DNA of 64,000 nucleotides from Citrobacter enshiensis. Its GTDB lineage: Bacteria > Pseudomonadota > Gammaproteobacteria > Enterobacterales > Enterobacteriaceae. The stretch's first letter is position 1. The number at the start of each line of letters is the position of its first letter. The notes below the pieces were generated by a model, which saw only the letters and a list, made by a program, of their open reading frames with translations, searched no databases and was not told the origin of the DNA. The DNA lies in assembly GCF_029338175.1 (NCBI RefSeq), contig NZ_CP119862.1:186001-250000 (forward strand), given 5' to 3'. This document shows positions 1 to 64,000 of the stretch, in pieces. Made by a program: the position numbers and the translations under genes.

Positions 1-929
1 TGTTCGTGTTACCGCACATGATCCACGCCAGCCTGACCAACTCGAAGATTCAGGGGAAATACCGCCACTCGTTCTGGAGTGAAATCTACGAAACGGTGCT
101 GGCCTGGTATATCGCCCCGCCGACGATGGTGGCGCTGATCAACCCGCACAAAGGGAAGTTTAACGTGACGGCAAAAGGCGGGTTGGTCGAAGAAGAGTAC
201 GTGGACTGGGTCATTTCCCGGCCTTATATCTTCCTGGTCTTGCTCAACCTGTTGGGCGTGGCGGTGGGCGTCTGGCGTTACTACTACGGCCCTGAAAACG
301 AAATACTCACCGTGATCGTCAGCCTGGTATGGGTTTTCTACAACCTGATTATTCTCGGTGGCGCGGTGGCCGTCTCCGTGGAGAGCAAACAGGTCAGACG
401 GGCGCATCGTGTTGAGATCTCAATGCCTGCCGCTATTGCCCGTGAAGATGGTCATCTGTTCTCGTGCACCGTGCATGACTTCTCCGACGGCGGTCTGGGG
501 ATCAAGATCAACGGACAGGCGCAGGTGCTGGAAGGGCAGAAGGTGAATTTGTTGCTCAAACGCGGCCAGCAGGAATATGTCTTCCCGACGCAAGTCGTGC
601 GCGTGCTGGGTAATGAAGTGGGGCTGCAACTGATGCCATTGACCACGAAACAACATATTGATTTTGTACAGTGCACGTTCGCCCGGGCAGATACCTGGGC
701 GCTTTGGCAGGACAGCTTCCCGGAAGATAAACCTCTGGAAAGTCTGCTGGATATTCTGAAGCTGGGCTTCCGTGGTTATCGGCATCTCGCCGAGTTTGCC
801 CCGTCTTCCGTCAAAGTAATTTTCCGGTCTCTGACGACGCTGGTTTCCTGGATTGTGTCGTTTATTCCACGTCGCCCGGAGCGGGGCGTGGCGGTGCAAC
901 AGCCGGATCAGGTTATGGCTCAACAATGA
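1..929 (+). CDS. bcsA: Cellulose synthase catalytic subunit BcsA, C-terminal part
   Basis: This is the 3' end of bcsA; its start and glycosyltransferase core lie before the window. BcsA polymerises UDP-glucose into cellulose at the inner membrane and extrudes the chain. Visible here are the last membrane helices (for example around bases 210-390) and then the c-di-GMP-binding PilZ domain. The PilZ arginine motif RRAHR is encoded near base 395 and its DFSDGG motif near base 478, so the allosteric input site looks intact. A basic, proline-rich tail ends at TGA 927-929. bcsB starts 10 bases later, so the genes are co-transcribed. Identification is by remembered similarity to E. coli BcsA and by operon order. 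Confidence 0.95.
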   Translation, partial: FVLPHMIHASLTNSKIQGKYRHSFWSEIYETVLAWYIAPPTMVALINPHKGKFNVTAKGGLVEEEYVDWVISRPYIFLVLLNLLGVAVGVWRYYYGPENEILTVIVSLVWVFYNLIILGGAVAVSVESKQVRRAHRVEISMPAAIAREDGHLFSCTVHDFSDGGLGIKINGQAQVLEGQKVNLLLKRGQQEYVFPTQVVRVLGNEVGLQLMPLTTKQHIDFVQCTFARADTWALWQDSFPEDKPLESLLDILKLGFRGYRHLAEFAPSSVKVIFRSLTTLVSWIVSFIPRRPERGVAVQQPDQVMAQQ

Positions 930-939
930 TGATAACGCG

Positions 940-3291
940 ATGAAAAGAAAACTTTCCTGGATTTGTGCAGTGGCAATAGGGATGAGCGCTTTCCCTGCTT
1001 TCATGACGCAGGCAACGCCTGCAATGCAACCACTGGTAAATGCTGAGCCAGCAGAGGCGCCAGCTGTGCCTGCGCCGGCAGATGAAAATCAGCCCGTCGG
1101 ACAGGTGATGCCGGGTGTGGCGGGGGCAAACGCGCCGATTGTCGCGCAGAATGCGCCTTCCCGCGATGTGAAGCTCACCTTTGCGCAAATTGCGCCGCCG
1201 CCGGGCAGCATGGTTCTGCGTGGCGTCAATCCGAACGGCGGTATTGAGTTCGGTATGCGCAGCGATGAAGTGGTCTCGAAAGCGGTGTTGAACCTCGAGT
1301 ACACCCCTTCGCCGTCGCTGTTGCCGATACAGTCGCAGCTAAAGGTTTACCTGAATGATGAATTGATGGGCGTATTGCCTGTCACCAAAGAGCAACTGGG
1401 CAAAAAAACGCTGGCCCAGATGCCGATCAACCCTTTGTTTATTACCGACTTTAACCGGGTGCGCCTGGAGTTTGTTGGGCACTACCGCGATGTCTGTGAA
1501 AACCCGGCCAGCAGCACATTGTGGCTGGATGTCGGCCGCAGTAGCGTACTGGACCTGACCTACCAGACACTGCCGGTAAACAACGATCTCTCGCACTTCC
1601 CGATCCCGTTCTTTGACCCGCGAGATAATCGTCCTGTTACCTTGCCGATGGTGTTCGCACAATCACCGGATAAGGCGCTGCAACAGGCGGCGTCGATCGT
1701 CTCCTCCTGGTTTGGTTCGCGTGCGGGCTGGCGCGGTCAGCACTTCCCGGTGATGTATAACAAATTGCCGGATCGTAATGCGATTGTGTTTGCCACTAAC
1801 GACAAACGCCCAGACTTCCTGCGCGATCATCCGGCGGTGAACGCGCCGGTGATCGAGATGATTAACCATCCGGATAACCCGTATGTGAAACTGCTGGTGG
1901 TCTTTGGCCGTGATGACAAAGACCTGTTGCAGGCAGCGAAGGGGATTGCGCAGGGGAATATTCTGTTCCGTGGCAATAGCGTGGTGGTGAATGAAGTGAA
2001 ACCGCTGCTGGCCCGTCAGCCCTATGACGCGCCGAACTGGGTGCGTACTGACCGCGCGGTGACCTTTGGCGAGCTGAAAACCTATGAAGAGCAGTTACAG
2101 TCAACAGGGCTGGAGCCTGCGCCGATCAACGTGTCGCTGAACCTGCCGCCGGATCTTTATTTGTTACGCAGTACCGGTATTGATATGAACCTCAACTACC
2201 GTTACACCACGCCGCCGCAGAAAGACAGTTCGCGGATGGATATCAGCCTGAATAACCAGTTCCTGCAAGCGTTTAGCCTGAACAGCGCGCAGGAAAGCAA
2301 TCGCCTGTTGCTGCGTCTGCCTGTCCTGCAAGGGCTTCTGGACGGCAAAACAGATGTCGCGATCCCGGCGTTGAAACTGGGCGCGATGAACCAGCTGCGC
2401 TTTGACTTCCAGTATATGAACCCGATGCCGGGGGGATCGGTTGATAATTGCATCACTTTCCAACCGGTACAGAACCATGTCGTGATCAGCGACGATTCCA
2501 CTATCGACTTCTCGAAGTATTACCACTTTATCGCGATGCCGGACCTGCGTGCTTTCGCGAATGCGGGTTTCCCGTTCAGCCGTATGGCTGACCTGTCCGA
2601 AACCATCATGGTCATGCCGAAAACCCCGAACGAAGCGCAGATGGAAACGCTGCTGGATGTGACCGGGACGATAGGGGCGCAAACCGGCTTCCCGTCAATT
2701 AACCTGAACATCACCGACGACAGCAGCCAGATTCAGGGCAAAGACGCTGACATCATGTTAATCGGCTCCATTCCCGATAAGCTGAAAGATGAGAAGCGAA
2801 TCGATCTGCTGGTGCAGGCGACGCAGAGCTGGGTAAACACCCCGACGCGCCAGACCACATTCCCGAGCATTATGCCGGATATGGCCGATCGTGCGGCGGA
2901 TGTGCGTACGACCCTGACCTCCTCTGGCCCCATGGCGGCCGTGGTGGGCTTCCAGTCGCCGTTTAACGATCAGCGAAGTGTGATTGCGCTGCTGGCCGAC
3001 AGCCCGCGCGGTTATACGTTACTGAACGAAGCGATGAACGACAGCGGAAAACGGGCGGCAATGTTTGGTTCTGTTTCGGTAATTCGTGAATCCGGTGTTA
3101 ACAGCCTGCGGGTCGGGGATGTTTACTACGTCGGGCATTTACCGTGGTTTGAACGTCTGTGGTATGCCCTGTCGAATCACCCGGTACTGCTGGCCATTCT
3201 GGCGGCGGTGAGCGTCGTGCTTCTGGCTTGGGTGCTGTGGCGTCTGCTGCGCATCATTAGTCGCCGCCGTCTTGATCCGGACAATGAGTAA
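940..3291 (+). CDS. bcsB: Cellulose synthase periplasmic regulatory subunit BcsB
   Basis: BcsB is the periplasmic partner of BcsA that guides the nascent glucan; its C-terminal helix anchors it to BcsA. The 783-residue product starts with MKRKLSW and a hydrophobic signal sequence, followed by an Ala/Pro-rich linker and the large jelly-roll/flavodoxin-like periplasmic part. A single hydrophobic segment near residues 745-767 precedes a basic tail. An in-frame ATG at 853 exists, but 940 is chosen because it gives the proper signal peptide and does not run through bcsA. bcsZ follows after 6 bases. Length is close to the E. coli protein. Confidence 0.95.
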   Translation: MKRKLSWICAVAIGMSAFPAFMTQATPAMQPLVNAEPAEAPAVPAPADENQPVGQVMPGVAGANAPIVAQNAPSRDVKLTFAQIAPPPGSMVLRGVNPNGGIEFGMRSDEVVSKAVLNLEYTPSPSLLPIQSQLKVYLNDELMGVLPVTKEQLGKKTLAQMPINPLFITDFNRVRLEFVGHYRDVCENPASSTLWLDVGRSSVLDLTYQTLPVNNDLSHFPIPFFDPRDNRPVTLPMVFAQSPDKALQQAASIVSSWFGSRAGWRGQHFPVMYNKLPDRNAIVFATNDKRPDFLRDHPAVNAPVIEMINHPDNPYVKLLVVFGRDDKDLLQAAKGIAQGNILFRGNSVVVNEVKPLLARQPYDAPNWVRTDRAVTFGELKTYEEQLQSTGLEPAPINVSLNLPPDLYLLRSTGIDMNLNYRYTTPPQKDSSRMDISLNNQFLQAFSLNSAQESNRLLLRLPVLQGLLDGKTDVAIPALKLGAMNQLRFDFQYMNPMPGGSVDNCITFQPVQNHVVISDDSTIDFSKYYHFIAMPDLRAFANAGFPFSRMADLSETIMVMPKTPNEAQMETLLDVTGTIGAQTGFPSINLNITDDSSQIQGKDADIMLIGSIPDKLKDEKRIDLLVQATQSWVNTPTRQTTFPSIMPDMADRAADVRTTLTSSGPMAAVVGFQSPFNDQRSVIALLADSPRGYTLLNEAMNDSGKRAAMFGSVSVIRESGVNSLRVGDVYYVGHLPWFERLWYALSNHPVLLAILAAVSVVLLAWVLWRLLRIISRRRLDPDNE

Positions 3292-3297
3292 TTAGCG

Positions 3298-4404
3298 ATG
3301 AACGCGCTTCGTGGATGGACGTTAACGGTGTTAATGGTGGCCGCCGTGAATGTGCAGGCAGCCTGCACATGGCCTGCCTGGACACAGTTCAAAAAAGATT
3401 ACATCAGCCAGCAAGGGCGGGTAATCGATCCCAGCGACGCGCGTAAAATCACCACCTCGGAAGGGCAAAGTTACGCGATGTTCTTTGCCCTCGCCGCGAA
3501 TGACCGCCCGGCGTTTGATCAACTGCTGGACTGGACGCAGAACAACCTCGCGCAGGGTTCTTTGCAGGAGCACCTGCCCGCCTGGCTCTGGGGGCAAAAA
3601 GATCCGAAAACGTGGAGCGTGCTGGACGCTAACTCTGCGTCTGACGCCGATGTCTGGATTGTCTGGTCTTTACTGGAAGCGGGAAGATTGTGGAAAGCGC
3701 CGCGCTATACCGACATCGGCACTGCGCTGTTAAAACGCATTGCCCGTGAGGAAGTGGTCACCGTGCCGGGGCTGGGTTCCATGCTGTTGCCGGGTAAAGT
3801 CGGTTTCGCGGAAACGGCAAGCTGGCGTTTTAATCCCAGTTATTTGCCGCCGCAACTGGCGCAGTACTTTACCCGTTTTGGCGCGCCGTGGACCACCCTG
3901 CGTGAAACCAATCTGCGCCTGCTGCTGGAAACGGCCCCGAAAGGTTTTTCGCCGGACTGGGTGCGTTATGAGAAAAATAAAGGCTGGCAGTTGAAGCCGG
4001 AAAAAACGCTGGTCAGCAGCTACGATGCCATTCGCGTTTATATGTGGGCGGGCATGCTGCATGATGGCGATCCGCAAAAAGCGCGTCTGCTCGCGCGATT
4101 TAAATCGATGGCTACCCTGACAACAAAAAACGGCCTTCCACCGGAGAAAGTGGACGTCGCCAGCGGCAAAGCACAGGGCAATGGCCCGGTGGGCTTCTCT
4201 GCCGCTATGCTGCCTTTCCTGCAAAACCGCGATGCGACAGCGGTGCAGCGACAGCGTGTGACCGACGACTTTCCTGGCAGCGATGCCTATTACAGCTACG
4301 TGCTGACCCTATTTGGACAAGGCTGGGATCAGCATCGTTTTCGCTTCACCCTTCGTGGTGAGTTACTACCTGACTGGGGCCAGGAATGCGCAAGTTCACA
4401 CTAA
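3298..4404 (+). CDS. bcsZ: Periplasmic endo-1,4-beta-glucanase BcsZ (GH8)
   Basis: This glycoside hydrolase family 8 enzyme trims misplaced glucan in the periplasm during cellulose export. The 368-residue protein has a short N-terminal signal (about 20 residues, ending near VQA). Active-site regions of the family are present: [10 protein letters not shown] near residue 55 with the acid Glu, and [11 protein letters not shown] near residue 243 with the base Asp. The 3' end overlaps bcsC by 19 bases, implying translational coupling. No truncation is seen. Confidence 0.95.
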
Positions 4405-7400
4405 GTTTACTCAGTATATCGCTCGGCCTGACGTTAATGCCGATGGTTCATGCTGCGCCTTCCGCGCAGCAGCAACTGCTGGAGCAGGTGCGGCTCGGCG
4501 AAGCCTCGCACCGTGAAGATCTGGTGCGCCAGTCTTTGTACCGTCTGGAACTGATGAACCCGAATAATCCGGACGTGATTGCCGCCCGTTTTCGCTATTT
4601 ACTGCGTCAGGGCGATATCGCAGGGGCACAGAAACAGCTCGACCGACTCTCCCAGTTAGCGCCGAGCTCCACCGCGTATAAATCGTCCCGCACGACCATG
4701 TTGCTCTCCACGCCGGAGGGAAGACAGTCCTTGCAGGAGGCGCGTCTGCAGGCCACCACCGGGCATCCGGAAGAAGCGATTGCCGCTTACGATAAGCTGT
4801 TCAAGGGGAATCCGCCGGACGGTGAACTGGCCGTCGAATACTGGACGACGGTGGCGAAATTACCCGCGCGGCGCAATGACGCCATTAATCAGCTCAAAAA
4901 AATCAATGCCAGCAACCCGGGCAACAACGGTTTACAAAACTCACTGGCGCAGCTGCTGTTTGACAACGGGCGGCGCGAAGAAGGGTTTGCGGTATTAGAA
5001 CAGATGGCGAAATCCAACAGCGGACGCAACGCAGCGGCGGATATCTGGTATAAGCAGATCAAAGACTTGCCAGCGAGTGAATCCAGCGTGCAGGCACTGC
5101 AAAAGTACCTGACGGTGTTCAGCGAAGGCGACAGCGTCAATGCGGCGCGCGGCAAGCTGAATGATCAACAAAAACAGCTGGCCGATCCCGCTTTCAGAGC
5201 AAGAGCCCAGGGGATGGCTGCGGTTGACGCCGGACAAGGCGGCAAAGCCGTGACGGAATTACAGCAGGCGGTCAGCGCAAACCATAACGACAGCGAAGCC
5301 GTTGGCGCGCTGGGTCAGGCCTATTCACAGCGTGGCGATCGCGCGCGCGCCGTGGTGCAATTTCAGAAAGCCCTTGAGATGGACCCGCAAAGCAGCAGCC
5401 GTGACAAGTGGGAAAGTCTGCTGAAAGTGAACCGTTACTGGCTGTCGATTCAGCAGGGTGACGCCGCCCTGAAAGCCAATAATCCGAACCAGGCAGAGCG
5501 TCTTTATCAGCAGGCGAGAAGCATTGATAACACCGACAGCTACGCTGTTCTGGGGCTGGGTGATGTGGCGATGGCGCGCAAAGATTACGCCGCCGCCGAA
5601 CGGTACTATCAACAAACGCTGCGCATGGACAGCGGTAACAGCAACGCGGTGCGCGGGTTAGCGAATATTTATCGGCAGCAATCTCCGGAGAAAGCCTCGG
5701 CATTTATCGCCTCGCTCTCCGCCAGCCAGCGTCGCAGCATTGATGACATTGAGCGCAGCCTGGAAAACGATCGCCTGGCGCAGCAGGCAGAAGCGCTGGA
5801 AAATCAGGGAAGCTGGGCGCAGGCCGCTGAACTACACCGTCGCCGACTGGCAATGGATCCGGGGAGCGTCTGGGTCACTTATCGTTTGTCACGCGATTTG
5901 TGGAACGCCGGACAGCGCAGCCAGGCCGATGCGCAAATGAGCGCGCTGGCGCGCCAGAAACCCAATGATCCAGAACAGGTCTATGCCTACGGACTTTACC
6001 TCTCCGGTAACGATCAGGGTCGTGCGGCAATGGCGCATATTAACAGCCTGCCGCGCAGCCAGTGGAACAGCAACATTCAGGAACTGGCAGACCGGCTGCA
6101 AAGCAATCAGGTGCTGGAAACCGCTAACCGTCTGCGTGACAGCGGCAAAGAGCGGGAAGCGGAAGAGTTACTCCGACAGCAACCGGCCTCCACACGTATT
6201 GATTTAACGCTTGCCGACTGGGCGCAGCAGCGCCGGGAATACACGACCGCGCGCGCGGCGTATGAGGCGGTTCTGGCGCGCGAGCCGAATAACGTTGATG
6301 CCCATCTTGGTTTGACGGAAGTGTTTATCGCTCAAGGAGATAACGCGGCGGCACGCGCCGAACTGGCAAAATTGCCTGCTGCAGAAGCCGGAGAAACACC
6401 GTCTATCAACATGCAGCGTCGTATCGCGCTGGCGCAGATGCAGTTGGGCGACACCGCGAGCGCGCAGCAGACGTTCAATAAAATTGTGCCGCAGGCGAAA
6501 TCGCAGCCGCCATCGATGGAAAATGCGATGGTACTGCGTGATGCCGCCGCGATTCAGGCGCAGGCAGGTGAACCAGAGCAGGCGCTCGACACCTACCAAG
6601 ATGCGATGGTCGCTGCGGGGATCACGCCAACGCGTCCCGAGGATAACGATACATTTACCCGTTTGACGCGCAACGATGAGAAAGACGACTGGCTGAAACG
6701 CGGCGTACGTAGTGATGCGGCGGATTTATATCGTCAGCAGGATCTCAACGTCACCCTTGAGCATGATTACTGGGGATCGAGCGGCACCGGCGGGTATTCT
6801 GACCTGAAAGCGCACACCACCATGCTGCATGTGGATGCGCCGTATTCCGACGGGCGCATGTTCTTTCGTACCGACATGGTCAACATAAACGTTGGCAGCT
6901 TCTCTGATGATGCCAACGGGCAATACGATGACAACTGGGGGACTTGTACCTTGTCCGACTGTAGCGGCAGCCGCAGTCAGTCCGATCGCGGCGCCAGCGT
7001 CGCCGTTGGCTGGGCGAATGACACCTGGAGCTGGGATATTGGCACCACGCCAATGGGCTTCGAGGTTGTTGATGTCGTGGGGGGCGTGAGTTACAGCAAC
7101 GATATCGGTCCGTTGGGCTACACCCTGAACGCGCACCGTCGTCCTATCTCCAGTTCGCTGCTGGCCTTTGGCGGGCAGAAAGATGCGCCGAGTAATACCA
7201 ACAAAACATGGGGCGGCGTCCGTGCGGACGGAGGCGGAGTCAGCCTCAGCTATGACAAAGGCGAAGCGAACGGCGTCTGGGCGTCGCTGACCGGCGATCA
7301 GCTCACCGGGCAGAATGTGGAAGACAACTGGCGCGTGCGCTGGATGACCGGTTATTACTACAAGATCATTAACGAGAATAACCGTCGTGTCACCATCGGT

Positions 7401-7868
7401 CTGAACAACATGATTTGGCACTACGACAAAGACCTGAGCGGATACTCGCTGGGTCAGGGCGGTTACTACAGCCCGCAAGAGTATCTCTCATTCGCCGTAC
7501 CGGTGATGTGGCGCCAACGCACAGAGCACTGGTCGTGGGAGCTGGGCGGTTCCGTGTCATGGTCGCATTCGCGCACCAAGACGATGCCGCGTTACCCACT
7601 GATCAATTTGATCCCAGAAGATTTTCAAGATGAAGCCCGCACCCAGACCAACGATGGCGGTAGCAGCCAGGGCTTTGGCTACACGGCGCGGGCGCTGATC
7701 GAACGTCGCGTCACCTCGAACTGGTTTATCGGAACGGCAGTAGATATTCAGGAGGCGAAGGACTACACCCCAAGCCATTTCTTGCTGTATGCGCGGTATT
7801 CTGCCGCAGGCTGGCAGGGCGATATGGATTTGCCGCCACAGCCGCTGGTGCCTTACGCCGACTGGTAA
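4386..7868 (+). CDS. bcsC: Cellulose export TPR scaffold and outer-membrane porin BcsC
   Basis: BcsC links the synthase to the outer membrane: periplasmic TPR repeats lead to a C-terminal beta-barrel through which cellulose leaves. The 1160-residue product has a signal peptide (cleavage likely after VHA, about residue 24). Then come many TPR-type repeats rich in Ala and Gln to about residue 740, and an aromatic-rich, alternating barrel domain from about 800 to the C-terminus, ending in Trp. The start at 4386 overlaps bcsZ and is followed directly by the signal sequence. Last gene of the visible bcs run; pdeK starts 81 bases downstream. Confidence 0.95.
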
Positions 7869-7949
7869 GTTTTCAGATACCGCCTCTCTTAATGCCGTCA
7901 CGATCGGGTATACTCTGGCGGCTTTTAAAGATATCCCTGGAGAGTCAAT

Positions 7950-9956
7950 TTGCGCGTCAGTCGCTCGTTAACAATTAAGCAGATGGCGATGGTTGCGGCC
8001 GTTGTCATGGTGTTCGTTTTTATATTTTGCACCGTTTTGCTGTTTCATCTGGTACAGCAGAACCGCTATAACACGGCTACGCAACTGGAAAGCATCGCTC
8101 GCTCTGTTCGGGAACCTTTATCTGCGGCAATTCTCAAGGCCGATATCCCTGAAGCGGAGTCCATTCTTGTCAGTATTAAACCTGCCGGGGTGGTCAGCCG
8201 CGCCGATGTCGTGTTGCCTAATCAGTTTCAGGCGCTGCGCATCAGCTTTATTCCCGAGCGCCCGGTGCCTGTCATGATCACGCGCCTGTTCGAGCTGCCG
8301 GTACAGATCTCGCTGCCGGTTTACTCGCTTGAACGTCCGGCTAACCCGCAGCCGCTGGCGTATCTGGTGCTACAGGCCGATTCGTTCCGCATGTATAAGT
8401 TCGTCATCAGCACCGTCTCCACGTTAGTGACCATTTACTTACTTTTGTCGCTGGTGCTCACGGTGGCCATCTCCTGGTGTGTGAACCGCCTGATTTTGCA
8501 TCCGCTACGTAACATTGCGCGTGAGCTCAATGATGTTTCGCAAGAAGACCTGATCGGGCATCAGCTGACGCTGCCACGCCTGCATCAGGATGATGAAATT
8601 GGCATGCTGGTGCGCAGTTACAACCGGAACCAACAGATTTTGCTGCGTTACAACGAAGAACAAACGGACAACGCGATGCGTTTTCCGGTTTCAGAGTTGC
8701 CGAATAAAGCGTTCCTGATGGGAATGCTGGAGCAGGTGGTAGCGCGCCAACAGACAACGGCATTGATGATTGTGACGTGCGAAACACTGCGGGATACCGC
8801 TGGCGTTCTTAAAGAGACGCAGCGGGAAATCCTGCTGCTGACGCTGGTGGAAAAGTTGAAATCCGTGCTGGCGCCGAGAATGGTGCTCACCCAGGTCAGC
8901 GGTTACGACTTTGCGATCATCGCCCACGGCGTCAAAGAACCGTGGCATGCGATAACATTAGGTCAGCAAGTGCTCACTATTATTAATGAGCGGCTGCCGA
9001 TCGAAAGCATACAACTGCGCCCCAGCTGCAGCATTGGCGTCGCGATGTTTTATGGCGATCTGAGCGCAGAACAGCTGTACGGTCGCGCGGTGTCCGCCGC
9101 CTTTACCGCGCGGCGAAAAGGCAAAAATCAAATTCAGTTCTTTGATCCGAAACAGATGGAACTGGCGCAGCAACGCCTGACTGAAGAGAGCGACATTCTT
9201 AGCGCGCTGGATAATCACCAGTTCTCCATTTGGTTACAGCCGCAGGTGGAGATGTCCAGCGGCAAGGTGCTGAGCGCAGAAGCGTTGTTGCGTATGCAGC
9301 AGCCGGATGGAACCTGGGAACTGCCTGAAGGGTTGATTGAACGCATTGAATCCTGTGGCCTGATGGTGACGGTCGGCCATTGGGTGCTGGAAGAGTCCTG
9401 CCGCCAGCTTTCGGCCTGGCAAGAGCGCGGTCAGATGATGCCGCTTTCCGTGAATCTCTCTGCGTTGCAGCTCATGCACCCGAGTATGGTGTCGGATCTG
9501 CTGGAGTTGTTAAACCGTTACCGCATTGAGCCGGGCACATTGATTCTGGAGGTGACAGAAAGCCGCCGGATTGACGATCCTCATGCTGCGGTGGCGATCT
9601 TGCGCCCATTACGCAACGCGGGCGTCCGTATTGCGCTGGACGATTTTGGCATGGGATACGCGGGGTTACGCCAGCTACAACACATGAAGTCGCTGCCGGT
9701 CGATGTGCTCAAAATCGATAAAATGTTTGTTGATGGGCTACCGGAAGATAACAGCATGGTCACCGCAATTATCCTGATGGCGCGTAGCCTCAATTTACAG
9801 ATGATTGCAGAAGGCGTGGAGACGGAAGCGCAGCGTGACTGGCTGGCACAAGCGGGTGTCGAAGTGGCGCAGGGTTTCTTATTTGCTCGCCCTGTTCCTG
9901 CGGAAGTGTTTGAAGAGCGCTACCTGAAGGACGTATCGCCTGATTACAAAAGTTAA
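7950..9956 (+). CDS. pdeK: Membrane c-di-GMP phosphodiesterase PdeK (YhjK, HmsP-like)
   Basis: Inner-membrane signalling protein of 668 residues with the layout TM helix (about 10-32), periplasmic sensor segment, second TM helix (about 150-172), HAMP linker, degenerate GGDEF domain and EAL domain. The EAL signature (AEALLRM, about residue 448), DDFGMG and VEGVET motifs are intact, so c-di-GMP hydrolysis is expected. The GGDEF box is replaced by SGYDF, so cyclase activity is not. It starts at TTG 7950 with a GGAG ribosome site at 7939-7942; this start matches the E. coli N-terminus MRVSRSL. It lies just after bcsC, consistent with local control of cellulose by c-di-GMP turnover, though linkage is inferred. 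Confidence 0.93.
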
Positions 9957-10056
9957 AAAAGGTCGGGCTTGTGCGAGCCAGTTCAAACTTTTTAACATTT
10001 TTGTTTCAATTATGATCCAGGTACATTTCTGTCATGTTGTCGGGGTGTTATTTTAA

Positions 10057-11400
<1,344 letters not shown>

Positions 11401-11414
11401 TCTCACCACTAATG

Positions 11415-11440
11415 CCCGCAGTCCCTTCCAGGACTGCGGG
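11415..11440 (+). terminator. Terminator-like hairpin after dctA
   Basis: A 10-bp perfect inverted repeat (CCCGCAGTCC / GGACTGCGGG) with a 6-base loop lies 15 bases after the dctA stop. The following TGTTTGCG is only weakly T-rich, so intrinsic termination may be partial. Confidence 0.7.
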
Positions 11441-11622
11441 TGTTTGCGCATAATTGACCCCTGCACCAGAATCGCCTTACCGGGCGCTTCGGTTTTTTTA
11501 CACTTCATCCGTGACATTTCCATGTTTTTGCGGTCTAACACGAAGTGTTTTTAACGTCATATTCAGATAAGCCTTTTTCAGGATTGTCTTTTTATTACCA
11601 GGATTGTTGATCAGGGGTTCAC

Positions 11623-13119
11623 ATGCAGGGCACAAAAATTCGACTTTTAGCGGGCGGTTTGCTGATGATGGCCGCTGCCGGCTATGTGCAGGCTGATGCG
11701 CTCCAGCCCGATCCAGCATGGCAACAGGGGACGCTGGCAAATGGTTTACAGTGGCAAGTGTTAGCCACTCCGCAGCGCCCCAGCGACCGAATTGAGGTTC
11801 GCCTGCTGGTCAATACCGGTTCTCTCGCCGAGAGTACACAACAGAGCGGTTTCAGCCATGCCATCCCGCGCATTGCGCTGACACAAAGCGGCGGCCTGGA
11901 GGCCACGCAAGCACGTTCACTTTGGCAGCAGGGGTTTGATCCTAAACGCCCGATGCCACCGGTTATCGTTTCTTACGATTCCACGCTGTATAACCTCAGC
12001 TTGCCAAATAGCCGTAACGATCTGCTTAAAGAAGCACTCTCTTACCTGGCCAACGTCTCAGGTAAGCTGACGATCACGCCGGAAACGGTGAATCACGCGC
12101 TGAGCAGCGAAGATATGGTCACGACCTGGCCGATGGACACCAAAGAAGGTTGGTGGCGCTATCGTCTGAAAGGGTCGGCATTGTTAGGCCATGACCCCGC
12201 AGACCCGCTGAAACAGCCGGTCGATGCGGCGAAAATTGAAGATTTCTACCAGAAATGGTACACCCCGGACACGATGACGCTGATTATTGTTGGCAACGTT
12301 GATGCGCGTTCGGTTGCCGAGCAAATCAACAAAACCTTTGGCGAGTTAAAAGGTAAGCGTGAAACACCTGCGCCAGTATCGACCCTTTCGCCGCTGCGTG
12401 CGGAAGCGGTCAGTATTATGACGGATGCCGTACGCCAGGATCGTCTTTCCATTATGTGGGACGCGCCGTGGCAGCCTATCCGCGAGTCTGCCGCGTTGCT
12501 GCGTTACTGGCGTGCCGATTTAGCCCGTGAAGCGCTGTTCTGGCATATACAGCAGGCGCTGAGCAAGAACAACGCCAAAATTGGCCTCGGCTTCGACTGC
12601 CGGGTACTGTTCCTGCGCGCCCAGTGCGCGATCAACATCGAGTCAGCCAACGACAGGCTGAATGCGAATTTGGGGATGGTGGCGCGTGAGCTGGCGAAAG
12701 TTCGCAACGATGGCCTGCCGGAAGAGGAATTTAACGCGCTGGTGGCGCAAAAGAGTCTGGAATTGCAGAAGTTGTTTGCGACCTATGCGCGTACCGATAC
12801 TGACATCCTGATTAGCCAGCGTATGCGTTCGCTGCAAAATCAGGTGGTGGATATCGCGCCTGAGCAGTATCAGAAGCTGCGTCAGGACTTCCTCAACAGC
12901 CTCACCGTTGAAATGCTGAACCAGGATCTCCGCCAGCAGTTATCGCAGGATATGGCACTGATTCTGCTGCAACCGAAAGGCGAGCCAGAGTTCAATATGA
13001 AGGATTTACAGGCAACATGGGATCAAATCATGGCGCCTGTCGCCTCAGCGGCAGCCACGACCAGCGTAGAAATGGATGAGTCGCATCCGGAAGTGACCGA
13101 CATTCCGGCGGCACAGTAG
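11623..13119 (+). CDS. yhjJ: YhjJ, M16 (pitrilysin/insulinase) family protein lacking the zinc motif
   Basis: The 498-residue product has a signal peptide (through about residue 25, ending VQADA) and the paired alpha/beta domains of M16 metallopeptidases. At the place where active members carry HxxEH, this protein reads HAIPR (about residue 69, context SGFSHAIPR). The first zinc ligand position is kept but the catalytic Glu and second His are not, so it is predicted not to be a zinc peptidase. The rest is close to E. coli YhjJ in memory. Predicted periplasmic; function unknown. It is convergent with kdgK across a BIME. Confidence 0.9.
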   Translation: MQGTKIRLLAGGLLMMAAAGYVQADALQPDPAWQQGTLANGLQWQVLATPQRPSDRIEVRLLVNTGSLAESTQQSGFSHAIPRIALTQSGGLEATQARSLWQQGFDPKRPMPPVIVSYDSTLYNLSLPNSRNDLLKEALSYLANVSGKLTITPETVNHALSSEDMVTTWPMDTKEGWWRYRLKGSALLGHDPADPLKQPVDAAKIEDFYQKWYTPDTMTLIIVGNVDARSVAEQINKTFGELKGKRETPAPVSTLSPLRAEAVSIMTDAVRQDRLSIMWDAPWQPIRESAALLRYWRADLAREALFWHIQQALSKNNAKIGLGFDCRVLFLRAQCAINIESANDRLNANLGMVARELAKVRNDGLPEEEFNALVAQKSLELQKLFATYARTDTDILISQRMRSLQNQVVDIAPEQYQKLRQDFLNSLTVEMLNQDLRQQLSQDMALILLQPKGEPEFNMKDLQATWDQIMAPVASAAATTSVEMDESHPEVTDIPAAQ

Positions 13120-13133
13120 ACAGGGTAGACAGG

Positions 13134-13230
13134 TAGGCCGGATAAGGCGTTAACGCCTTATCCGGCGATGGTGTGATGCCTGATGGCGCTATACTTATCA
13201 GGCCTACGCTCTTGTAGGCCTGATAATGCG
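13134..13230. repeat. BIME (paired REP sequences) between yhjJ and kdgK
   Basis: Alternating inverted copies of the REP core are visible: GCCGGATAAGGCG..CGCCTTATCCGGC at 13137-13166, then TGATGGCGCTA...TATCAGGCCTACG and TAGGCCTGATAA. It occupies the whole intergenic gap of the convergent genes, where such elements act as mRNA 3'-end stabilisers and gyrase or IHF sites (family knowledge). Confidence 0.9.
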
Positions 13231-13232
13231 CA

Positions 13233-14162
13233 TTACTGAGGCATCGCGTCGCGCGGGATGATTGCCCCGCGATGCTGGATAACGGTGCTGGCCGTCAGGT
13301 GCCCGCGTTTTGCCGCATCAACCGCAGTGCCGCCGGTCAAACGCACCGCCAGATAACCTGCGCTGAAGGAGTCGCCCGCAGCGGTAGTGTCAATCACCTT
13401 CTCTTTCGGCAGTTTCACCGCCGCGACGTCGATCAGTTCCTCACCCTGGATCGAGACCAGGCAAGAGTCCGCACCGCGTTTCACCACCACTTCTTGTACG
13501 CCCGCCGCATGGGTGCGTGCAAACACGTCCGCAACCGGTTTTTCGCCCCACAGCGCGTCTTCATCATCCAGCGTCAGGAAGGCGATGTCGGTGCATTCCA
13601 GCATCTGCTGGTACACCTGTTGCGTCTCTTCAATACTTGCCCACAGGCGAGGACGGTAGTTGTTGTCAAAAATGACTTTTCCGCCGTTGGCGCGACACTC
13701 GCTCAGCAGGGTCAATAACTTCTCGCGGCTGGTTGGACTCAGGATCGCAAGGCTGATGCCGCTCAGATACAGGTAATCGAATGTCGCCAGCTCCTCGCAG
13801 ATCGCGGCAGACTGCTCGCTCTCCAGCCAGAATTTTGCCGCGGCTTCATTACGCCAGTAATAGAAGGTGCGCTCGCCGGTGCTGTCGGTCTCAATGTAGT
13901 AGAGGCCCGGCAGACGGTTCTCCATGCGTTGCGTCAGGGAGGTGTCGACGTTTTCACCCTGCCAGGATTCCAGCATTTGCTGGCTGAAATTATCAGTGCC
14001 CAGTGCCGTGACATAGTGAACGGATAATGCCGCAGAATCGACCTGGCGGGCGATATAAACGGATGTATTCAACGTGTCGCCACCGAATCCGCGCTGAACG
14101 TCTGCGCCTTTCTGTGACAGCTCAATCATGCATTCGCCAATCACGGCAATCTTTTTGGACAT
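13233..14162 (-). CDS. kdgK: 2-dehydro-3-deoxygluconokinase KdgK
   Basis: This PfkB/ribokinase-family cytoplasmic kinase phosphorylates KDG to KDPG, joining hexuronate breakdown to the Entner-Doudoroff aldolase. The 309-residue protein shows the N-terminal GGDTLN substrate region and the C-terminal ATP signature DTTAAGDSFSAGYL with the catalytic Asp. It supplies the step downstream of the uxuAB products encoded about 27 kb away in this window. A KdgR-like operator lies about 66 bases upstream of the start. Confidence 0.95.
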   Translation of the reverse strand: MSKKIAVIGECMIELSQKGADVQRGFGGDTLNTSVYIARQVDSAALSVHYVTALGTDNFSQQMLESWQGENVDTSLTQRMENRLPGLYYIETDSTGERTFYYWRNEAAAKFWLESEQSAAICEELATFDYLYLSGISLAILSPTSREKLLTLLSECRANGGKVIFDNNYRPRLWASIEETQQVYQQMLECTDIAFLTLDDEDALWGEKPVADVFARTHAAGVQEVVVKRGADSCLVSIQGEELIDVAAVKLPKEKVIDTTAAGDSFSAGYLAVRLTGGTAVDAAKRGHLTASTVIQHRGAIIPRDAMPQ

Positions 14163-14227
14163 AGTCGTGAACCTGCTCTGAAAATAGTAGCGGTAGTGTG
14201 CGCTGTGGGTGTTTAGTGGTCAACTAT

Positions 14228-14246
14228 ATTAAAACAACGTTCCATT
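14228..14246 (-). promoter_or_regulatory. Putative KdgR operator upstream of kdgK
   Basis: The sequence ATTAAAACAACGTTCCATT resembles the pseudo-palindromic KdgR box (core TGAAAC..GTTTCA) with about two core mismatches. Position, just upstream of kdgK, a known KdgR target in relatives, supports it. Binding not tested. Confidence 0.5.
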
Positions 14247-14319
14247 ATTTTTTTGAGCCAACGCGTATTCTGTGCTGATTTTTTGGCGATCTGTTTTTTA
14301 TTTTGCAAGGGACTGAACA

Positions 14320-14346
14320 TAAAGTTCTCCGTTGAAGCGCCGATAA
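14320..14346 (+). promoter_or_regulatory. Sigma-28 (FliA) promoter for pdeH
   Basis: TAAAGTTC at 14320-14327, an 11-base spacer and GCCGATAA at 14339-14346 match the flagellar class-3 consensus (TAAAGTTT-N11-GCCGATAA) at all but one base. It lies 48 bases before the pdeH start. Confidence 0.92.
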
Positions 14347-14394
14347 CCTTTGACGAGTCCGGGCAGTCACACTCTCACACACAGGACATCTGAG

Positions 14395-15162
14395 ATGATA
14401 AAGCAGGTTATCCAGCAGCTAAGCATTCCTGATGCAAGCATCGAAAGCTTGCAGGAGCGGCGCTTTTGGCTGCAGTGCGAGCGGGCTTATACCTATCAAC
14501 CGATTTATCAGACCAGCGGACGATTGATGGCTGTCGAACTGCTGACGGTGGTGACTCACCCTGATAATCCCGCTCAACGTCTGGCCCCGGATCGCTATTT
14601 TGCCGAAGTGACGGTGCGACACCGTATCGATGTTGTAAAAGAGCAGCTCGCTCTGCTGGAAAAGAATGAACGCTTTTTCAGACAGCATGATTTACTGGCC
14701 TCGGTGAACGTCGACGGTCCGACGCTGATCGCCATGCGCCAACAAAGCGATATCCTGAAAACGATTGAACGCCTGCCCTGGCTGCGCTTCGAGCTGGTAG
14801 AGCACATCCGCCTGCCAAAAGATTCATCGTTCGCCTCAATGTGTGAGTTTGGCCCGCTCTGGCTGGATGACTTTGGGACCGGAATGGCAAACTTCTCCGC
14901 GCTCAGTGAAGTGCGTTACGACTACATCAAAGTCGCCAGGGATCTGTTTGTCATGCTGCGACAAACCCCAGAAGGGCGAAATCTGTTCACTTTGCTGCTG
15001 CAACTGATGAACCGTTATTGCCGTGGCGTCATTGTCGAAGGTGTTGAAACACTGGAAGAGTGGCGCGATGTGCAGAACTCGCCTGCGTTTGCCGCGCAAG
15101 GCTATTTCTTGTCGCGCCCGGTCGCGCTGGACACGCTCGAAGAGGTGATTTTGACGCTGTAA
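14395..15162 (+). CDS. pdeH: Cyclic-di-GMP phosphodiesterase PdeH (YhjH)
   Basis: A 255-residue stand-alone EAL-domain enzyme that hydrolyses c-di-GMP in the cytoplasm. It is the main enterobacterial phosphodiesterase, keeping YcgR-type brakes off the flagellar motor. Motifs visible: VELL at the EAL position (about residue 48), DDFGTG (about 165) and VEGVET (about 217). The start at 14395 (MIKQVIQQ) matches the E. coli N-terminus; an upstream in-frame codon at 14350 would fall just after the sigma-28 -10 box and is unlikely. No TM segments or sensor domain. Control by FliA is shown by the upstream promoter. Confidence 0.95.
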   Translation: MIKQVIQQLSIPDASIESLQERRFWLQCERAYTYQPIYQTSGRLMAVELLTVVTHPDNPAQRLAPDRYFAEVTVRHRIDVVKEQLALLEKNERFFRQHDLLASVNVDGPTLIAMRQQSDILKTIERLPWLRFELVEHIRLPKDSSFASMCEFGPLWLDDFGTGMANFSALSEVRYDYIKVARDLFVMLRQTPEGRNLFTLLLQLMNRYCRGVIVEGVETLEEWRDVQNSPAFAAQGYFLSRPVALDTLEEVILTL

Positions 15163-15283
15163 TGATGGGCTGTTTCCCGTAATGTCGCGTGGTTGACGCG
15201 GCATTCCCGGACACTGCCTGCCTCCTTTTTCGCCTGCTGGACTATCTTTAGGACAGGCAAGGACAGAAGCGAGGACGTAAAGT

Positions 15284-17332
15284 ATGACGAAAGCAGGCAA
15301 AATAACGGCTGCAATATCAGGGACTTTCTTGTTGTTGATCGCTGTGTTCATCATTCTGATCGCGACATTTGACTGGAATCGCCTCAAACCGACCATCAAC
15401 CAGAAAGTCTCTACTGAACTCAATCGACCCTTCGCCATACGGGGCGACCTCGGGGTGGTGTGGGAACGCCAGCCGCAGGAAACGGGCTGGCGTAGCTGGG
15501 TTCCGTGGCCGCACGTCCACGCAGAAGACATTATTCTCGGTAATCCGCCGGATATCCCGGATATCACCATGGTGCACCTGCCGCGCGTTGAAGCCACGCT
15601 GGCGCCTTTAGCGTTATTGACCAAAACCGTCTGGCTTCCGTGGATCAAACTGGTGAAACCGGATGCACGCCTCATTCGCCTGTCTGAACAAAATAATAAC
15701 TGGACGTTTAATGTGGCGGGCGACGATCGCAACGATCCGCCTGCGCCGCCGTCGGGCTGGTCTTTCCGGCTGGATAATATTCTGTTTGATCAAGGCCGTA
15801 TCGCGATCAACGACCAGGTGAGCAAAGCTGACGTCGAGATCCTGGTCGATCCGCTGGGCAAACCGCTGCCCTTTAGCGAAGTGACGGGCGCGAAGGATAA
15901 CAACAACACCGCCAGGGTTGAGGATTATGTTTTTGGCCTGAAGGTGCAGGGGCGCTACAACGGCGAGCCGCTTACCGGAACAGGCAAAATTGGCGGTATG
16001 CTGGCCTTACGCAGCGAAGGCACGCCGTTCCCGGTGCAAGCCGACTTTCGATCGGGCAACACCCGCGTGGCATTGGTAGGCGTAGTGAACGATCCCGGCA
16101 GGATGGGCGGGGTCGATCTGCAGCTCAAATTTTCCGGTGATTCGCTGGGTGAATTATACGACCTGACAGGCGTACTGCTGCCCGACACCCCGCCGTTTGA
16201 AACGGACGGGCGGCTGGTGGCGAAAATCGACACGGAGAAATCCTCTGTCTTTGATTATCGCAACTTTAACGGGCGGATTGGCGACAGCGATGTTCATGGC
16301 TCGCTGACGTATACCACTGGCAAGCCGCGACCAAAACTGGAAGGCGATGTGGAATCGCGCCAGCTTCGGCTGGCCGATCTCGGCCCGTTGATTGGCGTGG
16401 ACTCCGGCAAGGGGAGCCGAACTGAACAACGCAAAGGTGAGAAAGACCTTCAGCCTGCGGGCAAAGTCCTGCCTTATGACCGTTTTGAAACCGATAAATG
16501 GGATGTGATGGATGCCGATGTGCGTTTTAAGGGGCGACGCATTGAGCACGGTAGCAGCCTGCCGATTCGCGATCTTTCCACACACATCATCCTGAAGAAC
16601 GCCGATTTGCGCCTGCAGCCGCTGAAATTTGGTCTGGCGGGCGGCAGCATCGTTTCCAACATTCATCTGGAAGGGGACAAGAAACCCATGCGAGGGCGGG
16701 CGGAAATCCAGGCGCGTCGTCTCAAGCTCAAGGCATTGATGCCTGACGTGGAATTAATGCAAAAAACCCTCGGCGAGATGAACGGGGATGCCCAGATTCG
16801 TGGCAGCGGGAACTCCGTCGCGGCGCTGTTAGGCAACAGTAATGGCAATCTGAAACTGTTGATGAACGACGGTCTGGTCAGCCGGAATCTGATGGAAATT
16901 GTTGGATTGAACGTAGGTAACTTTATTGTTGGGCAAATATTTGGCGATGACGAAGTACGAGTGAATTGCGCGGCGGCGAATCTCGACATTACCAATGGTG
17001 TAGCACGCCCACAACTTTTTGCTTTTGATACAGAAAATGCGGTGATTAACGTCATCGGAACGGCCAGTTTTGCCTCTGAACAACTTGATTTAACCATCGA
17101 TCCAGAGAGTAAAGGGATTCGTATCATTACCCTGCGTTCACCGCTGTACGTGCGTGGAACGTTCAAGAATCCACAGGCGGGCGTGAAGGCCGGTGCATTG
17201 ATAGCACGAGGCGCGGTTGCCGCGGTGCTGGCGACCTTAGTGACCCCCGCTGCCGCGCTGCTGGCGCTGATTTCCCCGTCTGAAGGCGATGCTAACCAGT
17301 GCCGGACGATTCTGTCGCAGATGAAGAAGTAG
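15284..17332 (+). CDS. yhjG: AsmA-family inner-membrane protein YhjG
   Basis: The 682-residue product has one N-terminal TM helix (about 10-28) and a long periplasmic beta-rich AsmA-like body with the C-terminal AsmA signature. Small-residue-rich segments near the end (about 640-665) may be a second hydrophobic stretch. AsmA-like proteins bridge inner and outer membrane and are implicated in phospholipid transfer (family knowledge); no specific role for YhjG is seen here. ATG 15284 is preceded by GAGGACGTAAAGT. A palindromic repeat follows the gene. Confidence 0.9.
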   Translation: MTKAGKITAAISGTFLLLIAVFIILIATFDWNRLKPTINQKVSTELNRPFAIRGDLGVVWERQPQETGWRSWVPWPHVHAEDIILGNPPDIPDITMVHLPRVEATLAPLALLTKTVWLPWIKLVKPDARLIRLSEQNNNWTFNVAGDDRNDPPAPPSGWSFRLDNILFDQGRIAINDQVSKADVEILVDPLGKPLPFSEVTGAKDNNNTARVEDYVFGLKVQGRYNGEPLTGTGKIGGMLALRSEGTPFPVQADFRSGNTRVALVGVVNDPGRMGGVDLQLKFSGDSLGELYDLTGVLLPDTPPFETDGRLVAKIDTEKSSVFDYRNFNGRIGDSDVHGSLTYTTGKPRPKLEGDVESRQLRLADLGPLIGVDSGKGSRTEQRKGEKDLQPAGKVLPYDRFETDKWDVMDADVRFKGRRIEHGSSLPIRDLSTHIILKNADLRLQPLKFGLAGGSIVSNIHLEGDKKPMRGRAEIQARRLKLKALMPDVELMQKTLGEMNGDAQIRGSGNSVAALLGNSNGNLKLLMNDGLVSRNLMEIVGLNVGNFIVGQIFGDDEVRVNCAAANLDITNGVARPQLFAFDTENAVINVIGTASFASEQLDLTIDPESKGIRIITLRSPLYVRGTFKNPQAGVKAGALIARGAVAAVLATLVTPAAALLALISPSEGDANQCRTILSQMKK

Positions 17333-17339
17333 CATTGTA

Positions 17340-17368
17340 TGCCGGATAAACCTGCAGCTTATCCGGCA
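17340..17368. repeat. REP-like palindrome between yhjG and yhjE
   Basis: TGCCGGATAA at 17340-17349 and TTATCCGGCA at 17359-17368 form a 10-bp inverted repeat with the REP core, in the 42-base gap between convergent genes. Confidence 0.85.
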
Positions 17369-17374
17369 ATCACA

Positions 17375-18697
17375 TTACAGCGACTGGTGGCGCGTCTCAT
17401 GCGTTAACAGGAGCGCTATCAGCGTCAGTCCCGCCATCGAGGCCAGGTAAATGCCCACCGCTGCCAGACCGTAGTTTGCCTGCAACCACGCAGCAATGTA
17501 GGGGGCGACAGAGGCACCGAGAATCGACGCGACGTTATAGGAGAACGACGCACCGGTGTAGCGTACCTCGGTCGGGAACAACTCCGGCAGCAGTGCGCCC
17601 ATTGGGCCGAAGGTCAGCCCCATCAGACTCAACCCCAGCAGCAGGAAAGCGAATACCAACACCGAATTACCGGAGCCCAGCAGCGGTTTAAAGGCGAACA
17701 GCGCAAACAGAATGATCATCGTGGTGATAATGACCATGCTTTTACGACGGCCAAATGCATCTGCCAGCAGACCTGCCACCGGCACCATCACGCCGAATCC
17801 GATAACGGCCATCATCAGCATCCACAATACGTCGTTACGCGACATACCGAGGCCCACAGGGGCGGCAGCGGTACTGAAGGTCATGGAATAAACGGTCATG
17901 ATATAAAACAGCGTATAGGTCGCCAGCATGATAAATGTGCCAAGCACCGTGACGCGCACATGTTTTGTCAGCAGGGTTCCCAGCGGAATTTTTACCTGTT
18001 TTTTGGCGGCGGCGACTTTCGCGAATACGGGCGTTTCGTGCAAAGAGACGCGCACATACAGACCAATAATCACCAGCACCGCAGAGAAAATAAACGGTAC
18101 ACGCCAGCCCCAGCTCATGAATTGCTCATCGGTCAGTAACCAGGAGAGCAACAGGAACGTACCGTTGGCAAAGAAGAAACCGATAGGCGCGCCCAACTGA
18201 GGGAAGGAGCCGTACAGCGCGCGTTTGCGCGGCGGCGCGTTTTCCGTCGCCAGCAGCGCCGCGCCGCCCCATTCACCGCCAAGTCCCAGCCCCTGGCCAA
18301 AACGCGCCAGCGCCAGCAACAGCGGGGCGAAAATACCGATCGTCGCGTAACCGGGCAGCAGGCCAATGATGACGGTGGAGATCCCCATTGTCAGCAGTGA
18401 AGCCACCAGCGTCACTTTGCGGCCAACGCGGTCGCCAAAATGGCCGAATACGGCGGAGCCAATCGGGCGTGCCACAAAGGCGATGGCGAAGGTGGCAAGC
18501 GACTGTAGTGTGGCGGCCGCAGGATCGCCCTGTGGGAAGAAAATATGGGGGAACACGATCACGGCGGCGGTCGCGTAAATGTAAAAGTCGAAAAACTCAA
18601 TGGCGGTACCGATGAGTGATGCGATGACGACTTTATTACGCGAATTGACCGGCGTGTGTTCCTGCTCGTTGTCGAGTGTTGTGGCGGTTGCTTGCAT
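17375..18697 (-). CDS. yhjE: MHS-family MFS transporter YhjE
   Basis: A 440-residue, 12-TM metabolite/proton symporter of the MFS. The loop motif GHFGDRVGRK (about residue 83) is the classical DxxGRR/K signature, and the N-terminus (about 1-25) is cytoplasmic. Length equals the E. coli protein. The substrate is not known. It lies alone between convergent yhjG and a 273-base AT-rich upstream gap that should hold its promoter. Confidence 0.93.
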   Translation of the reverse strand: MQATATTLDNEQEHTPVNSRNKVVIASLIGTAIEFFDFYIYATAAVIVFPHIFFPQGDPAAATLQSLATFAIAFVARPIGSAVFGHFGDRVGRKVTLVASLLTMGISTVIIGLLPGYATIGIFAPLLLALARFGQGLGLGGEWGGAALLATENAPPRKRALYGSFPQLGAPIGFFFANGTFLLLSWLLTDEQFMSWGWRVPFIFSAVLVIIGLYVRVSLHETPVFAKVAAAKKQVKIPLGTLLTKHVRVTVLGTFIMLATYTLFYIMTVYSMTFSTAAAPVGLGMSRNDVLWMLMMAVIGFGVMVPVAGLLADAFGRRKSMVIITTMIILFALFAFKPLLGSGNSVLVFAFLLLGLSLMGLTFGPMGALLPELFPTEVRYTGASFSYNVASILGASVAPYIAAWLQANYGLAAVGIYLASMAGLTLIALLLTHETRHQSL

Positions 18698-18970
18698 AGT
18701 ATTTTCTTATTTTTTGGCGAACGAATGGCCATATTACGCACAGCAAAAGAGACATTTCAATATGTAACAAAATGGGATTTTGCTCAGAAAAGCGGCAAAA
18801 AGGGGATAATTTTTAGGCCAGCGATTTCGCTTCTATGAAATGCTTCACAGAATTTTAAACTTAGATAATAAAACTGGTTTTTGGTTAAATAAAAGTTAAG
18901 GACTGGATTTATATTCTGAAATGGCGAGAGGGGCTGATATTTTTTATTTTTCATCAGCCCCATGAATGAT
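18698..18970. other. AT-rich spacer between yhjE and yhjD
   Basis: This 273-base stretch upstream of yhjE and downstream of yhjD is markedly AT-rich. I see no ORF with support, no strong hairpin and no repeat; it presumably carries the yhjE promoter. Confidence 0.5.
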
Positions 18971-19999
18971 TTAACGGTGTGTTTTGCCTGGCATCCGTGG
19001 ATCGTCTTTGTATTGCGCGGTGGCAATCCAGGCCGCGCAGAAGAGCGTCAGGCGGGCGAAGAAATAGAAGAACGCCATCAGACCCAGCACTGAGCCAAAT
19101 GCGGCGCCGGAAGGGGATTTCACCAGCGCGGGCAGCGTCCACGTCATGATGATTTTGATGACTTCAAAGCCGATGGCGGCAATAAATGTTCCACGGATCA
19201 GCGCTTTCTTGCGCGGGCGATGGCGCGGCAATCGCCAGAAAATCCAGAAGAACAACAGGTAGTTGGCAAAGATTGAAATGGCCAGTCCGATCAGCCGCCA
19301 GGCGGGTTTCAGCCATTCGATGCTGTCGAGATACAGCGCCGAAATGATCATCTGCTGGGCGGACCCGGCGATGGAGGTGATGGAGAGGGTGACGATCAAC
19401 GCGACCAGCAGACCGATCAGGGAGATAAAGTCACGCAGGTATTTTATCCAGATTTTTTCCTGATCCTGCGGTGTGCGTTCCCACACGTCCCGCGACTGGG
19501 CGCGAATCGCTTCCCGCAGGTTTCCCATCCAGTTGATGCCGGAATAGAGCGCGATCCCCAGACCGACCAGACCGACGGTAGTACGCTGCTGAACGGCGGT
19601 ATTGATCGTGCTTTTCAGCGTGGCGGCTAACGTGGGATCGCTGACGTTTTGCAGAATTTTTTCGAAGATATCCTGGAGCAGCGTGGGGTGCGACGCGAGA
19701 ATAAAACCGGCGGCGGCGAATGACACCATCAGAATGGGGATCATCGACAGAAACGAGAAGTAGGTAATGGCCGCGCCGAACTGGTTTCCCAGTCGGTCAT
19801 TAAAACGTTCTGCTGCACGGAGTAGATGGGCAATCACGGGCTGGCGTTGGAACTTTTGCGCTGTCGTGGTGACGGTTTTTAGCGTCTTGCGGGCTTTGCC
19901 GCTTTTCTCTGACGCTTCACGCGCGTCAGTCTCTACGGTTTGAATCGGGTCGTGCTCCAGTTCCTGATCCGGGCGTTTTACGTCATTTTCCTGCATCAT
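18971..19999 (-). CDS. yhjD: YihY/BrkB-family inner-membrane protein YhjD
   Basis: A 342-residue polytopic protein with the YihY/BrkB fold. The conserved GAAITYFSFLSMIPI segment (about residue 80) and six or so hydrophobic segments are visible. In E. coli a point mutation in yhjD suppresses loss of Kdo on lipid A, so a role in lipid IVA transport was proposed (established knowledge). The start at 19999 (MMQENDVK) is chosen by match to E. coli and an AAGGA site 11 bases upstream. A longer 381-codon reading from 20116 would run into yhjC and is rejected. The C-terminus is basic. Confidence 0.92.
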   Translation of the reverse strand: MMQENDVKRPDQELEHDPIQTVETDAREASEKSGKARKTLKTVTTTAQKFQRQPVIAHLLRAAERFNDRLGNQFGAAITYFSFLSMIPILMVSFAAAGFILASHPTLLQDIFEKILQNVSDPTLAATLKSTINTAVQQRTTVGLVGLGIALYSGINWMGNLREAIRAQSRDVWERTPQDQEKIWIKYLRDFISLIGLLVALIVTLSITSIAGSAQQMIISALYLDSIEWLKPAWRLIGLAISIFANYLLFFWIFWRLPRHRPRKKALIRGTFIAAIGFEVIKIIMTWTLPALVKSPSGAAFGSVLGLMAFFYFFARLTLFCAAWIATAQYKDDPRMPGKTHR

Positions 20000-20079
20000 C
20001 AGGTCGATAGTCCTTTTTTTGTCTGCTATCGGGTTAGTATAGCCTCTCTGGGCGGCTTCCCGAAAAGTACGGCCAGACG

Positions 20080-20979
20080 CTAATCCACATAGCCTTTCAT
20101 CACGCCGGTTAACCACGCCATAAACAGATGTACCCGACGGGAAAGGTTGCGACGGTGTGGATACAGCAGTGAAACCGGCATGGCGTCGGCACGATATTGC
20201 GGTAACACTTCAATGAGCGTTCCTGCACGCAGCGCATCGCGCACCCCAACGCGCGGCACCTGAATGATGCCCAGACCCGCCAGGCAAGCCGCATGATAGG
20301 TCTCGGTGCTGTTCACCGTTAATATGCCGCCCGTTTTAATCCACTGCGTTCCATTGGCCGTTGCGACTTCGAAACCCTGCGGGCGTGTGCCCAGATTGAG
20401 TGAGTAGTGCACCACCGCATGGGAGGCCAGATCTTCCAGACTCTCCGGATAGCCAAAGCGCGCCAGATACTGGGGGCTGGCGCAGTTAATGACCGACAGC
20501 TTCCCCAGCGGGCGAGCGATCAATCCAGAATCTTTCAGCGTGCCAACGCGCACGACGCAGTCAAAGCCCTCGCGAATTAAATCGACCAGGCGGTCGCTGC
20601 TGCTGAGCTCCAGTTCAATCCCCGGATACTGATGCAAAAATTGCGGGAGCTGTGGCATGACCAGGTTTTTGGCGACGCCCACCGGCATATCCACCCGCAG
20701 TTTACCGCTGATGCTTTTTGGGTCGTGCTGAAACAGACCGTCCAGCTCATCAAGATTGCTCAGCAGATCTTTGGCGCGCTCGTAATAGACCATACCGTCC
20801 TGCGTGAGCTGAACGCGTCGCGTAGTCCGGTGCAGTAGCTGCGTCCCGAGCAGGTTCTCCAGCGCCTGAATCTGGCGAGATACGCTACCTTTAGGGAGGC
20901 CGGATGTCTCGGCGGCGCGCGAAAAACTCTCCAGTTCCGCGACGCGGATGAACAACTGCATTGCGTGAATTTTATCCAT
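20080..20979 (-). CDS. yhjC: LysR-family regulator, YhjC type
   Basis: A 299-residue LysR-type transcription factor. The winged helix is at residues about 1-60 (AMQLFIRVAELESFSRAA) and the effector-binding domain covers about 90-290. Position beside yhjD and overall similarity recalled from E. coli YhjC support orthology, although divergence is clearly greater than for neighbouring core genes. It is divergent from a short-chain dehydrogenase with 119 bases between starts, the usual LysR/target arrangement, so that gene is a likely target (inference). Confidence 0.78.
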   Translation of the reverse strand: MDKIHAMQLFIRVAELESFSRAAETSGLPKGSVSRQIQALENLLGTQLLHRTTRRVQLTQDGMVYYERAKDLLSNLDELDGLFQHDPKSISGKLRVDMPVGVAKNLVMPQLPQFLHQYPGIELELSSSDRLVDLIREGFDCVVRVGTLKDSGLIARPLGKLSVINCASPQYLARFGYPESLEDLASHAVVHYSLNLGTRPQGFEVATANGTQWIKTGGILTVNSTETYHAACLAGLGIIQVPRVGVRDALRAGTLIEVLPQYRADAMPVSLLYPHRRNLSRRVHLFMAWLTGVMKGYVD

Positions 20980-21098
20980 CCCGACCGCCTATTGTTGTTC
21001 TGTGTGAAACAGTGATGCGCATCTGGCTATATTTATTATTTTTCTATCACCTAATAAGCTCTTTCTCAATCTTCACAACAGCTGAAATGAGGTTTCTT

Positions 21099-21857
21099 AT
21101 GACACAACGTATCGCATTAGTGACCGGCGGCAGCCGTGGACTGGGTAAAAACGCGGCGTTGAAGTTGGCAGACAAGGGAACGGATATTATTTTCACCTGG
21201 AATAGCCAGCAGCAGGCGGCGCTGGATGTTGTCGCTGAAATTGAGCGAAAAGGGAGGAAAGCGGTGGCAATACAGCTGAACGTCAGTGATATTGCCAGTT
21301 TTGCGACATTCACCCGCGACGTCAAAACACAACTGAAAAGTGTCTGGAATCGCGAGACGTTTGATTATTTAGTGAACAATGCCGGTATTGGCCTGTATGC
21401 GCCGTTTGCGGACACGCCGGAAGCCATGTTTGATGAATTATTGAGCATCCATTTTAAAGGCCCTTTCTTCCTGACCCAGCGCCTGTTACCGCTGATTAAA
21501 AATGGGGGACGGATCCTGAATGTCTCAACGGGGCTGGCCCGTTTTGCCCTGCCGGGGTACGCGGCCTACGCCTCAATGAAAGGGGCGATGGAAGTGCTGA
21601 CACGCTATCAGGCCAAAGAGTTGGGCGAGCGCGGGATCACGGTGAACAGCATTGCGCCTGGTGCGATTGAGACTGATTTTGGCGGCGGCAGACTGCGAGA
21701 CAACAAAGAACTGAATGCCTACGTTGCGTCGCAAACCGCGTTGGGACGCGCAGGCTTGCCGGGGGATATTGGTGATGCCATTGTCGCATTGCTCAGTGAT
21801 GAACTGGGGTGGATGACTGCGCAGCGAATTGAAGTGTCAGGCGGCATGTTCCTGTAA
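21099..21857 (+). CDS. Short-chain dehydrogenase/reductase (SDR)
   Basis: A 252-residue classical SDR. The nucleotide motif TGGSRGLG is near residue 9, NNAG near 90, a catalytic Ser in NVSTGLA and the active-site YASMK near 157. The Asn-Ser-Tyr-Lys machinery is therefore complete, and an NAD(P)-dependent oxidoreductase acting on an unknown carbonyl or alcohol is expected. The start at 21099 (MTQRIALV) has a GAGG ribosome site; a longer reading from 20961 overlaps the LysR gene and is unlikely. Not part of the E. coli K-12 order here. Likely controlled by the divergent LysR protein. Confidence 0.85.
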   Translation: MTQRIALVTGGSRGLGKNAALKLADKGTDIIFTWNSQQQAALDVVAEIERKGRKAVAIQLNVSDIASFATFTRDVKTQLKSVWNRETFDYLVNNAGIGLYAPFADTPEAMFDELLSIHFKGPFFLTQRLLPLIKNGGRILNVSTGLARFALPGYAAYASMKGAMEVLTRYQAKELGERGITVNSIAPGAIETDFGGGRLRDNKELNAYVASQTALGRAGLPGDIGDAIVALLSDELGWMTAQRIEVSGGMFL

Positions 21858-21920
21858 GCGTGGGGTGGATGAGATCCGGCGGGCGAGGTTGTCCGCCGGA
21901 GTAGCATCGGCGAGCGAATA

Positions 21921-22448
21921 TCAGCGCCACTCATGCTTTAACAGGCCAAAGAGCCAGTCATCCTGCCACCGTTGCTGCAACCAGTAGCTTTCGCGCAGCG
22001 TCCCTTCCAGCACAAATCCTGTTTTTTCCAGCAACTGGCGAGAAGCCTGATTGCCTGCGGTGACGCAGGCTGTCAGTCGCCGCAGACCGCCCGCGGAAAA
22101 AGCATAGTCGCAGACGGCGCGTAAAGACTCAGTCCCATAACCTTTTCCCTGAGCCTCGGGAGCCAGCAGGAACCCGACTTCGGCGCAATCTTTCCCGCGA
22201 TGAATATAACCGTTGATGCCAAGCGGCTTGCCCGTTTCGTTGTCGCAAAGGATCAGACACAGCCAGTGAGGGCTTCTAGGCTGCCATTCGGGCAATCGGG
22301 AGTCGAAGGCCTCGCGAATGTCTGCTTCGCTACGCGCATCGTCCACATAGCGCATCACGTCAGGGTGTTGCTGTAGCGAAAGAAAAAAGGGCCAGTCGGC
22401 AGGCTCAATCGGGCGACAGGTCAGGCGAGAGGTTTTCAGTACGGGCAC
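21921..22448 (-). CDS. GNAT acetyltransferase, RimJ/RimL type
   Basis: A 175-residue GNAT-fold N-acetyltransferase. It opens with the RimJ/RimL-like phrase LKTSRLTCRPIEPAD, and the acetyl-CoA loop LAPEAQGKGYGTESL (about residue 95-110) is intact. The substrate is unknown. The start is set at GTG 22448 because GGAGG lies 7 bases upstream. The in-frame ATG at 22454 overlaps that ribosome site, and one at 22475 precedes it. Transcribed convergently with the SDR gene (63-base gap). Confidence 0.85.
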   Translation of the reverse strand: MPVLKTSRLTCRPIEPADWPFFLSLQQHPDVMRYVDDARSEADIREAFDSRLPEWQPRSPHWLCLILCDNETGKPLGINGYIHRGKDCAEVGFLLAPEAQGKGYGTESLRAVCDYAFSAGGLRRLTACVTAGNQASRQLLEKTGFVLEGTLRESYWLQQRWQDDWLFGLLKHEWR

Positions 22449-22564
22449 AAGCATACCTCCGAATAATTTTCTCAATGTTCACGTCGTGGTCACTGTTATA
22501 TATGTTTAACTTGTTATATCTATAAAAACAGATAATTAAAATGAATATAACGAACTCCCCTGGA

Positions 22565-22676
22565 GGTAACACCGTTAGTTCCGAGATATCCGGGGCGACC
22601 ACCGGGTTTGGCGTCCCTCCGGGAACCAAATCCCGGTGTTTCCCCTCATTCATTGGCTGAAGTGAACGGTGTTACC
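22565..22676. repeat. 112-base nested palindromic element upstream of an unknown gene
   Basis: Outer arms GGTAACACCGTT (22565-22576) and AACGGTGTTACC (22665-22676) are perfect 12-base inverted repeats. Inside lie GGGG/CCCC (22592-22595 / 22642-22645), CACCGGGTTTGG (22600-22611) against CCAAATCCCGGTG (22626-22638, one extra base) and a TCCC/GGGA tip at 22614-22624. The whole can fold as one long hairpin or cruciform ending 32 bases before the downstream start codon. It matches no REP or ERIC consensus I know. Could be a structured 5' leader or a small non-autonomous palindromic repeat. Confidence 0.75.
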
Positions 22677-22708
22677 CCTGGTGGGCGTTATTTACATTAA
22701 GGATGATA

Positions 22709-24295
22709 ATGACGATCAGCGTTTTACAGACGACAAGCACTACCTTTGAGCACTGTCTGGGTATTATCCGCCACGCATCGGTAGAAATTTTGCTGTTGTT
22801 AGGGGTCCATGCCTCCGAGGGGAAAGATCCGCGCTGGTTTCTGGAGCAACTGGATCAGGCCCGTTTGAACCTCGGCGGCTGGAATGCCATCGCAAAACGA
22901 CTGCATATGAATGACGCGCAACTCAGCCAGTTTACCCTACGGTTGCGCCATCTCCAGCAATGCGTACCGCAATATGAAAACGGACAGGCCGTAAGTGAGA
23001 ATCAGCTCATTGCCGCGCTGCGTTTCGTCACCGCGCTGGAACAGCTGCGCCAGTGCCAGCCGCTGCTGACGTATCTCACAGACGTAGACGCCAGCGATGA
23101 AAGCCAACAACGGCGTGCAGAGCGCCAGCTTCGTACGATTGAGCTGGTTTTAAAAGGACTGGTGGCGCAGGTCTGGCCGGACAGCCAGTCACTGAATGCG
23201 TATTTAAAACAGCATTTTGGTGCCGATCGCCTCAGGCACTGGATAAAGCAGGGTGACGACCAGGAGGCGCTCAGTGGAATGTGCTTTAGTGAGCTGGCGC
23301 TGATGGTGGTCGATAAAAAGAGCTTTGCCCGCCACTACGCCGGGGTGTTTGATGATACCTCCGTACTGACGCTGTTTGTTGAACCCCGTGCGACGCTAAG
23401 GCAATTTCTCGACGACTGTCGACAGGCGCGTAACGGCGTGATTGCCGGTGAACCACTTACGGCAGCGCAGTTGACGCTGCTTTCCTGCCAGTACCAGCAG
23501 ATTACCCGCCCGGTACAGCGGGCGTTTGAGCGCGGGCGTGCGCGGGTGAATCCCGCCTCGTTGCTGATTGTCGATGACGCGCAACTGGAACAGTATTGGG
23601 AGCGCGCGCGGCACAAAAATCATCCGACGGGTGGCGATCTGCAGGAGATCGGTGAAACGATAGAACCCCCGCGCAAACGGCCGCAACGTACCGCTGAAGA
23701 GCGAGAACAGCTGATCTCCGGCACCCTGTGGGGCGCCGTTGGCGTAATGGTGCTGGCGATACTGGGGGGCGGAATTTGGTTATTCAGTTCGCAACAGCCG
23801 CCAGCCGCGCCGGGTGTTGAGATCGTGAAGAATGAGCCGAAACGGGAAGCCCCTTCCCCGCGGGAGAGCATCACGCAAAAGGGGATCACCTGGGATGCAT
23901 TTAACATGCGGGCGGCTATCGACAGGAATGACACCCGTATCACAACGCTGTTTTTACAGGGCGGGATGAACTGGCAGTTAGCCTGGACCGAGCAGGCTTT
24001 TGCCCTGGGAAATACTGACGTGTTGCAGCTGTTGCTCCGTTATCCCTCGCAGATGGATGAGCCTAAACCCTGTCGACGGTTTATCAATACCCTGGGACAC
24101 GCCATGTCGAACGGCGCGTCGCTGACCGCCGAACACGCCTTGTATCTGCAACGTTTTTGCACCGTGCCTGCGGTCGTGGCGAGCCAAAAACATGAGGCTG
24201 AGCAGGCGACATTACGCGCCCGCGCTGAACCCAGCGCGGACAACAAGAAATGGCTGAAGATTCAGACCGCCATTTATAAGGAGATTCGCGGATAG
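22709..24295 (+). CDS. Unrecognised 528-residue single-pass membrane protein
   Basis: I do not recognise this gene. ATG 22709 is preferred over ATG 22703 because AAGGA at 22699-22703 is then spaced 5 bases away. The first about 330 residues are helical and soluble-looking. The part around residues 225-275 (helix, RQARNG, then LTAAQLTLLSCQYQQI) is reminiscent of HEPN-type helical domains but lacks the usual R-x4-6-H catalytic His. A basic stretch PPRKRPQR precedes one strong TM helix at about 340-360 (WGAVGVMVLAILGGGIWLF). The C-terminal part (about 395-470) has ankyrin-like helix pairs (AAIDRNDTRITTLFLQGG; ALGNTDVLQLLLRYP). It is convergent with treF, 8 bases apart. No partner gene. Confidence 0.8.
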   Translation: MTISVLQTTSTTFEHCLGIIRHASVEILLLLGVHASEGKDPRWFLEQLDQARLNLGGWNAIAKRLHMNDAQLSQFTLRLRHLQQCVPQYENGQAVSENQLIAALRFVTALEQLRQCQPLLTYLTDVDASDESQQRRAERQLRTIELVLKGLVAQVWPDSQSLNAYLKQHFGADRLRHWIKQGDDQEALSGMCFSELALMVVDKKSFARHYAGVFDDTSVLTLFVEPRATLRQFLDDCRQARNGVIAGEPLTAAQLTLLSCQYQQITRPVQRAFERGRARVNPASLLIVDDAQLEQYWERARHKNHPTGGDLQEIGETIEPPRKRPQRTAEEREQLISGTLWGAVGVMVLAILGGGIWLFSSQQPPAAPGVEIVKNEPKREAPSPRESITQKGITWDAFNMRAAIDRNDTRITTLFLQGGMNWQLAWTEQAFALGNTDVLQLLLRYPSQMDEPKPCRRFINTLGHAMSNGASLTAEHALYLQRFCTVPAVVASQKHEAEQATLRARAEPSADNKKWLKIQTAIYKEIRG

Positions 24296-24303
24296 CGGGG
24301 GCG

Positions 24304-26010
<1,707 letters not shown>

Positions 26011-26194
26011 TTAAGCGTAGACATTCGCTTCGGTGCGCGGGGTGCAAAGTGTGCGGTGGTTCACATTTATGGCTGAGGGGAACGAGTGCGTATATCTCGT
26101 GACTTGATGATTTATAAGCCGTTATCGCCAGAGTGATTTACAACAATAGCGGACAAAAAATCAGAGCATTCGGTTAAAAGCGACTGATGAAGGG

Positions 26195-26224
26195 TAAAAA
26201 AATGCCCCTCCGGGGAGGGGCATT
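26195..26224 (-). terminator. Intrinsic terminator of gorA
   Basis: On the minus strand an 11-bp perfect stem (AATGCCCCTCC / GGAGGGGCATT, loop 2) lies 6 bases after the gorA stop and runs into a T7 tract (A-run at 26196-26202 on the plus strand). Textbook Rho-independent terminator. Confidence 0.93.
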
Positions 26225-26230
26225 CGAAAC

Positions 26231-27583
26231 TTAACGCATCGTAACAAATTCTTCCGACGCGGTGGGATGGATGGCGACAGTGTTGTCGAAGTCTTTTTTG
26301 GTTGCGCCCATTTTCAGCGCTACCGCAAAGCCTTGCAGCATTTCATCCATACCGAAACCGATGCCGTGGATACCGACAATCTTCTCTTCCGGTCCTACGC
26401 AGACCAGCTTCATGCGGCACGGCTGACGGTGAGAGGTCACCGCCGTGTACATCGCGGTAAATGACGATTTGTACACTTTTACCTGATCGTCGCCATACTG
26501 CTCGCGCGCCTGGGGTTCGGTCAGTCCCACGGTGCCAATCGGCGGGTGGCTGAAGACCACGGTCGGAACGTTGCTGTAGTCCAGATGCTCGTTCGGTTTG
26601 TTGTTAAACAAACGCTCAGAGAGACGACGACCCGCTGCCACTGCCACTGGCGTCAGCTCTACCGCGCCGGTGTTATCGCCCACCGCGTAAATGCCATCTA
26701 CATTCGTGTTCTGGAATTTATCGACGACGATGTAACCTTTTTCACTGGTTTTCACGCCCGTTGCCGCCAGATTGAAGTTATCGGTTGCCGGTTCGCGACC
26801 GATAGCCCAAATCAGGCAATCAACGGTTTCGCTGCGACCGTCTTCCAGTTGCAGCGTCAGGCTGCCGTCGGCGTTTTTAACCACTGCTTTCGGGATGGCG
26901 TTGGTGTGAAGCTGAGGGCCTTCGGCATTCATCACTTCGACCAGCGTTTCGGTGATCATCGGGTCAAAGTTGCGCAGCGGCGCGTGTTTACGCACGAACA
27001 GATGCGTTTTAGCGCCCAGACCGTTGATCACACCCGCCAGTTCGACAGCGATGTAACCGGCCCCGACGACCGCAACGCGTTCCGGCAGCGCGGGCAGTTC
27101 AAAGAAGCCGTCAGAGTCGATACCGTATTCCACGCCCGGAATGTCCGGGTGGCTCGGGCGACCGCCGGTGGCAATCAGAATATGGTCGGCAGTGATCGTT
27201 TCGCCATTCACTTCAATGGTTTTCGCATCAATGAAACGGGCGAAGCCTTTGATTACATCAACCTTATTTTTGCCCAGTACGTTATCGTATGAGGTGTGGA
27301 TACGGTCGATGTAGGCGCTACGGCTGGCGATCAATGTGTTCCAGTTGAACGCGTTGATGGTGGTGTCAAAGCCGTAATCCGGGCCATACAGGTGGATCGC
27401 TTCACGAATCTGCGCGGCATGCCACATCACTTTCTTCGGTACGCAGCCGACGTTCACGCAGGTGCCGCCTAACTCTTTGGCTTCAATCAGCGCACATTTC
27501 TGGCCGTACATGGCCGCGCGGTTAATGGAGGCGATACCACCGCTGCCGCCGCCGATAGCGATGTAATCATAGTGTTTGGTCAT
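26231..27583 (-). CDS. gorA: Glutathione reductase
   Basis: A 450-residue FAD/NADPH disulfide reductase that regenerates GSH from GSSG. The redox-active CVNVGC pair (about residues 42-47), N-terminal GGGSGG FAD loop, the second nucleotide loop [12 protein letters not shown] (about 174) and the C-terminal HPTASEE with the active-site His are all present. Length equals E. coli Gor. It is followed by a strong terminator and so transcribed alone. The neighbouring treF is directly adjacent, without the acid-fitness genes found here in E. coli. Confidence 0.97.
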
Positions 27584-27654
27584 GACTTTTGTCCTTAATC
27601 GTTGATTGCTGCGATTGTAGCGCGAGACTTAAAAGGTTCCACCGATGGCTGTGA

Positions 27655-28497
27655 TTACTCTGGCACTACCCAGTTTACCGCGGTATGACCGGTGCCTGCC
27701 GGGACCAGCTTGCTGTGCAGCCATGGCAGTACGGCATTCATCTGCTGTTCCAGCTTCCACGGCGGGTTGATCACAATCATGCCGGATGCCGTCATACCCC
27801 GTTGATCGCTGTCCGGGCGGACTGCCAGCTCAATTTGCAGAATACGGCGAATACCGGTGGCTTCCAGTTCTTTGAGCATGCGTTTGATTTGCGCACGCAG
27901 GACGACCGGGTACCACAGCGCGTAGGTGCCAGTGGCAAAACGTTTATACCCTTCGTTGATCCCGCTGACGACGGCCTGATAGTCCGTTTTCATTTCATAA
28001 GGCGGATCGATGAGGATCAGACCGCGACGGGAAACCGGCGGTAATTTCGCTTTCAGCTGTTGATAGCCGTCGGCGCGCGCCACACGGGCGCGTTCATCTT
28101 TCTGAAACTCGGAGCGCAGCAGGGGGAAATCGCTCGGGTGCAGTTCGGTCAGTTGCAGACTGTCTTGCTCACGCAGCAACTGACGGGCAATCAGCGGCGA
28201 GCCAGGGTAATAACGCAGCTGACCGCTGCGGTTAAAATGCTGCACGACGGAGATGTACGGCTCCAGCTCAGTCGGTAAATCATCCTGCTGCCAGATGCGC
28301 GCGATGCCTTCCAGATACTCCCCGGTGCGCTCAGCATGCTCGCCACTCAGTAGATACCGGCCAGCGCCCGCATGGGTGTCCAGATAGAGAAACGGTTTTT
28401 CTTTCTCTTTGAGCGACTCGATGATCAGGCTCTGAACGGTGTGTTTAAGGACGTCGGCGTGGTTGCCAGCGTGATAGCTGTGGCGATAACTGAGCAT
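27655..28497 (-). CDS. rlmJ: 23S rRNA adenine-N6 methyltransferase RlmJ (m6A2030)
   Basis: A 280-residue SAM-dependent methyltransferase that modifies A2030 of 23S rRNA. The N-terminal SYRHSYHAGNHADVLKH is diagnostic for the family, and the catalytic amino-methyltransferase motif DPPY is at about residue 164. Same length as E. coli YhiR. It is divergent from prlC, with a 292-base gap carrying a BIME. Confidence 0.96.
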   Translation of the reverse strand: MLSYRHSYHAGNHADVLKHTVQSLIIESLKEKEKPFLYLDTHAGAGRYLLSGEHAERTGEYLEGIARIWQQDDLPTELEPYISVVQHFNRSGQLRYYPGSPLIARQLLREQDSLQLTELHPSDFPLLRSEFQKDERARVARADGYQQLKAKLPPVSRRGLILIDPPYEMKTDYQAVVSGINEGYKRFATGTYALWYPVVLRAQIKRMLKELEATGIRRILQIELAVRPDSDQRGMTASGMIVINPPWKLEQQMNAVLPWLHSKLVPAGTGHTAVNWVVPE

Positions 28498-28660
28498 GGG
28501 TAAAGGAGTTCCAGGTTAAAAGCGTAGGCACGATAAGCGAAGCGCCATCGGGCGAAAATAGAGCATATCGGCACAGTATACAGAAAAGTCGCCATCGCCG
28601 CGAAAGGACAACGCACAGCATTGAAATTCACTACACTTAACCCCATGCTACTGAGTATGA

Positions 28661-28742
28661 CGCGCCGGGTGGCGGCTGACGCCTTATCCGGCCTACAAAT
28701 GATGAAACCTGTAGTCCGGATAAGACGCTTCGCATCCGGCGA
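28661..28742. repeat. BIME between rlmJ and prlC
   Basis: Inverted REP cores are visible: GACGCCTTATCCGGCCTAC, then GTAGTCCGGATAAGACGCTTCGCATCCGGC. Its position, about 48 bases upstream of the prlC start and in a divergent gap, is less usual than the 3' ends where most REPs occur. Confidence 0.88.
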
Positions 28743-28789
28743 AAACGCGTGACGCGTTTCGTTCCCCCTTTTTAACCAGGACTGTGCAT

Positions 28790-30832
28790 ATGACGAATCC
28801 ATTACTGACTCCCTTCGACCTGCCGCCGTTTTCCAAAATTCAGCCCGAGCATGTAGTTCCCGCCGTTACTCAGGCGCTGAATGACTGTCGCGAAAATGTG
28901 GAACGCGTGGTCGCGCAGGGCGCACCGTACACCTGGGAAAACTTATGCCAGCCGCTGGCAGAAGTGGATGACGTGCTGGGACGTATTTTCTCGCCGGTAA
29001 GCCACCTGAACTCGGTGAAAAACAGTCCGGAACTGCGTGAAGCGTATGAACAAACCCTGCCGCTGCTGTCTGAGTACAGCACCTGGGTTGGGCAGCACGA
29101 AGGGCTGTACCAGGCCTATCGCGACCTGCGCGACGGCGATCACTACGCCACGCTCTCCACCGCGCAGAAAAAAGCCGTGGATAACGCGCTGCGTGATTTT
29201 GAACTCTCTGGTATTGGTTTGCCGAAAGAAAAACAGCAGCGCTACGGTGAAATTGCCACCCGCCTGTCTGAACTCGGTAACCTGTACAGCAACAATGTCC
29301 TTGATGCCACGATGGGCTGGACGAAGTTAGTGACGGATGAGGCCACGCTTGCCGGGATGCCGGAAAGCGCGCTGGCAGCAGCCATTGCTCAGGCCGAAGC
29401 GAAAGAGCAGGAAGGGTATCTGCTGACGCTGGATATCCCGAGCTATCTGCCGGTGATGACCTACTGCGACAACCAGGCATTGCGTGAAGAGATGTATCGC
29501 GCCTATGTGACCCGCGCCTCCGATCAGGGGCCGAATGCGGGCAAATGGGATAACAGCCCGGTGATGGAGGAGATCCTCGCCCTGCGTCATGAGCTGGCGC
29601 AACTGCTGGGCTTTGAAAGCTTCGCCTTTAAATCGCTGGCCACCAAAATGGCGGAAAACCCGCAGCAGGTGCTCGATTTCTTAACCGATCTGGCGAAACG
29701 CGCCCGTCCGCAGGGTGAGAAAGAGCTGGCGCAACTGCGCGCTTTCGCAAAAGCGGAGTTTGGCGTTGACGAGCTACAGCCGTGGGATATCGCTTACTAC
29801 AGCGAAAAACAGAAGCAGCATCTGTACAGCATCAGCGACGAGCAGCTGCGCCCATACTTCCCGGAAAACAAAGCGGTTAACGGCCTGTTTGAGGTCGTTC
29901 AACGTATTTATGGCATTACCGCGAAAGAGCGTACGGATGTGGACGTGTGGCATCCGGAAGTGCGCTTCTTCGAACTGTATGACGAAAACAACGAACTGCG
30001 CGGCAGTTTCTATCTCGACCTGTACGCCCGCGAAAACAAACGCGGCGGGGCATGGATGGATGACTGCGTGGGTCAGATGCGTAAAGCCGACGGCGCGCTG
30101 CAAAAACCGGTCGCTTACCTGACCTGTAACTTCAACCGTCCGGTCAACGGCAAACCGGCGCTGTTTACTCACGACGAAGTGATCACGCTGTTCCACGAGT
30201 TCGGCCACGGCCTGCATCATATGCTGACCCGCATTGAAACCGCCGGTGTTTCTGGCATCAACGGTGTGCCGTGGGATGCGGTCGAGTTGCCGAGCCAGTT
30301 CATGGAAAACTGGTGCTGGGAGCCGGATGCGCTGGCGTTCATCTCCGGTCACTATGAAACTGGCGAACCGTTGCCGAAAGAACTGCTGGATAAAATGCTG
30401 GCGGCGAAAAATTACCAGGCGGCACTGTTTATTCTGCGTCAGCTGGAGTTCGGTCTGTTCGACTTCCGCCTGCATGCCGAATTTAGTCCGGAACAGGGGG
30501 CGAAAATCCTCGATACGCTGGCAGAAATCAAGAAACAGGTTGCTGTGGTGCCGGGGCCGTCATGGGGTCGTTTCCCGCATGCCTTCAGCCACATCTTTGC
30601 CGGGGGTTATGCGGCGGGTTATTACAGCTATCTGTGGGCCGATGTCCTGGCGGCTGATGCCTTCTCCCGCTTCGAAGAAGAGGGGATTTTCAACCGCGAT
30701 ACCGGACAGTCGTTCCTCGACAATATCCTGACCCGTGGGGGTTCTGAAGAGCCGATGGAGCTGTTCAAACGCTTCCGTGGCCGTGAACCGCAGCTGGATG
30801 CGATGCTTGAGCATTACGGAATCAAAGGCTAA
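28790..30832 (+). CDS. prlC: Oligopeptidase A (PrlC)
   Basis: A 680-residue M3 zinc metallopeptidase of the cytoplasm that degrades oligopeptides, including cleaved signal peptides. The zinc motif HEFGH (about residue 469) with the downstream Glu-containing helix is intact. ATG 28790 is chosen for the CCAGGACT ribosome site and the match to the E. coli start MTNPLL; an ATG two codons upstream is in frame but less well spaced. rsmJ follows, separated by an ERIC element, and may be co-transcribed as in E. coli. Confidence 0.96.
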   Translation: MTNPLLTPFDLPPFSKIQPEHVVPAVTQALNDCRENVERVVAQGAPYTWENLCQPLAEVDDVLGRIFSPVSHLNSVKNSPELREAYEQTLPLLSEYSTWVGQHEGLYQAYRDLRDGDHYATLSTAQKKAVDNALRDFELSGIGLPKEKQQRYGEIATRLSELGNLYSNNVLDATMGWTKLVTDEATLAGMPESALAAAIAQAEAKEQEGYLLTLDIPSYLPVMTYCDNQALREEMYRAYVTRASDQGPNAGKWDNSPVMEEILALRHELAQLLGFESFAFKSLATKMAENPQQVLDFLTDLAKRARPQGEKELAQLRAFAKAEFGVDELQPWDIAYYSEKQKQHLYSISDEQLRPYFPENKAVNGLFEVVQRIYGITAKERTDVDVWHPEVRFFELYDENNELRGSFYLDLYARENKRGGAWMDDCVGQMRKADGALQKPVAYLTCNFNRPVNGKPALFTHDEVITLFHEFGHGLHHMLTRIETAGVSGINGVPWDAVELPSQFMENWCWEPDALAFISGHYETGEPLPKELLDKMLAAKNYQAALFILRQLEFGLFDFRLHAEFSPEQGAKILDTLAEIKKQVAVVPGPSWGRFPHAFSHIFAGGYAAGYYSYLWADVLAADAFSRFEEEGIFNRDTGQSFLDNILTRGGSEEPMELFKRFRGREPQLDAMLEHYGIKG

Positions 30833-30960
30833 TTTACCCGTCATACTTCAAGCTGCCTCTTCGGCAACTGCACTCATTCACCCTGGTCGCGTACTCATTG
30901 TACGTTCCCAGGGATTTATTCCCTTGTTGCCTTGATGCAACTCGAATTATTTAGGGTAAA
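30833..30960. repeat. ERIC element (enterobacterial repetitive intergenic consensus)
   Basis: The 128-base palindromic element begins immediately after the prlC stop. Ends are TTTACCC / GGGTAAA, followed by CATACTTCAAGCTGC and GCAACTCGAATTATT. The ERIC core TTCACCCTGGTCGCGTACT / GTACGTTCCCAGGGATT sits in the centre. The length matches the canonical ERIC unit (about 127 bp). The right end supplies the AGGG preceding the rsmJ GTG. Confidence 0.88.
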
Positions 30961-30966
30961 GCGGAA

Positions 30967-31719
30967 GTGAAAATCTGCTTAATTGATGAAACGGGCGCCG
31001 GAGACGGCGCCTTATCTGTTCTTGCTGCCCGCTGGGGGCTGGAACACGATGAAGATAATTTGATGGCGCTGGCGCTGACCACGGAACATCTGGAGTTGCG
31101 TAAGCGCGATGAACCGAAGCTTGGCGGCATTTTCGTGGATTTTGTCGGTGGGGCGATGGCGCACCGCCGCAAATTTGGCGGTGGTCGTGGTGAGGCGGTC
31201 GCGAAAGCGGTCGGTATCAAAGGTGATTATTTGCCGGACGTGGTGGATGCCACGGCAGGGCTGGGGCGTGATGCCTTCGTGCTGGCGTCGGTGGGGTGTC
31301 GCGTGCGGATGCTGGAACGTAATCCGGTTGTGGCGGCGCTGCTTGATGACGGTCTGGCGCGTGGCTATGCCGACCCGGAAATCGGTCCGTGGCTGCAAGA
31401 ACGGTTGCAGTTGATCCACGCCTCCAGCCTGACGGCGTTGACTGACATTACTCCGCGCCCGCAGGTTGTGTATCTCGACCCGATGTTTCCGCACAAACAG
31501 AAAAGCGCGCTGGTGAAGAAAGAGATGCGGGTGTTTCAGTCACTGGTGGGGCCAGATTTAGACGCCGACGGGCTGCTGGAACCCGCGCGACAGTTGGCGA
31601 CGAAACGTGTGGTGGTGAAGCGCCCGGACTACGCGCCACCGCTTGCGGATGTCGCCACCCCCAACGCGGTGGTCACCAAAGGGCACCGGTTTGATATTTA
31701 TGCGGGGACGGCGGAATAG
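30967..31719 (+). CDS. rsmJ: 16S rRNA guanine-N2 methyltransferase RsmJ (m2G1516)
   Basis: A 250-residue SAM methyltransferase that modifies G1516 of 16S rRNA. Motif I is [15 protein letters not shown] (about residue 93), the catalytic region is YLDPMFPHK (about 166), and a family-typical [18 protein letters not shown] lies near residue 60. The start is GTG 30967, matching the E. coli length. The only good ribosome site (AGGG, 30953-30956) is inside the ERIC element, so the repeat forms its whole 5' leader. Confidence 0.95.
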
Positions 31720-31752
31720 ATTTTTCGCCGCCGAACCGATCGCGCCGTTTTC

Positions 31753-31870
31753 TGTAGGCGGGATAAGGCGCTTGCGCCGCCATCCGGCAATGGTACAAAA
31801 ATTGCCTGATGGCGCTACGCTTATCAGGCCTGGAGCACCGTGCTCGTTGTAGGCATGATAAGGCGTTGAC
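31753..31870. repeat. BIME between rsmJ and the NDH-2-like gene
   Basis: Three REP-like units alternate: GTAGGCGGGATAAGGCGCTTGC, GATGGCGCTACGCTTATCAGGCC and TTGTAGGCATGATAAGGCG. They fill the gap between convergent genes. Confidence 0.88.
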
Positions 31871-31874
31871 TTAG

Positions 31875-33077
31875 CTACACAAACGGCGCGTACGGATCCG
31901 CCATCTCAAACGCCACCGCTCTCTCTGCCTTCGGCGGGTAAATCAGCTCGCGGGTAATCGACATCTTCAGCGTCTTGGCTTCTTCGCGCGTCAGTTTCAC
32001 CTGCTGATCCCAGCCTTCGGTATAGACCGCGCCCCAGGCGCCGAGGTCCAGACAGGTGACATACATCTCCTGACGATACGGCGACGGTTCCGCATTCAGC
32101 AAGCTGGCTGCCGCGTTGTTCCCGGCGAATTTCCCCAACAGAATTGCATGCTGACAGGTCATCAGCGCGTGGTTGCCCTTATCATCCGTGGCGGCACAGG
32201 CGACGTCGCCGGTGGCGTAGATATCGTCATAGCCTTCCACCTGCAGATTCGCATTCACATGCAGACGGCCCTGACGATCGCGCGGGGCGTTAATCTGCGC
32301 CGTCAGGTCGCTTGCCTGAACACCCACGGTCCAGATAACCGTCGAAGAGGCGATTCTCTGTCCCTCTTTCAGCGTCACGCCCGAGGCATCAACCGATTCC
32401 ACTTCCGCATTCACCAGCCACTCGACGCCCAGTTCGGCGGAGGCGTCGATGATGACATTGCGCAGTTCTTCGCTGTAGCGCGAACCAGGCTGTGGGCCGC
32501 GTTCAACTACGACTACTCTGGTCTTAGAATTTGAGCCGAGGATTTCGCGCAGGCGACCCGGCAGTTCCATCGCCATCTCAATACCCGTGAAGCCGCCGCC
32601 GCAAACCACGACCGTATTGCGCGCCTCACTTTCTGGTTGACTGGCCAGTGATTTCAGCTGTTTCTCTAAAATGGCGGCGCTTTCCAGTTGATCAAGGTCG
32701 AAAGCGTGCGCCTCTACACCCGAGACAAATGAACGGTTTACGTGGCTGCCGCTCGCCAGAATCAGGCGATCATAGTGGTGCTGATGGGTTTCGCCATGAG
32801 CATCTTTCCAGCTCACACTGTGTGAGTCAGGATGGATGTTTGATACGGAGCCGCGCAGGAATTTCACACCGGTGATGTCAAACAGCGGCTGTAACGGAGA
32901 GACCAGCGTTTCAACGTGATTCTCATAAAAACGTGGACGTACGCGAAGCTCCGGCTGTGGCGCAATCACTGTAATATCAATGGTCTGGTTATCATGTTTG
33001 TCTGCCAGACGTGCCGCGCTCAGGGCGGCCCACATGCCCGCAAAACCGGCACCTACGATCAGAATTTGTTTACGCAT
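31875..33077 (-). CDS. Type-II NADH dehydrogenase-like FAD oxidoreductase
   Basis: A 400-residue two-dinucleotide-fold flavoprotein. The FAD loop VGAGFAGMWAA is near residue 8, the NAD loop CGGGFTGIEMA near 160, and YATGDVA (about 291) is the flavin-contact motif. This resembles NDH-2/YjlD-type quinone reductases, but no C-terminal membrane helix is evident. The partner (quinone or other acceptor) is unknown. It is not in the E. coli K-12 order here. Divergent from an Rrf2 regulator with 219 bases between starts, which suggests redox- or NO-responsive control (inference). Confidence 0.85.
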   Translation of the reverse strand: MRKQILIVGAGFAGMWAALSAARLADKHDNQTIDITVIAPQPELRVRPRFYENHVETLVSPLQPLFDITGVKFLRGSVSNIHPDSHSVSWKDAHGETHQHHYDRLILASGSHVNRSFVSGVEAHAFDLDQLESAAILEKQLKSLASQPESEARNTVVVCGGGFTGIEMAMELPGRLREILGSNSKTRVVVVERGPQPGSRYSEELRNVIIDASAELGVEWLVNAEVESVDASGVTLKEGQRIASSTVIWTVGVQASDLTAQINAPRDRQGRLHVNANLQVEGYDDIYATGDVACAATDDKGNHALMTCQHAILLGKFAGNNAAASLLNAEPSPYRQEMYVTCLDLGAWGAVYTEGWDQQVKLTREEAKTLKMSITRELIYPPKAERAVAFEMADPYAPFV

Positions 33078-33296
33078 CGTTCTTTCACTCTGTTAACTCC
33101 GATTAATTGACTCGGATTTTATTGGTCGTAGTTTGGAAAAGCAATGCGAAAAGTGATGATGCGGAGTCTTTTGCCTTTATGGTATTGATTAATCGCTGTT
33201 TATTTATTAAATCGAGTCTGGCGTGAAGGAACTGTATGGCATGGCGAGGGTGAAATAGCTACAATAACTCAGAATTATTTTTGCTGAGATTAGAGA

Positions 33297-33800
33297 ATGG
33301 CATTTTACAGTTCCGGGGTTGAGTACGGCATCCATAGCCTGATGTGTATGGTCGACAGCAAAGGTGATGCCCGCGATATGAGCGTACGGGAAATTGCCGC
33401 GCTGCAAAGCGTCCCCTATGACTACCTGGCCAAAATCTTTACGCGTCTGTCAAAGGCCGGACTGGTGCGCAGCATTGAAGGTAAGGGCGGTGGATTCCAA
33501 CTGGCAAGGCCTGCTGAGCACATCACGGTACTTGATGTGGTCAACGCGATTGATGGTGACAAACGTATTTTTGAATGCCGTGAAATCCGCCAGCGACTGG
33601 CCGTGTTTGATGAGCAACCGCCAGAATGGGCGTGCGAGGGTATTTGCGGCGTACGGTCAGTGATGGATATGGCGCAACAGCGGATGGAAGAGGCACTCAG
33701 CCAGCATACGATCCTCGACCTTGCGCGCAAAATGTACCGCAAAGCGCCGGAGACGTTTGTGGTTGAAGTTCAGGAGTGGATTGCCGCGCGGAAAAGTTAA
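33297..33800 (+). CDS. Rrf2-family iron-sulfur-type transcriptional regulator
   Basis: A 167-residue Rrf2/IscR/NsrR-family regulator. Its winged helix has the typical SVREIAALQSVPYDYLAKI (about 30-48) and GGGFQLARP wing (about 63-71). Three cysteines follow in the cluster-binding region (C in FECRE near 84, then CEGIC near 107-111), enough to ligate an Fe-S cluster as in NsrR or IscR. It diverges from the NDH-2-like gene, its probable target. It is neither IscR nor NsrR by context. The signal is unknown. Confidence 0.85.
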   Translation: MAFYSSGVEYGIHSLMCMVDSKGDARDMSVREIAALQSVPYDYLAKIFTRLSKAGLVRSIEGKGGGFQLARPAEHITVLDVVNAIDGDKRIFECREIRQRLAVFDEQPPEWACEGICGVRSVMDMAQQRMEEALSQHTILDLARKMYRKAPETFVVEVQEWIAARKS

Positions 33801-33835
33801 CCTCAGCCAGCTTAGGCTGACTGAGGTTATTGCCG

Positions 33836-35308
33836 TTATTTGCTGCTATCCGGCGTATTGATCATCCGGTTCAGCCACGGCACCATAATTGCCATCAGTA
33901 TCGTTACGGCCATCGTAACCAGCCCGATTTTACTGAACACGCCGGTGTAGATGGGCAGCGTCTGCAACGGATCGGTAATGTTCTCCGGTACGGCAGTGAA
34001 TGTTGCCACATAACCCCCCATCAGGAACGCTGCAGCCTGCGTCAGGAACCACATCCCGAGGATAAAGCCCATCAGGTGTTGCGGTACCAGCGCGGCAACC
34101 ATGGCCAGCCCCAGGGCGCTAATCAGCAACTCGCCCAGACTTTGGAACAGATAAACCACCACGATAAACCACGGTGACGTCAGCCCCTGCGCATCGGCAA
34201 ACCACATCCCCGCCGCCGCCGCGGTCAGAAAGCCCAGCGCACACAGGAACATACCGAGCGTAAATTTCATCGGCATGGTCAGGTCTTTGCCTTTGTTCCC
34301 CAGACGTGTGTAGATGGCCGCCAGCACCGGACTGGCGAGCACCACCCAGAACGGGTTCAGCGCCTGGAAGCTGACAGGGTTAATGGTGATACCGAGGATT
34401 TCATGGTGTACGTTGTTGATAGCAAAGAAGTTGAGCGAGGTCGGCATCTGTGCGTAAAGAATATAAAACAGCACCGCTTCCAGCATCAGAATAAAGGCGA
34501 CAAACATCTTGTTGCGCCCGGTTTTATCCAGTTTGAACGCTTCGCGGAAGAAGATAATCGTAACGACAAGCGACAACACGATCAGCACCAGGTTGGCGAT
34601 TTTGACGTTGTGCATCAGCCAGGCGCACAGGAACACCATCACCACCGTACCAACTAACACACACAGCAGGTTACGCAGACTCAACGGCTTGTGGTCGGGC
34701 TCTGAACCGATATCTTTCACCATACCGCGGCAGGCTAAATAGACCAGCAGAGCGATGATCAGACCCGCACCGCACAGGTTGTAGGTGACGGCATAGCCAA
34801 ATTTTTCGGCAATCACCGGCGCCAGTGACAGCGACAGCAGGGAACCGATGTTAATCGACATATAAAACAGGGTGAATGCGCCATCAAGACGGGCATCCTT
34901 CGGTGGATAGCATTTAGATAGCAGGCTTGCCGGGTTCGCCTTAAATAACCCGTTACCGACGGCAATGGTGCCAAGTGCAATAAAGATCAGATCGGGGTTG
35001 AGCAGTGACATCCCGGTCATGAAGTAACCCAGCGCCAGGACGATCGCGCCGAGCACCAGCGTACGTTTGGTTCCCAACAGGTGATCGCCAACGTAGCCAC
35101 CAATAGAAATCAGGCCATAGACCAGTGCGGCAAACGCGCCAAAGGTAATGAACGCCTGTTCCTGAGAGAACCCAAGCTGTTTAACAAAAAAGACCGCCAG
35201 GATGCCCTGAACGCCGTAATAGCCAAATCGTTCCCATAATTCTACAAAAAAGATCATGAAGAACGGACGAGGTTGCTGCAGCAAACCCGTAGGTGCAGTT
35301 GTATTCAT
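33836..35308 (-). CDS. dtpB: Di-/tripeptide:proton symporter DtpB
   Basis: A 490-residue POT/PTR-family importer with 14 hydrophobic segments. The proton-coupling motif [12 protein letters not shown] (about residue 24-35) is intact, as is the [10 protein letters not shown] region near 150 that resembles the PTR2 signature. It closely matches E. coli YhiP in recalled sequence and length. It is convergent with the Rrf2 gene (35-base gap) and lies downstream of uspA on the same strand, isolated from it by a terminator. Confidence 0.96.
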
Positions 35309-35510
35309 ATTCCTTCGCCTTTCAATGCCATCCTGAAAAGTATGAACGCGTATGCTAAAACGCGCCGAAAAAGTCTGACTCTGTTATAGACTGCGGTCAT
35401 TAACCGGATGGGTAGAGTATTATATTGAGTGATTTCGATCTAACTAGATGATCACACTATTTATGATTTATGGGCTGGAGTGATGTACTAACCATTTAAA
35501 TAAACAGAAA

Positions 35511-35535
35511 TAAAAACGCCCGCATAAGCGGGCGT
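35511..35535 (-). terminator. Intrinsic terminator of uspA
   Basis: Minus-strand stem ACGCCCGC / GCGGGCGT (8 bp, loop of 4) followed by TTTTTA, 56 bases after the uspA stop. It separates uspA from the downstream dtpB. Confidence 0.92.
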
Positions 35536-35590
35536 AATGATATCGACGATTTATCGGATGAAGCGTCAGACGCTCTCCGGTGCAGAAGTC

Positions 35591-36025
35591 TTATTCTTCT
35601 TCGTCACGCAGTGGAACAATCAGCATGTCAACGTGAACGGTGTTGATTAACTGGCGTGCGGAAGACATCAGCTTGCTCCAGAAGTCCTGGTGGTGGCCGC
35701 AGACGACCAGATCCATGTCGTATTTCTTGATAGCATCAACCAGCACCTGACCCAGATCGCCGCTGCCGCTCAGTGTTTCGGTGATTGGGTAGCCCGCATT
35801 GCTGGACAGTTCAGTCAGCGCATGGTGGGTTTCTTCAGAAATGCGTTTCTGCATATCGCCGAGATTGACGTCGATTAGCCCGGTGTACAGGTCAGAGTAG
35901 TTCACGTCTACGTGGATGAGGGAGACTTTCGCGTTGTAAGGACGCGCCATAGAAACCGCTTTCTCTACCAGAACTTTGCTTTCCGGAGAAAGATCAACCG
36001 CGATAAGAATGTGTTTGTAAGCCAT
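35591..36025 (-). CDS. uspA: Universal stress protein A
   Basis: A 144-residue UspA-fold cytoplasmic protein induced by growth arrest and many stresses. It starts [13 protein letters not shown], the hallmark beta1 segment, and ends LRDEEE like the E. coli protein. The strict ATP-binding motif G-x2-G-x9-G(S/T) is not evident, in keeping with non-nucleotide-binding UspA class members. It is transcribed divergently from uspB; a 391-base gap between them holds both promoters. Confidence 0.97.
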
Positions 36026-36416
36026 AGTGTTACTCCTTCCATAAAGTTGTCGATGACTAGCCAGCTAGCGTTTCTTTGCCGTCGCGTCACCCGCGTCCTG
36101 CGAACTATATGCGCGGGGCTAGCCCAGCCGTAAAGATGGATTGTTTAGACTATCATTACATTATAGCGACCAGGATAATCCGTCAATCCGCCTTGGTTGC
36201 CAACCAGTTAAACAAATTTTTCTGTTAAATGCATTGATAGTGGTTAACCTTCTGGCAAAAAAATTAACTGATCTCCTACAATATTTAAAGAGCCGTACGG
36301 ATGCAGAGCATCCCTATCATGGCTTGGTAGGACTTTTTCACTGAACTGTCTGGCAGGGTATCGGGGAGCGGTTGTCCCGGAGAGGAGCTCCGTGGGCGGG
36401 TCGCCGGGGAGGTGGT
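36026..36416. promoter_or_regulatory. uspA-uspB divergent regulatory region
   Basis: This 391-base gap contains the uspA ribosome site (GGAGTAACACT on the minus strand) and an AT-rich middle. A CTACAATATT stretch (36275-36284) is a plausible uspB -10 region; uspB is sigma-S dependent in E. coli. A GGATGC-AGA-GCATCC hairpin (36299-36313) would lie in the uspB leader. I find no supported ORF in it. Confidence 0.55.
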
Positions 36417-36752
36417 ATGATAAGCACCGTCGCACTATTCTGGGCTTTATGTGTCGTTTGCATTGTGAATATGGCGCGTTATTTCTCGTCATTACGTGCA
36501 CTGTTAGTGGTACTTCGTGGTTGCGATCCATTGCTCTATCAATATGTAGATGGAGGTGGTTTTTTTACCTCGCATGGCCAACCCAACAAGCAAATGCGTC
36601 TGGTGTGGTATATCTATGCCCAACGCTATCGGGATCATCACGATGATGAGTTTATTCGCCGTTGTGAACGTGTTCGCGGCCAGTTCATCCTCACCAGCGC
36701 ATTATGCGGTCTGGTGATTATCAGTATGGTAGGGTTGGTGATTTGGCATTGA
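36417..36752 (+). CDS. uspB: Universal stress protein B
   Basis: A 111-residue inner-membrane protein with an N-terminal TM helix (about 3-20) and a C-terminal TM helix (about 88-108), needed for ethanol resistance in stationary phase in E. coli. ATG 36417 follows GGGGAGGTGGT, an excellent ribosome site. A longer reading from 36372 has none. Nearly identical to the recalled E. coli protein. Confidence 0.95.
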
Positions 36753-36776
36753 GCCATTTGGACGTATCGCACAGGC

Positions 36777-36817
36777 AAAAAAAAGCGGGCCAGTTTCCTG
36801 GACCCGCTTTTTTTACA
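36777..36817. terminator. Bidirectional terminator between uspB and pitA
   Basis: AAAAAAAA-GCGGG-CCAG-TTTC-CTGG-A-CCCGC-TTTTTTT: a GC-rich stem with one bulge, flanked by an A-run and a T-run. It can therefore terminate uspB (plus) and pitA (minus), whose stop codons lie on either side. Confidence 0.92.
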
Positions 36818-36828
36818 GACTGCCCGGC

Positions 36829-38325
36829 TTAGATCAGTTTCAGGGAGAGCCAGTACAGCCCCCCGGAAAGCAGAATTGCCGCAGGCAGCGTAAAGACCCA
36901 GGCCATCAGAATACTGGTGACCGTTTTACGCTGCAGACCGCCACCGTCAACGACCATCGTCCCCGCAACAGAGGAAGAGAGTACGTGGGTGGTGGAAACA
37001 GGCATACCGGTGTAACTCGCCAGACCGATAGACACAGCGGCAGTCATCTGCGCGGACATCCCTTGCGCATACGTCATGCCTTTCTTACCGATCTTCTCAC
37101 CGATAGTGGTCGCCACGCGACGCCAGCCGATCATCGTACCAAGACCCAGCGCCAGTGCGACGGCCATGATAATCCAGACCGGTGCGTACTCAATGGTGCT
37201 CAGCATATCGGTTTTCAGTTTCTTCAGCAGACGCTTGTCGTCATTGCTTATACCAGGCAGCTTCACCACTTTATCGGTGGTGTCAGAGATACACAGCATA
37301 ATGCGACGCAACTGACCACGTTGCTCAACGCTTAACTTGTCGTAAGTTTCCAGATTCGCCAGCATGCCTTTCGCGCGATCGAGCGCATTCAGGGTGTTTG
37401 CCGGGTGGCAGTGGAACTCCGTCGGTGTCGTTGTCGCAGCTTCCACAGACGGAATCTGCTGATCGACGCCGGTCACTTTTTTCAGCATATCAGGATGCTG
37501 CTGGAAGTAAGTTTCGACGTTGTTGATGGCGTCACGGGTACGGGTGATTTCATAGCCGGAAGCGTTCATATTGACCACGAAGCCCGCAGGCGCCACGCCA
37601 ATCAGAACCAGCATCACCAGACCAATGCCTTTCTGTCCATCATTAGCGCCATGGGAGAATGCGACGCCGATAGCAGACAGAATAAGAGCGATACGCGTCC
37701 AGAATGGCGGCTTTTTCTTACCGTCTTTCTTTTCACGTTCCGCTGGGGTCAGGTGAATACGCGCCCGCTTTTTGGTGCCGCTCCAGTAGCGACGTAACAA
37801 AAAGATCAGACCGCCAGCAAACACCAGGCCGACAATGGGGGAAATAATCAAAGAACCGAAAATATTGATCACTTTCGGTATGTTAAGTGCATCCACCACC
37901 GATGTGCCGGTCATCAAAGCATTGGTTAAACCAATACCAATGATGGCGCCAATCAGTGTGTGAGAACTGGAAGCCGGAAGACCAAAGTACCAGGTACCCA
38001 GGTTCCAGATAATTGCCGCCAGAAGCATGGAGAACACCATGGCGAGGCCATGTGAAGAACCCATGTTAAGCAGCAGATCCGTTGGCAACATATGCACAAT
38101 GGCATACGCTACGCTGAGACCGCCCAGCAAAACACCAAAAAAGTTGAAGACCGCCGCCATGATAACCGCGAGTTGCGAACGCATTGCGCGGGTATAAATC
38201 ACGGTTGCGACTGCGTTTGCCGTATCATGGAAGCCGTTGATCGCTTCATAGAACAGCACAAAAGCCAGAGCAAGCAATAGTAAAAGCCCGGTATGCAAAT
38301 CCAGGCCAGCAAACAAATGTAGCAT
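36829..38325 (-). CDS. pitA: Low-affinity phosphate/metal-phosphate transporter PitA
   Basis: A 498-residue PiT-family inner-membrane symporter that takes up neutral metal-phosphate with protons. The repeated family signature [11 protein letters not shown] (about residue 31) and [11 protein letters not shown] (about 225) is present in both halves, and a large cytoplasmic loop lies around 240-370. Length matches E. coli within one residue. It is transcribed alone and ends at the shared bidirectional terminator. Confidence 0.96.
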
Positions 38326-38555
38326 AGGACGTTACGCCATTTTGAGGACATGAACGCGGCGCATTATCAGGGACTTTGGCGACGCGGGCAAAGTGAAATA
38401 TAGACTTTTTTTGATTTGTCTCCTGAATTGTTTTTCCTCACTAAAGAATTATCTTATATATTTCAAATAAATACTTGTTTTTCACGATCTTGTCGCTGGT
38501 ACGGTCACTGAGGAAACTTTACAATTCACGCCCAGATTTAAGAGAGGATCGCAAA

Positions 38556-39752
38556 GTGGAAAGGTTTGATACCGTTATTATAGGCGCTGGCGCGGCGGGT
38601 ATGTTCTGCGCCGCACAGGCAGGGCAACGGGGTAACCGCGTGTTGCTCATTGATAATGGTAAAAAGCCGGGACGTAAAATCCTCATGTCCGGCGGGGGAC
38701 GCTGTAACTTTACTAATCTTTATGTGGAACCCGCGGCGTATTTAAGCCAAAACCCTCATTTCTGTAAATCAGCGTTGGCGCGCTATACCCAGTGGGATTT
38801 TATCGATCTGGTTGGTAAACACGGAATTGCCTGGCATGAGAAAACGCTCGGTCAGCTTTTCTGCGACGATTCTGCCCAACAAATCGTCGACATGCTGGTG
38901 GCGGAATGCGAGAAGGGCGGCGTCACCCTGCGGTTGCGCAGTGAAGTGCTCAGCGTTACCCGTGATGATGAGGGCTACACCCTTGAGCTGAACGGCATGA
39001 CCGTCAACGCGCCAAACCTGGTGATTGCCAGCGGCGGACTCTCCATGCCGGGCCTGGGGGCAACGCCGTTTGGTTATAAAATTGCCGAGCAGTTTGGCCT
39101 GAATGTGCTGCCGACGCGCGCGGGTCTCGTTCCTTTTACATTGCATAAACCGTTGCTGGAACAGCTCCAGGTGCTGTCAGGCGTTTCCGTTGCTTCTGTT
39201 ATCACGGCGCAGGACGGCACGGTATTTCGTGAAAATCTGCTCTTTACACACCGCGGGCTTTCAGGTCCGGCCGTTTTGCAAATTTCGAGTTTTTGGCAGC
39301 CCGGAGAGTTTGTCAGCATTAATTTATTACCTGATATCGATCTGGATGCTTTCCTCAATGAGCAGCGTAGCGCGCACCCGAATCAGAGTCTGAAAAACAC
39401 TCTGGCGATGCAGTTGCCGAAACGTCTGGTGGAATGTCTGCAAGCGTTAGGGCAAATCCCCGAGATCTCTTTGAAACAGCTCAATGTACGCGACCAACAA
39501 CTGCTGGTGGAGACGTTAACGGAATGGCGCGTGCAGCCTAACGGCACGGAAGGATACCGTACGGCGGAAGTCACGCTGGGCGGCGTCGATACCAATGAGC
39601 TTTCCTCCCGCACGATGGAAGCGCGTAAGGTGCCAGGCCTCTACTTTATCGGCGAAGTGATGGACGTGACCGGCTGGCTGGGCGGGTATAATTTCCAGTG
39701 GGCGTGGTCGAGCGCCTGGGCCTGTGCGCAGGATTTGGTGTCTGGGGAGTGA
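38556..39752 (+). CDS. yhiN: HI0933-family flavoprotein YhiN
   Basis: A 398-residue predicted NAD(P)/FAD oxidoreductase of the BaiN/HI0933-like family. The FAD loop IIGAGAAGMFCAA is at the N-terminus, GRKILMSGGGRCNFTN near 42 is family-specific, and YFIGEVMDVTGWLGGYNFQWAWSS-type motif residues lie near the C-terminus (about 360-385). GTG 38556 is chosen from the E. coli start (VERFD) and AGAGGA upstream; a reading from 38475 adds an unsupported extension. The physiological substrate is unknown. It marks the left border of the accessory block ending at nikR. Confidence 0.93.
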   Translation: MERFDTVIIGAGAAGMFCAAQAGQRGNRVLLIDNGKKPGRKILMSGGGRCNFTNLYVEPAAYLSQNPHFCKSALARYTQWDFIDLVGKHGIAWHEKTLGQLFCDDSAQQIVDMLVAECEKGGVTLRLRSEVLSVTRDDEGYTLELNGMTVNAPNLVIASGGLSMPGLGATPFGYKIAEQFGLNVLPTRAGLVPFTLHKPLLEQLQVLSGVSVASVITAQDGTVFRENLLFTHRGLSGPAVLQISSFWQPGEFVSINLLPDIDLDAFLNEQRSAHPNQSLKNTLAMQLPKRLVECLQALGQIPEISLKQLNVRDQQLLVETLTEWRVQPNGTEGYRTAEVTLGGVDTNELSSRTMEARKVPGLYFIGEVMDVTGWLGGYNFQWAWSSAWACAQDLVSGE

Positions 39753-39891
39753 AATCCTCTGCCTGTGCACAATTAGAAGAATATCAGCTTAATGAGTGAT
39801 ACAACGAACTGACCCCGGCGTGCGTTTCTTAACTCCAGGAATGATATGATAAACCAGTTAAAAATCGTACAGAGAGGGGAACGGGAGGCAT

Positions 39892-40563
39892 ATGGTTATT
39901 CCTGAGGTAAAACAAGAGCGGCTCTATCAAAAGATAGCCAATCTCATCATTAAGCTCATCAATGATGCTATCTTTCCGCCGGGAAGCTTCTTACCGCCCG
40001 AACGTGAACTGGCAAAACAACTCGGCGTAAGCCGTGCATCGCTCAGAGAAGCGCTGATTGTGCTGGAGATTTCAGGATGGATCACTATCCAGTCTGGTAA
40101 CGGCGTCATAGTTGCAGATAAAAAACTTTCCGCCAGCGATTATACGATTGAAGAAATTCTCTATTCCCGTGAGCTGGTTGACAGTCATTGCGCGCGTCTT
40201 GCAGCACAAGCTGGGAAAGAAGATTTAATTAGCCAGCTTGAAGCGCTTTATCTCAGCATGGAAAATGCCATTAGCGAAGATAATGTCCATGGCTTTTATT
40301 CTCTCGATAAGCAATTCCATCTTGCGGTATCGGAAGCCAGTCAGAACCGCGTGTTGCTTGATATGTCTCGTATGTTATGGGAACAGCGCGTCAACATCCC
40401 TTATGCCGGACTGGACAAGCGTTCCGGCAACAGGGATGTATTAACTAGCATGAATAAGCAACATAAAGCGATTGTGGATGCGATCCGTCAGGCTGATGCT
40501 GATGCTGCCTATCAAAAATCGCTGGAGCATCTGGCTTATGTCAGACAGATCGTAGGCCTTTGA
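39892..40563 (+). CDS. GntR-family (FadR/FCD subgroup) regulator, UxuR/ExuR-like
   Basis: A 223-residue regulator. The N-terminal winged helix (about 8-75; PPERELAKQLGVSRASLREAL) is GntR type, and a helical FCD effector domain follows, with metal-site His and Asp residues (for example ELVDSHCARLAA; DKQFHLAV). An excellent GGGAGG site precedes ATG 39892. It is convergent with uxuB (11-base gap). By family and location it probably controls the adjoining transporter-dehydrogenase-uxuA-uxuB operon in response to a hexuronate or aldonate (inference). Confidence 0.85.
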   Translation: MVIPEVKQERLYQKIANLIIKLINDAIFPPGSFLPPERELAKQLGVSRASLREALIVLEISGWITIQSGNGVIVADKKLSASDYTIEEILYSRELVDSHCARLAAQAGKEDLISQLEALYLSMENAISEDNVHGFYSLDKQFHLAVSEASQNRVLLDMSRMLWEQRVNIPYAGLDKRSGNRDVLTSMNKQHKAIVDAIRQADADAAYQKSLEHLAYVRQIVGL

Positions 40564-40574
40564 TTAACTGCGAT

Positions 40575-42047
40575 TTAATTACGCAGACTGGCTACCGCTG
40601 CACGTGCCCCCATCCTGTGCAATTGCTGACATGCAGCGGTTACGTGTTCTATAAAGTCTGAATTATCGCTCAGATCATGACCAAAAATGGTGTCGATTGC
40701 CAGCAGTGCCCGGACGCGTTCTTCAATTGACGGATACTGCTGATAAATAGCCTGATACTGTGCTGCCAGCGGGTCTACTACATCAATCGAGTTACCTTTT
40801 TCATCCACACCGCTCACATAGCGCATCCATCCGGCAATGCCCAGCGCCAGGTGGCGATAATTTTCCCCTTTAGCCAGATGTAGCCGAATAGGATCAAGCA
40901 AGCGCTGCGGTAATTTCTGGCTACCGTCCATCGCAATTTGCCAGGTTCGGTGCTTTAGTGATGGGTTTGTAAATCGCGCGATCAGTATTTCAGCATAACC
41001 GGTCAAATCAGTACCTTCAGGCATCGACAGCGTCGGCGCTTGTTCATCGAGCATCAGTGCCAGCGCGGCGTCGCGGTATGCTGGATTCTGCATAGTATCG
41101 GCAATCGTTTCATAACCGCCAAGATAGCCCAGGTATGCCAGGAAAGAGTGGCTACCATTGAGCATGCGCAGTTTCATCATTTCAAACGGTACAACATCTT
41201 TCACAAACTGTGCGCCAACCCGGTCCCAGTCCGGGCGACCATTGACAAAATTATCTTCGATAACCCATTGACGGAACTGTTCACAGGCAATGGCACAAGG
41301 ATCCTCAACGCCAAGCTGGTCGGCGATTTGGGCTAATGTCTCTTCTGTTGCTGCCGGAACGATGCGATCCACCATAGTGCAAGGAAAAGTCACATGACTG
41401 GCAATCCACTCAGCTAGCTGCGGATCGCGCGCTATTGCAAGACCCAATACGGCGGTTTTCGCGACGTGACCGTTTTCTCGCACGTTGTCGCAGGACAAAA
41501 CGGTAAATGCCTTCGATCCCTGTTGGCGGCGTAGCGCAAGGGCTTCGACTATGTAACCAATCGCTGATTTTGGCGACTGCGGATGAGCAATGTCATGCTG
41601 GATAAACGGATGATTCAGGTCCAGTTCGCCGCTGGCGGCATCCGTGCAATAACCTTTTTCGGTAATCGTCAGTGAAACAATCGCGGTTTCTGGACGCGCC
41701 ATCGCACGAATAATGGCATCACAACTGTCAGACTCTGGATGTAGCGCTTCTTTCATCGAGCCAATAATTTTGAGTTCTGTGGTTTGTGCACTACGTTCGG
41801 CAACCGTGTACAGCAGATCCTGCGCCTTCAGATTTCTAATCAGTTTTTCATCGTTTCCGGGCATCAGGTTTACTTCGCAGATACCCCAGTCGCTGTCACT
41901 GCCCTCCAGCAAATGATGCGTATAGAGTGCCTGGTGTGCACGGTGAAATGCCCCGCAACCAAGATGTACGATACGGGAAACCAGGCGTGAACGGTTCCAT
42001 TGTGGGCGAGGAACGGAAACCTGAGTGGTGACGATATTTTGTTCCAT
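40575..42047 (-). CDS. uxuB: D-mannonate oxidoreductase (fructuronate reductase) UxuB
   Basis: A 490-residue mannitol-dehydrogenase-family enzyme that interconverts D-fructuronate and D-mannonate with NADH. The nucleotide loop VHLGCGAFHRAHQ (about 27-39) and the catalytic Lys region with MMKLRMLNGSHS (about 290-301) are present. It closely resembles E. coli UxuB in recalled sequence. It is last in the minus-strand operon and separated from uxuA by 106 bases that contain a terminator-like hairpin. Confidence 0.93.
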   Translation of the reverse strand: MEQNIVTTQVSVPRPQWNRSRLVSRIVHLGCGAFHRAHQALYTHHLLEGSDSDWGICEVNLMPGNDEKLIRNLKAQDLLYTVAERSAQTTELKIIGSMKEALHPESDSCDAIIRAMARPETAIVSLTITEKGYCTDAASGELDLNHPFIQHDIAHPQSPKSAIGYIVEALALRRQQGSKAFTVLSCDNVRENGHVAKTAVLGLAIARDPQLAEWIASHVTFPCTMVDRIVPAATEETLAQIADQLGVEDPCAIACEQFRQWVIEDNFVNGRPDWDRVGAQFVKDVVPFEMMKLRMLNGSHSFLAYLGYLGGYETIADTMQNPAYRDAALALMLDEQAPTLSMPEGTDLTGYAEILIARFTNPSLKHRTWQIAMDGSQKLPQRLLDPIRLHLAKGENYRHLALGIAGWMRYVSGVDEKGNSIDVVDPLAAQYQAIYQQYPSIEERVRALLAIDTIFGHDLSDNSDFIEHVTAACQQLHRMGARAAVASLRN

Positions 42048-42115
42048 GACAAACTCCTGTCATTCATGGTCTTCTCTGATAACGCATCATGAAAGACCTG
42101 TCCTGACTGAATGTG

Positions 42116-42146
42116 AAAAACCGCATGGCAAGGGATACCATGCGGT
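42116..42146 (-). terminator. Terminator/attenuator hairpin between uxuA and uxuB
   Basis: On the minus strand ACCGCATGG (loop of 9) CCATGCGGT is a perfect 9-bp stem immediately followed by TTTTT (A-run 42116-42120 on plus). It starts 8 bases after the uxuA stop. Read-through must occur for uxuB to be expressed from the operon promoter. Confidence 0.85.
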
Positions 42147-42153
42147 GATGAGG

Positions 42154-43338
42154 TTAATGACTGAAGAAGGCGCGCTGAATAGCCAGCTCAACGCCGCGTA
42201 CTTCCGCCAGACCTTTGAGTCGACCAATAGCGGAATAGCCCGGGTTGGTTTTCTTTTTCAGGTCATCAAGCATCTGATGCCCATGATCCGGTCGCATTGG
42301 GATAAGGGAGATGTTCCCTTCAGCTTTACGACGTTGCTCTTCTTCTACAATCGCTTTCACAACGCTGTACATATCGACATCACCGGACAGATGTGCTGCT
42401 TCGTGGAAGGTTTTGGGATTATCTTCGCGCTGTGTGGAACGCAGGTGCGTAAAGTAAATACGCGGGCCAAACTGCTTAATCATATCAACCAGATCGTTGT
42501 CTGCGCGTACGCCATAAGACCCCGTACACATCGTAAAGCCGTTCGCCTTACTGTTTACGGTATCTACCATCCATTGCATATCTTCAATGGTGGAGACAAT
42601 GCGAGGCAGACCAAGAATGGGGCGCGGAGGATCATCCGGGTGGACGGCCATGCGGACACCGATCTCTTCCGCAACCGGGATAATGGCATGCAGAAAGTAG
42701 GCAAAGTGTTTGCGCAGGGTCGCTTTATCGATATCTTTATAGGTCGCAAGATGACGACGGAATTGGTCCAGCGTATATCCTTCCTCTGCTCCAGGCAGAC
42801 CTGCAATAATATTCCGGGTTAACCGTGCTTTGTCTTCTTCGCTCATATCCGTAAAACGCTGGCGAGCCTGCGTGACTTCCTCGGCGCTGTAATCAGCTTC
42901 AGCGCCCGGACGATTGAGGATATAGAGTTCAAAGGCCGCGAATTCTATTTGGTCAAAACGCAGTGCTTTTGATCCATCCGGTAATACATATTCCAGGTCG
43001 GTACGGGTCCAGTCCAGAACTGGCATGAAGTTGTAACATACGGTATAGACGCCGCATTGGGCGAGATTACGCAGCGTCTGCTGGTAATTGTTGATCCACA
43101 GATCGTACTGGCCTGTGTGGGTCTTGATGTCTTCATGGATAGGCACACTCTCCACTACGGACCAGATCAGACCCGCTTTCTCTACCATTTCCTTGCGCTT
43201 AAGAATTTCATCCGTAGACCAGACTTCGCCGTTTGGAATATGGTGTAGTGCAGTCACAACACCGGTTGCTCCGGCCTGACGAACATCGGACAACGACACA
43301 GGATCATTCGGGCCATACCAACGCCAGGTTTGTTCCAT
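42154..43338 (-). CDS. uxuA: D-mannonate dehydratase UxuA
   Basis: A 394-residue TIM-barrel enzyme, Fe2+/Mn2+ dependent, that dehydrates D-mannonate to 2-dehydro-3-deoxygluconate, the KdgK substrate. The active-site stretches [10 protein letters not shown] (about 232-241), TGSYG and MRPDHGHQM are intact. Length equals E. coli UxuA, and the N-terminus [10 protein letters not shown] is identical. It lies 20 bases downstream of the zinc dehydrogenase gene and is probably in one mRNA with it. Confidence 0.96.
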
Positions 43339-43358
43339 TGTTTTATCTCCAGGAAAAA

Positions 43359-44384
43359 TTAATGAAAGGTCGCATTGATCTTCAGATAGCGCTCAGGGTA
43401 TTGAGCGAGTTCTTTAACGGCGGCAGGAACATCATCAATACTCACCACTTTGCTGACGACATCCGCAGGATTGATGTTCAGCGTGGCCAACATCTGTAAC
43501 GCTTCTTCAAATTCGCCTGCGCTGGTACGGGATCCACACAAATCCAGCTCTTTGAACGTGATTAGGTTTGTTGGTAACGATGTCTCTTGCTTTGGCCAGC
43601 CAGTGAACGCAATACGGCCTGCAAAAGAGGCAAGATCCAACGTTTCGCGAATAGCGCTGTTGGCACCAGACGCCTCGACAACGACCTGTGCCATCGTTCC
43701 CTGTGTAATATCTCTTATTGCTTCAACAACCTGCGATTTTGATGGATTGATGGTGTATGGGACGCCCAGCGATTTGGCGTACTGGAGTCGTTCTTCAACG
43801 ATATCGATCAGAATTGGCGTCGCGTTATAGCGTAATGCGCTAAGTGCCGCCATCAGACCAATAGCACCCGCCCCAATAATGGCGACGTGCTCCCCGTCTT
43901 TTAGTTTTGCCCGATGCAAAGCATGCAATGCGATGGTTAGTGGTTCAGCCAGCGGAGCCATCTCTGGGGCGACCCCATCAGGGATTTTGTGAATTAAATG
44001 CGCGGGATGAGTAACGACCTCCTGCATTGCGCCATCAATATGCACGCCAATCACTTTTAGATTTTCGCAGCAATTTGTTCTACCTACGGAACAGGGGTAA
44101 CAATGGCCACAATAAATATAAGGGTCAACAATAACGTGATCCCCTTCTTTAATATTTTTTGGCATGCCATTGCCTTCCTTAATAACAATACCAGTAACTT
44201 CATGTCCAATAATACGTGGATAAGTTACCAATGGATTTGTTCCGCGGAATGCACCAATATCTGAACCGCATATTCCTGCAGCATCAACTTTAATCAGTAC
44301 TTCATTTTCTTTTTTGTCAGGATAATCAACCCAACGGGTTTCAATTTCACCAGGCTTATTGATGTAAACAGCTTTGACTTTCAT
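43359..44384 (-). CDS. Zinc-dependent sugar-acid/polyol dehydrogenase (MDR family)
   Basis: A 341-residue medium-chain dehydrogenase. Catalytic zinc ligands are in AGICGSDIG (Cys about 38) and GHE (about 60-62). The structural zinc cluster is in [16 protein letters not shown] (about 92-107) and the NAD loop is [11 protein letters not shown] (about 168). It resembles RspB- and LgoD-type enzymes that oxidise aldonates, for example L-galactonate to tagaturonate. With uxuA and uxuB it likely feeds a hexonate into the hexuronate route (inference). Its start overlaps the transporter gene by 29 bases. It appears more AT-rich than its neighbours. Confidence 0.87.
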
Positions 44385-45645
44385 TAGATTTTAATCCTTT
44401 GTTTTTGACAAATACGAATACCAGGCAGCTGGCAATGATTGCGATAGCGCCAGCCAGATAGAATGCGTAATCATATTTACCGCTGAACTGAACGATGAAT
44501 CCGGTAACCAGAGGACCTATAATTCCAGAGATATTTGCCAGCCCATGCATGGCTCCTCCTACGCTACCCACTTTATCTTTATGAACAACGTCCTGAATAA
44601 CAGCCCAATAAATTGGCCCGGTCAGATAAAGCAGAAACAGTGAAACTGACATCAGTGATACAGCGCTACCGATGGTGGTGACCGTACCGGAAACCGCAAC
44701 ACATATTGCCGCCCCCGCCAGGCACAAGCCGAGAATGAGGCGACGAGAGAGAAGCGCATTTCCCGTGACCCGATAGATAAAGTCAGAGCAAACTCCGCCT
44801 AAAACCATCCCGATTGCGCCAATGACCCATGGGATCACTGTTGCAATACTAATTTCTTTAATATCAAGATGTAATGAGTGGTTAAGATAGCTTGGGAACC
44901 AGGTCAGAAAGAAAAAGAGGATATAGTTATAGCTGAAGAATGCCAGCGTAGTTGCCCAAACCATCGGCTGCTTCATGTAGTAGCCAAGAGAAGGCATTGC
45001 TTTGCCGTCATCCGCTAAAATAATGTCGTCATGGTTTTCAAAATCGATACGCTCCTCAGGCGCGAGGTGCTTACTCTTCGAGGGCTTATCACTGGCCGTG
45101 AAGTACCAGAGTATTACCCAGACTAAACCAAACAGGAAGATAATACCGAATGCCGGACGCCAACCTAATGAAAGTGCAAGCAGGCCCACTACCGGACCGG
45201 ATATTGCGCCACCTAATGGTGAACCTGCGCTAAAAATACCAATAGCGGTGGCAGATTCTTTACGCGAAATCCAGTTGTTGATGATTTTATTTCCTGCCGC
45301 ACTCACCGGTCCTTCGGCCATGCCGAATAATACGCGTACGGCAAGCATTGTCCATAAGCCGGTAACAAGACTGGTCATTCCACAAAATATCGACCAAAGT
45401 AATGCGGCGACAAGAAATACAGTCTTGGGGCCAAACCTATCACTGGCCCATCCACCGATAAAATTAAACAGTGCATAACCAACAAAGAATGCGCTGAATA
45501 TCATACCCATTTCAGCAGCATTAAATCCTAATTCCTTTTCAATGAGTGGAGCGGTGATCGACAATGCTGAACGATCCATATAGTTAAGCATGTAAACTAT
45601 AAAAAGAAGAAAAACGATAAGCCATCCCATTGTTTTTCTTTTCAT
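44356..45645 (-). CDS. ACS-family MFS transporter for a hexuronate/aldonate-type anion
   Basis: A 429-residue, 12-TM transporter of the anion:cation symporter family (ExuT/GudP/LgoT-like). Visible are NYMDRSALSITAPL (about 17-30), GGWASDRFGPK (about 64-74) and the RVLFGMAEGPVSAAGNK segment (about 108-124) typical of the family. It is the first gene of the minus-strand operon, with AAGGGGAT ahead of ATG 45645. The substrate is inferred from operon mates only. AT-rich compared with uxuA. Confidence 0.87.
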   Translation of the reverse strand: MKRKTMGWLIVFLLFIVYMLNYMDRSALSITAPLIEKELGFNAAEMGMIFSAFFVGYALFNFIGGWASDRFGPKTVFLVAALLWSIFCGMTSLVTGLWTMLAVRVLFGMAEGPVSAAGNKIINNWISRKESATAIGIFSAGSPLGGAISGPVVGLLALSLGWRPAFGIIFLFGLVWVILWYFTASDKPSKSKHLAPEERIDFENHDDIILADDGKAMPSLGYYMKQPMVWATTLAFFSYNYILFFFLTWFPSYLNHSLHLDIKEISIATVIPWVIGAIGMVLGGVCSDFIYRVTGNALLSRRLILGLCLAGAAICVAVSGTVTTIGSAVSLMSVSLFLLYLTGPIYWAVIQDVVHKDKVGSVGGAMHGLANISGIIGPLVTGFIVQFSGKYDYAFYLAGAIAIIASCLVFVFVKNKGLKSNESQSCLHQ

Positions 45646-45657
45646 GAAATATCCCCT

Positions 45658-45686
45658 TATTGTGGTCTAGCGGCCTGACCACAATA
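45658..45686. promoter_or_regulatory. 10-bp-arm palindrome near the leftward transporter start
   Basis: TATTGTGGTC (45658-45667) and GACCACAATA (45677-45686) are perfect inverted arms around 9 bases, 13 bases upstream of the leftward transporter ATG. The TGGTC/GACCA core is compatible with a FadR-subgroup GntR operator, so this is a candidate site for the regulator at 39892. An mRNA-leader hairpin is the alternative. Confidence 0.55.
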
Positions 45687-45704
45687 TTTAAAACCTATTT
45701 TAAG

Positions 45705-45724
45705 ATCACCACCATTTTGGTGAT
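45705..45724. promoter_or_regulatory. Second operator-like palindrome of the leftward operon
   Basis: ATCACCA (45705-45711) and TGGTGAT (45718-45724) form 7-bp arms around 6 bases, 38 bp (centre to centre about 43) from the first palindrome. A CRP-like half site TGTGA follows at 45727-45731. Confidence 0.45.
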
Positions 45725-46027
45725 AATGTGATCAGCATATCGAAAAAATGCCCCTTTAAATAATGATCCTCAAATCAGACAGAGCCTAATCATATGAATT
45801 TAAATAATTTATTAGTGATTGTATGAATCTGAGATAAAAAACGTGGCGACAATAAACAGCTACTTATTCTGATTTTGGATCAATGATGCGCAGTGCGATC
45901 AATGCATGGTTACTGCAAGCCTGTGCGTCAGCGCCACTGCAACGTAGGGTAGCAGCGGCACACCAACCTGCAGTAAATCGGAAAGCGTCTCTGTGATACT
46001 TTGTTTATGAAATATTTCATTAACAAA

Positions 46028-46043
46028 TGTGCTACATATCACA
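46028..46043 (+). promoter_or_regulatory. CRP-like binding site of the rightward operon
   Basis: TGTGC-TACATA-TCACA differs from TGTGA-N6-TCACA at one base, with A/T-rich flanks. Its centre lies about 70 bases upstream of the start point expected from the promoter at 46071-46099, a position typical of CRP activation. Confidence 0.7.
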
Positions 46044-46070
46044 AAATAACGTTCCAGCTGAAAAGTCGCT

Positions 46071-46099
46071 TTGACACACTTTTCCTTCCCTTCTAGAGT
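46071..46099 (+). promoter_or_regulatory. Sigma-70 promoter of the rightward operon
   Basis: TTGACA at 46071-46076 (perfect -35), 17-base spacer, TAGAGT at 46094-46099 (4 of 6 for -10). Transcription should start near 46106, at the beginning of the leader hairpins. Confidence 0.7.
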
Positions 46100-46106
46100 G
46101 AAACCT

Positions 46107-46163
46107 ACAGATTTTAGATAAGAGACTATCTGTGCTATTAAGATGGTCTCTTATTGCTTTTTT
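46107..46163 (+). terminator. Leader terminator with overlapping alternative hairpin (antitermination switch)
   Basis: ATAAGAGACTATCT (46118-46131), a 9-base loop and AGATGGTCTCTTAT (46141-46154) form a 14-bp stem with one G-U pair. T6 follows at 46158-46163, giving an intrinsic terminator between promoter and first gene. An alternative stem ACAGAT (46107-46112) / ATCTGT (46128-46133) would occupy part of the terminator's left arm, so the two folds exclude each other. The operon's own GlpP-type protein is the obvious antiterminator (inference). Confidence 0.85.
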
Positions 46164-46208
46164 CTAGCTATTGGCGACCTTCTTCCAAATATTATGAAGG
46201 GGAGCGCC

Positions 46209-47684
46209 ATGTCCGCATGCTCATTCTCACATCCTGTAAAAATCCGTGGTGTTGATGATATTATTAATTTCATCGATGCCAGGACGCATATTGCCGGCAA
46301 AGCCAGTGTTATTTGGTGGTTAGCATTAGGTGGCCTTTTTCTTGATGCGTTTTCAAATTCGGCACTCAGTGCTGGATTAAACCCGATGACACGTAATTTA
46401 AATCTCAGTGCAACCGAAGTTGCGCTGTTGACCTCTTTTTCATCCTGGGTCGCTATCTTATTTAATCCGATTGGCGGCTGGATTGCCGATCGGTGGGGTC
46501 GGGTTCCTCCGCTGATCATCGCCAAGCTGATGGCCGTGATCGGTGCACTGCTGGTGATGTTCTCTTCTGATTTTGGCACGATAATACTGGGGCGCTTCTT
46601 CGTTGGCGTCTCGTATGGAATGGATTTTGCCGTCGCCATGGCGATGCTGGCCGAGTTCACCCCCGCGAAACTCAAGAGCCGATTAAATACCTGGCAAGGA
46701 GTCTGGTATGTCGCCGTGTGTTTAAATCTGGCACTGGCCTTAATGTTTTATTCATGGAATGTCGGTGATGCTATCTGGCGTTATTCTATTGCCGTAACCG
46801 CATTGTGTGGATTAATTATCCTGTTTTTCCAGTTCCGCTATTTGGTTGAAAGTCCGGTATGGTTAGCAAGAAAATCACGCCTTTCTGAAGCAACGGTAGC
46901 TATGAATAAAATATACGGCGATCAATTTATTCTGGCGCCAAAGGCAGAACAAAAACCTGTTATTGGGCAGGCGCAGAAGGGTGTTAAAAATGTTCTGCTG
47001 ATTTTTCGTGGTGTTTATTTACCCCGTACGATTCTGGCCTCTACGGTACAAGTGTGTCAGTCGATACAATATTTTGGTGTCGGTTGGTATTTACCCGTGA
47101 TCAGCGCGGCGATGTTTGGTAAAAACTTTGTCTACGCAACCTTATGTTCACTATTTTTTAACGTATTCGGGATTGTCGGGGGATTTCTGTCACCCGTGAT
47201 TGGCCGTCGTCTTGGTTTGCGTCGGGCCTCTGCAATGGGTTTCGCCGTCGCGTTCCTCGTCCTGCTCACGCTGGGGCTATTCAGTGACAGCATGCCGCTG
47301 TGGGCCTCTTTATTGGTACCCGCGTTATTTATCCTTTGCCACTCGGGCGGTCCCGGCGCGAACGGGAAGAGCCTGTCATCGCTGTCGTTTCGTAGCGAAT
47401 TACGCGCTGGCGCAAACGGTGTGGTCGGGGCTCTGGGGGCCATTGGCGCGGCGCTGGGGCTGTTTATCTTCCCCGTATTCCGCGAGCTGTATGGCCTGCA
47501 AACGACGTTCTTAATCATGTCGGTCGTCCCTCTTTTTGCCAGTGTTGTCTGCTTTGTCATCCAGTGGGACCCAACGCGTACCGCTATTCAACCTGATAAC
47601 GAGCCGGGCGCGCCGCAATTTGAATCGCGCACCTCTCCCTATCCTGAGTCAATGGCACCGGAGTCCAGCAGGAGTTCTAAATGA
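46209..47684 (+). CDS. MFS transporter, first gene of the GlpP-linked operon
   Basis: A 491-residue, 12-TM major facilitator. GGWIADRWGRVPP (about 98-110) is the sugar-transporter loop motif. A soluble N-terminal stretch (about 1-30) and a Pro/Ser-rich C-terminal tail (about 465-491) are present. Similar in architecture to YgcS-like carriers of E. coli, whose substrate is also unknown. The start at 46209 has GGGGAG upstream; an in-frame ATG at 46143 lies inside the terminator hairpin and is rejected. It overlaps the kinase gene by 4 bases. Substrate presumably a glycerol-related compound (inference). Confidence 0.87.
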   Translation: MSACSFSHPVKIRGVDDIINFIDARTHIAGKASVIWWLALGGLFLDAFSNSALSAGLNPMTRNLNLSATEVALLTSFSSWVAILFNPIGGWIADRWGRVPPLIIAKLMAVIGALLVMFSSDFGTIILGRFFVGVSYGMDFAVAMAMLAEFTPAKLKSRLNTWQGVWYVAVCLNLALALMFYSWNVGDAIWRYSIAVTALCGLIILFFQFRYLVESPVWLARKSRLSEATVAMNKIYGDQFILAPKAEQKPVIGQAQKGVKNVLLIFRGVYLPRTILASTVQVCQSIQYFGVGWYLPVISAAMFGKNFVYATLCSLFFNVFGIVGGFLSPVIGRRLGLRRASAMGFAVAFLVLLTLGLFSDSMPLWASLLVPALFILCHSGGPGANGKSLSSLSFRSELRAGANGVVGALGAIGAALGLFIFPVFRELYGLQTTFLIMSVVPLFASVVCFVIQWDPTRTAIQPDNEPGAPQFESRTSPYPESMAPESSRSSK

Positions 47685-49225
47685 CAGAATATAAAGAGGT
47701 AATTTTGGCGATTGATGAGGGAACGTCGGGCACGCGTGCTGCGGTAGTTACTCAGAACAGTCAGGTTCACTGCCTGGAATATCAAACGCTACAGGTGAGT
47801 AGCCCACGGCATGGCGTTGTTGAACAAGATGCTGATGAAATTCTGTGCGCGACTGTTGCCGTTTGTCGCAAAGCGATTGCCCGCGCGCAACAGCAGAATA
47901 TGCGTATCGTTGCGCTGGCGATTGCCACCCAGCGTTCAACGGCGGTGCTCTGGGATGCGCAAACAGGAAAAGCGCTAACCCCTGCGATGGTCTGGCAAGA
48001 TTCGCGTTTTACGGATGTTCTTGCCGAACTGGCCCCGGAGTGGGATGCGAAACTGATCCCGCAGATTGGCCGCCCGGTGGGGATTCGTTCACCTTATCTG
48101 TGGGCAGCGCACCATATTGCGAATACGCCCGCGGTGGCGAAGGCGCATCAGGCGGGAACATTAGTTTTTGGCACTGTCGACAGCTGGCTGCTGTGGCATC
48201 TGGCGGAAGAAAAAAAATGCGTCACGACGCCAACGAATGCGACGTCAGCAGGCGCTTATCGTCTCAAAGACCACCAGTACCACGCTGAATGGCTCCAGGC
48301 CCTTAATTTCCCAGCCTTACTGCTGCCTGAGCTTCGCGATGATGCCGATAATTTTGGCGCAACGAGTCAAAAAATTCTGGGCATTCACGTCCCTATCCTT
48401 GCCTGCGCGGGCGATCAGTTTGCCGGTGCGATTGGGCTCGGTTGTACAGAGCGTGGACACGCTTTCTGTATGCATGGCACCGGCAGTTTCGTCGATCTGA
48501 TGGTGGGGCCGCAGGTTCCGGCGCTGAACCCTGTCTGTGAAAGTACGCTCACAATGACCGCGCGCCGGCAGAAGGGTCTTTCGCATTACTCCGTCGAAAC
48601 CTTTGTGCCAACCACCGGTTCGGCGCTGAACTGGGTGTGCGACAAGCTGCACTGGTTTGACTCGCCGGAACAGATCAGCGAACTGGCGTCGCAGGTGACA
48701 GACTCCGGCGGCGTCAGTTTCATTCCGGCGTTAACCGGGCTGCGGGTGCCGCATCTCCAGCCGCAGGCGCGCGCATCGCTTAACGGTATCTCAATTTCAA
48801 CGACACGTTCGCAGGTGGCGTACGCCGTCCTGGAAGGCATCGCGCATTCGGTGGCGGCCTGTATGCGGGCCAATGAAGCGGCGACCGGGATAGCGGTAAA
48901 AGAGCTGGTGGTCGGGGGAGGGCTCTCCAACAGCGACACATTGCTGCAAATTCAGGCCGACCTGAGCGGGGTTCCTGTTCGCCGGATGGCGGAAACCGCC
49001 AGGGCCAGTCTTCGCGGCGCTGCTTTTTTGGCGGGCTCTGCGGGTCTGCTATGGGATTCGCTGTCCGATGCCTGCGCCACGCTGAAAACGGCGCAACTGT
49101 TTGAACCCCGCATTGACGATCGCTGCCGCGAACAGAAGCTCGCCCACTGGGAGTCCCGCATTGCGCTCGAAATGGAGACGGCTTCCCGTCACACCTCTGC
49201 TACTCAGGAGTCCACCCGCTCATGA
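47681..49225 (+). CDS. FGGY-family carbohydrate kinase, glycerol-kinase-like
   Basis: A 514-residue kinase with the two actin-like domains of the FGGY family. The N-terminal phosphate loop AIDEGTSGTRAAVV is near residue 10, MHGTGSFVDLM near 265 and the C-terminal FGGY_2 signature GGGLSNSDTLLQIQADLSG near 409. It resembles glycerol kinases more than xylulokinases (MVWQDSR near 105, WLLWHLA). It is predicted to phosphorylate the imported polyol or glycerol derivative with ATP. It is coupled by 4-base ATGA overlaps to both neighbours. A second chromosomal glpK would normally handle glycerol itself, so another substrate is likely (inference). Confidence 0.87.
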   Translation: MTEYKEVILAIDEGTSGTRAAVVTQNSQVHCLEYQTLQVSSPRHGVVEQDADEILCATVAVCRKAIARAQQQNMRIVALAIATQRSTAVLWDAQTGKALTPAMVWQDSRFTDVLAELAPEWDAKLIPQIGRPVGIRSPYLWAAHHIANTPAVAKAHQAGTLVFGTVDSWLLWHLAEEKKCVTTPTNATSAGAYRLKDHQYHAEWLQALNFPALLLPELRDDADNFGATSQKILGIHVPILACAGDQFAGAIGLGCTERGHAFCMHGTGSFVDLMVGPQVPALNPVCESTLTMTARRQKGLSHYSVETFVPTTGSALNWVCDKLHWFDSPEQISELASQVTDSGGVSFIPALTGLRVPHLQPQARASLNGISISTTRSQVAYAVLEGIAHSVAACMRANEAATGIAVKELVVGGGLSNSDTLLQIQADLSGVPVRRMAETARASLRGAAFLAGSAGLLWDSLSDACATLKTAQLFEPRIDDRCREQKLAHWESRIALEMETASRHTSATQESTRS

Positions 49226-50901
49226 AGTTTTTCCCCTCGCGAAAGCCAAATAAATCCCGCAGTGAAATGTACGGCGCACAACCGCTGCGTCTTCACCGCG
49301 CTGAACAACTGAGCATGCTGGAGAGCGACACCTTCGACATTCTGATTGTTGGCGGTGGCGTGACCGGTGCTTACGCCGCGCTCGATGCCAGTTTGCGCGG
49401 CTATCGGGTGGCGTTGGTCGAAAAGAGCGACTTTGCCTCCGGTACGTCGTCGAAGTCATCAAAAATGGTCCACGGCGGGTTGCGTTACATCGAACAAGGG
49501 AACCTGGGGTTGGTACGCCATTCTCTTCTTGAACGCCAGCGTATGCGCCGGAACGCGCGCCACCTGGTGCAACGGCTTCCATTTTTGTTTCCCGTGCTCG
49601 ACAAAAACGGCGTCTTTGATAAGCGGCTGTCTTCGGCGTTCGAAAGTCTGCTCTGGACCTACGATCTCGCAGGCGGATGGCGTGAAGGCATCCTGCATCA
49701 AAAATTAACGCCAGCGGAGGTGCTTTCGCACTGCCCGACGCTGAAAGAGGAGCAGTTGTCCGGCGGGTTTATGTATTTCGATGCCCGCGTGGACGATGCC
49801 AGGCTGACGCTCGCGTTGATCCGTACGGCGGCTTTTCATGGCGCGGTGGTGACTAACCATGCCGAGGTGATCGCCACCACGCGCGACCCGCATGGCAAGG
49901 TGAACGGGGCCGTGATACATGCCGATCGCAGGGAGATTCATGTCAAGGCACGGGTGGTCATTATGGCCACCGGCGTCTGGCTGCGCGACTGGAATGGGCT
50001 GAAGAAAGGCGAAGCGTCGTCGCTGCATATCCGTCCTGCAAAGGGGGTTCACGTCGCGATTCCGTGGATGAAGATTCGCAACGATTGCACGGTGACGATC
50101 CCGGTCGCCGGGCGCAGTCGCCGCGCCACCATCACCCGCTGGGGCAACGTTTCTTATCTGGGAACGACGGATGAAGATTACCAGGGCGATCTCAATGATG
50201 TGCACTGCAATCGTTCTGAACTGGACTTTCTGTTAGAGGGGGCAAATTCGGCGCTGAAAACAGATCTTCGCCCCGAGGACGTGGTGGGGAGCATTGCCGG
50301 TTGTCGCCCTCTGGTAGGCACGGCTGGCGGGAAGACGGTGGAGATGAAACGTAACCATGAAATTACCGTCTCTCCGGATGGGCTGATCACGATTGTTGGC
50401 GGCAAGCTCACGACATCGCGTCATATGGCGGAAGAGACGATTGATGTGGCCAGCAAGATCCTGGGGCGTAAAAAAGCCTGTTCAACGAAAACGGCGTACC
50501 TGTTAGGTGCCGCAGGGTACGACTCGCAGGCCATTCTGGCATCCGGCGGGCTTTCGGCACATTTGGGAGAGCGCTATGGCACGGAGGCCCATTTCGTGAG
50601 CGACATTATCCAGAGCGATCCCCGTTTGCTCACTCCTATCGTTGAAGGGCTTCCGTATACCGAAGCTGAGGTGGTGTATGCCGTGCGTCACGAGCTTGCC
50701 AGCACCGTGGATGATGTGCTGTCGCGCCGAATTCGCGCGCGGTTAATGGCCCGGGATGCGTCGGCCAGCGCCGCCGGGCGTGTCGGTGAAATTCTGCAAA
50801 AAGAACTCAAACTGCAACCGGAACAGGTCGCAGAACAGGTCGCCAGCTATCGGGCGGCAATTAAACATGAAAAATCCGAACTGATGGGGACATCTGAATG
50901 A
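49222..50901 (+). CDS. GlpD-like FAD-dependent glycerol-3-phosphate dehydrogenase
   Basis: A 559-residue flavoprotein of the aerobic glycerol-3-phosphate dehydrogenase family. The FAD loop VGGGVTGAYAALDASLRG (about 40-57) and the GlpD signature SSKSSKMVHGGLRYIEQGN (about 75-93) are present, with a C-terminal DAO_C helical domain (about 400-550). The product of a glycerol-phosphate-type substrate would be a dihydroxyacetone-phosphate-type ketone, delivered to quinone. It is not a fragment: length is in the usual 500-560 range. It acts downstream of the kinase by position. The next gene starts inside its last codons. Confidence 0.88.
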   Translation: MKFFPSRKPNKSRSEMYGAQPLRLHRAEQLSMLESDTFDILIVGGGVTGAYAALDASLRGYRVALVEKSDFASGTSSKSSKMVHGGLRYIEQGNLGLVRHSLLERQRMRRNARHLVQRLPFLFPVLDKNGVFDKRLSSAFESLLWTYDLAGGWREGILHQKLTPAEVLSHCPTLKEEQLSGGFMYFDARVDDARLTLALIRTAAFHGAVVTNHAEVIATTRDPHGKVNGAVIHADRREIHVKARVVIMATGVWLRDWNGLKKGEASSLHIRPAKGVHVAIPWMKIRNDCTVTIPVAGRSRRATITRWGNVSYLGTTDEDYQGDLNDVHCNRSELDFLLEGANSALKTDLRPEDVVGSIAGCRPLVGTAGGKTVEMKRNHEITVSPDGLITIVGGKLTTSRHMAEETIDVASKILGRKKACSTKTAYLLGAAGYDSQAILASGGLSAHLGERYGTEAHFVSDIIQSDPRLLTPIVEGLPYTEAEVVYAVRHELASTVDDVLSRRIRARLMARDASASAAGRVGEILQKELKLQPEQVAEQVASYRAAIKHEKSELMGTSE

Positions 50902-52454
50902 TCAGCAAAGAAGCGATAAAACGAGGCTATAACCGGGGCAATTACACCGTTGGCGCACATACGCGTCCGGGATGGGCAACCGAAATCGACAGCAGCAACG
51001 GCGCAAAAGGGATGCAGATTGATCCCATCGTCATGAGCGAGGCGGTCATTGACCGGCTGCGGGTGATTGCCGATGAGGTGATGACGGCAGAAGCCGATGT
51101 TATCACCTGGACCCGCGACTGGTGGGCGGGCTCCATGATTGCGGAAACGCAAGGCGCGCCCGCCACGCCAAAAGGGGCGATTGTTCGCGTCTCGACGGTG
51201 GAACAGATTCAGGACGTGATGCGCCTTGCGAGCGAATCTGCCATTCCGGTCACGGTGTCGGCAGGGCGTAGTAATGTCACGGGGGCGGCTCTGCCGTTGC
51301 GCGGCGGGATCGTGCTGGATGTGTGCGAACTCAATAAATTGATCGGTTTTGACAAGGAAAGCCAGATTGTTGAGGTCGAAGCGGGCATGTTTGGCGATAT
51401 TTTCGAGCAAACGATCCAACAAGAGTATGGCATGACCCTTGGACACTGGCCGTCATCCTTCGGGATCAGCACCGTGGGAGGATGGGCAGCCTGTCGCGGC
51501 GCAGGCCAGCTTTCCACTCGCTACGGCAAAATCGAAGATATGGTGTTTGGCATGGATGTTGTGCTCGCGGATGGGCGCTTAATCACCGTCGGCGGTTATG
51601 CGCGAAGTGCGACGGGGCCGGATTTACAACAGATGTTTATCGGCTCGGAAGGCACGCTGGGCGTGATTGTTCGCCTGCGCTTGAAACTGCACCGCCTGCC
51701 CGATTATGGCCGTGCCATTGCCTGGGGTTTCTCCAGTTTTGCCAGTGGGTTAGACGCCTGTCGCGAAATCCTACAGCATGGCGCGAACCCTGCCGCGCTT
51801 CGCCTGTACGATAATCTGGAAAGCGGCGTACAGTTTGGCCTGCCTGACACCAATGTCCTGTTAATTGCGGATGAAGGCGAACCGGAAATTGTTGATGCCG
51901 TGCTGGCGATCAGCGAGCGCGTTTGCCAGCGTAGCGGGCAAAAACTTGATGGCGATACGTTGTTCGAGCGTTGGCTGGACACCCGGTATCTGACCGGAAA
52001 AAGTGCCGAAGGCTTCAAGAAAAGCCCAGGGCTGGTGGCGGATACGCTGGAGATGGTAGGACCCTGGCGCGATCTCAGTATCGTCTATGATGATGTGGTG
52101 GCGGCGATTAACGCGGTACCGGGGACGCTGGCCGGTTCTGCGCACCAGTCCCACGCTTATGTCGATGGCGCCTGTCTCTATTTTTCATTACGTGGGGATG
52201 TTGCCGTCGAACAGCGTGCTGCCTGGTATCGTGCGGCGTGGGATGCGGCGAATGCCGTATTAATTCAGCACAACACGTCGCTCAGTCATCATCATGGCGT
52301 GGGATTGCTGCGCTCACCCTATATGCAGGCATCGTTGGGCGACACGCTCATGGTTCTGGCTGATATTAAGAAGGCGCTCGATCCGCAAAATATCCTTAAT
52401 CCAGGAAAACTGGGGCTGAGAGCCACACTTTCACCCCATCAGGCAGGTGAGTAA
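50898..52454 (+). CDS. Alkyl-dihydroxyacetone-phosphate synthase-like FAD enzyme
   Basis: A 518-residue vanillyl-alcohol-oxidase-fold flavoprotein. The FAD-binding PP-loop region is VSAGRSNVTGAALP (about 115-128), with FGISTVGGWAACRGAGQ near 190. The C-terminal active-site stretches SHAYVDGACLYFSL (about 415) and SLSHHHGVGLLR (about 462) carry the Tyr and triple-His characteristic of alkyl-DHAP synthase. E. coli YgcU is a related bacterial protein of unknown role. Enterobacteria make no ether lipids, so reversal, that is cleavage of an ether on a DHAP-like ketone, is a reasonable guess (inference). Confidence 0.86.
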   Translation: MISKEAIKRGYNRGNYTVGAHTRPGWATEIDSSNGAKGMQIDPIVMSEAVIDRLRVIADEVMTAEADVITWTRDWWAGSMIAETQGAPATPKGAIVRVSTVEQIQDVMRLASESAIPVTVSAGRSNVTGAALPLRGGIVLDVCELNKLIGFDKESQIVEVEAGMFGDIFEQTIQQEYGMTLGHWPSSFGISTVGGWAACRGAGQLSTRYGKIEDMVFGMDVVLADGRLITVGGYARSATGPDLQQMFIGSEGTLGVIVRLRLKLHRLPDYGRAIAWGFSSFASGLDACREILQHGANPAALRLYDNLESGVQFGLPDTNVLLIADEGEPEIVDAVLAISERVCQRSGQKLDGDTLFERWLDTRYLTGKSAEGFKKSPGLVADTLEMVGPWRDLSIVYDDVVAAINAVPGTLAGSAHQSHAYVDGACLYFSLRGDVAVEQRAAWYRAAWDAANAVLIQHNTSLSHHHGVGLLRSPYMQASLGDTLMVLADIKKALDPQNILNPGKLGLRATLSPHQAGE

Positions 52455-53029
52455 TGATCAAAAATCTTGGCGCGCTTCTGGCGCGCCAGCCCGTCATCAT
52501 GGCGATTTACGGTATTGAGCAGTTGAAAACTGCGCTCTCCAGTACGGCCGAAGTGTGCATTATCGCCAATATTGACCTCATTAAGCTGCAACCTGTCATC
52601 GAAGTGCTCTCGAAGGCGGGGAAGTACGTCATCGTGAATATCGACAGTTGCAACGGCTTGTCGCAGGACAAAGGCGGCATTGATTATGTCGCTGAAACCG
52701 GCGCGATGGGGCTGCTCTCAACGCGTTTGCAAACGGTGCAGCGGGCGAAGAAATGCGGGCTGGTCACGATGCAAAAAATCTTTGTGACTGACCGTTCTGC
52801 ATGGTCACGAAGTCTGCATGCGGTTGAGCAAAGCGAACCGGATTATGTGCAACTGATGCCGGCGCAGATGTTGCCGCTCCTGTCACAAACCGATCGCAAT
52901 GTACTGCCGCCGATTGTGGCCTCCGGGTTTGTCTCTAATCAGGAACATGCCCGAACCGCCTTACAACACGGGGCTGTCGCTGTTTCAAGCAGTGACAGCG
53001 CGTTGTGGAATCTGAATATTCAACGTTAG
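52454..53029 (+). CDS. GlpP-family glycerol-3-phosphate-responsive antiterminator
   Basis: A 191-residue TIM-barrel-like protein of the GlpP family, whose Bacillus member binds the leader mRNA and prevents termination when glycerol-3-phosphate is present (established knowledge). Family segments seen here are VNIDSCNGLSQDKGGIDYV (about 62-80), LLSTRLQTVQRAKKCGL and QKIFVTD (about 88-115), and HGAVAVSSSDSALWN near the C-terminus. E. coli YgcP is the nearest analogue. It starts within the preceding gene's stop (1-base overlap). The target is very probably the terminator at 46107-46163. Confidence 0.88.
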   Translation: MIKNLGALLARQPVIMAIYGIEQLKTALSSTAEVCIIANIDLIKLQPVIEVLSKAGKYVIVNIDSCNGLSQDKGGIDYVAETGAMGLLSTRLQTVQRAKKCGLVTMQKIFVTDRSAWSRSLHAVEQSEPDYVQLMPAQMLPLLSQTDRNVLPPIVASGFVSNQEHARTALQHGAVAVSSSDSALWNLNIQR

Positions 53030-53046
53030 AACAGCGGGAGTCAGGA

Positions 53047-53361
53047 ATGGGGAACACGCATCTACAGGTGATTGCCTGGTATTTTGTCCGTGAATCAATG
53101 GGCGATAAGGTTGATGAGGCGCTCAGGGCGCTTGCTGACGCAACACGCCGGGAGCCAGAAAACCTCTCGTATGAGTTTTTCCGCTCGACGGAAGACCGCG
53201 ATCGCTTTGTCATTCTGGAAACCTACCGCAGCGCCGACGGACTTGAACGTCACCGACAAACGGACCACTTCCAGCGGATTGGCGTTGGGGCCATCACGCC
53301 ACTTCTGCTGCGTAAAGAGGTGAAAAGTTTTCTCGTCAATGCCGACGATCCGCGAGGTTAA
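53047..53361 (+). CDS. Small ABM-domain protein (antibiotic biosynthesis monooxygenase-like)
   Basis: A 104-residue ferredoxin-like ABM-domain protein with the typical layout: first strand LQVIAWYFVRE, helix, then NLSYEFFRSTEDRDRFVILETYRSADGLERH. It resembles quinol monooxygenases (YgiN) and other cofactorless oxygenases or dimeric carriers. ATG 53047 follows GCGGGAGTCAGGA and lies 17 bases after the GlpP-like gene. A reading from 53005 overlaps that gene and lacks a ribosome site. Function in the operon unknown; it may process a reactive intermediate. Confidence 0.82.
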   Translation: MGNTHLQVIAWYFVRESMGDKVDEALRALADATRREPENLSYEFFRSTEDRDRFVILETYRSADGLERHRQTDHFQRIGVGAITPLLLRKEVKSFLVNADDPRG

Positions 53362-53394
53362 AAAACGCACATTGTGCAAGCAAGGAATACCTGA

Positions 53395-54561
53395 ATGAAT
53401 AATGTCATTAAGCCTTTTGAATTTGCGACCGTGGCGGAAATCATTGTTGAATGGGCGGGCGCGGAGCGACTCGGAGAGATACTGCAAACGCGTTTGCGTG
53501 CCCGCAATGCGCTGTTAGTGACCGATCCCGGCCTGGTGAAAGCGGGGGTTCTCCCACCGGTTCTGTTTAGCCTGCGGGAAGCCGGTTTTCAGGTCACCCT
53601 TTATGACCAGGTTCAGGCCGATCCTCAGGAGTGTATTGTCCGCAAGGCGACGCGTGTGGCGCGGGAGCATCACTGCGACATGGTGATTGGCCTGGGCGGC
53701 GGCTCCTCCCTGGATGTGGCTAAACTGGCGGCGGTATTAATCCCTTCAGAACAAGAAGTGCAGGACCTGTATGGCATTGGGAAAGTGAGCGGGCAGCGTC
53801 TGCCGCTGGTGCAGATCCCGACCACCGCAGGTACCGGTTCTGAGGTCACCAATATTGCGATTCTCACCACCGGTGAAAACAGCAAAATGGGGGTTGTCGA
53901 CAGACAGCTCTATTGCGATCTGGTACTGCTGGATGCGCAACTGACGCTGGGTTTACCCCGCGTTCATACGGCTGCCGCGGGAATCGATGCCATGGTGCAC
54001 GCCATTGAGGCGTATACCGGTAAGCACAAGAAAAACCCGATTTCGGATGCGCTTTCCCGTGAGGCGTTACGCTTGATAAGCCGCCATCTGGTCACCGCGT
54101 GCCATGACGGACAAAACCGTGAAGCGAGGGAGAGTGTCCTGTTGGGCGCGTTGCTGGCGGGTCAGGCTTTTGCGAACTCGCCCGTTGCCGCCGTGCATGC
54201 CTTAGCCTATCCGCTGGGCGGGCGGCATCACATCCCTCACGGCCTCTCGAATGCGCTCATGCTGGTTCCTGTGCTGCGGTTTAATGCTGCGGTGGCGGCG
54301 CCGCTCTATGCGGAACTGGCCGCGGTGGTTGGGGTCGGGGGAACCGGTAATGTCGAACAGGATGCGCAGGCGTTTATCGGCGAGATGCAACGGATTATCG
54401 TGGCAAGCGGCGCGCCGCAGCGGCTTCGTGATGTCGATATTCAGCAGGGGGATCTGCCTGTGCTGGCGCATGACGCGATGCAGCAAACTCGCTTACTGGT
54501 GAATAATCCGCTGAAACTGAGTGAAGATGACGCTCTGCAGCTTTATCAGCAGGCATTCTGA
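53395..54561 (+). CDS. Iron-containing (group III) alcohol dehydrogenase
   Basis: A 388-residue Fe-ADH. The dinucleotide motif GLGGGSSLDVAK (about 99-110) and TTAGTGSEVTN (about 143-153) are present. Metal ligands lie in GIDAMVHAIEAY (about 199-210) and VHALAYPLGGRHHIPHG (about 265-281), so the active site is complete. It likely reduces or oxidises an alcohol/aldehyde with NAD(H). Last gene of the operon, 33 bases after the ABM gene. In a glycerol-ether scheme it would handle the released alkyl alcohol or aldehyde (speculative). Convergent with nikR. Confidence 0.88.
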   Translation: MNNVIKPFEFATVAEIIVEWAGAERLGEILQTRLRARNALLVTDPGLVKAGVLPPVLFSLREAGFQVTLYDQVQADPQECIVRKATRVAREHHCDMVIGLGGGSSLDVAKLAAVLIPSEQEVQDLYGIGKVSGQRLPLVQIPTTAGTGSEVTNIAILTTGENSKMGVVDRQLYCDLVLLDAQLTLGLPRVHTAAAGIDAMVHAIEAYTGKHKKNPISDALSREALRLISRHLVTACHDGQNREARESVLLGALLAGQAFANSPVAAVHALAYPLGGRHHIPHGLSNALMLVPVLRFNAAVAAPLYAELAAVVGVGGTGNVEQDAQAFIGEMQRIIVASGAPQRLRDVDIQQGDLPVLAHDAMQQTRLLVNNPLKLSEDDALQLYQQAF

Positions 54562-54571
54562 GACGAAAACA

Positions 54572-54596
54572 CGCCCGACGATTCACCTGTCGGGCG
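54572..54596. terminator. Terminator between the Fe-ADH gene and nikR
   Basis: CGCCCGAC (54572-54579), a 9-base loop and GTCGGGCG (54589-54596) form an 8-bp stem. On the minus strand it is followed by TGTTTTCG and lies 5 bases after the nikR stop; on the plus strand it follows the Fe-ADH stop without a T-run. Confidence 0.8.
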
Positions 54597-54601
54597 GGAT
54601 G

Positions 54602-55015
<414 letters not shown>

Positions 55016-55018
55016 TTA

Positions 55019-55816
55019 TTATTTCCGGCTGCGGCGCACGGGGAATGCGGGAAGTACCGCATTTTGTAGCACACGTCCGGCATCCGTGGAAAACGTTAAT
55101 GCGTCGCCCACATCCTGCGTTTCAACAATTTTGCCGTCTTCCATCACCATCACACGATGGCAAAAGCGCTCTACCAGACGTAAGTCGTGCGTGATAAACA
55201 GACAGGCAGTGCCGAACTGCTGCTGCAATTTTTTGAGCAAGCGGATCACGCCCGCCTGCAATACCAGGTCGAGGTTAGAAACCGCCTCATCAAGAATCAG
55301 CAGTTTGGGTTCAACCGTCAGCGCCCGCGCCAGGCAAACACGCTGGAGCTGTCCGCCGCTGAGCTGCGGTGGTCGCTTGTCGAGTACGCTGTCGTCCAGA
55401 TCCACCGCGTTGAGCATTTCACTGGCGCGGGCCATTTGCTCAGACTTGCTCAGCGACAGCAGATGACGCATCGGTTCGCGCAGGATCTCACGGACGGTTT
55501 TGCGTGGATTTACCGCGCTGATGGAGTCCTGAAACACCATCTGAATATCACGGCGAAACGCTTTTTGCGCCGCGCGGTTAAGCTGGGATAACGGTTTTCC
55601 CTGCCAGCACACCTCACCCTGCGTCGGGGATTCTAAACCGACCAGCAGACGCGCGAGGGTACTTTTGCCACAGCCGCTGCGGCCAAGCAATGCCACGGTT
55701 TCGCCCTTTTTCAGGTGCAATGACACCTCTTTCAACACCGCCTGATGCTGATGTTTGCCGCTCAGGTTTGAGTGCGCATACTGGTGCGAAAGGTCAGAGA
55801 CGGTGAGTAATGTCAT
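55019..55816 (-). CDS. nikE: Nickel ABC importer ATPase NikE
   Basis: A 265-residue ABC ATPase of the oligopeptide/nickel family. Walker A is GRSGCGKST (about 45-53), the signature [15 protein letters not shown] near 153 and Walker [13 protein letters not shown] near 174. It pairs with NikD to power nickel uptake through NikBC. Its start overlaps nikD by 4 bases. Confidence 0.96.
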
Positions 55817-56577
55817 GATGCCAGCTCCATACCGTACAGGGCGAGATGCGCCGACACCAGATTCCGAGTGATGCTGTGCTTTGGCGCGTTGAACACGGTT
55901 TCGACGTCACCCTGTTCCACAATATTCCCGTTGTCCATGACCGCCACATCATCCGCCAGCCGCGCGACGACGCCCATATCATGGGTGACCAGCAGCATAC
56001 CGGGTGCCCGGCGTTGCATAATGCTCTCCAGCAGGTCGAGAATGCGCGCCTGCGCGACAACGTCCAGGTCGGTGGTCGGTTCGTCGGCGACAATAAACGG
56101 CGCGTCGCACAGCACCGCCATCGCGATCATCATGCGTTGTAACATCCCGCCGCTCATCTCGAACGGATACAGCTTCAGGACGCGTTCCGCGTTCTCCAGC
56201 CCCACGGCCTCCAGCGTCTGGATAAGCGTGGCGTCGTCAGCGGGTTTACCTAATGCCAGACCGGTTTCCCGCGCGTGGGCCGCCATGGTGTGCAGTGGAT
56301 TAAACGCGCTGCGCGGGTTCTGCATAATGGTGGCGATTTTGACGCCGCGCAGGTCGCAGGGGGAAATGTGTTTACCATCCGCCAACAGGGTTCCTGCCGT
56401 TTGACGTACGCCCGGAGGCAGAATGCCCAGCGCCGCCGCGCAGGTCAGCGATTTTCCGCTGCCGCTGCCGCCTACCAGCGCCAGTACCCGCCCGCGTTTG
56501 AGCGACAGTGAAACGCCATGCACCAGCGGTCTGTCCGCTGCCAGGGTAATATTTTGTAATTCAATCTGTTGCGGCAT
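55813..56577 (-). CDS. nikD: Nickel ABC importer ATPase NikD
   Basis: A 254-residue ABC ATPase. Walker A is [10 protein letters not shown] (about 36-45), the signature motif is [16 protein letters not shown] near 141, and [12 protein letters not shown] (about 162) contains Walker B. Partner of NikE. It starts on the last base of nikC. Confidence 0.96.
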
Positions 56578-57410
56578 CAGTGAGCATGCTCCGTGTCCAG
56601 ATGGGGATCGAGATGATCGCGCAGTGCGTCACCCACCAGGTTAAAGGCCATCACGCTGATAAACAGCGCCAGACCCGGCCAGAACATTTGTAATGGCTGA
56701 GTCCAGATATACTGGCGGGCATCGTTAATCATCACGCCCCATTCCGGGGTTGGCGCGGTGACGCCGAGGCCGAGGAATGACATCCCGGCAACGTGCAGCA
56801 TCATGTGGCCAATATCCAGCGTCGCCAGCACCAGCAAAGAGGGGATCACCGCCCCGGCCAGATGGTCGACAAACACCCGCACATGACCGGCACCGGAAAG
56901 GCGCGATGCGAGCACAAATTCGCGCTGGCGCAGAGAGATGACCAGACTGCGCACCATGCGGGCGTACCATGCCCAGTGTGAGAGCGCGATGGCAATGATG
57001 ACGTTGGTCAGTCCCGTCCCCAACACGCCCACCATAAAAAAGGAGAGGATCGAGGTAGGGAAGGTCATAAACATATCCGCGATGCGCATGGTGATTTGAT
57101 CGACACGGCCACCGATCAACCCGGCGCTGCCGCCAACGGCAAGCCCCAGCGCCAGCACCAACAGCAGGCAGGCCATCACCGAACCCAGCGATACCCGCGT
57201 TGCTGCCAGCAGACGAGAAAAAATATCACGACCCAGATGATCGGTGCCCAGCCAATGCTGGCTATCCGGGGAGAGCAGACGCGACGATAAATTAATGGCC
57301 TGCGGATCGTACGGCAGCCACCACTGGCTGGTGATCGCAATGATCGCCAGCAGGGCGATAATGATCATTGCCAGGCGCACCGACCAGCGCGAAGAGAGGA
57401 AAAAGTTCAC
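56577..57410 (-). CDS. nikC: Nickel ABC importer permease NikC
   Basis: A 277-residue inner-membrane permease with about six TM helices, including the EAA-type loop [19 protein letters not shown] (about 170-190) that contacts the ATPases. Forms the channel with NikB. Length equals E. coli NikC; the 4-base overlap with nikB indicates coupling. Confidence 0.96.
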
Positions 57411-58351
57411 GAATGCGCTCCTTCATGGCGGCGAATGCGCGGGTCCAGCGCGGCGTTCAGTAAATCCACGATCAGATTACAGACCACAAAAACCACCACC
57501 ATCATCAGCGTAAAGCACTGAATAACAGGGTAGTCCCGGTTAAAAATCGCCGAAACTGCATAGCGTCCGACGCCAGGCCAGGCAAAGATGTTTTCGATAA
57601 TCATGGTGCCGCCAATCAGCTCGCCAATGTGCATGCCCACCGCCGTAATCATCGGCAGCGACGCGTTACGCAAAATATGACGGCGTTCCGTTTGCTTCTC
57701 ATTCAGGCCACGCAGACGCGCCCAGGTGACGTGCCGTTGTCCGGCAACTTCCAGCATGCTGGCGCGCAGCAGACGGGCGTTGATCGCCAGCGACATAAAG
57801 GCTATCGACACGGCGGGCAAAACGATGTGCTGCCAGCCGCCGTAACCCATCGCGGGTAGCCATTGCAAATAGACGGAGAAGAACATCACCAGCAGAAAGG
57901 CGAGCCAGAAGTTAGGCATCGACACGCCGAGAAAGGCGATGAAACGCACGGCAAAATCCGGCAGACGGTCGCGGTGACGCGCCGCCCAGATACCGAGCGG
58001 TACGGAGGTGAGCAGGATCAGCACCAGCGCCGCGCCCGCCAGTTGCAGTGTGGCGGGCAGGAAGTTGAGTACGTCATCCAGCACCGGACGCTGAGTGGCG
58101 AACGAGATGCCGAAATCCAGATGCAGCGCTTTCCACAGCCAGGTTCCGTACTGGACGGCCAGTGGCTGATCCAGTCCCAGCATGACCCGCGTAGAGGCAA
58201 CCATTTCCGGCGTCGGCGGCAGGTTAGAGAGACGCAAATAGTCGAGCGCCGGGTCGCCAGTCCCCAGGCGCAGCATCAGAAAGATAATCACCGAGGCGGC
58301 GAAAACCATTGGGATAAGCAGCAAAATACGCCGCAAAACATAACGTAACAT
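57407..58351 (-). CDS. nikB: Nickel ABC importer permease NikB
   Basis: A 314-residue permease of the DppB/OppB type, with an N-terminal TM helix (about 8-30), a periplasmic segment and the characteristic permease core including [21 protein letters not shown]-like loop residues (about 205-225). Its start overlaps the nikA stop. Confidence 0.96.
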
Positions 58352-59922
58352 CAGGGTTTCACCGCGCTTATCTGTTCAAATGGGATTTCAGTGGCGATAG
58401 GGGCATAAGGGATGGTTCCCAGTGCCGGTTTCGCGACCACCATCATGGAGATGTAGCTGATCGGCAGATAGACCGCGTCGTTGTGCAGGCGGGTCAGAAT
58501 GTCGCGGTACAACGCCTGGCGCTTGTTCTCGTCAGTGGTGGAAAGCACCTCGCCAATCTCTTTATCAATCAGCGGTTTGTCTGCTAGTCCTTGCTGTGCC
58601 TGAAAATCAGCATGCGAGGGAACGCGCATTGAACTCATAAAGGCATGCGGATCGTACGGCGCGCCCCAGGTGCGGTTGAAAACCATGCCGAAGCGTCCGT
58701 CGCGCTGGCGGGCGTAGATACTGCTCTCTTCTTCGCCGACCAGTGCCACATCGACGCCAACCTGACGCATATCAGCCTGAATGATTTCGGCCATCGATTT
58801 GCTCAGCGCATCGGTGCCGATAAACGACAGTTCAATGCGCAGCGGCTGGCCGTTTTTCTCGCGGATCTCTTTCCCTGCGGGCAGAACCCAACCGGCTTTT
58901 TCCAGCACGGATTTGGCCTGCTGCGGGTCATATTCGCGTGGTTTCAGACCAATGTCGGCGTAAGGCACAGAGGGCGAAAACAGCGTATTTGCCACCTGTT
59001 GTGTGCCGTACAGCGCATTGTCGATGAGGGATTTTTTGTTCACGGCATGATTCAGCGCTTCGCGCACCGCCAGTTCGTTGGTGGGGGCTTTAGCAGAGTT
59101 GAGCGCCAGCATCACGGTTTCAATCGGTTGTGAAAGCTGGGTGTGGTAAGCCGGTGTCTGGCTAAACCGGGCGAACGTGTCGAGGGGCAGCAATCCTTCG
59201 TTACCGTAAAGCAGATCGATATCACCGGTTTCAAAGGCCACGGCGCGGGTGGTCGGGTCCGGAATCACCTTGACGGTGATCTGGCGAATCTGTGGTTTTT
59301 CTCCCCAGTAATGGTCGTTACGTACCAGCACGTCGTACTGATTGAGCTTCGATTCTTTCAGTACCCACGGACCGGTGCCGATGGGCGCTTTAATACCGTT
59401 CATCGTTTCGTTGTTTTTAAATTGCGATGGGGCGATAAAGCGGAAAGGACGCGGCAGGGCAAGCTCCTGCAAGAAGGGGTAGTACGCGCTTTTCAGCGTG
59501 ATTTGCAGTTCGGTTTTGCTCAACGCCTGGACGTCGGTTATCTGATTGGTCAACTCCAGCCAGCTGTGGCGTTGGCGGTTATCTAACACCGCGCGGAAAT
59601 TCTCCGCTGCGGCGTGCGCATCGAAGACTTCGCCATTCGAGAATGTGACGTCATCGCGCAGGGTAAACACCCAGGTTTTGCCGTCTGCCGAGAGGGTCCA
59701 GCTTTTTGCCAGCCACGGTTTCACGGAACCGTCTGCCTGATATTTCACCAACGGTTCATACACCATGCTCTGGGCGAACATTTGATTAGGCGTGTAAAGG
59801 TGTGGGTTGAGTGGCCCCACATTTACCGGCCATGCGGTGGTTATCTCGTCAGGTGCGGCAGCATGTGCGAGGAATGACGCACAGGCCAGCAGCGCAAATA
59901 CAGTGCGGCGTAATCTGGTCAA
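58351..59922 (-). CDS. nikA: Periplasmic nickel-binding protein NikA
   Basis: A 523-residue SBP family-5 protein that captures Ni in the periplasm (as a metallophore or histidine complex in E. coli) for NikBCDE. It has a signal peptide (about 1-22, cleavage after AHA) and the family core [18 protein letters not shown] (about 55-72). Length is close to E. coli NikA. First gene of the operon, controlled by the upstream NikR box. Confidence 0.96.
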
Positions 59923-59963
59923 AATGGTGGTCCCGGATGATGAATAGAAGTACGACTAAATGA

Positions 59964-59991
59964 GTATGACGATTTTAGTGATTCATCATAC
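59964..59991 (-). promoter_or_regulatory. NikR operator upstream of nikA
   Basis: GTATGA (59964-59969), 16 bases, TCATAC (59986-59991) matches the E. coli NikR site GTATGA-N16-TCATAC exactly. It lies 41 bases before the nikA start. Confidence 0.96.
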
Positions 59992-60007
59992 TTTTGACGT
60001 GTTCTGG

Positions 60008-60012
60008 ATCAA
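60008..60012 (-). promoter_or_regulatory. Possible FNR half-site upstream of nikA
   Basis: TTGAT on the minus strand matches one FNR half-site; the second half (AACAC after 4 bases) is poor. E. coli nik is FNR-activated, so the location is right, but the sequence support is weak. Confidence 0.3.
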
Positions 60013-60037
60013 TAGATGGGCAACCAGGAGGGGAATG

Positions 60038-60054
60038 TATACGAAAATCGTATA
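60038..60054. promoter_or_regulatory. Perfect 7-bp-arm palindrome between nikA and acpT
   Basis: TATACGA-AAA-TCGTATA lies about 115 bases upstream of nikA and 50 bases after the acpT stop. It could be a regulator site for nik or part of the acpT 3' end; no matching consensus is recognised. Confidence 0.4.
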
Positions 60055-60103
60055 TTAAATAGGGAGAAACGGGTGTGGATGCCCGCGTTTCTCAGGCGTT
60101 GTC

Positions 60104-60691
60104 TCAGGCAACCGCGTCCAGTCGCTGCACCGATGCGGCGGTTATCTGAAACGGCGTAGGGGTGCATACGGCCAGGCTCAGTGCGTCAAGCTGGCAGTGG
60201 CTGACCGACAGGGCAGAAGCGAGTGTGCTGTCGACGCTGACGATTTGCCAGGCGGTGCCGCCGCGCTGTTTCACCATGGCTTCTTTGCGCGTCCAGATGC
60301 GCCAGAACGCGGCCAGCTGTTGGTCCGGGTGTTCGGCTTCCATTTCGGCATGTTCCCCGAGGCTGAATACCGCATTGGCCAGCGCCTGCCAGTTATGGTG
60401 TGGGCGGATGATTTCGATGTCGCAGCCCACTTCGCCTTCGTCGCTCAGCAGCAGGGCGATGTCATCGCCGCTGTGGCTCAGGTTGAACCACAACGAGGCC
60501 GGGGCTGAAAACGCCGGTTTTCCCTGTTCGCCGTAAACAATCTCGGGCAAGGGTGAAAGCGCGTGGGACAGCAGCACGCGGCCCGCCAGCCAGCGGGCTC
60601 GGCGCTTGCCTTGTGGGGCTTGAGCGTACAGCGAAGAAGGCAGTGCGCCTTTGCTCAGTGTCGACACTTTTCCCAGAACGATCCGGTACAT
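60104..60691 (-). CDS. acpT: Phosphopantetheinyl transferase AcpT
   Basis: A 195-residue Sfp-type 4'-phosphopantetheinyl transferase. The Mg-binding GCDIEII motif (about 88) and WTRKEAMVKQ (about 132) are intact, as is the LWFNLSHSGD motif near 66. In E. coli it modifies carrier proteins of specialised clusters rather than the FAS carrier. Same length as E. coli AcpT and in the same place before nikA. Confidence 0.95.
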   Translation of the reverse strand: MYRIVLGKVSTLSKGALPSSLYAQAPQGKRRARWLAGRVLLSHALSPLPEIVYGEQGKPAFSAPASLWFNLSHSGDDIALLLSDEGEVGCDIEIIRPHHNWQALANAVFSLGEHAEMEAEHPDQQLAAFWRIWTRKEAMVKQRGGTAWQIVSVDSTLASALSVSHCQLDALSLAVCTPTPFQITAASVQRLDAVA

Positions 60692-60745
60692 ATCAGGACC
60701 AACGCTTAATAATAATGGAAGTTGTACAGTGTATCATTTGTCACC

Positions 60746-61795
60746 TTATCCCGGTAATCGACTCTTGGGGCGCCCAGGCCCCAGTAATATCGCCAGTTTG
60801 CTGCCGCCTTTGGTGGTTTCCATCCAAATTTTGCACACGCTGGTTAAGGGAACAGAAAGTAACATACCTACCGGACCTAATAACCATCCCCATACCAGTA
60901 ATGAGAGAAATACCACGAGAGTGGACATTCCCAGGCGATGCCCCATGATGCGCGGCTCCAGAATATTACCAATGACCATATGGACCACTAAAAAGAGCGC
61001 ACCCACCAGGATACACTCATAAAACCCGTTAAATAACAGGGCCTGGATCATGGGCGGTACGGCCGAAATAACCGAACCAATATTGGGGACATAGTTCAGC
61101 AGGAAGGCGAGCACGCCCCACATGAGCGCAAACTGAATCCCCATCAGCGCAAGCCCCAGCCAGATAATGGCGCCGGTCCATAAACTCAGCAGCGTTTTCA
61201 GCGCCAGATAGTGAGAAACGCCTTTTAACGCCCGATGCAGACCGGCAATGTGGATCTGCGGATTGTTCAGCGCAAAACGCAGCTTGTAGGGGACGTGGCG
61301 GACTTCAAACAGCATGAAAACGACGGTCATCACCAGCAGAATAATACTGGCCATCGCGCCTGACAGCCCGGTCATCAGCGCAGTGGTGAGGGTCATCAGC
61401 TTGTCGGAATCGAGGCGTTGCAGCATACGCTCTGGCGACAAATGGAGATTGAGAAACGGCACCATCTCTTGCAGATGCAGGAGTTTGCGCGTCAGTTCTT
61501 TGTTGTATTTCGGCAGCATGGAAATGAATTCATTCACCGAGGAGGCCAGCACGCCGATCACTGCGGTGAGAACGATGAGCATCACCACGACCACCAGCGT
61601 GATCGCCAGCGGACGATGCAAACCCCGACGGATGAACCAGGTGACCAGCGGATTCAGGACAATGGCGAAAAAGAGCGCCAGTAAGAGTTGCACAATGATA
61701 TCTGCTGCGGCATGAATCCCGGCCAGAATGACCACTAACGCCGCCAGTTTTAGCAGAATGTGCAAACCCGTTTTGTCAGGCTGAGGGGTTGTCAT
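60746..61795 (-). CDS. yhhT: AI-2E-family membrane protein YhhT
   Basis: A 349-residue polytopic protein of the AI-2E (PerM/TqsA) family, with paired N-terminal TM helices (about 12-50), a helical cytoplasmic section and a C-terminal TM bundle containing VLAFLLNYVPNIGS (about 228-241), the family hallmark. The transported solute is unknown. Same length as E. coli YhhT; it ends 54 bases from the acpT start. Confidence 0.93.
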   Translation of the reverse strand: MTTPQPDKTGLHILLKLAALVVILAGIHAAADIIVQLLLALFFAIVLNPLVTWFIRRGLHRPLAITLVVVVMLIVLTAVIGVLASSVNEFISMLPKYNKELTRKLLHLQEMVPFLNLHLSPERMLQRLDSDKLMTLTTALMTGLSGAMASIILLVMTVVFMLFEVRHVPYKLRFALNNPQIHIAGLHRALKGVSHYLALKTLLSLWTGAIIWLGLALMGIQFALMWGVLAFLLNYVPNIGSVISAVPPMIQALLFNGFYECILVGALFLVVHMVIGNILEPRIMGHRLGMSTLVVFLSLLVWGWLLGPVGMLLSVPLTSVCKIWMETTKGGSKLAILLGPGRPKSRLPG

Positions 61796-61928
61796 GTCAA
61801 CGTCCTTCTTGTGTTCCGTTTGCTAAGTGTAGCGGCTGGCTTGACGCTGCTAATCTGAATCTTGCTGCTGATTTTCGTGGCCGGGCATGATAGAAATGAA
61901 ACACTGTTGTAAGAACGTGGTGGATCCC

Positions 61929-63146
61929 ATGCCAGAACCCGTCGCTGAACCGGCGCTCAATGGATTACGTCTTAATCTACGCATCGTCTCGGTTGTCATT
62001 TTTAACTTCGCCAGCTATCTGACCATCGGCCTGCCGCTCGCGGTACTGCCTGGCTATGTTCATGATGTGATGGGATTTAGCGCCTTCTGGGCGGGGCTGG
62101 TCATCAGTCTGCAATACTTTGCTACCCTCCTGAGTCGGCCCCATGCCGGACGATTCGCCGATCTCCTGGGGCCGAAAAAAATCGTGGTATTCGGTCTGTG
62201 CGGCTGTTTTTTAAGTGGCCTGAGTTATTTTTTTGCTGGTGCCACTAGCGGTTGGCCGATAGCGAGCTTACTGCTGTTGTGTCTGGGACGGCTGATCTTA
62301 GGCATCGGCCAAAGCTTTGCGGGCACTGGCTCCACGCTGTGGGGCGTAGGGGTAGTGGGATCGTTGCACATTGGGCGGGTGATTTCGTGGAACGGGATTG
62401 TCACCTATGGGGCAATGGCAATGGGGGCGCCGCTCGGCGTGCTGTTCTATGCCTGGGGTGGTTTGCAAGGGCTGGCGCTGACGATTATGGGCGTCGCCTT
62501 GCTGGCGGTGCTGTTTGCGCTCCCACGTCCCGCCGTGAAAGCCAGTAAAGGCAAACCTTTGCCGTTTCGCGCCGTTCTCGGACGGGTCTGGCTGTACGGC
62601 CTGGCGTTGTCGCTGGCGTCTGCCGGATTCGGTGTGATCGCCACCTTCATCACACTGTTTTATGACGCCAAAGGCTGGGATGGCGCGGCGTTCGCTCTCA
62701 CGCTGTTTAGCTGCGCGTTTGTCGGCACGCGTCTGTTGTTCCCCAATGGCATCAATCGGATCGGCGGTTTAAATGTGGCGATGATCTGTTTTGCGGTGGA
62801 GGTCGTTGGGCTGCTGCTGGTGGGGATGGCGGTAATGCCGTGGATGGCGAAAATCGGCGTATTGCTGGCAGGGGCTGGGTTCTCGCTGGTCTTCCCGGCA
62901 CTGGGCGTAGTGGCGGTGAAAGCGGTGCCGCAGCAAAACCAGGGCGCTGCGTTGGCAACCTATACGGTGTTTATGGATTTATCGTTGGGCGTCACCGGGC
63001 CGCTGGCCGGGCTGGTCATGACATGGGCGGGTGTTCCGGTTATCTATCTGGCGGCGGCAGGACTGGTGGCGGTTGCCTTTTTACTGACCTGGCAGTTAAA
63101 AAAACGGCCCCCGGCAGCGTTGCAGGAGGCCGTGTCATCGTCTTAA
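61929..63146 (+). CDS. yhhS: MFS transporter YhhS
   Basis: A 405-residue, 12-TM MFS exporter. Signature GRFADLLGPKKIVV (about 76-89) and a conserved ILGIGQSFAGTGSTLWGVG stretch (about 122-140) are visible. The start at 61929 (MPEPVAEP) matches E. coli; 14 further in-frame codons upstream look like leader. The coding 3' end also contains the dcrB terminator on the other strand. Confidence 0.94.
   Translation: MPEPVAEPALNGLRLNLRIVSVVIFNFASYLTIGLPLAVLPGYVHDVMGFSAFWAGLVISLQYFATLLSRPHAGRFADLLGPKKIVVFGLCGCFLSGLSYFFAGATSGWPIASLLLLCLGRLILGIGQSFAGTGSTLWGVGVVGSLHIGRVISWNGIVTYGAMAMGAPLGVLFYAWGGLQGLALTIMGVALLAVLFALPRPAVKASKGKPLPFRAVLGRVWLYGLALSLASAGFGVIATFITLFYDAKGWDGAAFALTLFSCAFVGTRLLFPNGINRIGGLNVAMICFAVEVVGLLLVGMAVMPWMAKIGVLLAGAGFSLVFPALGVVAVKAVPQQNQGAALATYTVFMDLSLGVTGPLAGLVMTWAGVPVIYLAAAGLVAVAFLLTWQLKKRPPAALQEAVSSS
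63098..63133 (-). terminator. dcrB terminator embedded in the yhhS coding end
   Basis: On the minus strand ACGGCCTCC / GGGGGCCGT form a 9-bp stem with one G-U pair, followed by T7 (A-run 63098-63104 on plus). It lies 17 bases after the dcrB stop and inside the last codons of convergent yhhS. Confidence 0.85.
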
Positions 63147-63149
63147 CCG

Positions 63150-63707
63150 TTACTGAATGACCAGCGTGTTAATGATGTTTTCAGCGGCAGTTTGCGCTTT
63201 TTGCTGGTCGTCCGCAGGCAGCGTGATCTGCAGGGTCAGCAGTTGGCTGCCCACTTTACCCAACACGACGGAAGAGTAAGCGGTCTGGCCTTTTGCCGAG
63301 ATAATGCTGTCTAACTGCTGAAGCGTGTGGCCTTTCAGCTCGATAGATTTGTTGGTCACGACCTGCAATTGCGGGTCACGGCTACGCTGTTGCTCTTCCA
63401 GACGTTTTGCCAGCACGGCCAGCTCTTCATTGGTGTCGTCGCCCACAATCACAATCACGGCTTTCTGGCCGGTGGCGTCAGAATAGACGTGCATATTGTT
63501 GGCCTGAGTCCCCAGCTTGCCGCTCTGGTCGGTCATATCTGCCGGCAGTGAGAAGCTGAGTTTGCCATCCATCAGGCTGACAGGTTGTCCGGTTGCGTTA
63601 CTTTCCGCCGCGGCACCCTCTGCCGGAGCTTTCGTATCGCTGTTATCACAGGCCGCAAGCCCCATAACCAGCAGGCCAATACCGACATATTTAACCAGAT
63701 TGCGCAT
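63150..63707 (-). CDS. dcrB: Periplasmic lipoprotein DcrB
   Basis: A 185-residue lipoprotein with signal peptide [16 protein letters not shown] and lipobox LAAC; the residue after Cys is Asp, so inner-membrane retention is predicted by the Lol +2 rule. In E. coli it is needed for phage C1 and C6 infection and affects lipoprotein maturation. The start at 63707 matches E. coli; the 18-codon longer reading would break the signal peptide. Convergent with yhhS (3-base gap). Confidence 0.95.
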
Positions 63708-63779
63708 TGACTTCTTCCTTTCGATAAACGGCCATAACGGCTCATTCACCCATCTTATCACAACTCGGAAAACGAACCT

Positions 63780-64000
63780 TTAACTCGTCTGCAATGCCGA
63801 GATTTCAGATTTATCTGCCAGCCTTTTCAGCAACATATTCAGCAATACGCCATACATCGGCAGGAAGAAGACGAGGCTGATCAGCACTTTGAACGCGTAG
63901 TCGACGAGGGCGATTTCCATCCAGTGCTCGGCCATAAACGCGTCCGGGCTACGCCAGAAGGCGATAAAGAAGAAGGCGAGCGTATCACTGACGTTACCAA
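63780..64000 (-). CDS. yhhQ: Queuosine-precursor transporter YhhQ, C-terminal part
   Basis: This is the 3' end of a minus-strand gene that continues past the window edge. The 73 visible codons encode GNVSDTLAFFFIAFW, a helix-rich VECR/YhhQ-type membrane segment, then LLNMLLKRLADKSEISALQTS before TAA. This matches recalled E. coli YhhQ, which imports 7-cyano-7-deazaguanine. It lies upstream of dcrB on the same strand, 72 bases away, as in E. coli. Confidence 0.92.
   Translation of the reverse strand, partial: GNVSDTLAFFFIAFWRSPDAFMAEHWMEIALVDYAFKVLISLVFFLPMYGVLLNMLLKRLADKSEISALQTS

Follow-up and report, generated by a model that had tools for sequence, protein, structure and literature searches.

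Does the leader of an operon that encodes a protein of the GlpP antiterminator family act as a switch that is controlled by this very protein? The question is raised by a stretch of 64,000 nucleotides from Citrobacter enshiensis (the window, i.e. the whole stretch that was analysed), in which a leader of about 100 nt separates a promoter from a run of seven genes. An earlier interpretation of the letters alone (the sequence-only reading) had placed at this leader a promoter, a 14-bp stem, a T6 run and a competing stem that uses the left arm of the terminator. All of these were confirmed at their coordinates and are listed here with the features that accompany them:

46028..46043, forward strand: CRP-like site TGTGCTACATATCACA, centred about 70 nt upstream of the predicted start
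46071..46099, forward strand: sigma-70-type promoter, TTGACA-N17-TAGAGT (-35 at 46071-46076, -10 at 46094-46099)
46107..46133, forward strand: putative antiterminator hairpin ('GlpP box') with arms ACAGAT (46107-46112) and ATCTGT (46128-46133)
46118..46154, forward strand: terminator stem-loop of 14 bp, predicted from sequence, with arms 46118-46131 and 46141-46154
46158..46163, forward strand: T6 run, 2-3 bases beyond the terminator stem
46173..46208, forward strand: second hairpin, which encloses the ribosome-binding site AAGGGGAG and has counterparts in relatives

A predicted intrinsic terminator is thus found between the promoter and the first gene, as is characteristic of GlpP-type antitermination. 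The loop of the box is 15 nt long and contains AGATAAGAGA at 46116-46125, most of the 3' arm of the box is contained in the left arm of the terminator, and the window has a single copy of the core pattern GACTRTCTGT..AAGATGGTC (shuffle mean 0.00). RNA folding, which had been proposed as a check, bore the predicted structure out: the region 46100-46208 folds at -34.5 kcal/mol (z -3.97), a stability equalled by none of 200 shuffles, and the minimum free energy fold includes the 14-bp terminator stem. Taken each alone, the terminator has an energy of -19.6 kcal/mol and the competing stem one of -4.4 kcal/mol, so that without help the competing fold would probably lose in this leader, which is what would be expected if it needs a protein. 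The terminator was not called by a simple terminator scan, probably because its loop is longer than the 3-8 nt that the scan allows. The promoter is kept in the rows of the enterobacterial relatives in the leader alignment, in weaker form in Mixta. Of the CRP-like site, so named for its likeness to the CRP consensus, the right half TCACA is kept across the Citrobacter, Raoultella and Mixta relatives and the left half is variable.

The genes that follow the leader were assigned by profile match, the transporter also having orthologues in the relatives:

46209..47684, forward strand: MFS transporter (gene 1)
47681..49225, forward strand: FGGY kinase related to glycerol kinase, below the GlpK equivalog cut-off
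49222..50901, forward strand: GlpD-like FAD oxidoreductase (DAO, DAO_C)
50898..52454, forward strand: FAD-linked oxidase (FAD_binding_4, FAD-oxidase_C)
52454..53029, forward strand: PF04309 GlpP-family antiterminator, the proposed reader of the box (gene 5)
53053..53361, forward strand: antibiotic biosynthesis monooxygenase-like (ABM) protein
53395..54561, forward strand: iron-containing alcohol dehydrogenase, probably the final gene of the operon

The identification of gene 5 as GlpP-type proved correct: the protein scores 178 bits against PF04309 (cut-off 27), which places it in the GlpP family, and it aligns with the solved homologues 3kts (residues 10-186) and 1vkf (32-188). Its closest counterpart among the named records found is that of Citrobacter sp. 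R56 (99% identical). One of the three genomes searched from the same genus (G002) gave no PF04309 match, so that the operon is patchy within the genus. As to the neighbourhood, a divergent operon at 42154-45645 on the minus strand includes an MFS transporter (profile match), together with what we take, by resemblance, to be a mannonate-dehydratase-like protein and a zinc alcohol dehydrogenase. Within the family, the window-group proteins have Q before the [ILV][LM]P stretch (11 of 11), where the others aligned have E (12 of 12), and they have [SA]GF where most other PF04309 proteins have GGL. These differences at conserved residues, in combination with a kinase below the GlpK cut-off, make a phosphorylated polyol other than glycerol-3-phosphate plausible, i.e. 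the ligand of the window group may be a different one.

The sequence-only reading had suggested that the fifth gene product binds the leader and opens the operon when a phosphorylated substrate accumulates. We consider it very probable, and well supported by the comparison described below, that this leader works as a GlpP-type switch, in which a protein prevents the termination of transcription. The RNA would start at or just before 46107; unaided, the hairpin 46118-46154 would form and transcription would end at the T-run ahead of the transporter gene. When the substrate of the operon has entered the cell and been phosphorylated, the product of the PF04309 gene (52454-53029), presumably loaded with a phosphorylated polyol, would bind the weak hairpin 46107-46133 via its AGA..GAGA loop, and the bound hairpin would sequester the left arm of the terminator, by which the operon would be read through. 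The competing hairpin is, in other words, probably held open by a regulator from the same operon, and the location of the regulator gene inside the operon implies a positive loop.

An alignment of orthologous leaders had been expected to reveal conserved stem pairs and a conserved T-run; the first part of this expectation held and the second did so in part. A search of genome contigs yielded ten relatives of the PF04309 gene, seven of which have a readable leader and operon, and the element of the window is present in all seven (L003, L004, L006, L007, L009, L011 and L012). Two contigs (L005, L008) end before the leader and were left out of the counts, and in Pluralibacter (L010, 9480-10576) the PF04309 gene is kept and most of the operon has gone together with the leader: only a piece of the FAD-linked oxidase was found there, with no MFS match and no box. 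When the seven are joined by relatives from Cupriavidus (L014, L016), Burkholderia (L015), Arthrobacter (L017), G257 (L020) and G198 (L021), the count becomes 13 of 13: each readable leader has box and hairpin ahead of the transporter gene, and each operon keeps its five genes in order. These relatives span the alpha-, beta- and gamma-proteobacteria plus Arthrobacter. Orthologous operons with no conserved terminator or competing stem, which were to count against the switch, were looked for and not found. A T-run of some kind is present in nine of the 14 window-type leaders (window included), those of Raoultella and Mixta being weak; L014, L015, L016, L020 and L021 keep box and hairpin and have no T-run after the hairpin. 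Two of the operons carry damage or possible errors: in Burkholderia (L015:2564-3887) the transporter gene is split after its N-terminal part by an insert that has a frame resembling an IS110-type transposase, which leaves the box before the gene start and separates it from the remainder of the operon, and in Arthrobacter the kinase and the FAD-linked oxidase match in two frames.

The leader is conserved far better than its flank at the level of sequence: box plus terminator are 87% (Raoultella) and 85% (Mixta) identical to the window, whereas the flank at window positions 45950-46049 is 47% and 44% identical, and the transporter gene 73% and 72%. The window-type alignments contain no stem with double changes (in alignment A3, 36 of 36 cells are paired, with little variation), which implies that what is conserved within this group is the sequence itself, as would suit a site bound by a protein. 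Arthrobacter keeps both folds with changed letters, i.e. its loop is flanked by the arms ACAGGG/TCCTGT, and its terminator, GAGACTTCC/GGAGGTCTC, has a T-run. A separate observation concerns the leaders without a T-run (L014:3677-3770, L015:2463-2560, L016, L020 and L021), in which TCTTACAGA, located close to the ribosome site, could pair with TCTGTAAGA of the box, in L021 with wobble pairs.

The loop that the competing hairpins share, AGA-N2-5-[AG]AGA, extends beyond the operon of the window. YgcP of E. coli K-12 is a PF04309 protein that is annotated 'putative anti-terminator regulatory protein', and its gene lies near the divergent operons ygcW and yqcE. In both of their leaders the left arm of the terminator has a second possible partner further upstream, the pairs of arms being AGTTACC/GGTAACT and ATTACT/AGTAAT:

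L013:16300-16570: the divergent E. coli K-12 ygcW and yqcE leaders, each with a box and an overlapping terminator, candidate targets of YgcP

Box and overlapping terminator are found at both divergent leaders in all six ygcP loci (L013, L023-L027), with a T-run in 12 of 12 leaders. The sequence-only reading had considered GlpP control new for the gamma-proteobacteria; the family is not new there, because YgcP already carries its annotation, and it is the RNA targets that appear to be new. Among ten more distant PF04309 loci, four have a box near the gene. The box is found in Streptomyces clavuligerus between the PF04309 gene and an SDR gene (AGTTACT/AGTAACT around the shared loop), in Cytobacillus (gene order glpP-glpF-glpK-glpD) in the leaders of glpF and of glpD, in Acetoanaerobium at two sites (before an aquaporin-like gene and before a FAD-dependent, weakly GlpD-like gene), and in G165 between glpP and glpK. 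The signature thus precedes genes linked to the PF04309 family in three bacterial phyla, and its arms differ between lineages yet stay complementary around a constant loop. In L028, L029, L030, L031, L035 and L036 the descriptor described below finds no box near the PF04309 gene; by eye, L029, L030 and L036 have leader terminators, a possible competing stem and altered loops. The loops in Enterococcus (L029:7715-7790 and 9580-9630) and Vescimonas (L030, around 5590-5650) fit the motif only partly, and a second, distant PF04309 operon in a Klebsiella pneumoniae record (L036:8117-8175) has a possible competing stem AGGGT/GCCCT with a different loop.

The specificity of the signature was evaluated with a descriptor composed of arm, loop motif, complementary arm, overlapping terminator and T-run. 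In its strict form it gave 25 matches in 1.33 Mb (both strands of 33 sequences), 25 of 25 in leaders of PF04309-linked genes, where 0.7 would be expected from shuffles (11 matches in 19.97 Mb), with the qualification that it was tuned on leaders already seen, some of which it then counted. The G165 site and the two Acetoanaerobium sites are matches in leaders unseen before; leaders without a T-run, L011 and the Cytobacillus glpD leader are missed. A loose form gave 32 matches, versus 18 in 3.99 Mb of shuffles, and several of them look like chance (L028, L031, L033 minus strand, L034 at 7895 and two in L035). A MAFFT alignment of the boxes of all groups (A2) was discarded since the groups were out of register, and a permutation test was used instead: the pairing of 5' and 3' flanks within their own leader was equalled by none of 20,000 permutations for 21 leaders, a result that is inflated because some of these were picked by pairing. 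The covariation score of the E. coli-type alignment was reached by none of 500 shuffles; two of its pairs change on both sides, a count that was reached by 296 of 500 shuffles.

Gene and box also occur together across genome samples. A covariance model (R1) built from nine window-type leaders, that of the window among them, gave one match at E <= 1 in the 4.9-Mb genome of the window (E 5e-18) and matched two of 398 genomes of the phylum (G000 and G257), both with the operon; it missed G198, the box of which is more diverged. PF04309 itself was found in 12 of these 398 genomes at E <= 0.001, in seven over the cut-off and in six over the full profile. A second model (R2) was built from eight E. 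coli-type boxes, with rows from G168, G621 and G678 and none from G372 and G705. It matched five of 388 Enterobacterales genomes at E <= 0.001, at two sites each and always in the ygcW-yqcE gap; further weak matches were obtained in the genome of the window (E 0.37) and, as a third one, in G621 (E 0.24). The five genomes are precisely the five with a ygcP-type PF04309 protein in a sample of 394 genomes (genomes were matched by handle), and the sixth over the cut-off is that of the window. Gene and box lie in one locus, and their joint occurrence is therefore supporting rather than independent evidence. Leader conservation, complementary arms, the box in other phyla and joint occurrence together fit the proposal that the PF04309 protein acts on the leader.

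Binding of the box by the PF04309 protein could also serve mainly translation or message stability instead of termination, by freeing the ribosome-binding site in hairpin 46173-46208 or by shielding the 5' end. The five leaders that keep the box without a T-run all have the ribosome-site hairpin, and PMC9604022 cites work that, by its title, ascribes to the B. subtilis glpD leader and GlpP two functions, one in antitermination and one in mRNA stability. We nevertheless regard this as improbable, given the T-runs in nine of 14 window-type leaders (two weak) and in 12 of 12 ygcW/yqcE leaders, and given that the 3' arm of the box lies mostly or wholly inside the left arm of the terminator in the leaders scored. 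Less likely still, and very much so, is an intrinsic attenuator or a riboswitch, with a small molecule sensed directly or another factor at work and the PF04309 gene as a bystander. The small size of the element and its two mutually exclusive folds would suit such a device, and the tie between protein and leader is a comparative one. Set against this, the box goes with PF04309 in several phyla, the competing stems of the leaders scored, with energies of -1.4 to -6.1 kcal/mol, seem to depend on a further factor, and the interval between promoter and terminator is too short for an aptamer-sized domain. Moreover, searches of the window, of the Cytobacillus leaders and of the ygcW-yqcE gap gave no Rfam family at its gathering score. 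The best sub-threshold Rfam match by E-value was SurA sRNA across the ygcW-yqcE gap (25.9 bits versus 100, E 3e-5), Ref55 (20.9 bits versus 43) was rejected because its consensus lacks the box, and L028, L029 and L034 gave only a tmRNA. Ribosome-mediated attenuation via a leader peptide, for which there is a frame that begins with the ATG at 46143 and continues into the transporter gene, has a negligible chance of being correct, since this ATG sits inside the terminator and the Raoultella frame (L009) ends, by eye, after nine codons, so that there is no conserved leader peptide.

Several published observations concern the ygcP locus. A Northern blot revealed a small RNA that lies on the strand of yqcE, upstream of this gene, and has a medium-dependent abundance (PMC4681348, Mol Microbiol 2014); a terminated yqcE leader would be expected to have this appearance. 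In other papers, ygcW<>yqcE is listed as a predicted CRP target in a CRP SELEX study (PMC3105977), the ygcW and yqcE promoters are included in a list of constitutive promoters (PMC3946193), and ygcP has an 83-fold expression ratio in ethanol-challenged E. coli cultures (PMC1599756). The window, too, has a CRP-like site. Within the part of the literature that was searched, nothing links YgcP to ygcW or yqcE, and the mentions of ygcP in the texts examined are gene lists only. On the most far-reaching view, GlpP-family proteins may read one RNA code, i.e. a hairpin with an AGA-N2-5-[AG]AGA loop and its 3' arm within the left arm of a terminator, across Firmicutes, Actinobacteria and Proteobacteria; YgcP may control ygcW and yqcE in E. 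coli K-12, with the small RNA upstream of yqcE as the terminated leader; the Citrobacter-type branch may sense a polyol phosphate other than glycerol-3-phosphate; and members without a T-run may have swapped termination for control of the ribosome-binding site. That all of these hold jointly is plausible and falls somewhat short of probable. The cross-phylum RNA signature, its proteobacterial presence and the two predicted YgcP targets appear to be new within the literature searched. The little-studied ygcP of E. coli K-12 gains two precise predicted targets in this way, and an explanation is offered for the small RNA upstream of yqcE.

How does the switch relate to known systems? The antiterminators LicT, SacY and BglG likewise stabilise a weak hairpin of about 29 nt (the RAT) that overlaps a terminator arm, but they belong to a protein family that is unrelated to PF04309 and their loop signature is different. 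The PF04309 protein is common to the YgcP system and the window, as are the box and the overlapping terminator, which the YgcP system has in two leaders, and the neighbourhood of ygcP includes distant relatives of the MFS transporter, the FAD-linked oxidase and the kinase of the window; YgcP, annotated only as putative, is about 26% identical to the window protein, and its two types of box arm differ from ACAGAT/ATCTGT. With GlpP of B. subtilis, which acts on the glpD, glpFK and glpT leaders, the likeness is the PF04309 regulator itself, and the AGA-N2-5-[AG]AGA loop recurs in the glpF and glpD leaders of the Bacillus relative Cytobacillus (two leaders in one record), where it would be the bound part of the Bacillus-type glp recognition element. 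The operon of the window differs from the B. subtilis glp system by a kinase that does not reach the GlpK cut-off, by a GlpD-like oxidase and by a FAD-linked oxidase, and the PF04309 proteins of the window group have Q instead of E before the [ILV][LM]P stretch. According to PMC9604022, the B. subtilis GlpP leaders have a terminator between promoter and gene, as in the window, and the three GlpP promoters share a GlpP binding site and a terminator, so that the Firmicutes form of the signature may already have been described. What the comparison adds is a concrete RNA signature, by which a mechanism studied in Bacillus probably extends to the gamma-, beta- and alpha-proteobacteria.
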